Origin: Lachnospiraceae bacterium
GTDB taxonomy: Bacteria; Bacillota; Clostridia; Lachnospirales; Lachnospiraceae
Length of the DNA stretch: 64,000 bases
NCBI GenBank assembly: GCA_900199595.1
Contig: FZRB01000002.1
Location: 62,001-126,000 of the forward strand
Reading direction: 5' to 3'
Numbering within the stretch: the first letter of the stretch is position 1; the number at the start of each line of letters is the position of its first letter. Below the pieces are notes generated by a model. The model had not been told where the DNA came from. It ran no database searches and saw only the letters and a list, made by a program, of their open reading frames with translations. Position numbers and translations under genes: made by a program. Shown one piece after another: positions 1 through 64,000 of this stretch.

Positions 1-172
1 AGGATTTATAGATATTTTCCACTATTAAACAGCATATATTTCTACATAAATCTACTTTATTACATAAAACATTTGTGGTAAAGTAAACTTGTTGTTCATA
101 AAAATATAACCTTGTCAGGAGGCAACTATGGGACAGGGAATCAATAATGTTTTTACTTTTAGGAGGATTAAA

Positions 173-919
173 ATGGAAAACATATCTCTCACAGCTGAAG
201 TAGGCGCTACTTCATACCCAGGAAGAGGAGTAATCATCGGTCTTACTCCCGATGGAAAGAATGCCGCAATAGGATACTTTATCATGGGCCGTTCTTCAAA
301 CAGTCGTAACAGAATATTCGTAACAGAAGGCGAAGGAATAAGAACAGAGGCTTTCGATCCATCTAAGCTTGAGGATCCGAGTCTTATCATTTACGCCCCT
401 GTAAGAGTCAGAGGAAATGATACCATCGTAACAAATGGTGATCAGACAGATACTATATATGACTTAATGTCAGAAGGAAAAACATTTGAAGAGTCTCTCA
501 GAACCAGAGAATTTGAACCTGACGGGCCAAATTATACACCACGTATTTCCGGTATACTTCATATTCCTTCAACAGACTTTACAACCAGTACAAATGAAGA
601 TTCAAAATACAGCTATGAGATGTCTATCCTGAAAAGTAATAACGGAGATCCTTCAGCTTGCAACAGATATACATTTTCATATGATGTCCCCCTTGCAGGT
701 GAAGCTCATTTCATTCATACCTACATGGGCGACGGAAATCCACTCCCAAGCTTTGAGGGTGAACCAACTCCTGTAAAGGTTGAGACAAATGATCTTGATG
801 AATTTACAGAACAGATCTGGAATGCACTTAATGACGAAAACAAAGTTTCACTTTTTACAAGATTTATTAATATAGAAAATGGTGAAACTAACAGCCGTAT
901 AATAAATAAAAATAAATAA
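173..919 (+). CDS. purO: IMP cyclohydrolase, PurO-type
   Basis: Predicted to close the ring of FAICAR to give IMP, the last step of de novo purine synthesis, in the cytoplasm. The 248-residue product begins with a conserved-looking GRGVIIG segment and resembles the PurO/IMP-cyclohydrolase-like family (NTN-hydrolase-type fold), not the N-terminal half of bacterial PurH. The gene 15 bases downstream is an AICAR transformylase without a cyclohydrolase half, so the two together replace bifunctional PurH. The start at 173 has AGGAGG at 161-166. An in-frame ATG at 128 also has AGGAGG (117-122) and would add 15 residues; 173 was preferred because the family-like sequence begins there. Family assignment is from memory of the family, not a search. 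Confidence 0.8.
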   Translation: MENISLTAEVGATSYPGRGVIIGLTPDGKNAAIGYFIMGRSSNSRNRIFVTEGEGIRTEAFDPSKLEDPSLIIYAPVRVRGNDTIVTNGDQTDTIYDLMSEGKTFEESLRTREFEPDGPNYTPRISGILHIPSTDFTTSTNEDSKYSYEMSILKSNNGDPSACNRYTFSYDVPLAGEAHFIHTYMGDGNPLPSFEGEPTPVKVETNDLDEFTEQIWNALNDENKVSLFTRFINIENGETNSRIINKNK

Positions 920-934
920 TGAAAGGAAATAGCT

Positions 935-2113
935 ATGAACGAATTAGAACTCAAGTATGGATGTAACCCTAATCAGAAGCCTTCCCGAGTTTTTATGAAG
1001 GATGGCGGAGAGCTTCCATTCAAGGTAGTAAACGGAAAACCAGGATATATAAATCTTCTGGACGCATTTAACGGTTATCAGCTTGTAAAGGAGCTTAAGA
1101 AAGCCACCGGACTTCCTGCAGCAACTTCATTCAAGCATGTATCACCTGCAGGCGCTGCTGTTGGTCTTCCGCTTACTGATATAGAAAAGAAAATATACTG
1201 GGTAGAGGATATGGGCGAACTCAGCCCCCTGGCTTCAGCTTATGCAAGAGCAAGAGGCGCTGACAGAATGTCATCCTTCGGAGATTTCATCTCTCTTTCA
1301 GACGTATGTGATGCAGATACTGCAAAGCTTGTAAAAAGAGAAGTATCTGATGGTATCATCGCTCCGGGATATACTGACGAAGCTCTTGAAATACTTAAAG
1401 CAAAAAAGAACGGAAACTACTGTGTTATAGAGATTGATCCTGATTATACCCCGGCTCCTATCGAGACAAAGGATGTATATGGAGTAACCTTTGAACAGGG
1501 AAGAAACGAACTCGTTATAAATGATGAATTCTTCGCAAATGTAGTTACTGATGCAAAAGACATTCCTGAATCAGCTAAGATAGATCTTGCTATATCAATG
1601 ATCACACTCAAGTATACGCAGTCTAATTCAGTATGCTACGTAAAGAATGGTGCAGCAATCGGTATTGGTGCAGGCCAACAGTCAAGAATCCACTGTACAA
1701 GACTTGCAGGAGACAAAGCTGACAAATGGTTCCTTCGTCAGTCACCACAGGTTCTTAACCTTCCATTCAAAGCAGACATAAGACGTGCCGACAGAGATAA
1801 TACAATCGATGTGTATATCAGTGATGATTACGAGGATGTAATCGGTGAGGGCGAGTGGCAGAAGTACTTCACAGAGCAGCCTGCAGTATTCACCAGAGAA
1901 GAAAGAAAAGAATGGCTCAAGAAAAACACAGGCGTTTCACTTGGTTCAGACGCATTCTTCCCATTTGGAGATAATGTTGAGAGAGCTCACAGAAGCGGTG
2001 TTGAGTATATCGCACAGCCAGGCGGCTCTATAAGAGATGATAATGTTATTGAGACATGTAACAAGTATGGAATTGTAATGAGCTTCACAGGACTCAGACT
2101 TTTCCACCACTAA
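935..2113 (+). CDS. purH: AICAR formyltransferase (stand-alone PurH C-terminal domain)
   Basis: Transfers a formyl group from 10-formyl-tetrahydrofolate to AICAR, giving FAICAR, the substrate of the preceding gene's product. The 392-residue protein matches only the transformylase half of bifunctional PurH (usually about 510-530 residues); the N-terminal MGS-like cyclohydrolase domain is absent. The catalytic Lys-His lies in the KHVSPAG motif near residue 67. The C-terminal region has the expected glycine-rich stretch ending in TGLRLFHH. An SD-like GAAAGGAAA precedes the start, and the gene is 15 bases behind the cyclohydrolase gene, so the pair is very likely one operon. Identification is firm; enzyme activity is inferred from the conserved motifs. 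Confidence 0.92.
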   Translation: MNELELKYGCNPNQKPSRVFMKDGGELPFKVVNGKPGYINLLDAFNGYQLVKELKKATGLPAATSFKHVSPAGAAVGLPLTDIEKKIYWVEDMGELSPLASAYARARGADRMSSFGDFISLSDVCDADTAKLVKREVSDGIIAPGYTDEALEILKAKKNGNYCVIEIDPDYTPAPIETKDVYGVTFEQGRNELVINDEFFANVVTDAKDIPESAKIDLAISMITLKYTQSNSVCYVKNGAAIGIGAGQQSRIHCTRLAGDKADKWFLRQSPQVLNLPFKADIRRADRDNTIDVYISDDYEDVIGEGEWQKYFTEQPAVFTREERKEWLKKNTGVSLGSDAFFPFGDNVERAHRSGVEYIAQPGGSIRDDNVIETCNKYGIVMSFTGLRLFHH

Positions 2114-2124
2114 ATTCTTATCCA

Positions 2125-2160
2125 CCTGCTTTGCAGGCACCTTTCCCAAAAGGGAAAGGC
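2125..2160. repeat. Two-hairpin dispersed repeat, copy 1
   Basis: Two small hairpins in a row, CCTGC-TTT-GCAGG and CCTTTCCC-AAAA-GGGAAAGG, immediately before a terminator. A second copy with the same layout is at 50406-50440, also next to a terminator. Stem sequences are nearly the same and loops differ. Confidence 0.7.
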
Positions 2161-2161
2161 T

Positions 2162-2200
2162 AAAAAATGTGACACTCATTTTTGAGTGTCACATTTTTTT
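2162..2200. terminator. Bidirectional rho-independent terminator
   Basis: A perfect 17-bp stem (AAAAAATGTGACACTCA) with a TTTT loop, A-rich on the left and T-rich on the right. It can end transcription of the purine operon from the left and of the GH25 gene from the right. Confidence 0.9.
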
Positions 2201-2208
2201 ATAGTTAA

Positions 2209-3801
2209 TTATTTTTGTCCTTCATCTTCAAGTAATGTCTGACTATTGTCTACAGATATTATATGTCCTTTTTCATCGGTAATATATCCATCTACCTCTT
2301 CGTTAACTGCAAGCTCTCCGGTTACTTTAAAGTAAAATTCCTCACCGGAAACTGTATACTTTCCATAGGCCGGAGTTCCATCCTGAGTGATGTAATACTT
2401 TCCACCCTCATAGCTGATCCATTTGTTTTTAACAAGAGTTCCTGAGGATGAGAAATAATACAGCTTTCCGTCTATATCCTGCCAGCCCGTCTGGACCTTT
2501 CCAATCTCATTCATATAATACTGCCGTCCGTTAATGGTATTCCAGCCATATACAAGCTTACCATCCTTTCCGCAGTAGTACGTACCATCATCTGTTATCC
2601 ACTGACTTTCAGCTCTGGTACCATCTTCATTTAAATAGTAAACTCCGGTACCTGTCTTCAGCCATCCATTCGCAAGATAGCCTTCGTAGTCAAAATAATA
2701 TACTCTTCCACCAATAGACATCCAACAGTTTGATGGATACGAACCATCACCCTTGTCATACCAGATACCCATCGCAGACTCTCTGAAGCCCTTTTTGTTT
2801 GTTTTATATGAAGCAACAGGCTTTGTTCTTGGTGTGACTATTTTGGAAAAGTCTGTATAACTGAAATCAATATCTACAGAATTAACATCTATACCATCAA
2901 GGAGAACCGTACTTCCTGCCTGCCATATATCTCTCTTAATAGTAGTATCATATTCACCACTGTATCTGGCAACCCATCTGTACACACCCGGAAGTCCGGA
3001 GAGATCGATATAATTGATAGCCCAATTCTCATTTGTGTATATCATTGGAGTATACCCGGCAGCAGCTATTTCATCAAGAAATGCCTTTGCAATCTTTGTA
3101 ACCTTAGTTCTTCCCAACGCAGCCTGAGAGTTTTCTTCCAGATCCAGCGCAACAGGATAGGTTACATTGTAGCCTCTGAGCTGCTGTATAACCCACTTGG
3201 CATCTTTCTTAGCCTGACTTGCTGTGTGAGCAGTACAGTAGAAATATACACCTGTATATATGCCGGCCGCATTTGCATTCAACATATTTGTACGGAAATA
3301 TGGATCAATATTATGATTACCATGTCCAACTCTGATAAATGTATACTTTATTCCCTGCTTCTTAGCCTTGGACCAGTTCATATTTCCCTGGTACTCGGAA
3401 ACATCTATTCCCTTGATAGAACCCGACTCATAAGTACTGCACTCAGGCATATATATTCCGGAAGTATAACCGAAATACATATACTTTCCGTCAACAAGCT
3501 GCCAGCCGTACATTCTCTGTCCTATAAGCCAGCTTCCCTTGGTCTTCGGGCAGAAATAATAAGTCTTTCCACCTATCTCCTTCAGACCGGTAGCCATGTA
3601 TCCCTTCTTATCAAAGTAATACCATCTGCCGTCTATAAGTTTCCACTTCTTCTTAACAACCTTACCGCTGTCATTTATATACTGCCATTTACTGCCCTTC
3701 TGTCTCCATTCCGCAGCATTTGCGCTCGAATTTGTTGAAAACAGCACAACAAACATGAGCATACTGGCAGCTATTAAAGTTATCAGTTTTCTTTTATTCA
3801 T
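2209..3801 (-). CDS. Secreted GH25 lysozyme with cell-wall-binding repeats
   Basis: Predicted secreted N-acetylmuramidase cutting the peptidoglycan glycan chain. The 530-residue precursor has a signal peptide (about 1-30). Choline-binding-type repeats rich in WYYFD-like motifs follow (about 31-115), then a GH25 domain (about 130-340) with the acidic residues D133 (DVSEYQG) and D220/E222 (DLEE), and more such repeats to about residue 500. The repeats probably anchor the enzyme to the wall. The start has AGAGAGG upstream. The gene stands alone between the bidirectional terminator and lysA. Role could be cell-wall remodelling or lysis of competitors; the sequence does not decide. Confidence 0.9.
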   Translation of the reverse strand: MNKRKLITLIAASMLMFVVLFSTNSSANAAEWRQKGSKWQYINDSGKVVKKKWKLIDGRWYYFDKKGYMATGLKEIGGKTYYFCPKTKGSWLIGQRMYGWQLVDGKYMYFGYTSGIYMPECSTYESGSIKGIDVSEYQGNMNWSKAKKQGIKYTFIRVGHGNHNIDPYFRTNMLNANAAGIYTGVYFYCTAHTASQAKKDAKWVIQQLRGYNVTYPVALDLEENSQAALGRTKVTKIAKAFLDEIAAAGYTPMIYTNENWAINYIDLSGLPGVYRWVARYSGEYDTTIKRDIWQAGSTVLLDGIDVNSVDIDFSYTDFSKIVTPRTKPVASYKTNKKGFRESAMGIWYDKGDGSYPSNCWMSIGGRVYYFDYEGYLANGWLKTGTGVYYLNEDGTRAESQWITDDGTYYCGKDGKLVYGWNTINGRQYYMNEIGKVQTGWQDIDGKLYYFSSSGTLVKNKWISYEGGKYYITQDGTPAYGKYTVSGEEFYFKVTGELAVNEEVDGYITDEKGHIISVDNSQTLLEDEGQK

Positions 3802-3945
3802 ACAAACCTCTCTTACTATCCCCCGCTAACGCTCAGGACGACCAAAAGATTATTTCAGAGACAATACCATATGTCTTATTTTATCATTTTCTGTACTCTA
3901 AAATGCATCATTTTGACATTTCAAAACCAAAGCATTTATCCGATA

Positions 3946-5250
3946 TTATCGTATATCCCAATAATCATCTATTGTTGAAAGATAATCATCAAGAGTTTCA
4001 GCTCTTCTTATCTGGATTACAGATCCGTCCTCTCTGAGAAGAAGCTCTGCAGATCTGAGACGACCATTGTAATTATATCCCATAGAATGACCATGAGCTC
4101 CGGTATCATGAATAACGAGATAATCTCCCTTGTCTATCTTCGGAAGTTTCCTGTCTATTGCAAACTTATCATTATTCTCACAAAGCGAACCGGTTACATC
4201 ATATACATAATCTGTCGGAGCATCTTCCTTTCCGAGAACAGTAATATGATGGTAAGCTCCATACATAGCTGGTCTCATGAGATTTGCAGCACAGGCATCT
4301 ACGCCGATATATTCCTTGTAAATGTGTTTCTCATGTATAGCCTTTGTTACAAGGTGTCCGTAAGGCGCAAGCATATATCTTCCAAGCTCTGTATAAATGG
4401 ATACATCACCCATTCCTGCAGGAACAAGTATCTCATCAAACTTCTTATGAACACCCTCTCCGATTATAGCGATATCATTTGGAATACCCTCCGGATCATA
4501 AGGAACGCCCACGCCGCCGGAAAGATTGATGAAGGAAAGTGTAACACCTGCCTTCTCCTGTATCCTAACAGCAAGCTCAAACAGTATTCCTGCAAGGGTC
4601 GGATAATATTCATTTGTTACAGTATTGCTGGCAAGGAATGAATGTATTCCAAACTCTTCAACTCCAAGTTCTTTAAGTTTCTTGTAAGCTTCTATTATCT
4701 GTTCCTCAGTCATTCCGTACTTGGAATCACCCGGTGTATCCATAACCTGGAAACCTTCTTCACTTTCACCCAGTGTAAATACTCCACCCGGATTAAAACG
4801 GCAGGACATAACACGAGGCATCCTTCCTGATGAACAAGGATCCTTGATATCAACATCCTTAAGAACATCATAAACGAAATCCACATGAGTAAGATCATCC
4901 AGATTTATTATTCCTCCGAGTTCGGCACATTTAATAAATTCCTCTGCCGGAGTATCATTCGATGAAAACATAATTTCGTTTCCAACTATTCCACTCTTTT
5001 CAGAAATCACAAGCTCAGCCATGGATGAACAGTCAGTTCCACAGCCCTCCTCATGAAGTATCCTCAGTATTGCCGGAGTCGGAGTAGCCTTAACAGCAAA
5101 GTACTCCTTAAATCCTTTATTCCAGGAAAATGCGTTATAAAGCGCCCTGGCATTCTCTCTTATTCCTTTTTCATCATAAATATGAAATGGGGTTGGGTAG
5201 GTCTTTACTATTTCTTCGACCTGTTCCTTAGTTACAAATGGTGTTTTCAT
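3946..5250 (-). CDS. lysA: Diaminopimelate decarboxylase-like PLP enzyme
   Basis: Probably decarboxylates meso-diaminopimelate to L-lysine. This 434-residue fold-type III PLP enzyme has the cofactor lysine in YFAVKATPTP near the N-terminus, a glycine-rich phosphate-binding stretch (SGGVGVPY), ELGRY, and the active-site cysteine region DACAAN. The family also includes arginine, ornithine and carboxynorspermidine decarboxylases; lysA is the best guess but substrate specificity was not tested. The ATG at 5250 was chosen because AAAGGAATT is well spaced before it; an upstream TTG eight codons earlier lacks this. A well-formed promoter lies just upstream (5287-5315). Confidence 0.8.
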   Translation of the reverse strand: MKTPFVTKEQVEEIVKTYPTPFHIYDEKGIRENARALYNAFSWNKGFKEYFAVKATPTPAILRILHEEGCGTDCSSMAELVISEKSGIVGNEIMFSSNDTPAEEFIKCAELGGIINLDDLTHVDFVYDVLKDVDIKDPCSSGRMPRVMSCRFNPGGVFTLGESEEGFQVMDTPGDSKYGMTEEQIIEAYKKLKELGVEEFGIHSFLASNTVTNEYYPTLAGILFELAVRIQEKAGVTLSFINLSGGVGVPYDPEGIPNDIAIIGEGVHKKFDEILVPAGMGDVSIYTELGRYMLAPYGHLVTKAIHEKHIYKEYIGVDACAANLMRPAMYGAYHHITVLGKEDAPTDYVYDVTGSLCENNDKFAIDRKLPKIDKGDYLVIHDTGAHGHSMGYNYNGRLRSAELLLREDGSVIQIRRAETLDDYLSTIDDYWDIR

Positions 5251-5286
5251 AATAATTCCTTTTTCTACAGACAATTTAACTTGTAT

Positions 5287-5315
5287 ATTTTACCATCAAC
5301 CATGATTTATGTCAA
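5287..5315 (-). promoter_or_regulatory. Sigma-A-type promoter of lysA
   Basis: On the minus strand TTGACA (5315-5310) and TAAAAT (5292-5287) are separated by 17 bp, about 37-42 bp upstream of the lysA start codon. Initiation would fall near 5280. Confidence 0.75.
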
Positions 5316-5318
5316 ACA

Positions 5319-5354
5319 AGCCACAAATAGTTCAAAAAAATACAGCCACAAATA
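5319..5354. repeat. Short direct repeat upstream of the lysA promoter
   Basis: AGCCACAAATA occurs twice about 24 bp apart, each followed by A/T-rich sequence, just upstream of the lysA -35 box. It could be a regulator-binding pair or chance in AT-rich DNA. Confidence 0.4.
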
Positions 5355-5364
5355 ATTTAAAAAA

Positions 5365-5444
5365 GAGTGTCGCTTGCGACACTCTCCGCGCGAGGCGCGT
5401 GCTGCCAAAAGGCAGCTATCTTCCTTGCGCGCCGAGACGCATCC
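5365..5444. repeat. 80-bp structured dispersed repeat, copy A
   Basis: An 80-bp block aligning end to end with 57794-57873. Shared parts are the GAGTGTC...GACAC(T/C)C hairpin, TCCGCGC, a nested hairpin, the unpaired-looking TATCTTC(C/T)TT, and the tail GACGCATCC. In copy A the inner stem is GCTGCC/GGCAGC and the outer GGCGCG/CGCGCC; copy B has ACTGC/GCAGT and ACGC/GCGT, so pairing is kept while bases change. On the minus strand the first hairpin is followed by a run of T and resembles a terminator. It lies upstream of the lysA promoter. Confidence 0.75.
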
Positions 5445-5461
5445 TTAGCGGAGCGGTTTTT

Positions 5462-5495
5462 GTATAATAGGAAACGCAGTTTCCTACTATTATAC
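5462..5495. repeat. Palindrome between terminator and repeat A
   Basis: GTATAATAGGAAAC and GTTTCCTACTATTATAC pair around GCA with a three-base bulge, directly between the 80-bp repeat and the terminator at 5496-5524. The stem contains TATAAT-like sequence on both strands. No function is evident. Confidence 0.6.
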
Positions 5496-5524
5496 AAAAA
5501 ACCGGGGAGCTGTTAACTCCCCGG
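5496..5524 (-). terminator. Rho-independent terminator of the surface-protein operon
   Basis: On the minus strand CCGGGGAG and CTCCCCGG form an 8-bp GC-rich stem followed by TTTTTT. It lies 20 bases after the stop codon of the 1545-residue surface protein. Confidence 0.9.
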
Positions 5525-5543
5525 CCATTAATAAGTCTATTAA

Positions 5544-8500
5544 TTATTTGTATTTTCCTTTATAAGCTGCTGTCTTCTTAAGCATCTTCTTAAAAGCTTT
5601 CTTCTCCTTTGAAGTCATCTTTGGAAGCTTAACCTTAGCCGAAGAAGGAACCTTCTTAAGCGAATTCTTCAGGAATTTTGTCTTCTTAGACTTAACAGTT
5701 ATGGTCTTAAGCTTTGTACAATTTGCAAAGGCCTGCTTACCAACCTTTGTTACACTCTTCGGAATTGTAATCTTACTGAGAACCTTACATCCCTTAAACG
5801 CATTATCACCAATGGTCTTAAGCTTGCTTCCCTTTATTGTAACAGTCTTAAGCTTTGCACATCCCTCAAATGCACTCTTTCCGATAGTTTCTACAGTTGC
5901 CGGAATAGTAACTGCAGTTATATTCTTCTTCTTGAATGCATTATTAGCTATAGCAACTACTGTGTAAGTATTGTTACCAACCTTGATTGAAGACTTAACA
6001 GTAACCTTACCTGAAGCCTTTGAATCGCCTGTATAAGTAACTGTCTTGTCAGCCGCAGAATTAACCTTATATGTAGCTGTCGATCCTGTCTCAGATACAG
6101 TAGCCCCATCCTTAACTGCCTCAGGTGATGCACTTGGCTTAACATCGCTTGTTGGAGCTGTTGTAGGACCAACCGGTATATTTGATGATGTCGGTGTAGG
6201 CTTTGCAGCTGTTGGCGAAGGTTTTATTGCTGTTGGCGTAGCTGTAGGTGAAGGCTTATCACCTGAAGAAGCATTCTCAGCCAGCTCTGCTATAACAAAT
6301 CGACTGAAATGACTAACAGTAATTTTCATAGTATTATTTTTAAATACCGGTCTTATCAGCTCATAAGTTCCATCCTCTAAGAAATGAAGTATATAAAGCT
6401 TTGATTTTATCATTCCTGAAGGAATTGGAAGCGTCACAGTAACAGGAGAACTGAGTTCCTTCACCTCTGTTCCATCTCCCTTTACAAGCTCAATATCAAG
6501 CTGTTTATCATTATCAAATTTATTATCTATATCAGTCTTTTGTCCGTCTGTCACATTCTTTATAGATAGTCCTATTGTTTCATCAGGTTCTGCATTAAGT
6601 GCAGCTCCGGATACATCCACTGAACCATCTACATCCTGATCACTAATGCCAAAGACTTCCTTTAATACATTGCGGTTTTCTTTACTATCAGGATCTTTAA
6701 CCGTAATATTTGCTGCCGTCTTATATGCATCTTCAAGATCCTTCATCTTATCAGCAACGCTGGAATCATTTGCTACTAATTCAGAAAGTCTTTCTGATCC
6801 ACCAATTTCTTCCAGAGCCTTTTTAACAGCCTCTTCAGCTTTTTTAGCATCAGTTATCGAATCAAGCGATGTTGTAAGATTATCAATCTTCTCTTTTACA
6901 GAAGCAACTGTAACACTATTTACAACCACTTTACATTCTGCCTTAAATCCGCCATCTGCAGTTGTTACAGTAATAGTTGCTTCTCCTGCACCTACAGCTG
7001 TTATAAGACCATTATCATTTACAGATGCTACTGCAGATGAACTGCTTGAATACGTAACCTTATCATTTGTTGCATTAGTCGGATAAATAACATATCCAAG
7101 AGCAAATGTATCTGCATCGTCTCCTGATATACCAAGCGTCAACTTATCTTTAGACAGTCTGACACCTGTTACAGCTATAGTTTTCTCTTCCCATCCTGCA
7201 TACAAAGTGATGTTTTCTGATGGTACATAGTTGCATATTCTGGAAACAGATGCTGCAAGCTTAGTACATTCTTTATCCAGATACCAGCCTGTAAATACAT
7301 ACTTATCATCATCCTTTAGAGCAACATAAGTATATCCTAAACTATAGTCTTTACGGGCTTTTATATTAACAACAGCCGCAGAATCTATATCACCATTGAT
7401 AGCATCAACTATTCCGCCATTTCCGTTAAATGTTACAGTAATGTATTCAGCAGAATGCCATATAGCCGTGAAATCTGTATCTTTATTTGCCGTATAGTAT
7501 CTGTTCGATGCACCATACATCCATTCAAATCCATCAGTTTTCCAACCAACAAAACTATTCTCGTTATTATCCTGGCTTGCATAATATCTGCTTAAATCTA
7601 TATATGCGCCCTTTCCAACTGAAATGCTAACCTTTTGGACATATTTGCTATTATGATAAATACTTCCATCTTTTCCTGCATCAAAACTGATCATTACCTT
7701 TTCTGTTGTATCTGACCATTTTGCTGTTACTGTAATATTCTCATTAACCGGAGTGTCTAAATCAAACATCTTTTCCTTGTCGGTTCCTATATCAGTAAAC
7801 CAGCCTATAAGTGTTTTGACCTCTGATTCAACTTCTGGGAAAGATGTTATAGTATCACCTTTATCTACATAATCCTTCTGTACCTCACCTGAATAGTAAT
7901 CCGCAAATTTACCTTCTCCCGGATCATATGTTACTACACATGGTTCTTTCCATATTGCATAGAAAGTCTCATCTTTATCCGGAATATAAGTTTCCAGATC
8001 TACAGGCTCACCATTTTTAGTCTTTGAAAAACCAACAAGAATAAGGTTATCTTTATGATATCCACTTACCTGTCCTGATCCTGAACTATCAGATGGTTCA
8101 AGAACCGTAGCTCCCTTCTTTATGGCAAATACAGCTTTGTCAGATTCTCCATGATGCTCATGCCCCGAAGGACTCATATAATGAATACTACCACCGTTTC
8201 CATCAAGCGTAATAGTATAACCCTTTTCCCATACAGCATAGAAATCCATTGATTCTGAGGCAGTAAAAGATTTTCCGTAAGGAATAACTGTACTGCTTCC
8301 ATCACGTGATGCCCAGCCGGCAAATAAATATCCGTCGGACATATACGGTTCATCATAACTATATGGAGTAAATTTCTTACCCTTTATCTCACTACTTGAC
8401 ATGACTTCATCTTCGTACCATGAGAATTTTCCACCATTTGCATGATAATTCATTGGAACCATATCATACCATACAGCATAAAGTGTCATTTCCTCATTCA

Positions 8501-10181
8501 TACCCTTTTGAGGTATAAATGTACTGGTATCTATTATTTTGCTGAGATTACCATATTCAGTTGACCAGCCGGCAAACTGCTTCATGTCATCATTTATGTA
8601 ATTTGGTGTTGGAAGATATCCGATTGGTCTTTCATCTGAGAATATAAACGAAGCATTGGATACGTTTCTGGAATCACGAAAATAGAAAAGTGTCCCGTAT
8701 TCATTTCCTTCATCGCCTTCTCTTGCATCAGTAGTCAGAGTAACACGAACACCATCCTTAGGTATAGCATAGAGAGTTGTAGTTTTATCCGGAACATATG
8801 AATCAGATGGAGTTATTCCAGTTCCGTCAGGTTTCGTATTCCAGTGACTAAATGCTTTATCGGTTTCATTCCAATCATCATCATACCATGAAATCCAATA
8901 ATCATTTCCTATATTACATACGTCTCCCGGATCTATCTCAAAAGATGTATAAGAATCATGTATTTGTCCGCCGTTTCCATCGAGATAGATATAATAAATC
9001 TCAGAATACTGTGCATAGACTGTTATGTTCTTATCAGGAACATAGTTATAAGTTATTTCAGTACCTGTACCATCCTTTTCTGTATAGAAGGCTATACATT
9101 TCCAGGATTTATCCTGATCATCAGTATAATTAAAACTTCTATATGGAATATTATTCAATACATTTCCTTTTGCAACTCTCACCTCTTGTGTATAACTATG
9201 TCCAGAATCCAGGTTTGAATCAAAAGTCACAGTATAGTATGTTTCCCATATAGCATATAAGATTATGTCTTCACCACTTTGTGGGAGAAGATCATAAAAA
9301 GAGGCAGCTTTCTCACCATCTTTATCAGTACTCCAGTAATCATAAATCACATTATCATCACCAGATGAAAGCTGACTATTTGGATAATAAAGCGGATCAT
9401 AACTAAAATAATCAGCCTCGCTTGGTTTTACTCCATTAGGATAGGTAAATGTAACTGTTGTCTGATTAGTTAGATACCTTTGTGTTGTCCTATTTCCTTT
9501 ATAGCTTTCATAATAATAATCTATAGTTCCCTTTTCTGTGTTAACTTTATAAGTAAGGGAATATCCGTCAACAAATACAGCATAGAGATCCATATTCTGT
9601 AATACAGCGAATCCATCTGTATCCTGTATCACGTCATCCTGCGTTGCATTTTCACTTAAAGCCCATCCTACAAAAGCCCTTTCAGTACCATTGGGATAAC
9701 AGCAGATACTCACATCCAGAAGTGAATCCTCTTCATTCAGATTATCCTTTACATATGTATCACTTCCATCGAAGAATTTACCTTCTCCTGCATGATAAGT
9801 AATAGAATGATTCCATAAAGCAGTGATTGTCATATCTTCAGTTGTTTGGATATAATACGCAGAACGGCCTTCTTCATCAACCCAGTAATTAAAATTCATA
9901 CGATTTATCTCTGTTCCAAATGAAGGAAGAACAACTCCTTCAATTGAATCGAGATATACATATTCTCCTGCTTTTACCTGAATAGAATTAGAATACTGTA
10001 TATCACCTATCTTATAGTTTTTTTCCTCAAAGAAACTTTCATTTATTCCATAATTAAATGTAATAGTAACAGTTTCTTCTGATTCTTCGCCTTCTGCTCT
10101 GGAATTTATATTAGGACCAATAACAAATACCATCGCAAGGATAAGGCCAAACAACATAATTAACCCTTTTTTTAACCTCAT
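5544..10181 (-). CDS. Large secreted protein with InlB-like B-repeats, Ig-like domain and C-terminal LRR_5 repeats
   Basis: A 1545-residue exported surface protein of unknown ligand. It has a signal peptide (about 1-29). About ten Listeria-Bacteroides (InlB B-type) repeats follow to about residue 1030; most end in (L/F)YA(V/I)W and contain YxxNGGxI-like starts. Next come a Big_2 Ig-like domain beginning VTGVRLSKDKLTL, a helical and beta region, and a Pro/Thr-rich linker (PTATPT-type). The C-terminus has BspA-type LRR_5 repeats (VTIPATVETIGKSAFEGC pattern) and ends in a lysine-rich tail, AAYKGKYK. No sortase motif was seen. AGGAGG precedes the start. The gene begins 18 bases after the preceding LRR protein gene, so both form an operon. 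Adhesion or substrate attachment is inferred only from the domains. Confidence 0.85.
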   Translation of the reverse strand: MRLKKGLIMLFGLILAMVFVIGPNINSRAEGEESEETVTITFNYGINESFFEEKNYKIGDIQYSNSIQVKAGEYVYLDSIEGVVLPSFGTEINRMNFNYWVDEEGRSAYYIQTTEDMTITALWNHSITYHAGEGKFFDGSDTYVKDNLNEEDSLLDVSICCYPNGTERAFVGWALSENATQDDVIQDTDGFAVLQNMDLYAVFVDGYSLTYKVNTEKGTIDYYYESYKGNRTTQRYLTNQTTVTFTYPNGVKPSEADYFSYDPLYYPNSQLSSGDDNVIYDYWSTDKDGEKAASFYDLLPQSGEDIILYAIWETYYTVTFDSNLDSGHSYTQEVRVAKGNVLNNIPYRSFNYTDDQDKSWKCIAFYTEKDGTGTEITYNYVPDKNITVYAQYSEIYYIYLDGNGGQIHDSYTSFEIDPGDVCNIGNDYWISWYDDDWNETDKAFSHWNTKPDGTGITPSDSYVPDKTTTLYAIPKDGVRVTLTTDAREGDEGNEYGTLFYFRDSRNVSNASFIFSDERPIGYLPTPNYINDDMKQFAGWSTEYGNLSKIIDTSTFIPQKGMNEEMTLYAVWYDMVPMNYHANGGKFSWYEDEVMSSSEIKGKKFTPYSYDEPYMSDGYLFAGWASRDGSSTVIPYGKSFTASESMDFYAVWEKGYTITLDGNGGSIHYMSPSGHEHHGESDKAVFAIKKGATVLEPSDSSGSGQVSGYHKDNLILVGFSKTKNGEPVDLETYIPDKDETFYAIWKEPCVVTYDPGEGKFADYYSGEVQKDYVDKGDTITSFPEVESEVKTLIGWFTDIGTDKEKMFDLDTPVNENITVTAKWSDTTEKVMISFDAGKDGSIYHNSKYVQKVSISVGKGAYIDLSRYYASQDNNENSFVGWKTDGFEWMYGASNRYYTANKDTDFTAIWHSAEYITVTFNGNGGIVDAINGDIDSAAVVNIKARKDYSLGYTYVALKDDDKYVFTGWYLDKECTKLAASVSRICNYVPSENITLYAGWEEKTIAVTGVRLSKDKLTLGISGDDADTFALGYVIYPTNATNDKVTYSSSSSAVASVNDNGLITAVGAGEATITVTTADGGFKAECKVVVNSVTVASVKEKIDNLTTSLDSITDAKKAEEAVKKALEEIGGSERLSELVANDSSVADKMKDLEDAYKTAANITVKDPDSKENRNVLKEVFGISDQDVDGSVDVSGAALNAEPDETIGLSIKNVTDGQKTDIDNKFDNDKQLDIELVKGDGTEVKELSSPVTVTLPIPSGMIKSKLYILHFLEDGTYELIRPVFKNNTMKITVSHFSRFVIAELAENASSGDKPSPTATPTAIKPSPTAAKPTPTSSNIPVGPTTAPTSDVKPSASPEAVKDGATVSETGSTATYKVNSAADKTVTYTGDSKASGKVTVKSSIKVGNNTYTVVAIANNAFKKKNITAVTIPATVETIGKSAFEGCAKLKTVTIKGSKLKTIGDNAFKGCKVLSKITIPKSVTKVGKQAFANCTKLKTITVKSKKTKFLKNSLKKVPSSAKVKLPKMTSKEKKAFKKMLKKTAAYKGKYK

Positions 10182-10199
10182 ACTCTGTCCTCCTTGTGA

Positions 10200-12119
10200 T
10201 TATTTATATTTCCCTTTATAGCCTCCACTCTTGAAAAGCTTTTTATATGCTTTCTTCTGTTTCTTTGGAAGCTTAGCTGTTGCCGATTTCGGAACGCTCT
10301 TGAAGGCATTCTTTCCTACCTTCTTTAAGCTTGTTGACTTGACAGTGATAGTTTTAAGTTTCTTGCAGCCACTAAAAGCATTACTTGAAATTTCTGTCAC
10401 TCCCTTCGGAATAGTAACAGTATTCAGCTTTGCACAGTTTTTAAATGCGCCACTGCCTATCTTAGTAACCGATGACGGAATAGTAACTTTCTCTATCTTC
10501 TTATTATTTGCAAATGCGTTCTTTGAAACTGAAGTAACCTTAGCCTCTACTCCATTAACCTCAACCTTTGAAGGTATGGTCACCTTCTTGCCTGAAGATT
10601 TAGGCGCTTTATATTCAACTTCAACCTTGCCATTCTCTGACTTGGTAACTGTATAAGTTGCTCCTGTCTTTTCATCAGTATCAGTGGTTCCCTTCTTTAC
10701 CTCAGGAGTTTTTTCAGGAGAAGCCGTTGCAGTTGGTGTTGGTGTTGGATCTACAGGCTGTGTTTTTTCAGGAGAAGCTGTTGCTGTTGGTGTCGGATTC
10801 GAGTTTTTTGCCTTAGGCGTAAACTTTATTACATCATTCATAATAATGAATTCGTACATTGTAGGAACCTGATATCCCACCAGTTCATAACCATTTGCCT
10901 CCATATACTCTTCTGCCTGTTTTTTGTTTGTTACTTCAGCGATAACTGTAGTTTTACCAGCATCCATAGTCCACGGAGCCATAAACTGACCATTTATTTC
11001 AAACGATTTATCTTCCTTTTGAACCTCTACGAGACAGAAGTCTGTAACGGTAGCATCTATAGGAGAAATGTCTATATTTAACATTATTTTAGGCATAATT
11101 GCGTAAGTTTTATTACTCTTTTTATATGCACAAAACATGGTATCCTCGGGATTAGCAACTTCCGTTGAATTAAGCCATGCATATACTCCAATTAATCCAT
11201 CGTCTATCAAAAGATCATCTGGTATTCCTTCAGTAACCTGCTGAGGATTATCCAATTCCTGCGCCTGCGTATAGAATGGACAAGTAAACCACTTATCATT
11301 ATGTTTTTCTATATACGAGTAATAATTTTCATTTTCCTTACTCTTTATATATAATTTGCCTTCCTTATCCTTATATAACAATTCTGAGGAAACTGAGCGA
11401 TATGCCATTAAATCATTATTTATATATGTCTTCTCAAAATATCCTTCATTTTTAATTGTTTGATAATTAAGTTTTTCTGATATTTCTCCATCCCATGAAA
11501 GAACCGAGCTTATATCATCACCCTTACACCAGATAAACTCCAGATTATTACCACCTTGCTGTTGATCTCCACTATTAAAGGTAACTGCAGCCTCTGATCC
11601 AATATGAATCGAACTATCTACGTAATAAGATTTATCCACTTCAAATGGCGGAGGTGTAGTACCACTCATTCTTCCACTGGTGTGTTCTGTTTTATTCTCG
11701 TTTATTACAAGACTTCCTGATCCTTCTATTGATATTCCTGTACGCATAGAAGAAATAGTTCCAATAGAATTATCTCCGATTAATACTATTTTAAAATTTG
11801 TATCCATTCCATCAAGAAACAGACTTAGTAACGGATTTTTATAATCCTTAATGGTAAGAGTATTGTTACTCTTATCATAACTAAGGCCTTCATAAGGATT
11901 TGCGTATTCCTCAGGTTGACTTCCCCAATAGTTATATAAATATTTTTCTGTATATATGCACTCCCCATCAGGTTTTGATGCATCCTCAATCCTTATATAG
12001 CCTTCTATCTCATTTCCGTCAGCACTGACCGGTATAGTAACAAACATACCACATACCATAACCAACGAAAGTGATAAAGCCTTTATCCTTCTAAGTAACG
12101 ATTTCTTATTTATAATCAT
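10200..12119 (-). CDS. Secreted protein with C-terminal LRR_5 repeats and YKGKYK tail
   Basis: A 639-residue exported protein, first gene of the operon with the InlB-repeat protein. A signal peptide (about 1-33) is followed by a region with NNTLTIKDY and GSLVINEN motifs, reminiscent of beta-helical carbohydrate-binding domains, then an unrecognised middle. The linker is Pro/Thr-rich (TPTATASPEKT, partly duplicated). Four or so LRR_5 repeats end in KLFKSGGYKGKYK. This tail closely matches that of the next gene's product, suggesting common handling at the cell surface. GGAGGTGA lies before the start. Transcription is divergent from the HTH regulator at 12309, a plausible controller. Confidence 0.8.
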   Translation of the reverse strand: MIINKKSLLRRIKALSLSLVMVCGMFVTIPVSADGNEIEGYIRIEDASKPDGECIYTEKYLYNYWGSQPEEYANPYEGLSYDKSNNTLTIKDYKNPLLSLFLDGMDTNFKIVLIGDNSIGTISSMRTGISIEGSGSLVINENKTEHTSGRMSGTTPPPFEVDKSYYVDSSIHIGSEAAVTFNSGDQQQGGNNLEFIWCKGDDISSVLSWDGEISEKLNYQTIKNEGYFEKTYINNDLMAYRSVSSELLYKDKEGKLYIKSKENENYYSYIEKHNDKWFTCPFYTQAQELDNPQQVTEGIPDDLLIDDGLIGVYAWLNSTEVANPEDTMFCAYKKSNKTYAIMPKIMLNIDISPIDATVTDFCLVEVQKEDKSFEINGQFMAPWTMDAGKTTVIAEVTNKKQAEEYMEANGYELVGYQVPTMYEFIIMNDVIKFTPKAKNSNPTPTATASPEKTQPVDPTPTPTATASPEKTPEVKKGTTDTDEKTGATYTVTKSENGKVEVEYKAPKSSGKKVTIPSKVEVNGVEAKVTSVSKNAFANNKKIEKVTIPSSVTKIGSGAFKNCAKLNTVTIPKGVTEISSNAFSGCKKLKTITVKSTSLKKVGKNAFKSVPKSATAKLPKKQKKAYKKLFKSGGYKGKYK

Positions 12120-12202
12120 TATAAGTTCACCTCCAGTTAATTTTTTCTATGAGTAATAAAACATAATGAAATTATAACAAATCACAGAATTTTAGTATAT
12201 GT

Positions 12203-12221
12203 ATTGACAGAAAATGTCAAT
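12203..12221. promoter_or_regulatory. Candidate operator: perfect inverted repeat in a divergent promoter region
   Basis: ATTGACA-GAAAA-TGTCAAT is a perfect 7-bp inverted repeat between the surface-protein operon and the HTH regulator gene. A third half-site, TGTCAAT, lies at 12231-12237. TTGACA-like boxes occur on both strands here, so the repeat may overlap -35 elements. Binding by the adjacent regulator is inferred from position. Confidence 0.55.
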
Positions 12222-12308
12222 GACTTTTTTTGTCAATTGTGTTATATTGAAAGAAATCCTTTGCAACATCCAGGATGATAAAATTACTATTATTCGGAGG
12301 TTTTCCCC

Positions 12309-13724
12309 ATGTTAAATGTTTATCTTGACCGAATCATGACTGTTCTCGGCCTTCAGGGAAGGGAGCTGGCGGAATACTCCGGCTTCAATCCATCGATCAT
12401 CAGCAATATGCGTACCGGAAAGCGTGTACCTGATGCTTCCAGCACCACCATTGTGAAGCTGACTGACGGCATAGTTATGTGGGCAAATGATAATGAAAAA
12501 ATGGATGTTCTCATGAATCTTCTTAAAAAAGAAGGAATCGATGTCGATAATAATTCGCCTCAGATGTCCATAATCCTTCTCCTTTACAGAGACCGGCCGG
12601 AAAATATCAGCATTCATAAAACAGCAATTAAGGAAGCGCGTTTATTACATTTTTCCGAAAAGCTGTGCGCCGTAACTGATATGCTGAATCTGTCAAATGT
12701 GAAGCTGGGAAAAGCATTAAATGTCGATCCTTCATACATAAGCAGATTCAAAAACGGGCAGAGAATTCCCAAGACCGATTCAAAACTTCTTGAGAATCTG
12801 TGTAAATCTATATATGGAAGAGCACTTACAAAGGATAAGAAGCGTGAACTAGCTGAACTGATAAATTATCCAACTGATGGGGAATTAAATGATATAGCCA
12901 TGTATCCATTCTTCAGACAATGGCTTTGTGACCTCAACAACAGCTATCTTTCCATCATGCAGCTGCTTTCAACCATAGACTCCTTCTCTCCTGAAATAAC
13001 AGATAAGCTGTTTCCTTACGAAGAAGTAAGAAAGAGTCTGTTAGAAAAGGAAATATTAGCTGAATATCCCGGAACAAAGGGACTTCAGCAGGCCAGCGAG
13101 CTTTTTCTCATGACAGCCATAGAAAAGGGATGCCGCGAGGTTCTTCTTTATTCAGACGAGAATATGGACTGGATGATACTTGACAAGCATTTCCGCCTCA
13201 GATGGATGAGCCTGATGATGGAATTGATTAAGAGAGGAATTCGCATAAGAATAATTCATAACATAGACAGATCTGTGCAGGAAATGATAGAGGGCATCAG
13301 GAGCTGGATGCCTCTGTATCTCTCCGGACTTGTTGAACCTTATTATCTTAACAATTCACCCGGAGACAGATTCTCCCATACCATGTTTATCGTTCCCGGC
13401 GAATGCGCTATAACAGCCTTTAATATAAACTCAAAAGAGAACATTGGGGTTTATCACTTTACGAAAGAACCCGAACTCGTCAAAATATACGAGAATGAAT
13501 ATAACTATCTTCTGGAAAATGGAAATCCTCTGGTGAAAGCATATTATGGAAAAGAAAATAAATACCACGCTGCAGCGCCAATAGATAATGAGAGATTAAA
13601 AAATATAAGCATATCACTGAATAATAATTCTGTGATAATTAATAAACTGAACAACCCTAAAATGACCTTTGTTTTCCTTCATCCTCTTATGTGTGATGCA
13701 TTCCGGGCATTTTTAAATCAATAA
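12309..13724 (+). CDS. Double XRE-type HTH transcriptional regulator with unidentified C-terminal domain
   Basis: A 471-residue cytoplasmic protein. Two helix-turn-helix segments resemble XRE/Cro-type DNA-binding domains: one at about residues 12-40 (LAEYSGFNPSIISNMRTGKR) and one at about 118-150 (LGKALNVDPSYISRFKNGQR). The two share the xxSxISxxxxGxR pattern, suggesting duplication. The C-terminal 250 residues were not assigned to a family; a stretch with IKRGIRIRIIH and later YHFT is reminiscent of PLD-like sensor domains of some regulators, weak evidence only. GGAGG precedes the start. The gene is divergent from the surface-protein operon, with a perfect inverted repeat between them, so it may regulate that operon and itself. 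Confidence 0.75.
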   Translation: MLNVYLDRIMTVLGLQGRELAEYSGFNPSIISNMRTGKRVPDASSTTIVKLTDGIVMWANDNEKMDVLMNLLKKEGIDVDNNSPQMSIILLLYRDRPENISIHKTAIKEARLLHFSEKLCAVTDMLNLSNVKLGKALNVDPSYISRFKNGQRIPKTDSKLLENLCKSIYGRALTKDKKRELAELINYPTDGELNDIAMYPFFRQWLCDLNNSYLSIMQLLSTIDSFSPEITDKLFPYEEVRKSLLEKEILAEYPGTKGLQQASELFLMTAIEKGCREVLLYSDENMDWMILDKHFRLRWMSLMMELIKRGIRIRIIHNIDRSVQEMIEGIRSWMPLYLSGLVEPYYLNNSPGDRFSHTMFIVPGECAITAFNINSKENIGVYHFTKEPELVKIYENEYNYLLENGNPLVKAYYGKENKYHAAAPIDNERLKNISISLNNNSVIINKLNNPKMTFVFLHPLMCDAFRAFLNQ

Positions 13725-13754
13725 AACGTGCATTGCTAAATGCACAACAACAAA

Positions 13755-13778
13755 GAAAGCCGCTTCTCAGCGGCTTTC
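13755..13778 (+). terminator. Hairpin after the HTH regulator gene
   Basis: GAAAGCCGC-TTCTCA-GCGGCTTTC, a perfect 9-bp stem 31 bases after the stop. The T-run after the stem is poor on the plus strand, while the minus-strand side is T-rich, so it may act in both directions. Confidence 0.6.
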
Positions 13779-13910
13779 TCGTATGAAAAAATGTGGGGGA
13801 AGGTATAGAATCCTTCATTTGGAACATCTTTAATATAACAAGTAATTATGAAGAACCTTTGTTGTAATTGTGAAGAAATAATGAAGTTATTTCCTCAAAT
13901 TATTATCTTT

Positions 13911-16658
13911 TTATCTGACAAAGGTATAAAACTCATTCCCCTGGTCCTCACAATCCAGTAAAAACTCATATCTCTGGACCTTAACTTCTTTATCCTGCAT
14001 CGGATCATAATATCTTATAAAATCGTCATTATAACTTACAACCAGAACATATCCATCTTCTATCTTTGCTACAAAAGGACTTCCATCGCTCAGATATCCA
14101 ATAGCCGTATCCAGCAGAACTCCTGATATATTGATACCCTTAGCGGTAGAATCATACATTTCAAAGCTTTCAACAAAGTTTGCCGTTGTTCTGACCTCAT
14201 CATAATCTGCCGCCACACCTGCTGCCAGAAGACACATATAATTGCAGGCCGCGAAACTGTCATCAGCAGAATCTACAGATTTATAGTTAAATGTTCCGGC
14301 AACCGTGAGATAAGGTCTGATTATCTTATCTCTGTACATAATAGAGCCCTTGCCATCAACAACAAATCCTCCATTATCATATACGTCATTAATTGCCTTT
14401 CCAACACTATCCGAAGCACTTCTGATTCCGGATGGCCCATATACATATGCAGCTGAATAATCCAGCTCATGATTTGTATACTCAATATCCGATGTATCCA
14501 GAGCAGCCGAAACCTTAGTGAACAGCTCTTCATTTCCTGATCTCAGATATACACTTACAGGAAATCTCAGACAGAGCTCTTTATTTCCAACCTCATTTTC
14601 GTTGAACAGAACTCTTACATAATCAGCCTCTTCCTCAGGTCTGTAGGTCAGATAATCATCCTGAGCATCCTTTATCTCACCGGTCTCCTCATCAACAGAT
14701 TTTCTTCTGAAATAGATGGTATTTCCTTCTACGCTGACCCGGGATATAAGTATCCCCTCTCGTTCATATTTTTTAACCTGGGATCCATCACGGTGAACCA
14801 AGAAAATACTGTCATACAAAAACTTAGGTGTACCGTCTTTTTCCTTGGAAACATTTTCGGCCTTTGCAGCACCGTACATGATATCATTTCCGACAAAACC
14901 AAGGAGCTTAAGCCTATGACCTTTAAGCTTTTTCGTAACCTCTGTTCTTTTTGCAAAATCTATAATAGTTATTTCTTTTGTTTTAGTAAGATCCTGATTA
15001 TCCGGAAAAGCTATAACCTTCATATCATCGGATACTGCAGCATGTCCGGACGGAAGATTCTCCACTCTTTCCTCAACCTTGCCTGAGAAAACGTCTATCG
15101 AAAGCATTTTATCGCCTATAAGAAGATAGAACACTCTGTCTTTTTTATCATAATATGCAAGTTTTCCTACCGACAGCTTCATCTCATCCAGACATAGATT
15201 CGACGAAATATATTTCAGCTCTCTTAAAGTTGTTTCTTTTATATTATATTCGTAAAGAATAACTCCGGTACTTCCCTCTCTCGGACCCTCATTTATCCTT
15301 CCGAACACAACAAAATCAAGTGCATCCTTATCAAGCGAAAGAAGCTTTATTTCGTAACCTTCCTGAGGTGAACGTTCCATCTCAGCTTCATCACTTGAGG
15401 TTCCATATATACTGGAATAGGTTCTGTTGTCACTGTCATATAGCCACAGACTGTTATCCGCCACAAATGCAAGTATCTCGGAATCCTTATCGGTTATGTA
15501 CTCCGGACTTTCATCAGCCATAAGTCCCAGGACCAGTGAATTTGTAGAAGGATCTATACCCTCGGCATTAAAATCCTGATATATATATCTCCTGTAATCA
15601 CTGACCTTGATGGCCGCTGCTCCATTATCATAATCAAGTGAGAGATACTCGGAAACTGCAAAGGTCTTTGCCTTTTCCTTGTACTCAGATATTGTTTTAT
15701 ATCTCATCTCGATAAGAGCACTTGTATCGGTTACCTCTTTGATCTTCGGTATAGCCTCTCCAAGTCTTTCCATTCTGATTCCACTCATTATCACATCTTC
15801 ATATGAGGATTCAAGTGTTACATAGCTTGGATTACCATTTGACTTTACGCTTACGAAGCTGCTCGCATTATATACAGCACTGTCACCTTCAAGACTGCCG
15901 AAGATACTTGACAGATCCACCTCATTTATTCCTGACATAGCATCAGTAGAGGTCGCCAAAGATTTGTCAGAACTCTTACTGCTTTTTTCCTTCTTCATAT
16001 CAGCAAGAACACCTGATACATTGAAGGTTGTTATGGCATCTGTATTACTTGCCAGATCCATAAGTTCTTTATTTGCGTCATATACCGCGTCAGTAAATTT
16101 ACCGGCAAACTGAATAAATCCATCCAGCTTTGAATCATCCAGGCAGACTACGCGAGTATAATAATTTATTGTTTTTGAATTCTCTATAACCTTTATAACA
16201 AAGCTGTATTCAGTCCCTGTGGTCATATTCATTCTAAGACTGGTCTGATACAGATTGTACTCACTGGTTCCGAGAATCTCTTCATAATCTTTCTTCTTGT
16301 CAGATATAAATCTGAAATCTCCCTCCTCAATGAGATTATCCCCATTAAAGGATCTGAGTTCATACTTTATATCTGCCCCGTTTGTCACCATATCACTCAG
16401 CAGAACACTTATTTCTCTGGAAGAATCCAGAGGCAGAATAGAATCTCTGTAAAGGCTGGTATCTATTGTATTAGTATATCCCAGCATACTGTTCATCGGT
16501 TTATTTCCATGAACCATGTACGCTTTAGGCATAGTCGGATTATAGCCCTCTACTGCACGGGTTGTTCTGTTTCGATTCTGTATGAAGTTAAATGAAAGAG
16601 TTGAACCAATAAAAATTAATACAAATAGAATCAACCCGAAAAGTGTTCTTTTAAACAT
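13911..16658 (-). CDS. Membrane-anchored extracytoplasmic protein of unknown function
   Basis: A 915-residue protein with one N-terminal membrane segment (about 5-25) and the rest predicted outside the cell. No family was recognised with confidence. The middle (about 330-690) has beta-rich repeats such as ILAFVADNSLWLYDSD and KLAYYDKKDRVFYLLIGD, like a beta-propeller. The last 110 residues (GVLLDTAIGYLSDGSPFVA, then VLVVSYNDDFIRYYDP) resemble the end of C39/papain-like peptidase domains; catalytic residues were not confirmed. It starts 10 bases after the pfkA stop with AGGTAG as SD, so it is probably co-transcribed with pfkA. Why a surface protein follows phosphofructokinase is not evident. 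Confidence 0.75.
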   Translation of the reverse strand: MFKRTLFGLILFVLIFIGSTLSFNFIQNRNRTTRAVEGYNPTMPKAYMVHGNKPMNSMLGYTNTIDTSLYRDSILPLDSSREISVLLSDMVTNGADIKYELRSFNGDNLIEEGDFRFISDKKKDYEEILGTSEYNLYQTSLRMNMTTGTEYSFVIKVIENSKTINYYTRVVCLDDSKLDGFIQFAGKFTDAVYDANKELMDLASNTDAITTFNVSGVLADMKKEKSSKSSDKSLATSTDAMSGINEVDLSSIFGSLEGDSAVYNASSFVSVKSNGNPSYVTLESSYEDVIMSGIRMERLGEAIPKIKEVTDTSALIEMRYKTISEYKEKAKTFAVSEYLSLDYDNGAAAIKVSDYRRYIYQDFNAEGIDPSTNSLVLGLMADESPEYITDKDSEILAFVADNSLWLYDSDNRTYSSIYGTSSDEAEMERSPQEGYEIKLLSLDKDALDFVVFGRINEGPREGSTGVILYEYNIKETTLRELKYISSNLCLDEMKLSVGKLAYYDKKDRVFYLLIGDKMLSIDVFSGKVEERVENLPSGHAAVSDDMKVIAFPDNQDLTKTKEITIIDFAKRTEVTKKLKGHRLKLLGFVGNDIMYGAAKAENVSKEKDGTPKFLYDSIFLVHRDGSQVKKYEREGILISRVSVEGNTIYFRRKSVDEETGEIKDAQDDYLTYRPEEEADYVRVLFNENEVGNKELCLRFPVSVYLRSGNEELFTKVSAALDTSDIEYTNHELDYSAAYVYGPSGIRSASDSVGKAINDVYDNGGFVVDGKGSIMYRDKIIRPYLTVAGTFNYKSVDSADDSFAACNYMCLLAAGVAADYDEVRTTANFVESFEMYDSTAKGINISGVLLDTAIGYLSDGSPFVAKIEDGYVLVVSYNDDFIRYYDPMQDKEVKVQRYEFLLDCEDQGNEFYTFVR

Positions 16659-16668
16659 TATCTACCTG

Positions 16669-17745
16669 TTAATCACCGAATGAAATTCCGAGTGTTTTAG
16701 CCTCCTGAATAAGCTGATCATCTGGGTCTACATATTTAAGCTTGCCTGCTGATTCTTCCATAGGTATAGCTGTAACTTCATTATTCTTGAATACAACCAG
16801 CTTTCCGAAATCCTTTTCCTTGAACAGCTCAGCTGCCTTTGCACCGAAGCGGCTTGACAGAACTCTGTCATAAGCATCCGGATTTCCACCTCTCTGAGTA
16901 TGTCCCGGAACTGCTACTCTTACTTCAGCATTAGGATATTTACTCTGAATTTCATCTGCTATCTCATATGCTATTGAAGGATACTTCTTCTCAGCAAGCT
17001 TTGCCTTCTTCTCTTTCTTTGGAAGCTTTGCAACTTCCTTTGAGATAGCGCCTTCAGCTACAACTATAATGGCAAACTTTTTGCCCATTTTCTTACGTTT
17101 CTCTATAGTCTTATAAATCTTCTTCATATCATAAGGAATTTCCGGAAGAAGTATTACGTCAGCACCACCTGCTACACCAGCATAAAGAGTTATCCATCCA
17201 ACCTTGTGACCCATGGTCTCTATAACAAAAACTCTGTTATGAGACTCAGCTGTTGTATAGATACAGTCAATAGCATGAGTTGCAACATCAATAGCGCTCT
17301 GGAATCCAAATGTTACGTCCGTTCCCCAGATATCATTATCGATAGTCTTCGGAAGACCGATTACATTTAACCCCTCCTGATATAATCTGTGAGCTGTCTT
17401 CTGTGATCCGTTTCCACCAAGCACGAACAGACCGTCAAGTTCAAGCTTCTTATAAGTCTTAATCATAGCCGGAACCTTTTCAACACCGTCATCTGTAGGT
17501 GTATCTATATATTTGAAAGGGACACGTGATGTACCAAGAACAGTACCACCTTTTGCAAGAAGACCGGAGAATTCCATTGGCTCCATCTTCTTATAATTTC
17601 CATAGATCAAGCCCTTATATCCTTCAAGGAAACCATAGATTTCAACATCCTTGAAAAGATTCTCCATGCCCTTTACTACACCTCTCATTGTCGGATTGAG
17701 TGCCTGGCAGTCGCCGCCACTTGTCAGAATTCCTATTTTTTTCAT
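16669..17745 (-). CDS. pfkA: 6-phosphofructokinase
   Basis: Phosphorylates fructose 6-phosphate to fructose 1,6-bisphosphate. The 358-residue protein has the N-terminal GILTSGGD loop, catalytic TIDND in PKTIDND, the substrate motif MGHKVGW, and the PGHTQRGG motif. Residues that separate phosphoryl donors are mixed: GGNGS keeps the small glycine typical of ATP enzymes, while the lysine in PKTIDND is typical of PPi enzymes. The Asp usual in GGDGS is Asn here. This G/K combination occurs in some ATP-dependent clades, so ATP is the more likely donor, but this is not settled. The start at 17745 was chosen for GAGGAGG just upstream. A tandem repeat and hairpin lie in the leader. Confidence 0.88.
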   Translation of the reverse strand: MKKIGILTSGGDCQALNPTMRGVVKGMENLFKDVEIYGFLEGYKGLIYGNYKKMEPMEFSGLLAKGGTVLGTSRVPFKYIDTPTDDGVEKVPAMIKTYKKLELDGLFVLGGNGSQKTAHRLYQEGLNVIGLPKTIDNDIWGTDVTFGFQSAIDVATHAIDCIYTTAESHNRVFVIETMGHKVGWITLYAGVAGGADVILLPEIPYDMKKIYKTIEKRKKMGKKFAIIVVAEGAISKEVAKLPKKEKKAKLAEKKYPSIAYEIADEIQSKYPNAEVRVAVPGHTQRGGNPDAYDRVLSSRFGAKAAELFKEKDFGKLVVFKNNEVTAIPMEESAGKLKYVDPDDQLIQEAKTLGISFGD

Positions 17746-17770
17746 CTTATATACCTCCTCGTTAATCAGA

Positions 17771-17816
17771 TGACACTTTGAACCTGTGACACTTTGAACC
17801 TGGTTCAACTGTCATC
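17771..17816. repeat. Perfect 16-bp tandem repeat with overlapping hairpin upstream of pfkA
   Basis: TGACACTTTGAACCTG occurs twice in direct succession (17771-17786, 17787-17802), followed by GGTTCAA and GTCATC, which pair back with TTGAACC and GATGAC of the repeat. Either copy could pair with the single right arm, and on the plus strand TTTTTT follows. It sits between recR and pfkA and would be in the pfkA leader if transcription reads through from recR. Confidence 0.75.
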
Positions 17817-17835
17817 TTTTTTATGTAAACTATAT

Positions 17836-18432
17836 CTATAGTTCTACTCTGCCGTCCAGTGCTCTCATCAGTGTGACCTCATCCGTAACCTCCAGGTCAC
17901 CGCCAACAGGAACTCCGCTGGCTATTCTTGTAACTTTTATTCCTGCAGGCTTTACAAGCTTAGATATATACATAGCAGTTGCTTCACCCTCTACACTGGA
18001 ATTTGTTGCTATTATTATCTCATCAACTTCATCTCTGAGTCTTATCAGCAGCTCCTTAAGTTTTATCTCCTCAGGTCCTATTCCCTGACTAGGATTAATA
18101 ACCCCATGAAGAACATGATATACCCCCTCATATTTTCCTGTTCTTTCATATGCCGCCATATCTCTTGGAGACTCCACAACCATAATTGTTTTATGGTCCC
18201 TTCCCGGAGATGAACAGATGGGACAAAGTTCGTTGTCTGTTATAGTATAACATTCCTTACAGTATTTTATTTTCTTTTTTGCATTTAGTATAGCATCTGA
18301 AAGAGCCTGCGCCCTGTCCTCCGGCATATTGATTATATAAAATGCAAGCCTTTGCGCACTTCTTGAACCGATACCAGGAAGATGACTCAGCTCTTCTATG
18401 AGGCGATTTACCTCACCGCCATATATATTCAT
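17836..18432 (-). CDS. recR: Recombination mediator protein RecR
   Basis: Acts with RecF/RecO in loading RecA at gaps during recombinational repair. The 198-residue product has the usual family length: an N-terminal helix-hairpin-helix ([17 protein letters not shown]), a four-cysteine zinc finger (CKEC...CPIC, about 58-73), a Toprim domain (about 82-175, with VVESPRD and SSVEGEAT), and the C-terminal GVPVGGDLE motif. AAAGGA lies before the start. It is the last gene of the conserved dnaX-ybaB-recR cluster. Confidence 0.96.
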
Positions 18433-18502
18433 GATTTAAAATCCTTTTTATTTATTCTGCATCTCATCAGTCTGCTTTGCTAGAAAAGACATGATCTGTA
18501 TA

Positions 18503-18856
18503 CTAGAACAGACCACCCAGGCCGCCGCCCATTCCGCCGGTTATTTTGCCGAGCTGCTCTCTTTCATCATCGCCCTGAGTACGGATAGCTTCATTAACAG
18601 CAGCCATTATAAGGTCCTGAAGCATCTCGATATCATCAGGATCAACAACCTCTTCAGCTATTGTTATTTCTGTTATCTCCTTGTGGCCATTTATTTTAAC
18701 CTTAACAACTCCACCTCCACTGGATGCCTCATATTCCTTTGCTTCCAGCTCAGCCTGTGTTTCTTCCATCTGCTTCTGCATTTTCTGAGCCTGCTTCATA
18801 AGGTTATTCATATTTCCGGGCATCATTCCTCCCGGATAACCACCTCTTTTTGCCAT
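18503..18856 (-). CDS. ybaB: YbaB/EbfC-family nucleoid-associated protein
   Basis: A 117-residue DNA-binding protein of the YbaB/EbfC family, which forms dimers and coats DNA. Visible features are the Met/Gln-rich amphipathic helix (about 15-42), the [16 protein letters not shown] strand pair, and a glycine-rich C-terminus ([11 protein letters not shown]). AGGAGG precedes the start. It lies between dnaX and recR, the usual context, and is very probably co-transcribed with both. Confidence 0.93.
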
Positions 18857-18885
18857 TATTTTTTCCTCCTTATTAAATGTAATGT

Positions 18886-20646
18886 TTAATCTTCTCTCTC
18901 TATCACTTTAATTCCATCAAAATTAATTTTATTTAATGCTATGGAATTATTATCAAGAACATCTTTTGTTCCTTTTTTTGTGATAACATCTATCTCGACT
19001 CTTTTACCAATAATCTCTGAAAGCTTATCAGCAAAATCAGAACGATTCTTATCTCTCTGAAAATAAATATATCTTACATTATCAGTATCCTTTTCATCAA
19101 ATACTATTCTGAGTCTTGCCGGTCCATCAGCCGTATAACCGGAAGCCGGCTCCACATCCACTTCAGCTGCATAGCTCTTCTGAGGTCCCTCCAGCTTTCC
19201 TATTATCTCCCGCCACCTTTTGGCAAGTGACAGTATGTCATTTGCATCTGCTTCAGGATACTGTTCTCTTATATTGTTTTTTATTATCTCACTCTGCTTT
19301 TCCCTATCGAAGGGTGCCTTTTTTTCTGATACAGGTCCAAGATTCTTTATCTTTTCGTCTACTATTCTGGATATTTCAGACTCGAGGCTTTCCGGAGTGA
19401 TTCCTCCCGATACATATCCTGCCCGACTATCATCATTATCATTCAGGATTGCACTATCATGCTTTTTCAGACTATTCGATCCTTCATTACCCATCGGACC
19501 ATTTTGATTTTCCAGTCTCTCCAGCCTTCCGATAACCGCACTGAGATCTACATCTGTCTCAGGTCTCATCATACGTATCATCGCCATCTCGAGCGTAACT
19601 CTCTTGATAGATGAATACCTGATGTCAGAGCACAGCTCCTGTAGAATATTCAGATATCTGGTAAGCGTTTCAGTACTGAAGTCAGCTCCCAGATCAGAAA
19701 GCTCTGCAGCTGTTTCAGAGGTTATATCCAGCTCACCTGATAATGCCGGAGACAATCTGAGAAAAAGCACATTTCGCATAAACCAGGCAAAATCATCTAC
19801 AAATTTCGTAAGATCCTTGCCATTATATATGGATTCATTTATTATTTCCAGAACCCTTGCCGCATTATCTTCTTTAACTGCACGAAGCATGTCAACATAT
19901 ATATCTATGGAAACCGCTCCGATAGTCTTAAGAACACCGTCGCGTGTCAGCTCCTCCTCAAGACTGGCTGACATACACTCATCCAGTATGGAAAGTGCAT
20001 CTCGCATAGAGCCGTCAGCTGTTCTTGCTATGAACCTTAATGCATCCCTTGTTGCTCTTCCACCTTCCCTCGAAACTATATCTTCAAGTCTGTCGGCTAT
20101 CGTGTCAAGAGATATTCTGTGAAAATCATATCTCTGACATCTGGACTTGATAGTTACCGGAAGCTTATGATCATCAGTAGTTGCCAGAATAAATATAACA
20201 TATTCCGGAGGTTCTTCCAAAGTTTTCAGAAGAGCATTATAAGCTCCTGCCGAAAGCATATGTACCTCATCGATTATATAAACAAGATACTTTCCCTGGG
20301 CAGGAGAATACTGAACCGAATCATTTATCTGACGTATATTATCAACTCCATTGTTGGAGGCCGCATCTATTTCCCTTACATTTAACGAGCTGCCATCTGC
20401 TATAGCCTTGCAGCTGGGACAGACTCCACATGGACCATCCTCTGTCGGATTCTCACAATTGACAGTCTTTGCCAGAAGCTTGGCAACAGTAGTTTTACCT
20501 GTTCCTCTTGTTCCGCAAAAAAGGTAGGCATGCCCCACCCTGTCTGCTTTAAGCTGATTCTTTAAAGTTGTAACTATATGATCCTGACCCTTTACCTCAC
20601 TAAAGCTGTCAGGTCGAAACTTTCTATATAGAGCTACGTATGACAT
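18886..20646 (-). CDS. dnaX: DNA polymerase III subunits gamma/tau
   Basis: Clamp-loader ATPase of the replicative polymerase. The 586-residue protein has Walker A GTRGTGKT (about 45-52), a Cys4 zinc module ([16 protein letters not shown], about 64-79), Walker B DEVHMLS, and the SRC arginine-finger motif (SRCQRYDF). The C-terminal part (about 380-586) is a less conserved tau-like region. No A-run typical of programmed frameshifting to a short gamma form was identified. The start gives the family-typical [12 protein letters not shown]. The SD is weak. It heads the dnaX-ybaB-recR cluster. Confidence 0.95.
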
Positions 20647-20802
20647 ATAATATATACCGCATCCTGTTCAAATGTATTTAAACTATTACATTTATTTTTT
20701 ATATACCAGACCTATATTTTACCATGACAGCGTATTTCGTACAAGTTTGTACTTACCACTTTCCACACAAAAATTTCACTATTATTATCTTATTTACGGT
20801 GT

Positions 20803-20808
20803 TATAAT
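20803..20808 (+). promoter_or_regulatory. Candidate -10 box for the methyltransferase gene
   Basis: A consensus TATAAT lies 43 bases upstream of the start codon at 20852. No good -35 is at the usual distance, so the promoter call is tentative. Confidence 0.4.
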
Positions 20809-20851
20809 CTTTTGGGTGTTATATATATATAATTATGAAGGAGTAGCTTAC

Positions 20852-21550
20852 ATGAAAAGTGATTCTTACGACGCTATACAAAGCGAAAAGGATAAAATAC
20901 TGGCTGAGATAAAAGCTGAATACAGCGGGGCAGACAGCCTGGATAGCTCTTCTGATTTTTCTGAAGAAGCTGCAGCAGAAAATGAACCCTCAGATCAGGA
21001 TACATATAAACTTCCAAGTGATGAAGAGCTGGAAGAATCCATCAATACAGCTCCCGTTGTTATGAAGGTTTCAGAACCACTTCCCAAGTACGGAAGCGGT
21101 TTTAAGTTTGTACCTATTACTATTGGGGTTACCATAGCAGCCGTAATTCTGGGACACATCAAGCCTTTAACCTACGGAATTCCGGGAGCCGCCTGGCTGA
21201 GATATACCTATATCGGCTTCGGCGTAATAGCTCTGATCCTGGGATTAAAGCTTATCGTAGATGCTCTTATCAACTGCGCACTTAATGAAAACCTGCGCAT
21301 GGGCAAACTAATCACTACAGGAATATACAGCAAAACAAGAAATCCCGAATATGGCGGATTTTTGATGATATGCACAGCTGCTCTGTTTTTCTCAGGAAAT
21401 GCGTTTATGTATATACTTCCAATCCTATACTGGCTTTTCCTTACTAAGCTGATGCAGGCCACCGAGGAACCCATGCTTAAAGCAAGATTTGGTGAAGAGT
21501 ACAACGAATACTTCAGAAACACCTACCGCTTTGTTCCATTCAAGAAATAG
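20852..21550 (+). CDS. Isoprenylcysteine carboxyl methyltransferase (ICMT)-like membrane protein
   Basis: A 232-residue integral membrane protein with a soluble acidic N-terminus (about 1-80) and about four membrane segments. The C-terminus has the ICMT/phospholipid methyltransferase signature: GIYSKTRNPEYGG, then paired glutamates in ATEEPML, FGEEYNEYFRNTYRFVP. Members methylate small lipids or prenyl-cysteines using SAM; the substrate in bacteria is usually unknown. GAAGGAG precedes the start at 20852; the reading frame is open further upstream but lacks an SD. It stands alone, divergent from dnaX and convergent with the RND pump gene. Confidence 0.82.
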   Translation: MKSDSYDAIQSEKDKILAEIKAEYSGADSLDSSSDFSEEAAAENEPSDQDTYKLPSDEELEESINTAPVVMKVSEPLPKYGSGFKFVPITIGVTIAAVILGHIKPLTYGIPGAAWLRYTYIGFGVIALILGLKLIVDALINCALNENLRMGKLITTGIYSKTRNPEYGGFLMICTAALFFSGNAFMYILPILYWLFLTKLMQATEEPMLKARFGEEYNEYFRNTYRFVPFKK

Positions 21551-21584
21551 TGCATCATTAGTATAATGATGCACTATCTTATAA

Positions 21585-24500
21585 TTATATTTCTTCTTCG
21601 GTCATATCTTTTTCTTTATTAAACGCATCATACAGGCACGGTACCAGCACCAGCGTGAGTACCGTTCCGTATATCATACCACCAACCACTACTATCGCCA
21701 TTGGCTGTGACATCTCAGTACCCTTACCCATTCCCACAGCCATGGTTGACATGGATATGATAGTGGTAAGAGCCGTCATAAGTACAGGACGGAGTCTGGT
21801 TTTAGCTGATTCTATAATAGCCTCTGCCTTGGACATTCCCTCACGTCTCAACTGATTTATATAATCCACAAGAACAATTCCGTTGTTAACTATTATTCCG
21901 GCAAGCATAACAAATCCAACCATTGCTATGACCGAAACCGCCTTTCCTGCCAGGAAAAGTGCAAAGAAGCCTCCTGTAAATGCGAGAGGTATTGTGAACA
22001 TAATAATAAACGGAGATTTAAGGCTCTGGAACTGTGCAACCATAATGAGGTAGATAAGCACAACTGCCAGTGCCATCATAAGCAGCACCTGTCTCATAGC
22101 TTCATTTATAGTCTCATCTTCACCTTCCATAGTTATTGAATAACCCTCAGGAATGGCAACATCTTTCAGACGCTGCTCAACTTCTTTTCCCACGAGTCCT
22201 ATATTGTGATCGTCATCTACTGATGCTGTAACATTTACATATCTGTTCTGATTCGATCTTAAGACCTGCGATAGTTCTTCTGACTCTTCGAATGTAGCTA
22301 TATTTGAGAGATAAACTTCCTTTGTTTCATTTTCCTCTCTGTCAACATATTCCAGCTTAAGCTTCTTCAGATCATCAACTGTAATCTTTGCCTGTTCATC
22401 GGTTTCTACAAAAACATCAAAATCTTTAATATCTGTTTCTATTGATGTCGTAGCTCTGGTTGAAGCTATCTCTTTTGAAATGCTTCCGAATATCTGTGCT
22501 ACAGTCAGACCATAATCCGCAGCCTTTTTCTTATTGACCTTAATCTTCAGAGTTTTGGTCATATTATCCAGTCCGTTATCCAGCTCCTCAATACCGGCCA
22601 CGCCTTCCATGGATGCTGCAACATCTCTTGCAAGCTTCTGAAGTGTCTCAACCTTTCTTCCCTTTATCATAATTGATATTCCATCACCCATCAGGGCATC
22701 CATATCCATCATAGATGTACTGATATCCACGTTGCAGTCCAGTCCATCTGCCTTTTCCATTATCTTCTTTGTTATTTCAGCATTAGATATCTTGGCATCT
22801 TCTTTTAAAAGCACATACATAGATACTGATTCGCTGCTTCCACCGGAAAGAGCTCCCAGAGTTGAACCATTACCAACCATGGCACCTATAGTTTCTATCT
22901 CATTTATCTCCAGCAGTCCTTCAGTCAGCTTATCAGCGTACTCTGTCATTTCCTCAAAGCTTCTTTCCTCTTCGTCCGGAGGAGATAAAGTAATGCTTAC
23001 CTGATCACTCTGCATCTCAGGCATAAATTCTGTTCCTCTGGACAATGCCAGTGTTACAGAACCGGCAGCCAGAAGTATCATGATAACAAATATAAGAGGT
23101 TTGAATTTTATAGCTCCCCTTAAAAATGCGGCATAGCCTCTCATAAATAGTCCTTCTGTCTTTCCCTCTGCCTCCTTTGCATTTCTGAGGAGACCCTGAG
23201 CCATGGCTGGAACAAGGGTAAGCGCCACTATAAGAGACGCACTTAGTGTATAGGCTATGGTAAGTCCCATATCAACAAAGAGCTGTCTTGTTATTCCGTC
23301 AGTAAAAACTATCGGCAGGAAAACACACATGGTTGTAAGAGTCGATGCAGTGATGGCTCCCGCAACCTGATTAGCGCCATATACGGCAGCTTTTTTAATG
23401 CTCTCTCCTTCCTTTCTCATACGGAATATATTTTCTATGACTACTATGGAGTTATCCACCAGCATACCAATTCCCAGAGTAAGACCTGACATGGATATAA
23501 TATTAAGAGTTATTCCGGTAAAGTACATAAGTACAATTGCAAATATAATCGAAATCGGAATAGCACAGGCTATAATAATTGTCGGTCTTATATCCCTCAA
23601 AAATATGATAAGGATAATGATTGCAAGAGAAGCTCCAAGCAGTATATTCTGAAGTATAGACTTTACAATGATATCTATATATATACCCTGATCCATCAGT
23701 ACGGCAAAATAAGGATGCTGCTCTTCAGACTTTTCAAGGCTTTCAAACTTCGCCATAATAGCATCTGACACATCACCGGTAGCATAACCGGTCTGTTTTT
23801 CAAAGGAGATAAGAAGTCCCGGCTCTCCATTAAGCTTTGCATATACATCAGCACTGTCATCAACCTTCTTTACATCGGCCACATCAGACACTTTGATTAT
23901 TCCAACGCTGTCCATATTCAGATCTATCAGAACTGTATCTGACAGTTCATCAACATCAGCAACACTTTCTCCGACCTTAACCAGATAATCCCCATCCTTG
24001 CCCGGAGCATAACCTGCCGGCATATCAAAATTCTGGGCCACAAGAAGATTATTAAGTGTATCTATAGAAAGAACCTCATTCAGATCTGCTGCATCCTTGG
24101 CACTGTCCACACTGTCATCTATCTGCTTCTGGGCATTTTCTATCTGAGCCTTTCCCTGTGCCAGCTCAGCAGAAGCCTCAGCCATTGTAATAGATTGTTC
24201 TATCTCTGCTTTATTGATACTCTCCAAAGCATCATTTGTAGCAGTTTTACCATCCTTAACCTTCTTGATTCCGGATTCTATCTTCTTTATTCCCTTTTTT
24301 ACTTCAGTAAGCTGTTTTTCAAGCGTCTTAACCGCATCAGGAATATCCTTATAGGTTTTAAGAGTAATTCCCTGATCAGCCATAGATGCACCACTGGCAG
24401 CAAGCTGTTTATTTATCTCATCAATAGTTGCGCTCAGTTCAGCCTGTTTGGTCATAGCCTCCTCAATACTCATTCCTGCAGTAGCCGCAAATGTAGTCTC

Positions 24501-25433
24501 ATCCAGCATACCCTGATTAAAAAGTTCTATAACCGAATCAAGTCCGTCAAGCGCCTCCTTGGCCTTTTTTGCTCCCTTATAGGTTTCATTCAGGCTGTCT
24601 ATAGTCTTCTTAAGTGTTTTCTTTGTTTCCTTAAGCGTTTCCAGCTGGGAATTCAGTTCCTTTTCAGACTGATAGAGTTCTATCTGTGTAGTCTGTAACT
24701 TTCCTTTATTTTCACTTATGGTATCTGCCAGAGTGGTTTTACCCTCTTCCAGCTCTGATTCTCCCGACTCTATATCTGCCTTAGTGGATTCAAGTTCATC
24801 CCTCGCATCCTGGAACTGAGATTCGATCTCAGCCATTATCTTATCATTCAGCTTATCTATTTTGCTCTGATTAAGCGTAACCTTTACGCTTTCCTTAATT
24901 CCACCGCTTGATGTAACTGAAGCTACACCCTCTATACTCTCAAGCTGTGGGATAATTTCTGTTTCTATATAATCACTGAGTTCTGTATCCCTCATATTTT
25001 CAACATTTACTGCAGCAACCATTACAGGAAGCATATTGGGATTGATTTGCATCACAATAGGAGTACCGACAGAATCATCGAAGGTACCCTTAACCTGATC
25101 CAGGCTCTGCTGTACTTCTATTAAGGTAGCATCCATATTGGATGTCTGTTCATATTCCAAAATAACTGTGGAATAACTGTTATATGAAATAGACTGGATG
25201 TTTTTCAGATTAGATGTTGTGGCAAGTGCAGACTCTATGGGAGATGTAATCTCCTTTTCTATTGTCTCCGGACTTGCTCCCATATCTGTGGTAATGACAA
25301 TTACGTATGGGAGAGTCATATTAGGAAGAAGATCTGCTGTCATCCTGGTAAGAGCTACAATTCCTATTACTATAACGGCAATTACTATTACAAATACCGT
25401 ATATGGTCGTTTTACACTGAATTTTGATATCAT
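21585..25433 (-). CDS. RND-family efflux transporter with large coiled-coil insertion
   Basis: A 1282-residue inner-membrane pump of the AcrB/HAE1-like RND superfamily driven by proton antiport. It has an N-terminal transmembrane helix (about 12-30), periplasmic-type porter domains, and two six-helix bundles; the first includes GMLVDNSIVVIENIFRMR, with conserved charged residues. Usual members have about 1040 residues; the surplus is a highly charged helical region at about 200-452, inserted in the porter domain between VTLNQSKIDKLN and LSIDTLNNLL. No membrane-fusion protein or outer-membrane channel gene is adjacent, as expected in a single-membrane cell. It lies 70 bases after tetR and is probably controlled by it. 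The substrate is unknown. Confidence 0.87.
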   Translation of the reverse strand: MISKFSVKRPYTVFVIVIAVIVIGIVALTRMTADLLPNMTLPYVIVITTDMGASPETIEKEITSPIESALATTSNLKNIQSISYNSYSTVILEYEQTSNMDATLIEVQQSLDQVKGTFDDSVGTPIVMQINPNMLPVMVAAVNVENMRDTELSDYIETEIIPQLESIEGVASVTSSGGIKESVKVTLNQSKIDKLNDKIMAEIESQFQDARDELESTKADIESGESELEEGKTTLADTISENKGKLQTTQIELYQSEKELNSQLETLKETKKTLKKTIDSLNETYKGAKKAKEALDGLDSVIELFNQGMLDETTFAATAGMSIEEAMTKQAELSATIDEINKQLAASGASMADQGITLKTYKDIPDAVKTLEKQLTEVKKGIKKIESGIKKVKDGKTATNDALESINKAEIEQSITMAEASAELAQGKAQIENAQKQIDDSVDSAKDAADLNEVLSIDTLNNLLVAQNFDMPAGYAPGKDGDYLVKVGESVADVDELSDTVLIDLNMDSVGIIKVSDVADVKKVDDSADVYAKLNGEPGLLISFEKQTGYATGDVSDAIMAKFESLEKSEEQHPYFAVLMDQGIYIDIIVKSILQNILLGASLAIIILIIFLRDIRPTIIIACAIPISIIFAIVLMYFTGITLNIISMSGLTLGIGMLVDNSIVVIENIFRMRKEGESIKKAAVYGANQVAGAITASTLTTMCVFLPIVFTDGITRQLFVDMGLTIAYTLSASLIVALTLVPAMAQGLLRNAKEAEGKTEGLFMRGYAAFLRGAIKFKPLIFVIMILLAAGSVTLALSRGTEFMPEMQSDQVSITLSPPDEEERSFEEMTEYADKLTEGLLEINEIETIGAMVGNGSTLGALSGGSSESVSMYVLLKEDAKISNAEITKKIMEKADGLDCNVDISTSMMDMDALMGDGISIMIKGRKVETLQKLARDVAASMEGVAGIEELDNGLDNMTKTLKIKVNKKKAADYGLTVAQIFGSISKEIASTRATTSIETDIKDFDVFVETDEQAKITVDDLKKLKLEYVDREENETKEVYLSNIATFEESEELSQVLRSNQNRYVNVTASVDDDHNIGLVGKEVEQRLKDVAIPEGYSITMEGEDETINEAMRQVLLMMALAVVLIYLIMVAQFQSLKSPFIIMFTIPLAFTGGFFALFLAGKAVSVIAMVGFVMLAGIIVNNGIVLVDYINQLRREGMSKAEAIIESAKTRLRPVLMTALTTIISMSTMAVGMGKGTEMSQPMAIVVVGGMIYGTVLTLVLVPCLYDAFNKEKDMTEEEI

Positions 25434-25503
25434 ATCTACCCTTCTTTGCTTACATTCTTTATCAATCTATAATAATCAGTACACTGTTTCTAACATTCAT
25501 ATA

Positions 25504-26079
25504 TTAGTCGCAGAACCTGTCTATGTTCTCTATGATTATACTTTTCAGAACCTCATCATCTGTAAGATCGATATTACACTTTTCCTTAAGCTCCTTATAT
25601 CTATATGCCATAAGTTCATGAAGACTGGCTATCTCATAAGCAAGGAGCCTGCACTCTCCATCTGTTTTTTTACCTGCAAAATGTTCCTTCAGCAGGATAT
25701 ATGTACCATCATCCATTTCAAGCCCTCTGTCGAATACACAGAACTTAACAACAGAATGAGACATGCTGTAATAATCTATCATCAGTCTGAGCATCTGAAA
25801 ATATCCTTCAATAAGCTTCTCCTTTGGAGACATATCACTATGTAATATCTCTTCCAGCTCAGGCTTACATTTTTTAACCTCTTCCTGAAGGTCCCTAAAT
25901 ACCGCATATATCAGAGCCTCTTTGGAACCGAAGCAGTAATTTATCATAGCCAGATTTACTCCGGCTTCCTTTGTTATTGCTCTGGCTGTAACCTTGGTCC
26001 AGTCATCGCAGTTAAGAAGCAGTTTCTTTGTTGCTTCAATAAGCGCAGTTTCAGTTGATTCAACCTTTTTCTTTTCCAT
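25504..26079 (-). CDS. TetR-family transcriptional regulator
   Basis: A 191-residue regulator with an N-terminal HTH (about 12-58, including ARAITKEAGVNLAMINYCFGSKEALIY, the TetR signature) and a helical ligand-binding domain. It is transcribed before the RND pump gene in the same direction and most likely represses that pump and itself. The ATG at 26079 was chosen with AGGA nine bases upstream; a TTG two codons earlier is too close to it. Two perfect palindromes lie directly upstream (26101-26130). Confidence 0.88.
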   Translation of the reverse strand: MEKKKVESTETALIEATKKLLLNCDDWTKVTARAITKEAGVNLAMINYCFGSKEALIYAVFRDLQEEVKKCKPELEEILHSDMSPKEKLIEGYFQMLRLMIDYYSMSHSVVKFCVFDRGLEMDDGTYILLKEHFAGKKTDGECRLLAYEIASLHELMAYRYKELKEKCNIDLTDDEVLKSIIIENIDRFCD

Positions 26080-26100
26080 ATTCAAACATCCTATCCATTC

Positions 26101-26130
26101 ATTAAACGCGTTTAATTAAACATGTTTAAT
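26101..26130. promoter_or_regulatory. Double palindromic operator for the TetR regulator
   Basis: Two perfect 16-bp palindromes, ATTAAACGCGTTTAAT (26101-26116) and ATTAAACATGTTTAAT (26115-26130), overlap by two bases, with centres 14 bp apart. They differ only in the central two bases of each half-turn and sit 22 bases upstream of the tetR start. Binding by the adjacent TetR protein is inferred from position and symmetry. Confidence 0.85.
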
Positions 26131-26160
26131 GTTACTCTTCCCTATTCTTCCTGTCAATCA

Positions 26161-26200
26161 AAAAAAGATGACAAAAATATAGAATTCTTGTCATCTTTCT
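26161..26200 (-). terminator. Rho-independent terminator after the EAL-protein gene
   Basis: On the minus strand GATGACAA and TTGTCATC pair around an AT-rich loop, followed by TTTTTTT. It lies 20 bases after the stop of the GGDEF/EAL gene. Confidence 0.85.
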
Positions 26201-26219
26201 ACTTTATAAAATGCTGCTG

Positions 26220-28568
26220 TTATTTATTAAATTCCAGTTCTTCCTTAGGTACCGGCTTGCTGAATAAAAATCCCTGAGCCATATCAGTTCCTATATTATG
26301 AAGAAAGTCATACTGTTCTTCAGTTTCCACTCCTTCAACAAGTGATTTAACTCCCAGATTCTTTACCATATCAATAATAGAAGTTACTATTACAGCAGTC
26401 TGAGGCTTGTCAGAAAGAGTTCTCATAAATCTCATATCAACCTTGATAACATCAAAGCTGAAGTCCTGCAGCGAATTAAGTGAAGAATAGCCGCTTCCAA
26501 AATCATCCAGCCATACTTCAAAGCCGGCAGTCTTAAGCTCATCAATCTTTTTGACCAGTTCATCCTTATCATCAACCAGTGCACTTTCAGTTATCTCTAT
26601 ATGAAGAGTCTTCTCATCAATACCATATTCTTTGACCTTATCTTTTATATAGCCGACTATATCAGTAAGCATAAAGTCAAGTCTTGAAAGATTAATGGAT
26701 ACAGGAATATCTCTTCCGGCTTTCTCTGAAAGTTCCTTCTGATCCCTGCATGCCTGATCTATAATATACCTGTCCACTATATGTATCAGTCTAGATTCTT
26801 CAAGAACCGGAATAAATTCACCTGGTGAAAGGAATCCATATATAGGATCCACCCACCTGGCAAGCGCTTCAAGTTCAAACAACTGACCATTATCGATATT
26901 TACTATAGGCTGATAATAAACTCTTAAATATCCTTTCTCAGCCGCCTCGGCAACATGGGATATTACATACTGCTGAAGTTTATTATGATTTTCCAGACTG
27001 GCTTCATAGTATACATAGTTCTTTCCAAAAGTATGCTTTATGCTGTCACATGCAAGCTTAGCCTTATCAGAAGCTATTCCTATTTCTTCGCCTTCTTCAT
27101 ATTCATATATTCCGGCCTTCAGATTCATTTCTATACTGCTAAACAAAGGTTTTACTTTGGACAATATAGTATCAAGCTTTTCCTCAACTCCATCCTTAAA
27201 GTCCAGAATAACAAAATGATCCTCAGCGAATCTCGATATCAGCCCTCTGTCAAACTCCTCCTTCAGGATGTCTGCTATATCCTTCAGAAGTGCATCTCCC
27301 TTTCTGAATCCATATGTTTCATTATAAGCTTTGAAATTACCGATATTAAAATATAAGAATATCGGTTTATCCTCCATTCTGATAACATTTCCCAGCATTT
27401 CATCAGCCCTTATACGGAAGAACTGCATATTAGTAAGTCCTGTAAGACTGTCAACACTTCCTTTATTGATATTGATTCCAATTTCTTTAAGAATATCTGT
27501 TCTTCTCTTTTCACTTCTGTCATAAGAAAATCCGACAACCGCTCCTCTTCCCTCATTTTTTGCTTCAAGAAGTCTGACCTCGGCATGTCTTATTATTTCT
27601 GATACATCATCCGGAGATATAGTTTTTCCAAATACATAGCCTACTGAAAATGATGGATGAAAGCGCATGTCCATAATGGTAACATCATTGAATCGATTTT
27701 TCAGCTCGCTGATCTTGTCAGTAAATTCCTGTCCTTTTCTGGTATTATACATAACAAGAAGCTCATCACTTTCATATCTGTAGCATATATTTTCTCCAAA
27801 TATTTCAGTAACTATATTTCCCAGATAACTTACCAGTTCCTCACCAAATCCGTGACCGTACATGTCATTGTAAAACTTAAAATAATCTATATCGATAATT
27901 CCGGCATAGATATCTTTATTCACATAGTTATCTACGTCCAGTTTAAGCGCATATCTGTTTTTTAATCCCGAGAGTTCATCATGCATGGCCTTGTACTGGG
28001 ATTTCATGTAGTTTTCAATATTGTCATATCTTTCTGCCAGAACAAAAAGATTAAGAAATATAGATCCCATAAGGAAACTGAGAGCATGAACAACATCTAT
28101 TCTGAAAATCTCCGGATTCTTGAAAATAAGTCCCATAATAAGATATATCGCCATAGAGAAAACAATATAAAGCAGATGTCTTACCGGATTATCCAGAATA
28201 AATGGCGGCAGACATATGAGAAGCAGGAAAAATGTAATCGTCAGCGAATCCGGATCCCAGTATGTACCCATAAGAATACCGAATACCATTACCGGAATCT
28301 GTATTGTATAAAGAAATAAGAGACTATTTTTAATACCATCTCTTAAAACAAAACTTCTTATAAGTGCAGCAAAAACAAAATAAAGAAGCAGTATTACACT
28401 CTGAACATATCCATTTGTTTTTGCCACAAACATATTGGAAAGAAGATTAACTGCAGCCACGATAAAGCCGACAAGAATAAATGTCTCGCTGGCGATGACA
28501 TTTCTCTTGTCAACTTCATCTTTATATTCATAATATCTTTTAGGAGTTAATCTTCTCAAGAAATTCAT
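26220..28568 (-). CDS. Membrane protein with two degenerate GGDEF domains and an intact EAL domain
   Basis: Predicted cyclic-di-GMP phosphodiesterase, 782 residues. Six or so N-terminal membrane segments (about 25-190) are followed by a first GGDEF domain (about 200-350) whose signature reads YESDEL. A second GGDEF domain (about 375-520) has signature AEDHF; neither matches active GGDEF. The EAL domain (about 535-780) keeps the key residues: ELEAL, INLSR, EITES, DDFGSGYSS, KVD and EGVETEEQ. So hydrolysis of c-di-GMP is likely and synthesis unlikely; the GGDEF units may bind GTP or mediate dimerisation. The gene begins 8 bases after the phosphoglucomutase stop, so the two may be co-transcribed. 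Confidence 0.88.
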   Translation of the reverse strand: MNFLRRLTPKRYYEYKDEVDKRNVIASETFILVGFIVAAVNLLSNMFVAKTNGYVQSVILLLYFVFAALIRSFVLRDGIKNSLLFLYTIQIPVMVFGILMGTYWDPDSLTITFFLLLICLPPFILDNPVRHLLYIVFSMAIYLIMGLIFKNPEIFRIDVVHALSFLMGSIFLNLFVLAERYDNIENYMKSQYKAMHDELSGLKNRYALKLDVDNYVNKDIYAGIIDIDYFKFYNDMYGHGFGEELVSYLGNIVTEIFGENICYRYESDELLVMYNTRKGQEFTDKISELKNRFNDVTIMDMRFHPSFSVGYVFGKTISPDDVSEIIRHAEVRLLEAKNEGRGAVVGFSYDRSEKRRTDILKEIGININKGSVDSLTGLTNMQFFRIRADEMLGNVIRMEDKPIFLYFNIGNFKAYNETYGFRKGDALLKDIADILKEEFDRGLISRFAEDHFVILDFKDGVEEKLDTILSKVKPLFSSIEMNLKAGIYEYEEGEEIGIASDKAKLACDSIKHTFGKNYVYYEASLENHNKLQQYVISHVAEAAEKGYLRVYYQPIVNIDNGQLFELEALARWVDPIYGFLSPGEFIPVLEESRLIHIVDRYIIDQACRDQKELSEKAGRDIPVSINLSRLDFMLTDIVGYIKDKVKEYGIDEKTLHIEITESALVDDKDELVKKIDELKTAGFEVWLDDFGSGYSSLNSLQDFSFDVIKVDMRFMRTLSDKPQTAVIVTSIIDMVKNLGVKSLVEGVETEEQYDFLHNIGTDMAQGFLFSKPVPKEELEFNK

Positions 28569-28576
28569 GAATAAAC

Positions 28577-30301
28577 CTACCTGTCACTAAGCATATCTTC
28601 CTTAAGCTTTTCAAGCTTTGTCTCTGAATCAGCCATATCCTCGCCCTTTACACCAAAGTAGAACTTAATCTTCGGCTCTGTTCCCGAAGGACGTACACAA
28701 CACCAAGCATTGTCTTCAAGCTCATAATAAAGAACATTTGATGATGGAAGACCTGTCGAAGTCTTCTCTCCTGTTGCGAGATCAATTCTCTCATCAGCCT
28801 TATAATCACGAGCAGCAAGAACCTTGAAGCCTCCAAGCTCCTTTGGTGGATTTGAACGGAAGTTGTCCATCTTCTTCTGTATCTCAGCAGCTCCGTCAAT
28901 ACCCTTAAGCTCGAGAGTAGCAAGGCCTTCTTTATAGAATCCATACTTAGCATAAAGATCCTGCATAGCATCACACAGAGTCTTGCCCTGTTTCTTGTAG
29001 AATGCGGCAACCTCACAGAGCATCATAACTGCAACGATGGAATCCTTATCTCTTGCATAGGTTCCTGTCAGACATCCATAAGACTCTTCAAGTCCGAATA
29101 CATAATTATTGCAGCCTGTCTGCTCAAATATCTTGATCTGCTCACCGATGTACTTGAAACCTGTAAGCACTTCTACGCAGCGTGCATTATAATTTGCTGC
29201 TATAGCCTTTGCCAGATCTGTAGTAACAATGGTTGTTACAAGAGCAGGATTCTCAGGCATAGTACCTGTAGCCTGACGTTCACTGAATATATACTCTGCT
29301 ATGAGCATACCGGACATATTTCCTGTAAAGCTCATATACTCACCTGTCTTAGTATCCTTTGCATATACACCAAGTCTGTCGGCATCCGGATCTGTAGCAA
29401 GAACTATATCTGCATCCACGTCCTTTGCAAGCTTAAGAGCAAGCTCCCATGCAGGTGCTGATTCAGGATTCGGATAAGCTACTGTTGGGAAGGAACCATC
29501 AGGAATCTTCTGCTGTGGCTCAACATAAACCTGTGTAAATCCAAGATCCTTAAGAACTCTGCGGACAGGCACATTTCCGGTACCATGCAACGGTGTGTAA
29601 ACAATCTTAATATCCTTAGCCATCTCAGGAATGATCTCAGGATGGATACTCTGTGCCTTAACCTGAGCAATATATTTATCATCAAAATCAGTTCCGATAA
29701 TATTGAAGAGACCTAATGCTCTTGCATCATCCTCATCCATAGTCTTAACATTTGCAAAATCAGTAACCTTTGCGACCTCAGCCATAATACCTGTATCATG
29801 AGGCGGTGTAACCTGAGCACCATCCTCCCAATATACCTTATAGCCATTATATTCACGAGGATTATGACTTGCCGTTACAACGATACCTGCTATACATCCA
29901 AAGCTTCTTACTGCGAAGGAAAGCTCCGGTGTAGGACGAAGAGATTCAAAAAGATAAGTCTTAATTCCATTAGCATTAAGACATCTTGCTGCCTCACGTG
30001 CAAACTCAGGTGACATGATACGTGAATCATGAGCTATAGCAACACCCTTTTCCTGACCATCATGTGCTACTATATAATTTGCAAGTCCCTGCGTAGCCTG
30101 ACGAACAGTATATATATTCATACGGTTAGTACCCGCTCCTCTGACACCTCTCAGACCTCCGGTACCAAACTCCAGACTTCTGTAAAATCTGTCCTCTATC
30201 TCCTTTGTATCATCCTTAATTGCCTCAAGCTCAGCCCTTGTTTCCTCATCAAAATATGGATCCTCAAGCCACTTCTTATAAGCTTCCATAAAATCACTCA
30301 T
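28577..30301 (-). CDS. pgcA: Phosphoglucomutase / phosphomannomutase
   Basis: Interconverts glucose 1-phosphate and glucose 6-phosphate (possibly mannose phosphates). The 574-residue protein has the phosphoserine loop TASHNPREYNG, metal-binding DPDADRLG, sugar-binding GLEESYG, and phosphate-binding RPSGTEPK near the C-terminus. Length and motifs match the PgcA type of Firmicutes. GGAGG precedes the start. It supplies UDP-glucose precursors and links to the glycan enzymes elsewhere in the window (malQ, glmM). Confidence 0.93.
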   Translation of the reverse strand: MSDFMEAYKKWLEDPYFDEETRAELEAIKDDTKEIEDRFYRSLEFGTGGLRGVRGAGTNRMNIYTVRQATQGLANYIVAHDGQEKGVAIAHDSRIMSPEFAREAARCLNANGIKTYLFESLRPTPELSFAVRSFGCIAGIVVTASHNPREYNGYKVYWEDGAQVTPPHDTGIMAEVAKVTDFANVKTMDEDDARALGLFNIIGTDFDDKYIAQVKAQSIHPEIIPEMAKDIKIVYTPLHGTGNVPVRRVLKDLGFTQVYVEPQQKIPDGSFPTVAYPNPESAPAWELALKLAKDVDADIVLATDPDADRLGVYAKDTKTGEYMSFTGNMSGMLIAEYIFSERQATGTMPENPALVTTIVTTDLAKAIAANYNARCVEVLTGFKYIGEQIKIFEQTGCNNYVFGLEESYGCLTGTYARDKDSIVAVMMLCEVAAFYKKQGKTLCDAMQDLYAKYGFYKEGLATLELKGIDGAAEIQKKMDNFRSNPPKELGGFKVLAARDYKADERIDLATGEKTSTGLPSSNVLYYELEDNAWCCVRPSGTEPKIKFYFGVKGEDMADSETKLEKLKEDMLSDR

Positions 30302-30449
30302 TGGTCTTAACCTCCCTTATATCATACATTTTTTGAAGCCTTTAAACCTCTTTTTCTCTATTCTCCATAGATATGTGTATTGTACCATTTTTAAGGCTTT
30401 AATGCCACAAGATATTACCTTAAAATGTAATGATTTTATTTCATGTTTT

Positions 30450-30478
30450 TTGACATGCAGATTAATATCTGATATCAT
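30450..30478 (+). promoter_or_regulatory. Promoter of murG
   Basis: TTGACA (30450-30455) and TATCAT (30473-30478) are separated by 17 bp. Transcription would start near 30485, at the left edge of the structured element, giving a leader of about 185 bases. Confidence 0.7.
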
Positions 30479-30648
30479 GACATAAGTGTCAAAAGTCAAA
30501 ATGCGTTCCCGCTTGCGGGGAAAGCATTTTGACTTTATGACACGCTGAAACATTCGGAAATAGCAATTTTCGTAGAAAATTAGCGGTTTCCGAATGTTTC
30601 TAGGATTGCGAGAGTTTTCGAAGAAAACGGAGCAATCCGTATGTCATG
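30476..30648. repeat. Cloverleaf-like palindromic element in the murG leader
   Basis: Ends CATGACATA and TATGTCATG form an outer stem enclosing three nested hairpins. Arm 1 pairs GTGTC (30486-30490) with GACAC (30539-30543) and has AAAATGC/GCATTTT and GC-rich pairs inside. Arm 2 pairs GAAACATTCGGAAA (30547-30560) with its partner ending at 30600. Arm 3 pairs GGATTGC (30603-30609) with GCAATCC (30632-30638) around GTTTTC/GAAAAC. TTTTTT follows the outer stem, then the murG SD. It fills most of the gap between pgcA and murG; no coding region is seen in 30302-30670. Confidence 0.75.
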
Positions 30649-30670
30649 TTTTTTACCAGGAGAAAACATT

Positions 30671-31738
30671 ATGAAAAGAATCATACTTACCGGCGGAGGA
30701 ACTGCCGGACATGTCACACCCAATATAGCCCTTATACCAACCTTAAAGGAGATGGGATACGAGATCAGCTATATTGGAACATATAATGGAATTGAGAAAG
30801 AACTTATAGAAGAAATAGGAATCCCCTATTACGGAATATCCTCCGGAAAACTAAGAAGATACTTTGATCTGCAGAACTTTACCGACCCATTCAGAGTTAT
30901 AAAGGGTTACGGTGAGGCAAAAAAGCTGATGAAAAAGCTGAAGCCCGATGTGGTTTTTTCCAAAGGTGGATTTGTTACCGTACCTGTAGTACTTGCTGCA
31001 GCCGGCAGGAAAATACCGGTAGTAATACACGAGTCCGATATGACCCCCGGTCTCGCTAACAAGATTGCTCTTCCAAAGGCCACAAAAATATGCTGTAACT
31101 TTCCTGAGACAAAAGCCATGTTTGAGGGACGTGCAACCGTCACTGGAACTCCGATACGTGCTGAGCTTTTTAAAGGAAAGCCTGAAAGAGCCTATAAAAT
31201 GTGTGGGTTCAAGGATGAAAAACCATGTATGCTGGTAGTCGGCGGAAGCACAGGATCCGCGCGAATCAACGAAGCTATACGCAGTTCACTGGACACACTT
31301 CTTAAAACCTATAATATTATTCACATATGTGGAAAAGAAAAGACTGATAAAGATAAAGAAGGTATACAGGGTTACGCTCAGTTTGAATACATAGGTCCGG
31401 AGCTTCCGGATGTATTCGCCCTTGCTGATATAGTCATATCACGTGCCGGTGCTAATGCCATTTGCGAACTTCTGGCACTTAAGAAACCGAACATCCTTAT
31501 CCCTCTCTCAAAAGCTGCCAGCCGTGGAGATCAGATACTTAATGCAAAATCCTTTAAGAAAAGCGGTTACAGCTATGTGATTGAAGAAGAGGATCTTACA
31601 GATGAATCACTTCTTAAGGCTGTGGCATATGTATCAGAAAACAAAGAAAAATATCTTGACGCCATGAAAAACAGCGATGGCGGAAATGCCATTGAAACAA
31701 TAACCGGAATCCTGGATTCACTGGTACAAAAAAAATAG
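30671..31738 (+). CDS. murG: UDP-GlcNAc:undecaprenyl-pyrophosphoryl-MurNAc-pentapeptide GlcNAc transferase
   Basis: Adds GlcNAc to lipid I to make lipid II at the inner face of the membrane. The 355-residue protein has the GT28 N-terminal loop [32 protein letters not shown], and the UDP-GlcNAc-binding [23 protein letters not shown]. The start at 30671 has AGGAGAA upstream; a start ten codons earlier is less likely. It is not in a dcw cluster. An insertion element follows immediately: its target duplication starts at the last base of the stop codon, so the protein is intact but its terminator is split. Confidence 0.95.
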
Positions 31739-31747
31739 CCCTGACGG
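31738..31747. repeat. Target-site duplication, left copy
   Basis: GCCCTGACGG, identical to 33462-33471, flanks the insertion element. The sequence belongs to the stem and loop of the original murG terminator. Confidence 0.93.
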
Positions 31748-31777
31748 CAATGTCATTAAGTTAAGACGACAAAAAAT

Positions 31778-31836
31778 AAGAAGAAACCGAATTACCTTCA
31801 TAATAAAGGAGTAAATTCCGGTTTCTTTTTATTTTG
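31778..31836. terminator. Hairpin inside the left end of the insertion sequence
   Basis: GAAACCGAATT pairs with AATTCCGGTTTC across an AT-rich internal part, flanked by A-rich and T-rich runs. It could end transcription of both the transposase gene and murG. Confidence 0.7.
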
Positions 31837-31955
31837 CGCGTATATTTCTTTTGTTGATTCTTAAAAACAGTTTAATTAGTATTCATTTCAGTTTTATAAT
31901 CACGCGAAAAAGACAGATTGCATATCTGTCAAAAAAAGTGTATATTTTTCTTTAA

Positions 31956-33263
31956 TTAAGCTACTCTGTAAAGGAAGCTTACTGCAGACTGAGTTTTGAC
32001 TTTGCGAGGGTCTTTTCGATTAGGTCTAATTGGTAGTGTGTACTTTTCGATTAGTTTGATTACATCAGGTGGACTTATATCCCTCTTTTGTCGTAGGTAT
32101 TCTCGACAAATATAGATGGCAATAGTAAAGTTCACCTGTTTTGTTTTGTCTTTATCTGCCATCCGTCTCATTACATGAGTGGTTATCAATTCACAGTAGT
32201 TATACAAAAGGAGTCTTGCATATATTTCCTGCTTTATGTAATCTGCTTTTCTAGCATGGAAACAGGTGAGTCCAATGGCATATTTGATTTCCCTAAATGA
32301 TGTCTCAATCCCCCATCTCATCCCATATATCTCTTTTAGGTTTTCTATAGATATTTGGTATCTATCAAGATTAGTAACAACTACTTCATATTTATCTTCG
32401 CCAATGGGGAATCTTGCTATCCTAAATGATAAGGTATAGGTTCCTTCACTTCGCGGAGGCAGAAAATCAAACATCTGATTCTGAGGCATCCATCTGTATC
32501 CAGCAGCTTTATTTGACTTTGTATTTTTCCTGGTAAATGTTATTGATACGTCAGTATCGAATACATCTCTTTTAGGTAAATCTAATTTTGATGCGATGCC
32601 ATTACTGTGAATGTCTTTTACACGAATAACAAACTTCCAGTTATTCTGGATAGCATGAGCTATGATGTTATAGTTTTCATATCCTCTATCAGCAATAAGA
32701 ATAGCATTTGTAAGGTGCGATCTTTCCATCATTCTTATACAGGCGCGATATTCATGATACCCGGAAGCTGTCTGAATAACAGCATCCAGATAAACCCGGT
32801 TCAAAACATCATAAAAGGCATTAAGATGGAGATAGTTTGCTGTTTCTACAAACTGATTGCATTTCCATGAAGTTTCAGCGTCGTTGGGATTGTTTGCAAT
32901 GCAAAGATCAGAACCATCACAGGCTATAAGCTTATAACCATGGTAAAGATTAGTATGATTAACATTTTCCTCTGTGAAAGATTTAAAAAGGTACTCAAAA
33001 GCATCTGGCAAAACCTTAGACCGTTGCTGTGTGTAAGCAGAAACAGTAGGAGTATTTATTTTAAAATCAAAATACTCTAATAGCTCCTTACACATAGTAC
33101 AACCACCTGAATTTAGTGTTATCCCAACAAATGTCTTGAAATCAATCTTCCGATTTCTAGAAAAATCCACTTCTGGATTTCTAAGAAACAAACTAGGATT
33201 ATCAGATAGCTCCGAAATAATGTTCTGTAATGAAACGGTTATGTCTTGGATATATTTACTCAT
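31956..33263 (-). CDS. IS4-family transposase
   Basis: DDE transposase of 435 residues. First catalytic Asp is in ACDGSDL, second in ADRGYE, and the third part carries the IS4 signature YGMRWGIETSFREIK (Y-2-R-3-E-6-K). The frame is intact. AGGAGG stands eight bases before the start at 33263; an upstream in-frame start lacks an SD. A long GC-rich hairpin precedes the gene in its leader. The gene lies opposite to murG and is bounded by the element's inverted repeats. Confidence 0.95.
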   Translation of the reverse strand: MSKYIQDITVSLQNIISELSDNPSLFLRNPEVDFSRNRKIDFKTFVGITLNSGGCTMCKELLEYFDFKINTPTVSAYTQQRSKVLPDAFEYLFKSFTEENVNHTNLYHGYKLIACDGSDLCIANNPNDAETSWKCNQFVETANYLHLNAFYDVLNRVYLDAVIQTASGYHEYRACIRMMERSHLTNAILIADRGYENYNIIAHAIQNNWKFVIRVKDIHSNGIASKLDLPKRDVFDTDVSITFTRKNTKSNKAAGYRWMPQNQMFDFLPPRSEGTYTLSFRIARFPIGEDKYEVVVTNLDRYQISIENLKEIYGMRWGIETSFREIKYAIGLTCFHARKADYIKQEIYARLLLYNYCELITTHVMRRMADKDKTKQVNFTIAIYICREYLRQKRDISPPDVIKLIEKYTLPIRPNRKDPRKVKTQSAVSFLYRVA

Positions 33264-33302
33264 GTGATTCCTCCTTGTAATCAAAATTTTCTTAATTACA
33301 AG

Positions 33303-33350
33303 GGCCGCTTTCGCTACTGCTTAAAAAACAAATCAATAGCGAAAGCGGCC
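33303..33350 (-). promoter_or_regulatory. Leader hairpin of the transposase gene
   Basis: GGCCGCTTTCGCTA and TAGCGAAAGCGGCC form a perfect 14-bp stem 40 bases upstream of the transposase start. Such hairpins in IS leaders are known to limit translation from transcripts that enter from outside; that role is inferred here. Confidence 0.7.
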
Positions 33351-33401
33351 GCACATTTTGGGGGATATGTCAACACTTTTTTCGAATTATTACAGAAAAA
33401 A

Positions 33402-33437
33402 AGACCTCTATACTTTTTTAGTATAGAGATCTTTTTA
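33402..33437 (+). terminator. Hairpin inside the right end of the insertion sequence
   Basis: CTCTATACT and AGTATAGAG pair around TTTTTT and are followed by CTTTTT. It would stop plus-strand transcription leaving the element. Confidence 0.7.
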
Positions 33438-33461
33438 ATTAAGCTTAACTTAATGACATTG

Positions 33462-33471
33462 GCCCTGACGG
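33462..33471. repeat. Target-site duplication, right copy
   Basis: GCCCTGACGG, directly after the right inverted repeat and identical to 31738-31747. Followed by GCTATTTTTT, the remainder of the original terminator. Confidence 0.93.
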
Positions 33472-33482
33472 GCTATTTTTTA

Positions 33483-34025
33483 TTATTTTGCAAGCACGTT
33501 GAGTGCAGCCTGATAATAAGATGACTTGTCTGTGCTCTTATAAACTGTCTCATTTACATGAACTTCAGCAGGTGCTGCAGTCTTTCCAGCCTCAAGAACC
33601 TTATCTGATATCTTAATCTCATTACCCTGCTTTGTAACGTGGAATACAAGCTGAACATGGGCATTGGTAAAGGTTACCATACCTGTATCATTTGTTTCAT
33701 TCTCCATGCTGACTGTACATTTATAACCATCAGCGTAAACATCATATGAACCATTTCCCGCATCATCTACAGAAATCTTCTTGATTGTCCATGCCGGATG
33801 CTCTGTCTTTTTAAGCATAGCACTCTCAAATGTTACGCCCTTGTTCTTAGGAATTGTTGCAGCCTTTACTGCTCCTGTAACTACAGCATAGTTATCATCG
33901 GTCATATCCTGAAGCTTTTCGGTTATTGGATTCTTAACCTGTCCCGGAAGAAGGTAATATCCACCAACCAGTATACCGGCGATAATAATAATACCAAGAA
34001 CTATTCTACCAATTTTGTTGCCCAT
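33483..34025 (-). CDS. Small membrane-anchored protein of unknown function
   Basis: A 180-residue protein with one N-terminal membrane helix (about 7-26) and a beta-rich extracytoplasmic part (about 60-150). The family was not recognised. No cysteines for lipidation and no catalytic motif were seen. AAGGAGTGA precedes the start. It follows an HD-domain gene by 31 bases in the same direction, so the two may be co-transcribed. Its original bidirectional terminator, shared with murG, is split by the insertion sequence; a short GCCC/GGGC hairpin remains without its T-run on this strand. Confidence 0.7.
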   Translation of the reverse strand: MGNKIGRIVLGIIIIAGILVGGYYLLPGQVKNPITEKLQDMTDDNYAVVTGAVKAATIPKNKGVTFESAMLKKTEHPAWTIKKISVDDAGNGSYDVYADGYKCTVSMENETNDTGMVTFTNAHVQLVFHVTKQGNEIKISDKVLEAGKTAAPAEVHVNETVYKSTDKSSYYQAALNVLAK

Positions 34026-34056
34026 AATAATTCACTCCTTTTGTAAATATGGATAG

Positions 34057-34647
34057 TTAGAACAATTCACGTTCTAACTGATATATATATCCCTCAACAA
34101 GCTGAAGACGCTTAACAAACTCGTTTCTTCCTGTATCTGTCTTGCACCAGCTGATCTTCGGTTTGTTATTTCTGTAATATTCCTTGATACGATAATAAGT
34201 TCTCTTATAGCTTGCCTGGTCCTCAAGACCGGCTGCCATACAGTCACTCATTATCCCAACAGCTCCTACCTCATCGAGAAGATCTGCATCCATAACTATG
34301 CGACACTCAAGCGAGAGATCTTTATCAGTTTCCTTATCCTCATGAACCATGATGATCTCTCCGACCTTAACGATCATTTCCGGATCAACACCTATGCTGT
34401 CCAGATACTCTACTGCTATTTCTGCACTGACTTCATTATGCGGTCTTCCTTCTTCCCAACCAACATCATGAAGCAAAGCAGCAAGCACGATGACATCCAA
34501 ATCACCGCCGAGCTTTGCCTGAAGACGAATAGCCCAGCGATATACACGCATCGTATGATCATAGCTGTTCCTAAAAGGATAAGAATCTTTTCCGCTATTT
34601 TCAGAAGCTGTTTTCTTTACAAATTCTATTACTTCTGAGTAATCCAT
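34057..34647 (-). CDS. HD-domain phosphohydrolase
   Basis: A 196-residue cytoplasmic metal-dependent phosphohydrolase. The HD motif residues are visible: H31 (YDHTMRV), H60-D61 (LLHDVGW) and D120 (VMDADLLDE). This class includes nucleotidases and nucleotide-second-messenger hydrolases, and the substrate cannot be read from sequence. AGGGG precedes the start. It lies between the SRP RNA gene and the small membrane protein. Confidence 0.85.
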   Translation of the reverse strand: MDYSEVIEFVKKTASENSGKDSYPFRNSYDHTMRVYRWAIRLQAKLGGDLDVIVLAALLHDVGWEEGRPHNEVSAEIAVEYLDSIGVDPEMIVKVGEIIMVHEDKETDKDLSLECRIVMDADLLDEVGAVGIMSDCMAAGLEDQASYKRTYYRIKEYYRNNKPKISWCKTDTGRNEFVKRLQLVEGYIYQLERELF

Positions 34648-34737
34648 TCTTTACTAACCCCTAACATAGTAATAAAAATCCAATCCCCTACATAATACCA
34701 CTTTAAGTAAAATAATGCTACTAAAAATTATTATAAA

Positions 34738-35000
34738 CCGCGCGGCTGACTTTGCAAAGTTTACACGAACGTTACCCTGGCAGTTAACTCGCTCCAGGCT
34801 GCCTCGCGGCGCACAGAATGACCTGCTTAGTGCTGCTTTGTTCCCAACCTGACACGGTTCACAGGGTTCTGTCGCGCAAGACCTGAATCTTCAACATCAC
34901 TTACCAGGGGCAGACCTCGCATAACCAGTTCGAGGTCAGCCATCACCCCTGCTGTAGCGGATTGCAGGTACAGGGCACCGCTATCTCCCCGGCTGCGCGG
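34738..35000 (-). ncRNA. ffs: Signal recognition particle RNA, large Gram-positive type
   Basis: About 263 nt, RNA of the particle that targets nascent membrane and secreted proteins. The 5' end CCGCGCAGCCGGGGAG pairs with the 3' end GTCAGCCGCGCGG, and an Alu-like 5' region contains AGCGGTGCCCTGTA. The Ffh-binding arm reads GTGTCAGGTTGGGAAC followed by AAAGCAGCAC. The usual CC-GGAA-GG hairpin tip appears as TTG-GGAA-CAA, so the GGAA tetraloop is kept on a changed but still paired stem. Coordinates are from the terminal helix and may be off by a few bases. An open frame over this gene is not a protein. Confidence 0.93.
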
Positions 35001-35018
35001 AAATTTTATAACTATACA

Positions 35019-35047
35019 AGTATACATAATATTGCATTTACAGTCAA
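35019..35047 (-). promoter_or_regulatory. Promoter of the SRP RNA gene
   Basis: On the minus strand TTGACT (35047-35042) and TATACT (35024-35019) are separated by 17 bp, about 19 bases upstream of the RNA's 5' helix. Confidence 0.8.
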
Positions 35048-35065
35048 GAGCCAACCGGGACTTTA

Positions 35066-36982
35066 TTATTTAGTCGAAAATTTAGCCTTATTGCTGACTC
35101 CGCCCTTTCTGAAGAGCTTCTTATACTTGCTAGTTTTTCCCTTGGGAACAATAACTTTAGCCTTAGTTTTTATTTTTGTAAAGGACTTTCCTCCTACAGA
35201 CTTGATACTCTTGGATTTTATAGTTATCTTACTGAGCTTTCTGCATCCGTAAAAGGCCTTAGCTCCGATTTTGGTAATATTTTTTCCTATAACCAGAGTT
35301 TCAAGCTTGGTATTCCCCTTAAAAGCCTTTGCTCCGATAGCATTTACCTTATATTTAACACCATCTATCTTTATGACATCAGGAATAACAACCTTTGCCT
35401 GTTTTTTATTTACACCGGTAATGGTGAGAGTTCCTCCCTTTCCGGCCTTTGTAACCTTGTATTTTGAGCCGGCGATCTGAAGATTATATCCCTTCTTGAC
35501 AGGCTGGTCAAAAACAGCATTTATAACAGTATCTTCATCAGAGGATTCGTTCTTTTTCTCAGAGGAATTACTGTTTTTATCCTCTGAAGTCTTCTCATCC
35601 TTACTGTCCTTATTATTGTCACCAGATTTCTCTGTAGTCTTTTCTTCCTTTGTCTCTGTAGTAGTTTCCTCAGCAGAAGCATCGGTCATATCACAGGATA
35701 CTTTTCCGATAGTAGACTGATATAAACCTATTCCGGTTATATTCAGATATCCCTTTCCGGATTTTGCTCCCTTTTCAATCTTAAATTCAGTAAATGTAAC
35801 CTTGTAATCTATATTCCTGATCAGTTTTTTACCATTCAGAACAACAGTTATGTCGGCACTGCATTTGCCATTATCGTAGACAGCATTTTTTACTGTCACA
35901 GACGCATTATTTATTTCTGTCAGTGTTTTACTACTGTAATAGGATGATGTACTGATATCATATGCGCTCATGTCATGATAATGGTCTCCGGAGGAAATGT
36001 CATCCAGCCCGGATACAACATGATCATTCTTAAACTTATTTGAATCACTGCCCTCAAGGAAATATTCATATGGCTCTCTTCCTGAATCCCAGGTGACATC
36101 AATATAATAATATTTGCCATCAACCTTTACCAGATTCCATGCATGAAATTCCCATTCACCATTAAAATTCTTTGAAGATCCCTTTACGATTCTGCAGTCA
36201 AGACCGCAGCTTTCAGCCATATAATAGAATAATGAAGCATAGCCCTGACAAACCGCTGTTTTATTAATCAGAGCAGCATAAGCGCTCTGCTTAAGCGTAT
36301 AACTGTCATCATCCAGATGTTCATTATCATAGGTTATATTTTCGGCTATATAGGAATAGATAGCTGAAACCTTATCATAATCACTTGTCATTGATGAAAG
36401 ACCAAGGGTCTTCATGACTGATGCAGCCTCAGTCGTAAATGTATCCTCTTCAGCCTTTGTAGTAAAATACTCAAATGAATAATTAAAGGTTATTTCTTTA
36501 ATATTAATAAAGTACTCGGAACCGGATCCTCCCATTTCCATTGAAGGAACGGAATTACAACCGTATTCCCCATGAAAACTGTTGATCAGATAATCGCCTT
36601 CATTCCCAAGACCATCTTCAGTATGCTCCACAGCTTTCTCGAGAATATCCCACCCGTAGTCTCTTTCAGGAAACTGTCCATCCAAGGCAGAATTAATAAT
36701 TGAATTCATAGCCGTCTTATCACCGGTAGAATTCGCAGCAATATAACTGTCAAAAGTATCCTTGGTTATTTCTATCTTTTTATTAAGCTCAAGTTTGATG
36801 GAAAAGGCGGTATTACGGGCCTTCAGCTGATTTTTGACATAAAGAGGGGCATCTGTCAGAATATTTGCAGCTGTATAAACCGGAATATCCTCGGCAGACA
36901 CATTTTTAACCGGAATGCACGCTAAAACAAGTGCTATCACCAGAAGAAGAGATATTAAATTCTGATTTTTTCTAATCATCAT
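35066..36982 (-). CDS. Secreted transglutaminase-like protein with C-terminal LRR_5 repeats
   Basis: A 638-residue exported protein. Signal peptide about 1-30. A transglutaminase/protease-like core (about 195-310) has the Cys-His-Asp set: Cys in TAVCQGYASLF, His in EFHAWNLVKVDGKYYY, Asp in IDVTWD. A beta-sandwich-like region follows, then a low-complexity Glu/Lys/Thr linker (about 430-485) and BspA-type LRR_5 repeats. The end, KYKKLFRKGG followed by a basic tail, resembles the C-termini of the two surface proteins at 5.5-12.1 kb. Likely acts at the cell surface as a cysteine protease or crosslinker. AAAGGGA lies before the start; a second ATG follows directly. Confidence 0.85.
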   Translation of the reverse strand: MMIRKNQNLISLLLVIALVLACIPVKNVSAEDIPVYTAANILTDAPLYVKNQLKARNTAFSIKLELNKKIEITKDTFDSYIAANSTGDKTAMNSIINSALDGQFPERDYGWDILEKAVEHTEDGLGNEGDYLINSFHGEYGCNSVPSMEMGGSGSEYFINIKEITFNYSFEYFTTKAEEDTFTTEAASVMKTLGLSSMTSDYDKVSAIYSYIAENITYDNEHLDDDSYTLKQSAYAALINKTAVCQGYASLFYYMAESCGLDCRIVKGSSKNFNGEWEFHAWNLVKVDGKYYYIDVTWDSGREPYEYFLEGSDSNKFKNDHVVSGLDDISSGDHYHDMSAYDISTSSYYSSKTLTEINNASVTVKNAVYDNGKCSADITVVLNGKKLIRNIDYKVTFTEFKIEKGAKSGKGYLNITGIGLYQSTIGKVSCDMTDASAEETTTETKEEKTTEKSGDNNKDSKDEKTSEDKNSNSSEKKNESSDEDTVINAVFDQPVKKGYNLQIAGSKYKVTKAGKGGTLTITGVNKKQAKVVIPDVIKIDGVKYKVNAIGAKAFKGNTKLETLVIGKNITKIGAKAFYGCRKLSKITIKSKSIKSVGGKSFTKIKTKAKVIVPKGKTSKYKKLFRKGGVSNKAKFSTK

Positions 36983-37092
36983 ATATTTATCCCTTTATAC
37001 ATCAAAAACTTATGTTTAACAAAAAGGCATCATAAAAAAACATATGACGCCTTAACCTTCCCACTTATTTTATCATTTATATCATTACATCG

Positions 37093-37935
37093 TCAATCAG
37101 TAAATTCATTGGCGAGCTCAGCAAATTGCCTTAATTCAAGGGCTTCTCCACGTATTCTTCCATCTATCCCCAGTCTTCCCAGAGCTTCTTCTATTTCTTC
37201 CCTGGAAAAGCTTAAGCCCTCAAAATTCTTTATCGCATTTGCCAGTGTTTTTCTTCGCTGATTAAATGCCGCTCTGATCATGCTGAACATCAGCTTTTCA
37301 TCCTTTACATCTACGGGGGGCTCAACTCTTCTCTTCAGACGGATAACCGCAGATCCTACATTAGGACGGGGCATGAAGCAGTTGGGTGGAACATTTGCCG
37401 CAAGATACGGTTCTGAATAATACTGAACCGCCAGAGACAGTGCACCGTAATCCTTTGATCCGGGCGCAGCCTGCATACGTTCTGCAACCTCTTTCTGTAT
37501 CATAACCGTTATGCTTTCTGCCGGAACATGTGATTCAAGCAGATTCATAATAATAGGTGTTGTGATGTAGTACGGCAGATTTGCAACTATCTTAAATGGT
37601 CTTCCATCAAACATAGCAGCTATATCCTGCTTAAGGATATCTCCATGTATTATTTCTACGTTATCGTATTCCGACAAAGTTTTTTCTAAGATAGGGATAA
37701 GTTTATCATCTATCTCCACTGCCTTTACAGTCTTTGCCACCTCCGCGAGATACTGAGTAAGTGTACCTATTCCCGGTCCAATCTCCAGAACTTCAGTATC
37801 CTTATCAATCTCTGCCGCAGCAATTATTTTATCAATAACGTGAGAATCTATAAGAAAGTTCTGTCCGTAGTTTTTTCTGAATGTAAAATTGTTTTCCTGA
37901 ATAACCCTTATGGTTTCTTTGGGGTCACTGAGCAT
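37093..37935 (-). CDS. rsmA: 16S rRNA dimethyladenosine transferase
   Basis: Dimethylates two adjacent adenines near the 3' end of 16S rRNA (KsgA). The 280-residue protein has the N-terminal KNYGQNFL, SAM motif I LEIGPGIGTLT, NLPYYITTPI (motif IV), and FNQRRKTL near the C-terminus. GAGGT precedes the start. It follows tadA by 34 bases on the same strand. Confidence 0.96.
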   Translation of the reverse strand: MLSDPKETIRVIQENNFTFRKNYGQNFLIDSHVIDKIIAAAEIDKDTEVLEIGPGIGTLTQYLAEVAKTVKAVEIDDKLIPILEKTLSEYDNVEIIHGDILKQDIAAMFDGRPFKIVANLPYYITTPIIMNLLESHVPAESITVMIQKEVAERMQAAPGSKDYGALSLAVQYYSEPYLAANVPPNCFMPRPNVGSAVIRLKRRVEPPVDVKDEKLMFSMIRAAFNQRRKTLANAIKNFEGLSFSREEIEEALGRLGIDGRIRGEALELRQFAELANEFTD

Positions 37936-37969
37936 ATTTATACCTCATCTGTCAGTAGCTCTTTTTGAA

Positions 37970-38446
37970 TTAATCCGTTTTCCGACTCTTATTTTTTTCT
38001 CTCAATTGTTTAAAAAATGTAACCAGAAGTTCTGAACATTCCTCCTCCAGAACGCCTTTTGTTATATCAACCTGATGATTAAACTCCTTTATATCCAGAA
38101 GATTTATTATGGAGCCCGCCGAACCTGCTTTGGGATTCATACAGCCAATAACTATTTCCGGAATTCGCGCCTGAACTATCGCACCTGCGCACATCTGACA
38201 GGGTTCAAGAGTAACGTACATCCGGCATCCCTCAAGTCTCCAGTCATCCATCACCTTAGTTGCCTTCCGGATAGCCATTATCTCGGCATGAGCCAGGGCA
38301 GACTTATCCTTGTTTCTCCTGTTGTATCCTCTACCTATTACTTTTCCCTCATATACAATTACGCAGCCTATGGGTACATCTCCCTGATCTGATGCCTTCT
38401 TCGCCAGTCTGATAGCCTGCCTCATATATTTTTCGTCTGAAGTCAT
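37970..38446 (-). CDS. tadA: tRNA-specific adenosine deaminase
   Basis: Converts wobble adenosine 34 of tRNA-Arg(ACG) to inosine. The 158-residue protein carries the zinc-deaminase motifs: H53-A-E55 (ALAHAEIMAIRKA) and C83/C86 (EPCQMC). The start at 38446 gives a normal family length. No good SD is close; the start is 5 bases after the stop of the preceding secreted-protein gene, so coupled translation is likely. A longer upstream frame is the tail of that gene's region. Confidence 0.93.
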   Translation of the reverse strand: MTSDEKYMRQAIRLAKKASDQGDVPIGCVIVYEGKVIGRGYNRRNKDKSALAHAEIMAIRKATKVMDDWRLEGCRMYVTLEPCQMCAGAIVQARIPEIVIGCMNPKAGSAGSIINLLDIKEFNHQVDITKGVLEEECSELLVTFFKQLREKNKSRKTD

Positions 38447-38451
38447 ATTTG

Positions 38452-39606
38452 TTATTTGATATCTCCCGAATATATCTTCTTCATCTTGTTTGCACTGCAC
38501 TTCATAATATACACATCACAGGTTCTTTTACCTGTTGGCTTCCAATGCTCAGCAAAACAAACAATGTAATCATCAACTATCATATATCTGATGCTGTATG
38601 CCTTCACCTTTACAGAATGCTTATCACCTGCTTTATATGAGGCACCTGTTTTCAGATCAAGAAATGCAGAGCCAGTCTTAATTTCTCCAGTTTTCACCTC
38701 AGTGGCTGTGGTTTCTGCTGTATTAGTATTATCTGTATTAGTGTTTTCTGTATTCGTATTTTCAGTAGTATCTTCTGTCTTGGTTTCTTCCTTTTTAGTC
38801 TCTTCCTTTTTAGTCTCTTCTTTTTTCTCAGGACCGGCTAATGTGGTTATTGTGATCTTGATTTTTGAATCAGGATAGTACATTCTCCTGTATTCTTCAG
38901 AATAAACTATTCCCTTTTTACCTGTTGTATGACCGGTTCCGGAAAGCTCAGCATACTCGGATTTCAGCGGATAGCTGTTTTTATAAGCTTTAAGCTTAAC
39001 CTTCTTTTCCTTCTTGTTGCTCTTTCCATTTGTTTTTATACTGTAGGTATCTACTGAATACTTGGTAACATAGGTATAATTCTTTTCAATAGACTTTGCA
39101 TCATGATAATACTGATAATAAAGCTTGCTGCCCGATAATGTAAGACCGCTGAAGCCTCCGAAGCTCTCCTTGGACTCAGATTTCTTTAACAGTACCTTTT
39201 TCTTTCCTGTTTTCTTGGAAACCTTTATGATGCTCTGACTGCGTTTTCCAGAATCCTTAAGTCTGGTTATATAGTAAATATTCTTCTCATCCTGCTGGAT
39301 AAACTGTCCTGCAGGCAGAGAGTTAAACTTACTGTCCTTTTCACCTGTTTGCAGATTATAGGCAATAAGCTTTACATTTGAACCAACTATGTATAGGTAA
39401 TTCTCATCCTTACAGCTGAATAGTTCACCTGTTCCTAGTTCATTATTGTCATAGCTAACTTCACCATCATAGAATTTAATTTTCTTCTTAGAAGCAGCTG
39501 ATACATCCTTAAGACCGGGTTCTGACAGAACACATGAAAGGAGAACTGCCAAAGCAAGGGCAAAGGAGATGAATCGCTTACACTTATTCTTATTATTTTT
39601 CAACAT
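38452..39606 (-). CDS. Secreted protein with propeller-like region and acidic/Thr-rich repeats
   Basis: A 384-residue exported protein, family not recognised with certainty. Signal peptide about 1-37. Residues 55-200 have repeated (Y)LYIVGSN / IYYITRL-type strands like DUF5050-type propellers. A low-complexity stretch (about 255-300) has KEET repeated three times and then NTENTNTDNTNT, probably a flexible linker. A beta-rich end follows. GAGG precedes the start. Its stop is 5 bases before the tadA start, an odd pairing of a secreted protein and an RNA enzyme. Confidence 0.75.
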   Translation of the reverse strand: MLKNNKNKCKRFISFALALAVLLSCVLSEPGLKDVSAASKKKIKFYDGEVSYDNNELGTGELFSCKDENYLYIVGSNVKLIAYNLQTGEKDSKFNSLPAGQFIQQDEKNIYYITRLKDSGKRSQSIIKVSKKTGKKKVLLKKSESKESFGGFSGLTLSGSKLYYQYYHDAKSIEKNYTYVTKYSVDTYSIKTNGKSNKKEKKVKLKAYKNSYPLKSEYAELSGTGHTTGKKGIVYSEEYRRMYYPDSKIKITITTLAGPEKKEETKKEETKKEETKTEDTTENTNTENTNTDNTNTAETTATEVKTGEIKTGSAFLDLKTGASYKAGDKHSVKVKAYSIRYMIVDDYIVCFAEHWKPTGKRTCDVYIMKCSANKMKKIYSGDIK

Positions 39607-39723
39607 ATTATAACCTCTTTCAAAATTATACTTTCTTAGTTTATTTCCGCGATGAGCTTATACTCGCATTAAAGTATCATTTCGTGACTGTGAGAAACAG
39701 ATTGTTCACTACGATACGTAGAT

Positions 39724-39959
39724 ACATGATTTGTGATTATATACTCAATGAATCGATAGCTTGATTTTCGTCAAATTCGAAGAGATAGCTTCGCGAGTTA
39801 TACCGCGAGCGAAATTGTCTGAAGTCCAAATGCCATCCTTATATGATAAAAGGCATTTGGACGAGTTAAAGCCGAGCGGTTTTTAACTCGCAGAAGGTGT
39901 CTCAAAGAATTTAGAAAATCACTAGCGTGATTCATGAGTATACTAATTACAAATCATGT
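39724..39959. repeat. 236-bp inverted-repeat element
   Basis: Imperfect terminal inverted repeats of roughly 30 bp (ACATGATTTGTGATTATA... and its near-complement ending AATTACAAATCATGT) continue inward as GATTTTC/GAAAATC and AATTC/GAATT for about 55 bp. Inside are hairpins GTCCAAATGCC/GGCATTTGGAC (39824-39872 region), GAGTTAAA/TTTAACTC, and TTCGC/GCGAA. There is no coding capacity. It could be a MITE-like element or a folded RNA. The rest of 39607-40203, apart from the tRNA, holds nothing recognisable. Confidence 0.7.
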
Positions 39960-40039
39960 ACAATAATATCCAATAAAGTATACATTTATAAATCACATAA
40001 AATATTTCGATTCCCGTTTCCACGCTTTTCAAAACGATA

Positions 40040-40110
40040 AGCAGGCAACGGGAATCGAACCCGCCTATCCAGCTTGGGAAGCTGGTGTTCTACCAATGAA
40101 CTATGCCTGC
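40040..40110 (-). tRNA. tRNA-Gly (anticodon CCC)
   Basis: 71 nt without encoded CCA. Acceptor GCAGGCA/TGCCTGC, D arm GTTC...GAAC, anticodon stem CCAGC/GCTGG with loop TTCCCAA, so anticodon CCC. T arm GCGGGTTCGATTCCCGT. All arms pair properly. Confidence 0.95.
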
Positions 40111-40203
40111 TTAAATAATGGTTTGCTGATTAGTTTAGTCTAGCACATATTATTATATGTGTCAAAAAGCATAATAACTACGTTAAAGAAATAACTTGGT
40201 ATC

Positions 40204-40995
40204 TCAGGTCAATCGGTACAGCTTCTTCGCATTCTCATAGGTTGCTTCGGCAACCTCCTCAGGTGTTATCTCCTTAAGTCTCGCAATTTCCTCTATGACG
40301 TAGGTCAGATATCTTGAATCATTTCTTTCTCCTCGATGCGGTGATGGTGTGAGATAAGGCGAATCTGTTTCAAGAACTATATGGTCCAGCGGAATTGACT
40401 TCACCGCCTGTTTAAGTTTCTTGGAGTTTTTAAATGTAACTACTCCTCCGATACCGAAGTAGAAATCCATCCTGAGAAACTGCTCCGCCATTTCTGCAGA
40501 ATACGAATAACAATGAACAACTCCTCCGATTTCCTCTGCATGAGCCTGCTTCATAAGCTCATAAGTATCCTGAGCAGCATCACGGCTGTGTATCACAAGA
40601 GGAAGCTTAAGCTCTCTGGCCAGTTCCATCTGTCTTAAGAACCATTTATGCTGAAGTTCTCTGGCAGGTTCATCATAATAATAATCAAGACCTATCTCGC
40701 CAATTGCCACTACTTTGTCACAGCTTTTTGCAAGACTCCTTAACTCTTCTATATCCTCATCCTTCATCTCATCGACATGATGAGGAATAACACCTATAGT
40801 CGCATACATGTAATCATACTTCTTTGCGAACTGCACCGACTGTCTGGAGGTTTCCATGGTACAACCGATATTCGTTATATGCTCTACATGAGCCGACATC
40901 CCAAGTTCTTCCCGTATCTTTCCATCAAGAAGTATATCTCTGTCCTCTTCAAATCTGTCATCATCATAATGTGCATGCGTGTCAAATATCTTCAT
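40204..40995 (-). CDS. tatD: TatD-family metal-dependent DNase
   Basis: A 263-residue TIM-barrel hydrolase with metal-binding residues FDTHAHYDD near the start, GEIGLDYY (about 98), HSRDA (about 136), HCYSYS (about 161) and ETDSPYLTP (about 209). The family has 3'-5' exonuclease activity on DNA and RNA and acts in repair and turnover. Length is normal. AAAGGAC precedes the start. tRNA-Gly lies downstream on the same strand. Confidence 0.94.
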   Translation of the reverse strand: MKIFDTHAHYDDDRFEEDRDILLDGKIREELGMSAHVEHITNIGCTMETSRQSVQFAKKYDYMYATIGVIPHHVDEMKDEDIEELRSLAKSCDKVVAIGEIGLDYYYDEPARELQHKWFLRQMELARELKLPLVIHSRDAAQDTYELMKQAHAEEIGGVVHCYSYSAEMAEQFLRMDFYFGIGGVVTFKNSKKLKQAVKSIPLDHIVLETDSPYLTPSPHRGERNDSRYLTYVIEEIARLKEITPEEVAEATYENAKKLYRLT

Positions 40996-41152
40996 TTTTA
41001 ATGTCCTTTTTTCTTATTATTTTTCATCATTGCAGTCCCACTATAACATATCAGTAACGAGGTGACAACGCCATCCCCATTCGCCCTTGTATTATCAACC
41101 CAAATCGGCTATAATTATGAAAGTTATGCAGTTAAATTGATTGGAGGAAAAT

Positions 41153-42358
41153 ATGGTAAACGAATTCTATAAAGAGATGACCGGCAAAGAATCCGTCATC
41201 CGTCAGTTTTTTGATTTTGCAAGAGGCCGTGCCGCCGAGCTGGGACCGGACTCTGTATTCAACTTTTCTATAGGTAATCCGTCGGTTCCTGCACCGGAGA
41301 GTTTCAAGCAGGCACTGTTGGATATAGTTGAGAATGGTGATCCTGTAAAGCTTCACGGCTACAGCCCGACTCTGGGTCAGGATTCCACTAAGAAATGTAT
41401 CGCCGATTCTCTGAACAGAAGATTCGGAATGAACTACGAGGCAAAGCATATCTTCCCTACCTCAGGTGCTGCAGGTGCTCTGGCTCATGCCATCAGATGT
41501 GTAGTTAAGGATGGAGATACTGTTCTTACATTTGCACCTTACTTTCCTGAGTATAATCCATACGTAAACGGAACCGGTGCTTCACTCAAAGTAGTTCCTG
41601 CTGACTACGATACATTTCAGATTAATTTTGAAGAATTTGAAAAGATGCTGGATGAAAATGTGGCAGCTGTTTTAATCAACTCACCTAACAATCCATCCGG
41701 TATAGTTTATACAACTGAAACCATCGAGAAACTTGCCGCTATTCTTACTGCAAAGCAGGATGAATATGGTCATGAGATATTCCTCATCACAGATGAGCCT
41801 TATCGTGAGATAGTTTTCAGCGGAGTGGATGCTCCATTCCCATCAAAATTCTATGACAACTCCATATGCTGCTACTCCTTCAGTAAATCCATCTCACTTC
41901 CCGGTGAGCGTATCGGATATATGGCTGTAAACCCTGCAGCAAAGGATGCTGACCTTTTAGTTCCTATGGCAGGTCAGGTATCCAGATTCACAGGTCATAA
42001 CTGTCCAACTGCTCTTATGCAGTTTGCTATAGAAAGAGTTATTGATGAAACCAGTGATCTCAGCATATATGAGAAAAATGCAGAGCTTCTTTATAATGAG
42101 CTCACCAGAATAGGCTATAAGATAGTTAAACCTATGGGTACATTTTATATGATGCCAAGAGTTCCTGATAAAAACAGCAGCTCTGATGGACTGAGAGATG
42201 CAAATGAGTGGTGCTGGAAGGCAGCAAAAGAGCTTGGACTTATCACAGTACCGGGAGACAGCTTCCAGTGTCCGGGACATTTCAGAATATCCTACTGTGT
42301 TCCTACGGAAATGATTGAGAAATCGATTCCGCTTTTCGAAAAGGCGTTTGAATTTTAA
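41153..42358 (+). CDS. PLP-dependent aminotransferase, class I/II
   Basis: A 401-residue fold-type I aminotransferase. Features are FSIGNPSVPAP, substrate-binding TSGAAGALAHA, NSPNNPSG (PLP-contact Asn), DEPYREIVF (Asp binding the ring nitrogen), SFSKSISLPGERIGY with the Schiff-base lysine, and the C-terminal arginine in FRISYC. Related to aspartate/aromatic aminotransferases; substrate not known. GGAGG precedes the ATG at 41153. It is first in a run of five same-strand genes up to 46146 with small gaps. Confidence 0.9.
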   Translation: MVNEFYKEMTGKESVIRQFFDFARGRAAELGPDSVFNFSIGNPSVPAPESFKQALLDIVENGDPVKLHGYSPTLGQDSTKKCIADSLNRRFGMNYEAKHIFPTSGAAGALAHAIRCVVKDGDTVLTFAPYFPEYNPYVNGTGASLKVVPADYDTFQINFEEFEKMLDENVAAVLINSPNNPSGIVYTTETIEKLAAILTAKQDEYGHEIFLITDEPYREIVFSGVDAPFPSKFYDNSICCYSFSKSISLPGERIGYMAVNPAAKDADLLVPMAGQVSRFTGHNCPTALMQFAIERVIDETSDLSIYEKNAELLYNELTRIGYKIVKPMGTFYMMPRVPDKNSSSDGLRDANEWCWKAAKELGLITVPGDSFQCPGHFRISYCVPTEMIEKSIPLFEKAFEF

Positions 42359-42411
42359 GGCAGTTAAAAGTATTTATGCTGGGGAGCATATAATTGGAGG
42401 AAAATTATTAA

Positions 42412-43953
42412 ATGGATATTGATATTACAGCTAGTGTAGACATGGGGCCGGAGAGACTTGCCGGCATACTTATTCACCCCACTTCCTTTCCCGGACCTTA
42501 TGGTATAGGAGATCTCGGAAAAGGCGCTTACGATTTTATAGACTTTATGGCAAAATCAGGCATGAAGGCCTGGCAGGTGCTTCCTCTGGGACATACAGGC
42601 TTTGGCGATTCACCCTATCAGCCATTTTCATCCTTCGCAGGACAACCTCTCATCATAAGTGTAGATCATCTGAGACAGTTGAATCTTCTTTATGATGAAG
42701 ACTTTAACGAGATGCCTCAGTGGAATCCTGAGGACATTGAATACGGAGATGTAATAGAGTTTAAAACAGGGCTCTTTAAAAAGGCTTATGAACGCTTTTT
42801 AGATGACAGCATTCATGACAAGTTCTCTTCTGACGAAGAGCTTATGAAATCATTTGAAAGATTTAAGGAAACCGGCTGGCTTAAAGATTATGCTCTCTTC
42901 ATGGCAGGAAAAGACTACCATAAGGGTGCCCCCTGGTATATGTGGGAGGATGATTTAAAGAATCCTACTGCTGCTCAGAGAAAGAAATGGGAAGATAAGC
43001 TTGCAAAGGAAATCGGCTACTACGAATTCCTTCAGTTCCTCTTCGACTATGAGTGGATGAAGCTTAAGAAATATGCTAACGATAAGGGAATAAAAATAAT
43101 AGGCGATATTCCTATCTTTGTAGCCTGGGACAGTGCTGATGTCTGGGTCAACAAAAAACTTTTTGATCTTGATACAAAGGGCTATCCAAAGAATGTTGCC
43201 GGAGTACCACCTGATTATTTTTCTGCTACCGGACAGTTGTGGGGTAATCCTCTCTACAAATGGACTGAGCATAAGAAGACCGGCTATGAATGGTGGTTCG
43301 CACGTATCAGACATCAGCTTACACTGACAGACTATCTGAGAATAGACCATTTCCGTGGTTTTGATAAATACTGGGCAGTACCATATGGCGAGAAAACAGC
43401 CATTAACGGTAAATGGATGAAAGCTCCAGGCGAGAATTTCTTTACCATGCTTGAGTCAACACTCGGATATCATATGCCGATAATAGCCGAAGACCTTGGT
43501 GAGATTGACAAGTCTGTAGTTGAACTTAGAGATAAATTCGGTTTCCCGGGAATGAAGATACTTCAGTTTGCATTTGAAAATCCAAACGAGAATAACTTCC
43601 TTCCTCATAACCATGTACGTAACTGTGTATGCTATACCGGCACACACGATAATGATACTACTCTCGGCTGGTACAAGAACTGTTTTGAGCAGTCTAGAGA
43701 CAAGCTGAGACGCTACTTCAGTACCGATGCCAGCGATATATGCTGGGTTATGATCCGTGCATGCTTTGGTTCCGTAGCTACAATGGCTATAGTACCTATG
43801 CAGGACGTCTTAGAACTTGATTCCTGGGCAAGATTCAACACCCCGGGTATCGGTGAAGGCAACTGGTCCTGGAGATATAAGCAGGAAGCATTAACTGAAC
43901 ACCTGTCAAAGAGACTATATGAAACGGCAGCTATGTATGGCAGAAAGATTTAA
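42412..43953 (+). CDS. malQ: 4-alpha-glucanotransferase (amylomaltase)
   Basis: GH77 enzyme that disproportionates alpha-1,4-glucans, used in glycogen and maltodextrin metabolism. 513 residues, usual family length. Motifs are HPTSFPGPYGIGDLG at the start, SPYQPFSSFAG, nucleophile Asp in LRIDHFRGF, acid Glu in IAEDLGEID, and THDNDT. GGAGG precedes the start. It follows the aminotransferase gene by 53 bases and precedes plsC by 11, so it is probably in one operon. Confidence 0.95.
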   Translation: MDIDITASVDMGPERLAGILIHPTSFPGPYGIGDLGKGAYDFIDFMAKSGMKAWQVLPLGHTGFGDSPYQPFSSFAGQPLIISVDHLRQLNLLYDEDFNEMPQWNPEDIEYGDVIEFKTGLFKKAYERFLDDSIHDKFSSDEELMKSFERFKETGWLKDYALFMAGKDYHKGAPWYMWEDDLKNPTAAQRKKWEDKLAKEIGYYEFLQFLFDYEWMKLKKYANDKGIKIIGDIPIFVAWDSADVWVNKKLFDLDTKGYPKNVAGVPPDYFSATGQLWGNPLYKWTEHKKTGYEWWFARIRHQLTLTDYLRIDHFRGFDKYWAVPYGEKTAINGKWMKAPGENFFTMLESTLGYHMPIIAEDLGEIDKSVVELRDKFGFPGMKILQFAFENPNENNFLPHNHVRNCVCYTGTHDNDTTLGWYKNCFEQSRDKLRRYFSTDASDICWVMIRACFGSVATMAIVPMQDVLELDSWARFNTPGIGEGNWSWRYKQEALTEHLSKRLYETAAMYGRKI

Positions 43954-43964
43954 GGAGAAGCGTA

Positions 43965-44693
43965 ATGGTAAGACTTATTATCACAGCTATTTATGTATTT
44001 CTGGCGGTTATCGTATGCCTTCCATATCATCTGTACCTCTGGATATTATCCAAAAAGGACAAATATAAGAGCTGGTACAAGAGTTGGAGACTGGTCAGAG
44101 GATTCTTTAAAAGTGTACTGTGGCTGGCCGGAACCAAAATCGAAGCAAGTGGTCTTGAACACTTAAGCGAGGTTCCCGATGATAAAGGTATACTTTTTAT
44201 TGGAAATCACAGAAGCTATTTTGATATCCTCGTACTCCAGACTCTGGTTGACAGACCTCTGGGATTTATAGCAAAAAAAGAATTCAAAAAGGTTCCCCTG
44301 TTCAGCTGGTGGGTTGCTGACATAGGAAGCCTGTTCCTTGACAGAAAGAACATCCGCGCAGGACTTGAGACCATCAATCTTGGAACAGAATATATGAAGC
44401 AGGGACTGTCCCTCGGTTTATATCCCGAAGGCACACGTAATCACTCTTCTGAAATGCTTCCGTTCAAAACCGGTGGTTACAGAATGGCTGAAAAATCAGG
44501 CAGCCCAATGGTTCTTGTTGCTATGACAGGAACAGATGATATCTTCGAAAATAATAAGCCGATAGCATTAAAGAGAGCCAGGGTAAAGGTCGTTTTCGAT
44601 AAAGCGGTTTATCCTCATGAGCTTGAAAACAAAGAACGTAAAGAATTCTATGGCAGCATCCCGGCAAAGATCCAGGAAATGCTCAGCGAATAG
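43965..44693 (+). CDS. plsC: 1-acyl-sn-glycerol-3-phosphate acyltransferase
   Basis: Acylates lysophosphatidic acid to phosphatidic acid at the membrane. The 242-residue protein has an N-terminal hydrophobic segment (about 5-27), the catalytic HX4D motif in GNHRSYFD (about 85-91), and YPEGTRN (about 149). AAGGAG precedes the start. Third gene of the aminotransferase-malQ group. Confidence 0.92.
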   Translation: MVRLIITAIYVFLAVIVCLPYHLYLWILSKKDKYKSWYKSWRLVRGFFKSVLWLAGTKIEASGLEHLSEVPDDKGILFIGNHRSYFDILVLQTLVDRPLGFIAKKEFKKVPLFSWWVADIGSLFLDRKNIRAGLETINLGTEYMKQGLSLGLYPEGTRNHSSEMLPFKTGGYRMAEKSGSPMVLVAMTGTDDIFENNKPIALKRARVKVVFDKAVYPHELENKERKEFYGSIPAKIQEMLSE

Positions 44694-44742
44694 AAAAATG
44701 TTACAGTAAAGTTTCAAATTACGATTAATAGGAGAAAAACAA

Positions 44743-45339
44743 ATGATATTACTTGCTAAAGGAGCAATAATACTGATTATTGTTACTGTGATTCTGATCG
44801 GTGTTCTGATTGCACTTTATTTCTGGGGCAACAAGCTTCAGGAAAAACAGCTTGAACAGAGAGAACAGATAAATGCAGCTTCACAGCCTGCAACACTTTT
44901 TATAATTGATAAGAAAATAATGCCAATGAAGGATGCCAATCTGCCAAAACAGGTTATGGATCAGGCACCAAAGCGTTACCGCAAGGCAAAACTTCCTATT
45001 GTAAAGGCAAAGGTTGGTCCTCAGATAATGACTCTTATCTGCGATGAAAGTATATATGATGACGTTCCACAGCACGGCGAGGTAAAAGCTATGCTTAGCG
45101 GAATATATATCACAAGCGTACGTACTCTTCATAAGGGCACAAAGAAGATACAGCAGCAACAGGCCGAAAATGCTCCGAAGCGTAAGAAAACCTTCCGTGA
45201 AAAACTTCTTAAAAAGCAGTCTGATTATCAGAAACAGCTTGATTATGAGATTGCAACAAAGAAATCCAAGGAAGAGATCAAGAAGCAGAAGGCTGAAGAA
45301 AAGAAGAAACGTGACCGCGAGAAAAAGATTACGGTATAA
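44743..45339 (+). CDS. Membrane-anchored basic coiled-coil protein, unknown
   Basis: A 198-residue protein with one N-terminal membrane helix (about 7-28), a small globular part (about 45-130, with KIMPMKDANLPKQV and ICDESIYDDVP), and a long very basic Lys/Glu helix (about 145-198). No known domain was recognised. The basic tail is cytoplasmic or outside depending on topology, which is not certain. GGAG precedes the start. It lies between plsC and a CPBP protease gene. Confidence 0.75.
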   Translation: MILLAKGAIILIIVTVILIGVLIALYFWGNKLQEKQLEQREQINAASQPATLFIIDKKIMPMKDANLPKQVMDQAPKRYRKAKLPIVKAKVGPQIMTLICDESIYDDVPQHGEVKAMLSGIYITSVRTLHKGTKKIQQQQAENAPKRKKTFREKLLKKQSDYQKQLDYEIATKKSKEEIKKQKAEEKKKRDREKKITV

Positions 45340-45345
45340 TCCAGA

Positions 45346-46146
45346 ATGAAGCTTAAGAATCTTATATTAGCAGTATTTGTTTTGTTTACTGCACTTTTTA
45401 TATCAATAATAGCCTATTTTGCTGCATTTACACTTACGGTACTTACCGGAGGTGTAAATGTAGCTAGTCCGGGCACAGCGACTGTCAATCAGGGGATATT
45501 TAATCTGCTCAGATATATCCTCTCTTTTATTGTGTTCGTAATCTGGTATAAACGAATAAAAGAAGAAAACCTTATTAACGAAAACACCAAAGCTAATCTA
45601 AAAAGTGCTTTTCATCCTCTTCGTCTTATCCTACTGATCATTCTCGGTTTTTCCATTCAGATATTTACCGAAGGTGTTCTTTTCCTTCTCAGCAAGCTTT
45701 TCCCCAATACCATGGAAAGCTACAATACCATGATGAATGAAATGTTAGGTGAAAGCACCGTACTTTTTATAATAACAGCTGTTTTCATGGCACCCGTTAT
45801 AGAGGAACTCGTTTTCAGAGGACTTATTCTTCATTACTGCAGTGGTTTTATGGCAGCTAACCTGATTCAGGCCCTGCTATTCGGTCTATATCACGGAAAT
45901 GTAATCCAGGGGATCTACGCATTTATATTTGGTCTCCTCTTAGGTTTTATTGCAATAAAAACAGACTCCCTTATCATCGGAATGCTTCTGCATATGATAA
46001 TAAATGGAAGTCTGTATATCGTCCCTCGGGAATTATTTAAAGGTTCTGTAGGATTGGATGTAATAATATTAGTTTCGTTTGTTGTTATGGTGATATCTTA
46101 TATTATACTTCTGAAAAGTATACCCAAGAATAAACCTCAGAACTGA
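45346..46146 (+). CDS. CPBP-family intramembrane glutamic protease
   Basis: A 266-residue polytopic membrane protein (about seven helices) of the CAAX-protease/Abi family. The catalytic motif EELVFRG is at about residue 149, the second histidine motif in LLFGLYHGN, and a third LHMIING. Known members process prenylated or small peptides, or give bacteriocin immunity; the substrate here is unknown. It starts 6 bases after the previous stop without a clear SD, so coupled translation is likely. It is convergent with ddl, whose stop is 4 bases away. Confidence 0.88.
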   Translation: MKLKNLILAVFVLFTALFISIIAYFAAFTLTVLTGGVNVASPGTATVNQGIFNLLRYILSFIVFVIWYKRIKEENLINENTKANLKSAFHPLRLILLIILGFSIQIFTEGVLFLLSKLFPNTMESYNTMMNEMLGESTVLFIITAVFMAPVIEELVFRGLILHYCSGFMAANLIQALLFGLYHGNVIQGIYAFIFGLLLGFIAIKTDSLIIGMLLHMIINGSLYIVPRELFKGSVGLDVIILVSFVVMVISYIILLKSIPKNKPQN

Positions 46147-46150
46147 TGCA

Positions 46151-47266
46151 CTAGTAATTATGACGCTCGCAAGCCATCTCTATAAGCCTCTCCACATACT
46201 CACCCATGCTGTGTCCTGCACGTTCCATAAGCATAGGATACATACTTATGGAGGTATGTCCGGGGATAGCATTTATCTCATTAAACACAACCCTGTCAGT
46301 ATCATTTTCAAGGAAGAAGTCAACTCTTGCAAATCCAAAGCAGTCACATGCCCTGTATATCTTGACAGCCTTTTCTCTTATCTCCTCCAGCTTACCCTCA
46401 GGGAGCTCAGGATCAAGAATTGTTTTTGAATCAGCATTATTGTATTTGGCATCAAAATCATAGAACTCTGCTGCAGCTACTATCTCGCCAACGCCTGTAG
46501 CAAATGCATTATCGCCATATCCGAATACTGCACATTCTATCTCTCTTCCCTTTATGGATTCCTCAACCAGAATCTTACTGTCATGTTCTGCAGCCAGCTT
46601 CAGGCCTTCTATCAGTTCTTCTCTGTTATGAGCCTTTGTAATACCCATAGAAGAGCCTGCACATGACGGCTTTACAAATACAGGATACTGTCTTTCTTTT
46701 TCTATTCTTTTTACTGTTTCATCTATATGATCATCGGATGTTTCATACGAACGTACTCCGACATATCTTGCCTGAACAACTCCGACATCATCTGCGATAA
46801 CCTTTGTGAAAAACTTATCCATTGTTACGGCAGAAGACAGATGTCCGCATCCAACATAAGGGATATGCGCCATCTCGAAAAGCCCCTGAATAGTTCCATC
46901 CTCTCCAAAGAGACCGTGAAGAACCGGAAATACCACATCAAGCTTTCTTGTCTCAAAGCTGCTTTCTCTTCTGATTATCAGATTATGAGAAGAATCCGGT
47001 GATATGATTGCTCTCGGAAGCTTTTCCAAAGCCTTATCTCTGCTCTCCTTATCAGGCGCTTCAACCACAGTTTTCTCCCAGCCTCTGTCAGCTATATGCT
47101 CCGGGTCCTCAACAAGAAGCCAATGTCCGTCTTTCGTAATACCTATATAGGTAATTTCGTACTTATTCTTATCAAGTACGCCTGCTACAGTTTTGGCCGA
47201 AACGCAGGACACATCATGTTCGCTGGACTGACCGCCAAATATAAGTGCTAACTTTATTTTTTTCAT
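46151..47266 (-). CDS. ddl: D-alanine--D-alanine ligase
   Basis: Makes D-Ala-D-Ala for peptidoglycan. The 371-residue ATP-grasp enzyme has the N-terminal GGQSSEHDVSC, HGLFGEDGTIQGLFE, KPSCAGSSMGITK, and the C-terminal metal-binding FNEINAIPGHTSISMYP. AGGAAAGG precedes the start, overlapping the end of comF. It is the last gene of the recD2-comF-ddl group. Confidence 0.96.
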   Translation of the reverse strand: MKKIKLALIFGGQSSEHDVSCVSAKTVAGVLDKNKYEITYIGITKDGHWLLVEDPEHIADRGWEKTVVEAPDKESRDKALEKLPRAIISPDSSHNLIIRRESSFETRKLDVVFPVLHGLFGEDGTIQGLFEMAHIPYVGCGHLSSAVTMDKFFTKVIADDVGVVQARYVGVRSYETSDDHIDETVKRIEKERQYPVFVKPSCAGSSMGITKAHNREELIEGLKLAAEHDSKILVEESIKGREIECAVFGYGDNAFATGVGEIVAAAEFYDFDAKYNNADSKTILDPELPEGKLEEIREKAVKIYRACDCFGFARVDFFLENDTDRVVFNEINAIPGHTSISMYPMLMERAGHSMGEYVERLIEMACERHNY

Positions 47267-47269
47267 TTT

Positions 47270-48049
47270 TTAAACCTTTCCTATTGCTACGCTTGTATAA
47301 TATACATTTACTATAATCATTTCCGACGGCATGTCAACCGTTTTTCCCATACTCTTTAATACATGTGAACAGGCCTCAATCGTTGCTCCCGTCGTATATA
47401 TATCATCCACCAGAAGAATATTAATAACCATTCCGAAATCCAAAGAACCATTTAAATCTTTCAAACCTCTCATAAAGGCACATTTTTCATTCAGGACAAA
47501 TGCGTTCTTCAGATTACGTTCTCTGGCATCCGGACTCAGCTCCTTCTGAGGCGAAGTTTTTTCACTTCTGATGATAAGATCTGGTACAACCTGAATTCCC
47601 AGTTTATTCCCTACAGCTTCTGCAACCAGTTCAACCTGATTATATCCTCTTTTAAGATATTTCTTCTTATGAATAGGAACCGGAACCAGAAGATTAATTC
47701 CAAGATTCTTAAATCTCTTGCCAAATCGCTGTACTATCTCTTCGCCATAAAACAGAGCATATTCCTGTCTGTCTGAATATTTAAACATGGCTATACTGTC
47801 ACTTACCGGCGGTATATAATTAAACACCGGAAAGCCCTGGATATAATCCCTCTTTCTTCTGGAACAGTCCAGGCAGAACTCCACCTCCGGCGAAGCTATC
47901 TCTTTTCCGCATTTATAACAGCGGGGTTCCTTAACATATGGTCGAAGCGGTCTGCAGCTGTCACATATATATCCCCCGGAAGGTGTTACCACTTTGTCAC
48001 ATAATGCACAGCGGGGAGGAAATACAATATCCTTGATAACACTTTTCAC
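47270..48049 (-). CDS. comF: ComF-family phosphoribosyltransferase-like protein
   Basis: A 259-residue protein with two N-terminal Cys pairs forming a zinc finger (CALC...CDSC and CYKC...CLDC), then a PRTase-type domain with the PRPP loop ILLVDDIYTTGAT (about 213). ComF proteins are needed for DNA uptake in transformable bacteria, possibly for single-strand DNA processing. The start codon is GTG at 48049 with GGAGG inside the end of recD2, so translation is coupled. Confidence 0.9.
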   Translation of the reverse strand: MKSVIKDIVFPPRCALCDKVVTPSGGYICDSCRPLRPYVKEPRCYKCGKEIASPEVEFCLDCSRRKRDYIQGFPVFNYIPPVSDSIAMFKYSDRQEYALFYGEEIVQRFGKRFKNLGINLLVPVPIHKKKYLKRGYNQVELVAEAVGNKLGIQVVPDLIIRSEKTSPQKELSPDARERNLKNAFVLNEKCAFMRGLKDLNGSLDFGMVINILLVDDIYTTGATIEACSHVLKSMGKTVDMPSEMIIVNVYYTSVAIGKV

Positions 48050-48052
48050 AGA

Positions 48053-50386
48053 CTAATCCTCCATCATTCGAAATATATCCTCTTCAAAGAGTGCTCTCAT
48101 CTCATCCTTTTCATCTTCTTCTGCAAGCTCACATATCTTCTCAGTAAAACCCGTATATCTCTTCTGTTCCTGTATATTATCTATCATTTCATTTATCTTG
48201 CTCAGATTTCCTACTATCACAACCATTCTTCTGGCACGTGTAACCGCCGTGTACAAAAGATTTCTGCTAAGCAGCTTCATAGGGCCTGATAATATAGGAA
48301 TAACAACCGCAGGGTACTCAGAGCCCTGGGATTTATGTATTGTAATAGCAAATGCGTGCTCCAGTTCATCCAGCTGATTATATTCATATTCAGTCACTCT
48401 TCCATCATCAAAGGTGACTACAACCCTTTCATCAAAATCATTTATTTCAGATATTATTCCGATATCTCCATTAAAAATACCTATTCCCTGATCGATCAGC
48501 ACGTTACTCTTTTTATCCGAATATACTGACCATTCAAGCTTATAGTTATTTTTTATCTGCATAACCTTATCGCCTTCTCTAAGCACTATGTCCCCGTGCT
48601 CCTTTTCCCTTTTTCCGGGACCTGGAGGATTCAGCTTATTCTGAAGCTTTTTATTCATTTCAAGGGAGCCCAGTTCATAATGTCTGGTAGGCGTCAGAAC
48701 TTCCACCTCAAGAGGCGATATATTAAGATACTTGGGAAGATTCTCGGTAACCAGGTTACTGCACTCCTGGGCTATATCAAATGTGGTTCTTCTTGGAATA
48801 AAGAAGAAATCACTGGATTTATTATTTATCTCAAGGTGAATTCCATCCTTAATCTTATGAGCGTTCTCAACTATATTACTTGTATCGGACTGCCTGAAAA
48901 TCCTGGTGAGTACGGTTATAGGGAAGCATCCGCTTTCTATAATATCATGGAGTACATTTCCGGCACCTACTGAAGGTAGCTGATCCGTATCTCCAACCAT
49001 AACCAGTCTTGTTCCTGTAACGACAGCCTTTAAAAGCGCATAAAAAAGCCCTGCATCTACCATAGATGCTTCATCTATGATAAGTGCATCACATTCAAGA
49101 GGATTAGCTTCATTTCTCTGAAAATGAAGAGCTGACTTTTCATTGTCATCTCCGGGCTCTCCAGAGAATTCCAGCAGCCTGTGAATAGTCTGGGCATTAT
49201 AGCCGGTAGACTCTGTTATTCTTTTTGCCGCCCTTCCTGTCGGCGCCGCCAGAAGAACTACTTCTCCCTGATATTCAAAATACCTGATGATGGCATTGAT
49301 TATTGTTGTCTTTCCTGTTCCCGGACCACCTGTGATAACAGAAACTCCTGAACTGATTGCAAGCTTGACCGCATTTTTCTGAGAATCATCAAGCTCCATA
49401 TCTGTTTCTTCTTCAACATGCTTAATGGCTTCATCAACCTCTTTTTCATCAGGCTCATAGTCGAGTCGGAGCCCCAGAAGTCTTTTTGCACTATCCATTT
49501 CAAGGCGATAATTCCATCTGGTATAGACTCTTGGTTCTGTATCTGCTTCAGCTCCGTTATCAGATAACTCTCTGTTTTCAAGAACCACTCTGCCCTGAAG
49601 AAGCATATCATCAAGTATTTTATCAGTTCTTTCAAAAAAGACCTCCTGCTCTACATCAGGACTAAGAAGTTCATAAACCTTTGAAAAAAGCATATTACGG
49701 GGAACATACATATGTCCCAGCCCCATAGACTGATTCAGGACATAATAAACAGCCGATGCTATACGAAATTCCGAATCAGCGGATATTCCGGACTGCATGG
49801 CTATATTATCTACGGTTTTAAAACCTATTCCCGGCACAAAATCTGCTATCTTGTAAGGATTCTTACGAATAACATTATATATCTCATCGCCGAATTCAGC
49901 GTATATCTTCATGGAAAGCTTAATGCTTATCCCATACTTGGATAAAAACATTATTACATTTCTGTAGGAACGATTTTCACTGTATCTTACAGCTATTTTT
50001 TCGGCCATATTCATGGATATTCCACGAACCTCCGCCAGCCGCTCCGGTTCTTCATCTATGATCCTGAGCGTATCATCACCAAATTTTTTTACTATTCTCT
50101 TTGCCAGAGCCTCACCTATCCCCTTGATAATTCCGGATCCGAGAAATCTCGTAATTCCTTCGGTATCACTAGGCATGCTCAGTTCGGCTTCAGTCACCTT
50201 GAACTGAATATCATACTGGGGATGATGAACATATTCACCGTCAGCCTGGATATACATACCTTCAGCTGCTCCGGGAACATTTCCTACAAAGATTTCATCA
50301 CCTTCACTAGTTTCCACAACAAAAACAGCATAACCGTTTTCTTCGTTCTGATATATGATTTTATTAATGTATCCTTCCTGTACCAT
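48053..50386 (-). CDS. recD2: RecD2-like ATP-dependent DNA helicase
   Basis: Superfamily 1B 5'-3' helicase not associated with RecBC. The 777-residue protein has an OB-like and helix-hairpin-helix N-terminus (FLGSGIIKGIGEALAKRI, and a second GIGFKTVDNIA), Walker A GGPGTGKTT, Walker B IDEASMVD, QLPSVGAG, and the C-terminal IHKSQGSEYP and TRARRMV. The ATG at 50386 was chosen for GAGAGG nine bases upstream; further starts upstream are too close or lack an SD. It heads the recD2-comF-ddl group. Confidence 0.93.
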   Translation of the reverse strand: MVQEGYINKIIYQNEENGYAVFVVETSEGDEIFVGNVPGAAEGMYIQADGEYVHHPQYDIQFKVTEAELSMPSDTEGITRFLGSGIIKGIGEALAKRIVKKFGDDTLRIIDEEPERLAEVRGISMNMAEKIAVRYSENRSYRNVIMFLSKYGISIKLSMKIYAEFGDEIYNVIRKNPYKIADFVPGIGFKTVDNIAMQSGISADSEFRIASAVYYVLNQSMGLGHMYVPRNMLFSKVYELLSPDVEQEVFFERTDKILDDMLLQGRVVLENRELSDNGAEADTEPRVYTRWNYRLEMDSAKRLLGLRLDYEPDEKEVDEAIKHVEEETDMELDDSQKNAVKLAISSGVSVITGGPGTGKTTIINAIIRYFEYQGEVVLLAAPTGRAAKRITESTGYNAQTIHRLLEFSGEPGDDNEKSALHFQRNEANPLECDALIIDEASMVDAGLFYALLKAVVTGTRLVMVGDTDQLPSVGAGNVLHDIIESGCFPITVLTRIFRQSDTSNIVENAHKIKDGIHLEINNKSSDFFFIPRRTTFDIAQECSNLVTENLPKYLNISPLEVEVLTPTRHYELGSLEMNKKLQNKLNPPGPGKREKEHGDIVLREGDKVMQIKNNYKLEWSVYSDKKSNVLIDQGIGIFNGDIGIISEINDFDERVVVTFDDGRVTEYEYNQLDELEHAFAITIHKSQGSEYPAVVIPILSGPMKLLSRNLLYTAVTRARRMVVIVGNLSKINEMIDNIQEQKRYTGFTEKICELAEEDEKDEMRALFEEDIFRMMED

Positions 50387-50405
50387 ATTCATATACCTCT
50401 CATAC

Positions 50406-50440
50406 GCCTGCAGAGCAGGCCCCTTCCCCCAGGGAAAGGC
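50406..50440. repeat. Two-hairpin dispersed repeat, copy 2
   Basis: GCCTGC-AGA-GCAGGC and CCTTCCC/GGGAAAGG in a row, same layout as 2125-2160, and again beside a terminator. Both copies continue with GGCTA and an A-run. Confidence 0.7.
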
Positions 50441-50443
50441 TAT

Positions 50444-50466
50444 AAAAAGGGGGATGTACATCCCCC
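50444..50466 (-). terminator. Rho-independent terminator after mreB
   Basis: On the minus strand GGGGGATGTACATCCCCC, a perfect palindrome, is followed by TTTTTATA. It starts two bases after the mreB stop codon. Confidence 0.9.
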
Positions 50467-50467
50467 T

Positions 50468-51457
50468 CTACTCCTGTGTTGACAGGTAATCTATATACTT
50501 TCCGGTTCCTACCGCAACCACTGACATCGGATCCTCCGCTGTCATCGTTGTTATTCCGGTTTTTTCTTCTATAAGCTGTTCCAGACCATGAAGCAGTGCC
50601 CCGCCTCCGGTAAGAACTATTCCTCTGTCAGCTATATCTGCTGCAAGTTCAGGAGGTGTTTTTTCAAGTACTGAATGAACTGCCTCCACAACCTGACCTG
50701 TTACGTCTCGGAGCGCTTCTTCTGTTTCATCAGAGGTTATCGTCACAGTCTTCGGAAGACCTGTAACCAGATCACGTCCACGCACATCCATTGATATATT
50801 CTCCGGACGTTTATAGCTGGTTCCTATATTTATTTTAACCTCTTCAGCAGTTCTGTCACCTATCAGAAGATTATGACGTTTTCTGACATATTTGATGATT
50901 GCATCATCGAAATCATTTCCGGCCACTTTAATGGATGAAGTAACTACAGGTCCACCCATTGAGATTACTGCTATATCAGTAGTACCACCACCGATATCAA
51001 CTATCATATTTCCAACCGGTCTTACAATATCTATTCCTGCTCCTATGGCAGCAGCAATAGGTTCCTCTACTATATTAACAAATCTGGCTCCGGCATTGTA
51101 AGTAGCTGTCTCCACAGCCCTCTTTTCAACCTCTGTGGCACCTGATGGAACACATATGGATATATGAGGTCTTCTGCCAAAGAAATTCCTTCCTATAGCC
51201 TTCTTGATAAAGTATTTAAGCATCTCCTCTGCTTTTGTATAATCAGATATAACCCCGTGCTTCAAAGGTCTGAGTGCTATAAGATTACCGGGAGTACGTC
51301 CCAGCATAAGCTTTGCTTCTTCGCCTATTTCAACTATTTTCTCAGAATCCTTGTCATAAGCAATTACAGTAGGTTCGCTTAAAACTATACCTCGACCTCT
51401 TATATAAATAAGTATATTCGAGGTACCAAGATCTATACCAACATCAAGATTAGCCAT
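50468..51457 (-). CDS. mreB: Rod shape-determining protein MreB
   Basis: Bacterial actin that guides peptidoglycan synthesis under the membrane. The 329-residue protein has the actin-fold phosphate loops GIDLGTSN (about 7) and DIGGGTTDIAV (about 155), the adenosine loop GGGALLHGL, and a typical membrane-near N-terminus MANLDVGIDLG. No mreC or mreD gene is next to it. It is the last gene in a three-gene group behind a PAS/GAF sensor and a coiled-coil protein, with only 20 bases between sensor stop and its start. It may be an extra MreB/Mbl paralogue. Confidence 0.93.
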   Translation of the reverse strand: MANLDVGIDLGTSNILIYIRGRGIVLSEPTVIAYDKDSEKIVEIGEEAKLMLGRTPGNLIALRPLKHGVISDYTKAEEMLKYFIKKAIGRNFFGRRPHISICVPSGATEVEKRAVETATYNAGARFVNIVEEPIAAAIGAGIDIVRPVGNMIVDIGGGTTDIAVISMGGPVVTSSIKVAGNDFDDAIIKYVRKRHNLLIGDRTAEEVKINIGTSYKRPENISMDVRGRDLVTGLPKTVTITSDETEEALRDVTGQVVEAVHSVLEKTPPELAADIADRGIVLTGGGALLHGLEQLIEEKTGITTMTAEDPMSVVAVGTGKYIDYLSTQE

Positions 51458-51477
51458 TATTTTTCCTCACTAAAATA

Positions 51478-52812
51478 TTAATTTTTTTTATTGCCAGCAG
51501 GCTCTAATATAACTATCGAAACCCTGTCATAGGTTCTCCACCTGTGAAAGCTTTCAGTTATATCGTATATGTCACCCAATACATCTACATATCTCTGATA
51601 CACAGTTACCCTTCTGGCCGTTTCCATCGATAATATATCTTCCGGATATTCGTCCTGCATAGGAACTATGAAACTGCTGTCTCTTCCGATTATTTCTTCT
51701 CCAAGTTTTTCTCTCAGAGAACTGTTTGCAAAAATAATCCTTCCATCCATGCTTCTGACGAGCATATAGTCAGTCAGAGCTTCAGCAACATCCTTTATCA
51801 TCAGCCATCCATCATCTATTTCCTGTTTCCGGACCTGAACCTCAAGATCTCTTGAAATGATCTCGGTTATCTGTTTGGCAAATGTAATCTCCGCTTCTGT
51901 CCAGACACGCTCTTTACTATTCTCAATAAATATCATTCTGCCGTTGTATTCACCCATAACATATACCGGGAATACCATAACTGCTCTGGCATTACCATTG
52001 AATACTTCGACACGCATCTGATTTGTCATTGAATGTTTATCTATAATAAGTCCATCTGTTCTTATCTGTGCAGCAATTTCCTGTGAATAGTGATCATGCT
52101 CCCATCCGAAGGATTTCTCGGCTTCTTCACATTTTCCACCCTTAGCCCAATAATCAATCAGAATCATCTTTGTAGGATTGGTTCTGTCGACAGTATAGTA
52201 AACTATATAGTCGACATCCATAATCTTTCCGACTTTTTCATATATGTCAGTAACTTTGCTTTTATCACCATTTATGATCACATCAAGAATTTCATTTACT
52301 ATTTCCTTGCACTGTCTTTCAAATTCAAGTTCTGTACGTATCTTCTTATCCTCATTAATGGTTATGGAGCCTGCATACAGTCTAGTTATTATATCGGACA
52401 GGCACTGTGCAACAGTATTCTGTTTATCAAATGATTTAAACAGCTTCTGATTCTGCGCCTTGTTATGTGCATACAAAATCCATGCAGCCACAAATCTGTT
52501 ATCAACAAATATAGGTGCCACAGATACTCTGCTGTCAGGATTGCCATCATCTATCTCAGAATACATGGCCTCTCCCGAAGCAATTATAAAATTAACAACT
52601 TTCTGATATGTCTCAAGATATCCGGGATCTGTCATTGTAACATAGAATTCACCCAGATAAGCGTTTGGACCTGATGGTTCAATAAGGATACGACCGTTTA
52701 TATCAAGCACAACAGAATAAAGTTCGCATGCCGAAGCAAAGCCATCTATCAATTGATCAACCTTGCATGACTTAAGAAACTCTGGAGTTATACTCTTGAT
52801 GTCGATATCCAT
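51478..52812 (-). CDS. PocR/GAF/PAS-like sensor protein without output domain
   Basis: A 444-residue cytoplasmic protein. Residues 1-150 look like a PocR-type ligand-sensing domain (CELYSVVLDINGRILIEP, then RVSVAPIFVDNRFVAAWIL). Residues 180-340 resemble a GAF domain (VMVFPVYVMGEYNGRMIFIEN, ending in FAKQITEIISRDLE). Residues 350-440 resemble a PAS domain (DYMLVRSMDGRIIFANSSLREKLG). No kinase, GGDEF, HTH or other output follows. These calls come from sequence feel, not a search. It lies between a coiled-coil protein and mreB with gaps of 15 and 20 bases, so it may act on them directly by binding. Confidence 0.75.
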   Translation of the reverse strand: MDIDIKSITPEFLKSCKVDQLIDGFASACELYSVVLDINGRILIEPSGPNAYLGEFYVTMTDPGYLETYQKVVNFIIASGEAMYSEIDDGNPDSRVSVAPIFVDNRFVAAWILYAHNKAQNQKLFKSFDKQNTVAQCLSDIITRLYAGSITINEDKKIRTELEFERQCKEIVNEILDVIINGDKSKVTDIYEKVGKIMDVDYIVYYTVDRTNPTKMILIDYWAKGGKCEEAEKSFGWEHDHYSQEIAAQIRTDGLIIDKHSMTNQMRVEVFNGNARAVMVFPVYVMGEYNGRMIFIENSKERVWTEAEITFAKQITEIISRDLEVQVRKQEIDDGWLMIKDVAEALTDYMLVRSMDGRIIFANSSLREKLGEEIIGRDSSFIVPMQDEYPEDILSMETARRVTVYQRYVDVLGDIYDITESFHRWRTYDRVSIVILEPAGNKKN

Positions 52813-52827
52813 ATCTTCCCCCTTGTA

Positions 52828-53757
52828 TTATTCTTCTTCAGCCGCCTCTTCCTTTGAAACTGTATCAGCCACTGATGAGTTCAGGTCTGAAAATGCGCTG
52901 TCAGTAAGCTTCTTTGTATCATTTACTGCAGTAGTAACATCCGTAAGTGCTGCCTGAAGCTGTGCCATGAAACCGCCGATGGAATCAAATTCTCTCTTAA
53001 CAAGGAATCTGTTCTGACGTATCTCTTCTCTGGTATCAGCCTTTGCCTTGTCACACTCTGCTATTGTGTCTTCCTTAAGTCTTGCACAAGCTGACTCTGT
53101 CTGTGCATTAAGGTTATTACATCTTTCCTCTGTCTCACGAGCAAGCTGACTGCATCTTGCTTCAGTTTCGCGTGTCAGGCTGTCAGTCTCTTCCTTAGTT
53201 CTTCTCTTAAGGCTTTCGCACTCAGCATAGGTAGTTTCCTTCTGTTCCTGACAGCTGCTCTGAGTCTGTGAAAGAAGTCTGTCACATTCTGACTCTGTAG
53301 CATTCTTCAGCTGCTCACATCTTGCTGTTGTTTCCTCCAGCATAGCCTTACACTGAGCTGTTGTCTCAGCAGTCTTTGCTTCACATTCCTCAGCAGTTTT
53401 CTGAGTAAGAGAATCTGCATTTTCTCTGGCTGCAAGAAGTGTTCTGGAAATGGATTCATATCTGGAAGCTGATTCGCTTTCTTTTGATTTATAAATCTCC
53501 AGTTCATTTCTGACTCTATCGAGTTCTGCTCTCATTTCCTCATTAACAGTAGTCAGCTCATCTATTGTACTCTTAGATTCCGTCATATTTGCTTCACGCA
53601 TCTGCTGAAGTCCTTTTACGGCCTCACTAAGCTTGGTAGCATCATCTCTGAGCTTATTTATCTCGTCCTCATATTTCTTCTGCATTTCAAGTACAAAAGT
53701 TTCTGTTGCGTTTTTATCATATCCACCAAAAGATACTGTTTTGATTTCTAATGCCAT
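52828..53757 (-). CDS. DivIVA-like coiled-coil protein with a cysteine hendecad ladder
   Basis: A 309-residue helical protein of unknown function. The N-terminus (about 9-30: SFGGYDKNATETFVLEMQ) resembles the DivIVA/GpsB membrane-binding segment. Residues 114-245 are an exact 11-residue repeat with consensus C-x2-L-x3-T-x3. Cysteines stand at 125, 136, 147, 158, 169, 180, 202, 213, 224 and 235, and Thr fills slot 191. The threonine seven residues after each slot is invariant. The C-terminus has a further helix and an acidic tail. The ATG at 53757 was chosen for AAAGGGG upstream. It is the first gene of the group with the sensor and mreB, suggesting a role in cell shape or polarity. Confidence 0.8.
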   Translation of the reverse strand: MALEIKTVSFGGYDKNATETFVLEMQKKYEDEINKLRDDATKLSEAVKGLQQMREANMTESKSTIDELTTVNEEMRAELDRVRNELEIYKSKESESASRYESISRTLLAARENADSLTQKTAEECEAKTAETTAQCKAMLEETTARCEQLKNATESECDRLLSQTQSSCQEQKETTYAECESLKRRTKEETDSLTRETEARCSQLARETEERCNNLNAQTESACARLKEDTIAECDKAKADTREEIRQNRFLVKREFDSIGGFMAQLQAALTDVTTAVNDTKKLTDSAFSDLNSSVADTVSKEEAAEEE

Positions 53758-53794
53758 TTTTATACCCCTTTCACTAAAAAAAATCCTAAAGTGT

Positions 53795-53803
53795 AGTATA
53801 ACA
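53795..53803 (-). promoter_or_regulatory. Candidate extended -10 promoter of the coiled-coil/sensor/mreB group
   Basis: On the minus strand TGTTATACT, an extended -10 box, lies 38 bases upstream of the start at 53757. No good -35 is seen. Confidence 0.45.
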
Positions 53804-53847
53804 CATGACTGTATATTCTGCACTTAATTTTTTATGGAAAAACTTAA

Positions 53848-53871
53848 GCCCTCCACCTTTCGGAGGAGGGC
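53848..53871 (-). terminator. Rho-independent terminator after glmM
   Basis: On the minus strand GCCCTCC and GGAGGGC pair around a short loop, followed by TTAAGTTTTT. It separates the glm operon from the coiled-coil/sensor/mreB group. Confidence 0.85.
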
Positions 53872-53898
53872 CCAGGATTATCAAAAATCTTAATCTTT

Positions 53899-55245
53899 TT
53901 ATGCCAGGTGACCCTTTTCTTCAATAACCTTGATTACCTGATCAACATACTTCTCACAGATTTCATCGCTTTCTGCCTCAACCATAACACGAATAACCGG
54001 CTCTGTTCCTGATTCTCTTACAAGGATACGTCCGGTATCTCCCAGCTCCTCAGCAACCTTAGCTACAGCAGCCTGAACATCCGGGTCATTCTGTGCATCG
54101 GGCTTACTCTTAACTCTTACATTTTTAAGAACCTGAGGGTAGTATACTACAGGCTCAGCAAGCTCACTCATAGACTTCTCTTTAGCAAGCATAACCTCCA
54201 TCATTTTAAGACTGGTAAGAATTCCGTCACCTGTTGTAGCATACTTGGAGAAGATAATATGACCGGACTGTTCACCACCTATACGGTTTCCTGTTTTAAC
54301 CATATTTTCATATACATATTTATCTCCGACACTGGTCTTGTCATACTCTATTCCGACCTTATCAAATGCTTTGTAAAGACCGAAATTACTCATAACAGTT
54401 GTGACAACCTTGTTGTTAATCAGCTTGCCACGTTCTTTCATATAAAGACCGTAAATGTACAGGATATGATCTCCGGTAATTATATTTCCCTTCTCATCTA
54501 CGCAGAGACATCTGTCGGCATCACCATCGTATGCAAAACCAACATCAAGTCCTTTCTCAAGCACGAATTTCTGAAGATGCTCGATATGTGTTGAACCGCA
54601 GTCTGTATTGATGTTACAGCCATCAGGGCTGTCATTCATGACATAGGTCTTGGCACCAAGCGCATCAAATACTGCTTTTGCAATCTGCCATGCTGCACCA
54701 TTGGCAACATCCAGACCAACTCTTTTATTTTTGAAGCTGTATTTACTCATGGATATAAGATATCCGATATAGCGGTTACGTCCGGCCACATAATCAACCG
54801 TACGTCCGATATCAGCTCTTTCGGCAATAGGTATCTCTATTTCACCATCAAGATACTTCTCAACCTCCAGAATGGTATCCTCATCCATCTTCTCGCCATT
54901 GCCATTAAGCAGCTTGATTCCATTATCATAAAATGGATTGTGAGAAGCAGAAATCATGATACCGCAGTCAAAATCATCAACTCTTGCGATATATGCAACT
55001 GAAGGTGTCGTTGTAACATGCATGATATAAGCATCCGCACCACTGGCCATAAGACCGGTACAAAGTGCATACTCAAACATATATGAGCTTCTTCTGGTAT
55101 CCTTACCGATAACTATCTTCGCCTTTTTGCCTTCCTTTGCACCATAGTACCAGCCAAGGAAACGTCCGATCTTAACTGCATGATCAAAGGTCAGATCCTT
55201 ATTAGCTTCTCCACGAAAACCATCGGTTCCGAAATATTTACCCAT
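53899..55245 (-). CDS. glmM: Phosphoglucosamine mutase
   Basis: Converts glucosamine 6-phosphate to glucosamine 1-phosphate. The 448-residue protein has GTDGFRGEAN near the start, the phosphoserine loop ISASHNPFYDNG (about 102), metal-binding DGDADRC (about 242), sugar-binding GEQSGHI, and RESGTEPVIRVM at the end. AAGGAGG lies in the end of the upstream gene. It is the last gene of the glmS-hexapeptide-glmM operon and ends before a terminator. Confidence 0.96.
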   Translation of the reverse strand: MGKYFGTDGFRGEANKDLTFDHAVKIGRFLGWYYGAKEGKKAKIVIGKDTRRSSYMFEYALCTGLMASGADAYIMHVTTTPSVAYIARVDDFDCGIMISASHNPFYDNGIKLLNGNGEKMDEDTILEVEKYLDGEIEIPIAERADIGRTVDYVAGRNRYIGYLISMSKYSFKNKRVGLDVANGAAWQIAKAVFDALGAKTYVMNDSPDGCNINTDCGSTHIEHLQKFVLEKGLDVGFAYDGDADRCLCVDEKGNIITGDHILYIYGLYMKERGKLINNKVVTTVMSNFGLYKAFDKVGIEYDKTSVGDKYVYENMVKTGNRIGGEQSGHIIFSKYATTGDGILTSLKMMEVMLAKEKSMSELAEPVVYYPQVLKNVRVKSKPDAQNDPDVQAAVAKVAEELGDTGRILVRESGTEPVIRVMVEAESDEICEKYVDQVIKVIEEKGHLA

Positions 55246-55908
55246 TTATTTATCCTCCTTGCTTATCACTACTCCACTATCCTTCCAGATGGAATTCTCA
55301 GGAACAACTCCTCTTACACATGAAGTAGGATATACATTTGAATGTCTTCCGATTACTGTACCGGGGTTGCATACAGCATTACAGCCAACCTCAACATAGT
55401 CGCCGAGCATGGCTCCAAACTTCTTAACTCCTGTTTCTATATTCTCAGTTCCGTTATGAACTACCACCAGCGCCTTATCACTCTTTACATTACTTGTAAT
55501 ACTTCCGGCACCCATATGGCTGAAATATCCGAGGATAGAATCCCCTACGTAATTATAATGCGGAGTCTGAACATGGTCAAAAAGGATTACGTTTTTCAGC
55601 TCCACACTATTACCTACTACGCAGTCAGCTCCCACAAGCGCTGACCCACGTATAAATGCACAGTGTCTGACTTCAGTACCCGGTCCTATGATACAGGGAG
55701 CTCCAAGGTAGGCTGAAGGAAATACTGTAGCTGTTTTATGTACCCATACATTTTCGGACACCTCTTCATAGTCGTCTCCAAGTGTAGGTCCCAACTGAAG
55801 TATAAAATCCTTTATTCCCTTAAGAGTCTCCCAGGGATAAGTAAACTGCGACAGATAATCCTTCGCTAGTGTATGTTCTAAATCGTAAAGATCTGTAATA
55901 GTATACAT
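55246..55908 (-). CDS. Hexapeptide-repeat protein like the GlmU C-terminal domain
   Basis: A 220-residue left-handed beta-helix protein with hexapeptide repeats (about 60-205: AYLGAPCIIGPGTEVRHCAFIRGSALVGADCVVG, shortened here to its start). The GNSVELKNVILFD and GDSILGYFSHMGAGSITSN stretches match the acetyltransferase half of GlmU, but the uridylyltransferase half is missing. Its place between glmS and glmM, touching glmM without a gap, suggests it N-acetylates glucosamine 1-phosphate. A separate uridylyltransferase would then be encoded elsewhere. Catalytic activity is inferred. Confidence 0.82.
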   Translation of the reverse strand: MYTITDLYDLEHTLAKDYLSQFTYPWETLKGIKDFILQLGPTLGDDYEEVSENVWVHKTATVFPSAYLGAPCIIGPGTEVRHCAFIRGSALVGADCVVGNSVELKNVILFDHVQTPHYNYVGDSILGYFSHMGAGSITSNVKSDKALVVVHNGTENIETGVKKFGAMLGDYVEVGCNAVCNPGTVIGRHSNVYPTSCVRGVVPENSIWKDSGVVISKEDK

Positions 55909-55943
55909 TTTGTTCTATTCGACCTCTCTTTCTTAACATTCGT

Positions 55944-57761
55944 TTATTCTACTGTAACTGACTTTGCAAGGTTACGTGGCTTATCAACATCCAGTCCCTT
56001 TGCATCGGAAGTATAATAAGCAATAAGCTGAAGTATAACAGCTGTTGCGAATACACCGAATTCACTGTCTGTTTCAGGAATATATATCTGCTTGTCGCAG
56101 ACCTCTTTATTCTCTGTCTTTCCTTCTTTGCTGATGAGTATTACATATGCTCCTCTGGACTTAACCTCTCTAACATTTGAGATTACCTTTGAATACACAT
56201 GCTCCTCTGTAGCTATGGCAATTACAGGAACCTGCTCTGATATAAGTGCAATTGTTCCATGCTTAAGCTCTCCGGCAGCATAAGCCTCTGAATGGATATA
56301 AGATATCTCCTTAAGCTTAAGTGATGCCTCAAGACTCATTGTATAGTCAATTCCACGTCCGATATAGAATACATCCGGAGCTGTCTTTATATGATTTGCG
56401 ATTCTTCTGATATCATTGGAAGAATTGATAGTCTTCTGCATTAATTCGCCAACACCCAGAAGGCTGGTCATGAACTCACGGACCTCATCTTCTGTCATGA
56501 TACCCTTTACAAGACCTATGCGGGCAGCCAGCAGATACATAGCTGATATCTGAACTGTATATGCTTTTGTACTTGCAACTGCTATCTCAGGACCTGCATG
56601 TGTATAGAGCACATAATCACTTTCTCTTGCTATAGTGGAGCCCTTTACATTTACTATGGAAAGAACCTTACAGCCCTTTCTTCTCGCAAGGCGAAGAGCC
56701 TCCAGAGTATCTATGGTTTCTCCGGACTGGGAAACTACGATAACAAGAGTATCCTTATCAATGATTGGATCCTTATATCTGAATTCTGATGCTATTTCTA
56801 CTGTAACCGGTATTCTAAGCTTTGATTCAATCAGAGACTTTCCAACCATTCCCGCATGCATAGCTGTACCACAGGCAACAACTACTATACTCTTCAGATT
56901 CTTAAGAACCTCATCATCGATTCCATCATCTTCAAGGAATGGAAGACCATTCTGAATTCTCGGAGCAATCGTCCTTTCAAGTGCTTCAGGCTGTTCATTT
57001 ATCTCCTTAAGCATGTAATGTGGATAACCGCCCTTCTGAGCTGAGGTAATATCCCAGTTAACCTCAAGTATTTCCGGCTCAACCTTTCTTCCCTTGAGAT
57101 CCTGTACCTCGATTCCTGATTTTGAAAGTGTAAGAATATGATACTCCGGTACTACGAAGTATTTCTTTGAGAAATTGATAACTGCCGTAAGATCGGAAGC
57201 TATTATGGAACCGTCTTCAAAGGAAGCAGCAACCATAGGGCTTACATTTCTTATAGCAAATATCTTGCCCGGCTGGTCATCAAACATGATGCAGAGCGCA
57301 AAGGACCCTGCAAGAAGATCTATAACCTTTTTAATTGTCTTGTATGGATTTCCTTCATAGAACTTATCAAGAAGAGCAGCCACAACCTCTGTATCGGTTT
57401 CTGACTGAAGTGTATTTTTGAGACCGAACTCTGCTGTGAGTTCTTTGTAATTCTCAATGATTCCGTTATGACATATTGTAACTGAACCCTGACGGTGTGG
57501 ATGTGCATTTGTCTCCGTAACTCCACCGTGGGTTGCCCATCTGGTGTGGCCTATTCCACAAGTAGCCTGTGTAGTCTCTCCTGCTGCAGCCTCTTCAAGC
57601 TCGGCAACTTTGCCGACCTTCTTCTTCATAACAATACCTGTATCTGTATCCAGAACTGCTATTCCGGCACTGTCATAACCTCTGTATTCAAGCTGTTTAA
57701 GACCATTGATAAGTATATCCTTTGCAGCTTCTTCACCTGTATATCCAATTATTCCGCACAT
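55944..57761 (-). CDS. glmS: Glutamine--fructose-6-phosphate aminotransferase
   Basis: First step of hexosamine synthesis: makes glucosamine 6-phosphate from fructose 6-phosphate and glutamine. The 605-residue protein begins with MCGIIGY, where the cysteine becomes the N-terminal nucleophile after Met removal. It has GHTRWATHG and HNGIIENY in the glutaminase domain, and two SIS domains (ACGTAMHAG, SQSGETIDT, ASTKAYT), ending in KSVTVE. AAGGAGAA precedes the start at 57761. A glmS ribozyme lies upstream, so expression should fall when glucosamine 6-phosphate is high. First gene of the glm operon. Confidence 0.97.
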   Translation of the reverse strand: MCGIIGYTGEEAAKDILINGLKQLEYRGYDSAGIAVLDTDTGIVMKKKVGKVAELEEAAAGETTQATCGIGHTRWATHGGVTETNAHPHRQGSVTICHNGIIENYKELTAEFGLKNTLQSETDTEVVAALLDKFYEGNPYKTIKKVIDLLAGSFALCIMFDDQPGKIFAIRNVSPMVAASFEDGSIIASDLTAVINFSKKYFVVPEYHILTLSKSGIEVQDLKGRKVEPEILEVNWDITSAQKGGYPHYMLKEINEQPEALERTIAPRIQNGLPFLEDDGIDDEVLKNLKSIVVVACGTAMHAGMVGKSLIESKLRIPVTVEIASEFRYKDPIIDKDTLVIVVSQSGETIDTLEALRLARRKGCKVLSIVNVKGSTIARESDYVLYTHAGPEIAVASTKAYTVQISAMYLLAARIGLVKGIMTEDEVREFMTSLLGVGELMQKTINSSNDIRRIANHIKTAPDVFYIGRGIDYTMSLEASLKLKEISYIHSEAYAAGELKHGTIALISEQVPVIAIATEEHVYSKVISNVREVKSRGAYVILISKEGKTENKEVCDKQIYIPETDSEFGVFATAVILQLIAYYTSDAKGLDVDKPRNLAKSVTVE

Positions 57762-57793
57762 ATTTCGTTCTCCTTTCGTGCAAACACAAAATA

Positions 57794-57873
57794 GAGTGTC
57801 ACATTTTGACACCCTCCGCGCTAAAACGCGTACTGCTGGCGCAGTTATCTTCTTTATGCGTAAAGACGCATCC
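57794..57873. repeat. 80-bp structured dispersed repeat, copy B
   Basis: Same length and order of motifs as 5365-5444: GAGTGTC...GACACCC hairpin, TCCGCGC, nested ACTGC/GCAGT hairpin, TATCTTCTTT, and GACGCATCC. It lies inside the glmS leader between the ribozyme and the SD, in the same orientation relative to the downstream gene as copy A has to lysA. Confidence 0.75.
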
Positions 57874-57877
57874 AGTC

Positions 57878-58208
57878 TGCACGCTTCATGGTCCTCTGTA
57901 TCTCCGGTTGCCTGAAGGTTTTAAAACCATGAATCACGAATGTGCCGTCCGAGAGAGCATCCGCCGAGTTTTGCGATATTGGTTTAAGTGATTTGACCTT
58001 ATGACACGCAGGTCAATTCGTGAACCAATAAAGTTTCGATAACTCCCTACCTCGTCGGCGCTTGATTACAACCAATTACTAGCACAGTGTACACCGCCTG
58101 CCCGTCAAGGCACCCATGTGCCTTAACGGCACTGCGGCTTACTACGAAAAAATGCTACGCATTTTTTCTACTGTGCTTGATTACTTCGTAATCAAGCACT
58201 GTGGCGCT
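57878..58208 (-). ncRNA. glmS ribozyme-riboswitch with enlarged P1 arm
   Basis: Self-cleaving RNA activated by glucosamine 6-phosphate. On the minus strand the cleavage site is A-GCGCCA (between 58208 and 58207). P1 is GCTTGATTAC (58197-58188) with GTAATCAAGC (58069-58060). The conserved core follows: GACGAGG (58056-58050), GGGAGTTATCGA (to about 58036), CTCGGCGGATG and CTCTCTCGG (57968-57949), and the GGTTTTAAAACC/CAGGCAACCGG region of P4. P1 holds an insertion of about 115 nt with its own hairpins, and another arm (around 57970-58035) is also long. 3' limit approximate. Confidence 0.88.
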
Positions 58209-58263
58209 AAGCTTTCTGAAGCTTTCCAAAATCGCTGTCCTTTCAAATTCAGCAATCTTTGGT

Positions 58264-58293
58264 ATTATAACACATATATGGCATCCGAATCAA
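58264..58293 (-). promoter_or_regulatory. Promoter of the glmS operon
   Basis: On the minus strand TTGATT (58293-58288) and TATAAT (58269-58264) with an 18-bp spacer, preceded by T in TTATAAT. It lies about 56 bases before the ribozyme cleavage site. Confidence 0.7.
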
Positions 58294-58309
58294 ATCTCAC
58301 AAAAAATTA

Positions 58310-58350
58310 AAAGCACTATCCGCATTTCGAAAAATACAGGATAGTGCTTT
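58310..58350 (-). terminator. Rho-independent terminator after the GH16 gene
   Basis: AAAGCACTATCC (58310-58321) and GGATAGTGCTTT (58339-58350) form a perfect 12-bp stem, followed on the minus strand by TTAATTTTTT. Confidence 0.88.
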
Positions 58351-58386
58351 ATGGATTATACTCTATGTCTCTTTTTTGTCTTTTTG

Positions 58387-61300
58387 TTATTTGGTCTTAA
58401 ACTTCAGAGTCTTCTTGTTACCCTTCTTATCAGTTACAACCAGTTTATTATATTTACCCTTCTTCTTAAGGTACTTCTTGTAGGACTTAAGATTAACTGT
58501 AATAGTCTTCTTATTGGACTTTATCTTGATCTTCTTTCCATTAAGAGTAATCTTCTTGATCTTATCCTTATCCTTTACCTTAATCTTCTTAGTCTTCTTT
58601 ACAGTAGCCTTATTCTTGATGCTGAAGGTTGTCTTGTTATCCTTTGCTTTTGCAGGTGTAACTGTAGGTGTTGCTGCTGAAGGATCTTTTGAAGGTGATG
58701 CTGCAGGTGTTGTAGCTGCAGGTTCCTTTGAAGGTGATACTTCAGGTGTTACTGCTGAAGGTTCCTTTGTTGCTGTAGGATCTTTAGCCGGATCCTTTGT
58801 TGCTGTAGGTGTTGGATCCTTTGCAGGTTCCTTTGTTGCTGTAGGTGTTGGTGTTGCAATTTCTTCAGGCTTATCTGTTTCTACAAGAACAAAGTTGTCA
58901 AGATATACATGATGAACATCTGTTATTCTGTTACCATCAAATGTACCAAGACTTACACTGAGAAGCGAATTAGGATCAGTATCCTTTGTCATCTGGAAGA
59001 CAAGTTCAAATGAATTCCAGTCTTTTGTAAGTTCAATATTATTATCTCCTGAATAAACATCCCAGTTATCATCAGCTGAACCATCTCTCTGCATTACAAC
59101 ACTTATTGTACGATCAATAGTTGCCTTGGCATCAAATGTAAGCTTATAATACTTATCCTTCTCAAGATTTACACCAGGCTGCTTAAGCTGTATATTCCAA
59201 TCTGCTTTACCAGTATCCTTAATATCTGCATCAAACGCTGTATCATTTCCGGCCTTCTGAGAATCAACTCCGAAGGTTGCGTCACCCTCTTCATATACGC
59301 CATACTCATATCCTGCAAGACCTGAATTAAATGAACCATTCTTGATCATTGCTGATTCCTGGAATACTACATTATCCAGATAATATGTTCCGGCCTTTGT
59401 GAATTCAAATGAAACATTTGCTTTTTCTCTATCAATAGTATCTTCAACACTTATATCATATGTGAATGTAGTTTTATTTGCTGTAAGCTCAGGATTTACC
59501 TTAGTACCTGAGAAATTAGCTGTCATTCCGTCCTTGTCTCCATCTGTTGTATATGCATCAAAGCTGAATTCATAGTCGCCCTTTGCAACAGGAGCAAGCT
59601 CGCTCTGTGAAACTACTACAGGATTAGCTTCAGAAGCACCCTCAGGAACTTCAACTCTTACTCTGAGTTCTCTTGTTCTATCACCACCGGCAAGTGTATT
59701 TGTAACTGATACATTTGCCTTATCATCATCTGCTACTTCCCAGTAACCAAGACGTCCCTCGCCCTGATCAAAGGAACCATTATATACATAGTTACCATCA
59801 GCTGCTACTGATTTTTCGAATACTTCTTCTATTTCCTCACCTGATTTATGAATCAATTTGATGTTGGAAATATGTACAGCTGCTGTTGAATCCTGTTTTC
59901 CAAGATTGAACTCCAGACTACCATTTGCATCAGTTTTCTCAGCCATTGTGAATGTCTGGGTAAATGTCTGCTTCTCTGTTGTTAATTGGATCTTAGTATC
60001 ATTAAAGTATCTCTGCCATCCGTGATCCGGACCTTCGATATCTACTACTATAGTTCTGTCTTCATCTGCATAAGCATCAAACTGAAGTTCATATTCCCAG
60101 CCCTTAAACATAGGAATTCCTGTCTGCTTCAGCTGAACACTGTGAGTCTGTGATCCGGCAACTGTCGGTGTTATTGTTATTTCGTTATTCTCTATATTAT
60201 GAGTAGTTGAATCAAGACAATCCGGCTCGAGGTGAAGTTCAAAATTATCACCCTCTGCATCCATTGCTTTAAGTTCCTTTGAGAAATCGCCATTTACTAC
60301 ATAGTTTCCATTTTCATCAGCTTCTCTATAGACAACTTCATGAACAGGTGCCTCAGCCTTTTCTTCCATCTCTGCGTAAACTTCAGGATTCTTCTGATAA
60401 ACACGAACATAATCTATATCATATGACTGATTAGCCATGTCATCTACTACATCCTGATCCGGATATCCAACCCAGCTTCCACCTACTGCAAGGTTAAGAA
60501 TTACATAGAACTGCTGGTCAAATGGTGCAGGATATGAAAGTCTGCTTTCATCGTTCTTTCCTGTATACCAGTCATTAGTAGAACCAACTTCTTTTCCATC
60601 AACATACCATGTGATAAGTCCCGGCTCCCAGTCAAGACCGTATACATGAAATTCACTGCTGAAATCACCGGTCTCAAGAACTTTCTTAACCTGATTTTCT
60701 CTATGACCTGAACCTGCATCATATCCATAATGAATAGTATGATAGGACTGCTTTGTATTCTGTCCCATTACTTCCATGATATCTACTTCACCGCACTTAG
60801 GCCACTGTCCATAGTTTCCTTCATCTGTAGCCATAAGCCAGAATGCAGGAAGATATCCCTGTCCTTCAGGAACTCTTGCTTTTGCTTCAAAATAACCATA
60901 TGTGAAGTCGCGCTTGCCCTGAGTATTTACACGACCAGAAGTATAGTTATAAGCCTTCTTTACATCAACAGTTCCTTCAATTTCTGAAAGGTCTAAGAGT
61001 GATATATCAGAAAGAGTTACTTCTGCAGCTCCATTTTCCTCATCAAATCCGTCTATTTTTCCAAAATTAATCTGAAGAGCCATTGTATCTGTGGATGCCT
61101 TATCTGTTCCTACAGAAATAGCAATTTCTATCTCTTCTTCTTCTGTTCCAATAACCTTCTTATCTCCTCCATACCATGCATAACTGTTCTTTGGATCAAG
61201 AAGACTTACCTCTACAGCCCTATTAGCACTAGATTTAGCTTTAAACTTAAGGCTGTATTCGTGACCAGCAGTTATAGATAAATTATCCTGCTGAAGCTGT

Positions 61301-62268
61301 ATGGCATAATTCTTTTCTCCTGAATTAACAATCTTTATTTCTGCTTTTCCATCTTTAAATTCAACTGAACCTTCTGAACCTTCAGCTCCTGCTGAACCAT
61401 TCCAGTTTGAATCAAAGCCTTCACCTTTAAGTATTTCCTTGTATTTCACTTCCTGTGAAGCTGTAAGATCAATAAGCTCAATATCCGAGAGAACAACCTC
61501 TGCAGCTCCATTTTCTTCATCAAATCCATCTATTTTTCCAAAATTGATCTGAAGAGCCATAGTATCTGAAGATGCCTTATCTGTTCCTACAGAAATACCA
61601 ATTTCTATCTCTTCTTCTTCTGTTCCGATAACCTTCTTATCTCCCCCATACCATGCATAACTATTTTGAGGATCAAGAAGACTTACCTCTACAGCTCTTT
61701 TAGCACTAGATTTAGCTTTAAACTTAAGACTGTATTCATGACCGGATGTTATAGATATATCATCCTGCTGGAGCTGTATAGCATAATTCTTTTCACCTGA
61801 ATTAACAATCTTTACCTCTGCTTTACCATCTTTAAATTCAACTGAACCTTCTGAGCCTTCAGCCCCTGCTGAACCTTTCCAGTTTGAATCAAAGCCTTCT
61901 CCCTTAAGCACATTTCCAGTTGAAGCTGCAGCTTCTTCTGCATCTTCTTTTTTCTCTGCCTTAGGTATAAGACTAAGCTTACCATCCTTAACTTCAATAT
62001 TTCCTTCGTCCAGCTTTGTATAACGCTGAAGTTCTGCGTTAACCCAGCCCGGTTCGTGAAGCTCAACATTCCAGTCCTCAGTATTAAGTGTGTCTCCTTC
62101 GAATTCATCATTCCAAACGAGAGAGTACTGTTCATAATCCTTTACATAAGCCGGAGCTGTCTCTTCTGCGCTTACTTCTGAAACCGGTCCGATGAACGGA
62201 ACAGCAAGCGCAAAGCACAGTGAAAGTGCAACTGCTCTTTTGATACTCTTGTTACTTCTGAGTCTCAT
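58387..62268 (-). CDS. Secreted multimodular GH16 endo-glucanase, catalytic domain interrupted by two CBMs
   Basis: Predicted extracellular beta-1,3(1,4)-glucanase, 1293 residues. Signal peptide about 1-34. The GH16 domain starts at about 46 (YSLVWNDEFEG) but is broken after about 105. Two CBM_4_9-like modules follow (about 119-270 and 279-430, period 159 residues), nearly identical. GH16 resumes at about 438-628 with catalytic E494 and E499 (GEVDIMEVMG). Three more diverged CBM-like modules are at about 655-810, 825-970 and 975-1130. A Pro/Thr linker (about 1138-1205) leads to a lysine-rich C-terminal domain. The start at 62268 has AAAGGAGAT upstream. Divergent from an AraC-type regulator. 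Confidence 0.9.
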   Translation of the reverse strand: MRLRSNKSIKRAVALSLCFALAVPFIGPVSEVSAEETAPAYVKDYEQYSLVWNDEFEGDTLNTEDWNVELHEPGWVNAELQRYTKLDEGNIEVKDGKLSLIPKAEKKEDAEEAAASTGNVLKGEGFDSNWKGSAGAEGSEGSVEFKDGKAEVKIVNSGEKNYAIQLQQDDISITSGHEYSLKFKAKSSAKRAVEVSLLDPQNSYAWYGGDKKVIGTEEEEIEIGISVGTDKASSDTMALQINFGKIDGFDEENGAAEVVLSDIELIDLTASQEVKYKEILKGEGFDSNWNGSAGAEGSEGSVEFKDGKAEIKIVNSGEKNYAIQLQQDNLSITAGHEYSLKFKAKSSANRAVEVSLLDPKNSYAWYGGDKKVIGTEEEEIEIAISVGTDKASTDTMALQINFGKIDGFDEENGAAEVTLSDISLLDLSEIEGTVDVKKAYNYTSGRVNTQGKRDFTYGYFEAKARVPEGQGYLPAFWLMATDEGNYGQWPKCGEVDIMEVMGQNTKQSYHTIHYGYDAGSGHRENQVKKVLETGDFSSEFHVYGLDWEPGLITWYVDGKEVGSTNDWYTGKNDESRLSYPAPFDQQFYVILNLAVGGSWVGYPDQDVVDDMANQSYDIDYVRVYQKNPEVYAEMEEKAEAPVHEVVYREADENGNYVVNGDFSKELKAMDAEGDNFELHLEPDCLDSTTHNIENNEITITPTVAGSQTHSVQLKQTGIPMFKGWEYELQFDAYADEDRTIVVDIEGPDHGWQRYFNDTKIQLTTEKQTFTQTFTMAEKTDANGSLEFNLGKQDSTAAVHISNIKLIHKSGEEIEEVFEKSVAADGNYVYNGSFDQGEGRLGYWEVADDDKANVSVTNTLAGGDRTRELRVRVEVPEGASEANPVVVSQSELAPVAKGDYEFSFDAYTTDGDKDGMTANFSGTKVNPELTANKTTFTYDISVEDTIDREKANVSFEFTKAGTYYLDNVVFQESAMIKNGSFNSGLAGYEYGVYEEGDATFGVDSQKAGNDTAFDADIKDTGKADWNIQLKQPGVNLEKDKYYKLTFDAKATIDRTISVVMQRDGSADDNWDVYSGDNNIELTKDWNSFELVFQMTKDTDPNSLLSVSLGTFDGNRITDVHHVYLDNFVLVETDKPEEIATPTPTATKEPAKDPTPTATKDPAKDPTATKEPSAVTPEVSPSKEPAATTPAASPSKDPSAATPTVTPAKAKDNKTTFSIKNKATVKKTKKIKVKDKDKIKKITLNGKKIKIKSNKKTITVNLKSYKKYLKKKGKYNKLVVTDKKGNKKTLKFKTK
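60988..61431 (-). repeat. CBM-coding repeat, copy 2
   Basis: Codes for about residues 280-427 of the GH16 protein. Very similar at base and protein level to 61465-61908; only scattered substitutions are seen, such as N for K after DSNW. Confidence 0.85.
61465..61908 (-). repeat. CBM-coding repeat, copy 1
   Basis: Codes for about residues 121-268 of the GH16 protein, offset by 477 bp from copy 2. High similarity points to a recent tandem duplication. Confidence 0.85.
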
Positions 62269-62522
62269 AAAAATCTCCTTTCTTATCTGAGCACATGCCA
62301 TATGGCATAAATTAATTGGTAAATTTGCTTTAAAATCCATTTAAAGCGCCGCGATTTTTATATAAGTTTACTCATGGAGAAAGTTAAAATATATCTTTTT
62401 CATTTCACTTTTGTCGTTTTTATGTTATCATTAATATCGATAATCAAAACATTTCAGACAAAATATCAATTTTTTTACTTTTATCCAAATAAACTGTTAT
62501 ACACTGAATCGGAGAATTATTT

Positions 62523-63266
62523 ATGGATTTTAACAAAGAATTTTTTTATAAAGAATTTGTTCAGAGAGAGAATGAATTTATTAGAGCCCCTTATAATCCG
62601 GAGATAGAATTCTACAGCACCATAAAGGCCGGAAATGTAGACAAAGTCAGGGAATTATGCAATGATCCTCTGGTGGATAAGCCCGGTCTGGGAAAGCTTT
62701 CAGAGGACCCACTTCAGAATCTGAAGTTCCATTTTGTAATAACCACAGCCCTTGTTGCCAGATACTGCATAGAGGGCGGTATGGATCTTTCAGATGCGTA
62801 TGGCCTAAGTGATTATTTCATCCAAAAAGCAGATAAATGTAAGAAAACCTCAGACATTTCCAAGCTGCATCCCGAGATGTGCATTGAATATGCCAAAAGA
62901 ATGCGAAGTCTCAGAAAGCATTCCATCTGTTCTGTTCAGATAGCCCAGTGCATTGACTATATATATGATCATCTTCATGCACGTATCACAGTTGATGATC
63001 TGGCGGAGCATGTCCACCTGAATCAAAGCTACCTGTCACGACTCTTCAAAAAAGAGGTTGGTACTTCCATAAGCGAATATATCCGCCGACAGAAGCTTGA
63101 AACCGCAAAAAATATGCTGGTCTATTCAGATTACAGGCCGGCAGAGATTGCTTCTATTCTGGCATTTCCAAGCCAGAGCTACTTTACAGAGATTTTTCAT
63201 AAATATACAGGACTCACCCCGAAGGAATACCGAAAGCAGCATTTCCAGGAAAGCGTGAGTAAATAG
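62523..63266 (+). CDS. AraC-family transcriptional regulator
   Basis: A 247-residue regulator. The C-terminus (about 140-240) is an AraC/XylS DNA-binding domain with two HTH motifs: VDDLAEHVHLNQSYLSRLFKKE and PAEIASILAFPSQSYFTEIFHK, ending in TGLTPKEYR. The N-terminal part (STIKAGNVDKVRELC, LKFHFVITTALVARYCIEGGM) is a sensor region seen in related Lachnospiraceae regulators. GGAG precedes the start. It is divergent from the GH16 glucanase gene with 254 bases between, so control of that gene by a sugar signal is plausible but inferred. Confidence 0.88.
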   Translation: MDFNKEFFYKEFVQRENEFIRAPYNPEIEFYSTIKAGNVDKVRELCNDPLVDKPGLGKLSEDPLQNLKFHFVITTALVARYCIEGGMDLSDAYGLSDYFIQKADKCKKTSDISKLHPEMCIEYAKRMRSLRKHSICSVQIAQCIDYIYDHLHARITVDDLAEHVHLNQSYLSRLFKKEVGTSISEYIRRQKLETAKNMLVYSDYRPAEIASILAFPSQSYFTEIFHKYTGLTPKEYRKQHFQESVSK

Positions 63267-63319
63267 AAGGAAAGATACCTAAAGATTTTAATGATATCCA
63301 GGTGTCTTCCTTTCTTGTT
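63265..63319 (+). terminator. Hairpin at the end of the AraC-type gene
   Basis: AGAAGGAAAGATACCT (63265-63280) pairs, with wobbles, to AGGTGTCTTCCTTTCT (63300-63315), followed by TGTTT. The stem overlaps the stop codon. Confidence 0.6.
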
Positions 63320-63641
63320 TAGTTTACATAAGGTCGTTTACATCAATCATTTTTTTACATTTTGCTTCGTCTTTTTTACCAAAAAAATTTGTGCACATTT
63401 CCAATCTTTTTGCTTGTCTTTTTCGCAATTTATTTCGATGTTTGAAAAATAAAACAAATTTTTTCAGGCAAACCACTTTATTCTGTATTTCAATTTCCAC
63501 AGAAAAAATGCTCTAAAAAAATGCAACAATATGTTTCGCAACATAACGTTGCATTCAGGGCATTGTTTTTCATATCTTGATTTTGCTAACATTTTTATAC
63601 ACATTTTACAAATCAGCAATATCAACAAATGGAGGATAAAA
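63320..63641. other. AT-rich gap with one hairpin
   Basis: No gene was seen here. GTTTACAT occurs twice near the left edge (around 63322 and 63336). A nested hairpin lies at 63521-63554 (ATGCAAC/GTTGCAT enclosing TATGTT/AACATA). The rest is AT-rich and may hold the promoter of the last gene, though none is clear. Confidence 0.5.
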
Positions 63642-64000
63642 ATGAGCAAAATATCAAGTAAAGAAACTATAAAAACCAGACCAAAAGATAGGAAACAAAG
63701 TTATCATGATATTTATGACAGAATTTTCAAAAGAATCATTACTTTATCTTCGCCTACCATAATCAGATTCATCAACGGCCTGTTTGACACTGATTATCCC
63801 ACATCGAGTAAAGTAACATATAACTGGACAGAAAATGTAGATGACAAGCTTATCCGAACCATTGCTGACACTATACTGACCATCGATAATAAAGACAGTT
63901 ATCATGTCGAAGCTCAATCATATAGAGATGATAATTCTATTATACTAAGGGTATTTGACTATGGTTACAGGCATGCATTAAAACGTCCCGAAAATATATT
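63642..64000 (+). CDS. Partial Rpn/PD-(D/E)XK nuclease-like protein
   Basis: The 5' 119 codons of a gene cut by the window edge, with GGAGG nine bases before the start. The translation includes LFDTDYPTSSKV, a stretch of hydrophobic and acidic residues, and YHVEAQSYRDDNSIILRVFDYGY. The HVEAQ...D...RVFDY pattern is like the E-x-Q core and following region of Rpn (recombination-promoting nuclease)/PDDEXK transposase-like proteins. Those can be mobile and are often repeated in genomes. The call rests on half a protein and is tentative. Confidence 0.6.
   Translation, partial: MSKISSKETIKTRPKDRKQSYHDIYDRIFKRIITLSSPTIIRFINGLFDTDYPTSSKVTYNWTENVDDKLIRTIADTILTIDNKDSYHVEAQSYRDDNSIILRVFDYGYRHALKRPENI

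Follow-up and report, generated by a model that had tools for sequence, protein, structure and literature searches.

A coiled-coil, output-less sensor and MreB gene unit in Lachnospiraceae, a candidate lineage-specific morphogenetic operon

FilP and Scy of Streptomyces, members of the DivIVA-like superfamily, combine a DivIVA-like N-terminal motif with a long hendecad coiled coil (PMC9858780, cited in part). The coiled-coil protein of the locus described here (the coil) has a similar layout with an apparently diverged N-terminal motif, the same lengthening by 11-residue units and a cytoskeletal context, but it comes from Lachnospiraceae, has a core of Thr, Cys and Leu and is fixed beside a sensor gene and mreB. 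FilP has been reported from Actinobacteria only and Scy from Streptomycetales only, both with alanine-rich hendecad cores; in the portion of the source drawn on here, uncharacterised Firmicute clusters are mentioned and MreB is absent from the main text (PMC9858780). An mbl-flgF-flgG-flgJ order has been published for Lachnospiraceae, and this operon, which represents the same MreB locus as ours, is described in the cited part without an upstream coil or sensor, whereas in the genus studied here both are present and flgF-flgG is not at the locus (PMC3720852). Two described receptors bear on the sensor. MopJ of Caulobacter is likewise without an output domain, is polarised and acts in cell cycle control, although it is alphaproteobacterial and has a single PAS domain (PMC4432633, cited in part). 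RgsP of Rhizobiales is a receptor connected with localised wall growth, as the sensor may be, in a paper that names GGDEF 37 times, but it is a seven-transmembrane protein, whereas no transmembrane part was seen in the sensor and its enzyme part is missing (PMC6107284, cited in part). Lachnospiraceae c-di-GMP proteins of the PocR-GAF-PAS-GGDEF-EAL type (e.g., L015 and L019) have the sensor's three sensory domains in identical order; the sensor differs in lacking GGDEF and EAL, in adjoining mreB and in forming a separate tree group. For MopJ, we know of no MreB or DivIVA-like operon partner.

The locus lies in a window of 64,000 nucleotides, the whole stretch of DNA that was analysed, from a Lachnospiraceae bacterium (contig FZRB01000002.1). 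A previous sequence-only reading had described three tightly packed genes on one strand, and this was verified by their coordinates, their shared minus strand, the order coil-sensor-MreB and gaps of 15 and 20 bases (Table 1).

Table 1. Features of the coil-sensor-MreB locus and its neighbours (positions in the window)
Feature	Position	Strand	Basis
glmM, upstream cell-wall precursor gene (context)	53899..55245	(-)	
Terminator-like hairpin after glmM, upstream boundary	53849..53867	(-)	hairpin scan
Conserved promoter motif, GTGCA + 15 bases + extended -10 TGTTATACT	53795..53823	(-)	motif match, upstream comparison
Coil, 309-aa DivIVA-like coiled-coil protein	52828..53757	(-)	
Diverged DivIVA-like motif GYDKNATE, coil residues 12-19	53701..53724	(-)	motif definition from PMC9858780
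Hendecad cysteine ladder, ten Cys (residues 125-235), unit T-x3-C-x2-L-x3	53035..53397	(-)	
Output-less sensor, 444 aa (PocR-like, GAF, PAS)	51478..52812	(-)	
Sensor domain 1, PocR-like, residues 10-115	52468..52785	(-)	structure model
Sensor GAF domain, residues 184-297	51922..52263	(-)	
Sensor C-terminal PAS-like domain, residues 349-438, last in protein	51499..51768	(-)	Pfam, model
MreB (mbl-type), 329 aa	50468..51457	(-)	
Terminator-like hairpin after mreB, downstream boundary	50450..50466	(-)	hairpin scan
recD2 helicase, downstream neighbour (context, outside unit)	48053..50386	(-)	
comF-like gene (context)	47270..48049	(-)	

Conservation of this neighbourhood beyond one strain, on which the earlier reading had staked its proposal, was found both within the genus and in other family genomes. 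Of 61 genus species, 59 have the sensor directly before MreB and 58 have the coil before the sensor, adjacency being judged by match ends up to 300 bases (sensor-MreB) or 1,200 bases (coil-sensor) apart. Four of the five exceptional genus genomes have a match beside a contig end, and one (G280) is without such an explanation. All three genes are present at 28 of 31 named loci, the remaining 3 being cut by a contig end. A sample of 250 family genomes contained coil-sensor-MreB in 8 and sensor-MreB alone in 2; strong coil matches were found in 8 of the 250, each immediately before the sensor and none away from the sensor-MreB pair, and weak generic coiled-coil matches in 4 more. In one genome (G040) the sensor beside the coil is interrupted by a contig break. 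The bearers of the unit are mostly rumen bacteria, and relatives of the coil are labelled Lachnospiraceae, Eubacterium or Clostridia.

The second gene had been read as a sensor without an output, and this description stands. No output domain was detected in the window protein by Pfam, NCBIfam or the structure model, which ends with a PAS-like domain. A hidden output domain was also looked for and not found: Pfam searches of 30 sensor members returned sensory-type domains plus scattered chance matches only, and the extra part of the longer homologs examined is N-terminal PAS-like sequence. The Pfam matches of the window sensor (PAS, PocR, GAF, SpoVT_C and DUF3512) are weak and all below curated cut-offs, with PAS_9 at 19.3 bits against 27, although at E up to 0.1 PocR is matched by 26 and PAS_9 by 19 of the 30 members. 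The GAF domain has the GAF fold, and the alpha/beta elements of the C-terminal model are compatible with a PAS domain. Comparison with the GGDEF-EAL family by hhalign gave a probability of 99.85 (E 1.2e-30, 415 columns) for an alignment that stops at template column 449 of 890, before GGDEF. By sequence, the sensor is the counterpart of the PocR-GAF-PAS input half of c-di-GMP (GGDEF-EAL) proteins, with the enzyme missing.

This likeness over nearly the whole sensor length, the 42 GGDEF domain matches in the genome (some several per protein) and the long inter-domain helices predicted, as in dimeric sensors, would all fit a sensor that acts in c-di-GMP signalling, its PAS/GAF helices pairing with intact GGDEF proteins and the operon serving for co-expression only. 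We consider this unlikely, given that MreB-linked sensors form one group apart from the GGDEF-EAL proteins (support 100/98, in a tree from which 4 of 19 GGDEF-type or other rows, L029, L030, L032 and L033, were dropped for a short shared core), that the sensor keeps its place before MreB across the genus and that its own genome holds no other relative of it (P0002) at E up to 0.001.

The identity of MreB is clear from PF06723 (452.6 bits, cut-off 27), TIGR00904 (444, cut-off 365.75) and NF010539 (460.5, cut-off 293). The expectation that mreB is usually followed by mreC and mreD does not hold at the Lachnospiraceae mbl-(flgF-flgG)-recD2 locus (PMC3720852, cited in part), where the window MreB belongs, and by its sequence and neighbours the window gene is evidently the mbl-type gene of this older block. 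Downstream of mreB, recD2 occurs at 57 of 60 family loci and flgF-flgG at 40 of 60. In the window, mreB is followed by recD2 and comF and spoIIID is not upstream; in the family, 9 of 60 loci have spoIIID upstream within the stretch, and in the order 7 of 19 do. The coil and sensor were seen together before mbl-type mreB in the present lineage only, the sensor alone also in G016.

Such an ancestry raises the decidedly improbable alternative that the unit serves to place flagella or polar machinery through an MreB gene that ancestrally preceded flgF-flgG. The published gene order and the family loci, including four that bear the sensor (L131-L134) and have flgF-flgG after MreB, favor this. However, coil-sensor-MreB is kept where flgF-flgG is not at the locus, in the genus (0 of 30 loci with flgF-flgG) and in three other genera (L128-L130), with recD2 following instead. 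Wall-precursor genes lie near the unit in the genus, with glmS (20 of 30 loci) and glmM (13 of 30) upstream and ddl (21 of 30) downstream. In the family loci, none of which extends beyond 6.5 kb, glmM is upstream in 0 of 60 and glmS in 1 of 60; wall-gene neighbours are a genus feature.

The proposed likeness of the coil to DivIVA was supported through its relatives more than through the window copy itself. All 28 aligned coil members match the DivIVA profile at E up to 0.1 (best 3.9e-9), and the solved DivIVA N-terminus 2wuj matches residues 7-45 at E 0.038, whereas the window coil scores 21.5 bits against the Pfam cut-off of 28 and a DivIVA profile search of its own genome had two other genes among its matches and not the coil. 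Profile comparison of the coil with these own-genome DivIVA proteins gave probabilities of 61 and 29. With respect to the DivIVA-like motif GY[DN]xx[QE]V[DN], the window copy misses the consensus, the ortholog in G129 (GYDKKEVD) fits it and the other listed ortholog forms do not. The coil N-terminus is an apparently diverged DivIVA-like one, with the exact motif in one other genus.

The cysteine ladder was fully borne out. All ten Cys of the coil fall in one residue class modulo 11, which none of 200,000 random placements matched, and in a set of 33 coil sequences that includes near-identical ones, the 290 Cys-Cys spacings comprise 244 of 11 residues and 37 of 22. Within the register, conservation is highest at Thr and Cys (mean column identity 0.96 each; Leu 0.83, elsewhere 0.60-0.79), which form a Thr/Cys/Leu stripe with Leu. 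The coil has the hendecad rod of FilP and Scy, in an 11-residue Cys register, and lacks the alanine-rich actinobacterial core. Recent DNA duplication was rejected as the origin of the ladder: Tandem Repeats Finder gave no row, and adjacent 33-base units are 33-61% identical in bases. We found no description of a comparable ladder in the open-licence papers searched. The single-chain model is almost wholly helical, with a predicted (AF2) helix break at residues 189-191, the only rung without Cys, about which the remaining Cys could pair as a hairpin. There is a small chance that the coil chiefly serves redox or metal chemistry, as a store of thiols or a rod that binds metal, and that MreB and the sensor are clients of a stress response; ten regular, strongly conserved Cys in a presumed anaerobe, as inferred from the family, and the possible hairpin would suit it.

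That the gene order was merely fixed by descent, with a functional link absent, is very improbable: the MreB proteins of the triad genomes tested do fall in one clade (86/80, in a tree that left out short or interrupted-match rows and all but 9 genus rows and did not include the window MreB), so that shared ancestry accounts for part of the conservation, but the arrangement spans 7 genera despite large sensor sequence change, every strong coil match found is linked, the order is unchanged while gap lengths, flanking genes and the N-terminal PAS vary, and the G016 sensor groups with MreB-linked ones while its MreB lies elsewhere, as if the pair had moved together or survived losses.

The claim that terminators isolate the unit was retained in part, as hairpins were found at both boundaries, but the scan is weak by itself, given 12 hairpins in 10 kb compared to 5.7 in shuffles. 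A hairpin-plus-T site 3' of mreB occurs at 14 of 28 genus loci scanned, a count without a shuffled control. Separate promoters would speak against a unit; a conserved motif precedes the coil and the sensor-MreB gap is below 50 bases at 27 of 28 genus loci, but a further promoter may lie inside a gene. Upstream of coil genes, the extended -10 occurs in 32 of 35 sequences, with RTGCA at an identical distance in 25 of those 32. RTGCA-N18-TATAMT has a single match in the window, where 0.28 is expected, and at least one match in 27 of 100 shuffles, so the window match is weak alone. Among 262 loci, 50 have a match, and those compared by position precede the coil gene; the exceptions are a second match in L217 and one in L242, neither before a coil gene. 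A regulon sharing the motif was considered and dropped on the single window match and these positions. Terminator-like hairpins lie in 13 of 26 coil-sensor gaps of relatives (0.8 expected; gaps of at least 30 bases, which leaves out the 2 of 28 gaps that are shorter), and thus the amounts of coil and of sensor-MreB may be unequal in these relatives and strict co-expression looser.

Conserved order, strand and adjacency, the promoter motif, the likeness of the sensor to GGDEF-EAL proteins, the conservation of the ladder and the nearby wall-precursor genes in the genus together lead us to favor, tentatively and at somewhat less than even chances, a lineage-specific morphogenetic operon in which the sensor, lacking an output of its own, would connect MreB with a DivIVA-like scaffold. 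The coil looks like a Lachnospiraceae DivIVA-like protein with an acquired hendecad rod, comparable to FilP and Scy in Actinobacteria, and would form dimeric rods that, like other DivIVA-like and FilP-like proteins, gather where the membrane is curved or at the poles. The remaining output of the sensor would be protein-protein contacts with the coil, MreB or both; small-molecule binding by its PocR, GAF and PAS domains would change these contacts and thereby set the place or the extent of MreB-guided wall synthesis. Through cross-links or metal binding between rods, the in-register Cys could let the scaffold respond to redox state or metal. The sensor might in this way set shape or wall growth by ligand or redox state, as had been proposed. 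Several observations stand against such an operon. The sensor evolves fast (27-73% identity within the genus, compared to 75-98% for the best MreB), which would be unexpected of a tight scaffold partner; no coil was found in G131 and G016, both of which retain sensor-MreB; in G188 and G106 the coil carries 5 Cys and lacks a continuous ladder; the window copy resembles DivIVA weakly; and the wall-gene neighbours are a feature of the genus. In a more specific and rather unlikely version of the morphogenetic operon, the input half of a c-di-GMP receptor, stripped of its enzyme, would have become a clutch by which a ligand controls the coupling of MreB filaments to the DivIVA-like rod, with the hinged Cys ladder switching between folded and zipped states by redox or metal.

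Collectively, our findings suggest that the coil-sensor-MreB unit may let a cell adjust its shape to a chemical signal by a route not described before. The locus bears on how metabolism reaches the MreB machinery, and because an enzyme-less ligand-sensor module stays beside mreB across the genus and beyond, three genes would suffice for a direct test of this link. If the clutch were real, it would represent a direct small-molecule-to-actin switch in bacteria.

In the window, a DivIVA-like coiled-coil protein with cysteines every 11 residues (the coil), a PocR-like/GAF/PAS sensor and an mbl-type MreB are encoded in that order, with intergenic gaps of 15 and 20 bases, respectively. The 5' neighbors of this triad are glmS (called from position and reading, without a family scan), a GlmU-like acetyltransferase half (LbH) and glmM, and recD2, a ComF-like gene and ddl lie on the 3' side. 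The product encoded between glmS and glmM, a left-handed beta-helix protein, is similar to the acetyltransferase half of GlmU only. By reading only, the window also encodes a glucanase-like protein that is secreted, carries repeated modules resembling carbohydrate-binding ones and has a tail rich in Thr and Pro.

Location of the triad and of other features in the window and its own genome (G000)
Feature	Position	Strand	Size
Coil	window 52828-53757	minus	309 aa
Sensor	window 51478-52812	minus	444 aa
MreB	window 50468-51457	minus	329 aa
Beta-helix protein	window 55246-55908		220 aa
Glucanase-like protein	window 58387-62340		1317 aa
Elongation cluster	G000:C10, L242, about 9.5-15.5 kb		
Second MreB locus	G000:C19, L207, 4396-8825		

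The gene order to which the sequence-only reading drew attention is kept in the genus. The sensor (query P0002) and MreB (query P0003) were each matched in 61/61 genus genomes and the coil in 58/61, and each of the three was present in all 31 genomes with completeness of 90% or more and contamination of 5% or less. Judged from where the matches end, the sensor lies at most 300 bases ahead of MreB in 59/61 genomes, and the coil precedes the sensor match by up to 1200 bases in 58/61, a distance affected by the fact that the sensor match may begin downstream of an N-terminal PAS. In four of the five exceptional genomes the match adjoins a contig end; G280 is unexplained. Among 31 loci from named records, 28 carry all three genes on one strand in this order, and the remainder lack the coil (two) or MreB (one) at a contig end. 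Their hosts are labeled Lachnospiraceae, Eubacterium, Clostridiales or Clostridia; many are rumen or other ruminant-gut metagenomes, and AC2031 and NE2001 are isolates. Wall genes neighbor the genus loci (glmS in 20/30, glmM in 13/30 and ddl in 21/30), and hardly any were found in other family loci.

Across 250 family genomes, almost one per genus, P0002 matched 29, and the match precedes MreB in 10 (G000, G160, G040, G070, G106, G129, G131, G180, G188 and G016). The coil profile matched 12/250 at E up to 1e-6, of which 4 were weak generic coiled coils and 8 were strong; the strong matches all adjoin the sensor and represent the ten sensor-MreB genomes minus G131 and G016. No MreB frame was found within the 1.5-kb flanks of the other 19 P0002 matches (L015-L033), and a simple motif test detected GGDEF/EAL motifs in 17 of them, all except L027 and L032. 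Sixty family MreB neighborhoods were fetched, seven of them picked for bearing the sensor; the sensor and coil profiles found no frame at E up to 1e-3 in the other 53, where upstream sequence was short in some (L135, L137 and L144), and none in 19 MreB neighborhoods from other families of the order.

The surroundings of MreB are shared more widely. The 3' genes include recD2 in 57/60 family loci and flgF-flgG in 40/60 family and 15/19 order loci, and spoIIID lies upstream in 9/60 and 7/19, respectively. The family loci agree with the mbl-flgF-flgG-flgJ operon published for Lachnospiraceae, the significance of which is unknown according to its authors (PMC3720852). Given these neighborhoods and the published operon, the MreB locus is old. 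Among the loci compared, coil and sensor lie 5' of MreB in this lineage only, with the sensor alone additionally in G016. In an MreB tree of 89 rows, of which 9 came from the genus and none was the window copy, the rows of the genus and of the other triads grouped together (15 rows, 86/80); the neighbors of this group were the coil-less G131 and two sensor-less genera, and G016 was placed elsewhere. A sensor tree of 30 rows split all 15 MreB-linked sensors used, including that of G016, from 15 rows of GGDEF-EAL type at 100/98, with long branches flagged. In G016, the sensor-MreB pair (L244) is divergent from a spoIIID-like gene, its MreB falls outside the triad clade and the C-terminal PAS is apparently missing from its sensor. 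Common ancestry inside a single MreB clade accounts for much of the conservation, a point against the operon reading; that the order was fixed by descent alone, with the genes hitch-hiking and functionally unlinked, seems to us improbable.

The own genome (3.49 Mb, 47 contigs, 100% complete) has a radC-mreC-mreD-mrdA-rodA elongation cluster without mreB, with sepF and a canonical divIVA nearby; the names other than sepF and divIVA are of ORFs read by eye. Besides itself, P0003 returned a second MreB (43% identical) and two weak hits inside longer frames, and both MreB genes sit outside the cluster. The second lies immediately 3' of a gene for a 1141-aa highly charged coiled-coil protein whose C-terminus looks ATPase-like, and pflB-like and activase-like genes come next (all by reading); the 13 kb that were read contain neither mreC nor mreD. 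With 42 matches to the GGDEF domain, G000 has a rich c-di-GMP network.

The coil N-terminus reads GYDKNATE in the window copy and GYDKKEVD in the G129 ortholog, with intermediate forms in other orthologs; the DivIVA-like motif is given as GYDxxEVD in PMC9858780. Pfam DivIVA matched 28/28 aligned coils at an E threshold of 0.1, with 3.9e-9 as the best value; the window copy, with E 2.5e-4, scored below the curated cut-off. The coil profile hit the N-terminal part of a solved DivIVA structure (E 0.038). On the opposing side, a DivIVA profile run over the own genome listed two genes, neither of them the coil, and hhalign of the coil with these gave probabilities of 61 and 29. Beyond the N-terminus, the coil is a hendecad rod in which, over 28 sequences, mean column identity is 0.96 for the Thr and Cys registers, 0.83 for Leu and 0.60-0.79 for the others, and orthologs differ at several places by gaps of exactly 11 residues. 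Plotted on an 11/3 helical wheel, the three registers Leu, Thr and Cys fall in a stripe 66 degrees wide, Thr being central. According to PMC9858780, the core position that points at the axis of hendecad dimers requires a small side chain; we infer that Thr fills this position and that Cys would oppose Cys in a parallel dimer. AF2 predicts helices at 15-188 and 192-288 (mean pLDDT 84.9), and the break at 189-191 coincides with the rung without Cys; a hairpin in a single-chain model may be an artifact.

The motif RTGCA-N15-TGNTATAMT lies upstream of the coil: among 35 upstream sequences (the window, 29 genus loci and 5 from other genera, some near-duplicates), an extended -10 is present in 32, and 25 of those have RTGCA at constant distance. 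The sensor-MreB gap is below 50 bases in 27/28 genus loci. Where coil and sensor are 30 or more bases apart, terminator-like hairpins occur in 13/26 gaps (L211, L213, L214, L217, L226, L228, L230-L233, L235, L236 and L238), some from near-duplicate loci, against 0.8 expected from shuffles, suggesting that rod and sensor-MreB are expressed unequally in these relatives; the window gap is too short for a hairpin.

Several observations argue against a morphogenetic operon. In two genomes that keep sensor-MreB (G131 and G016) no coil was found, the sensor diverges fast and the DivIVA assignment of the window coil is sub-threshold. The own-genome DivIVA search and the restriction of the wall-gene neighbors to the genus slightly lower our confidence as well. 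The cysteine ladder is absent from the G188 and G106 coils, which have five Cys each, with spacings (122, 99, 33 and 21; 206, 11, 22 and 21) that leave no continuous series; by eye, the Cys register of G188 is mostly Ser and its Thr register mostly Ala.

Each component of the unit is of a known kind. Our searches of open-licence papers turned up no description of the triad or the cysteine hendecad, an absence that is weak, and because uncharacterized Firmicute DivIVA-group clusters are mentioned in PMC9858780, the coil family may be among them. The sensor has no recognizable catalytic or DNA-binding end, so its report would have to pass by contact, and its constant neighbors are a filament protein and a rod that begins like a polar protein. 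On the economical reading, the sensor would be an adaptor in which a bound small molecule governs contact with the rod, MreB or both; the rod would mark the place and MreB would direct wall synthesis. Judging from sequence, we tentatively favor, with slightly less than even confidence, the triad being a morphogenetic operon in which the sensor may serve as a small-molecule-dependent adaptor between rod and MreB.
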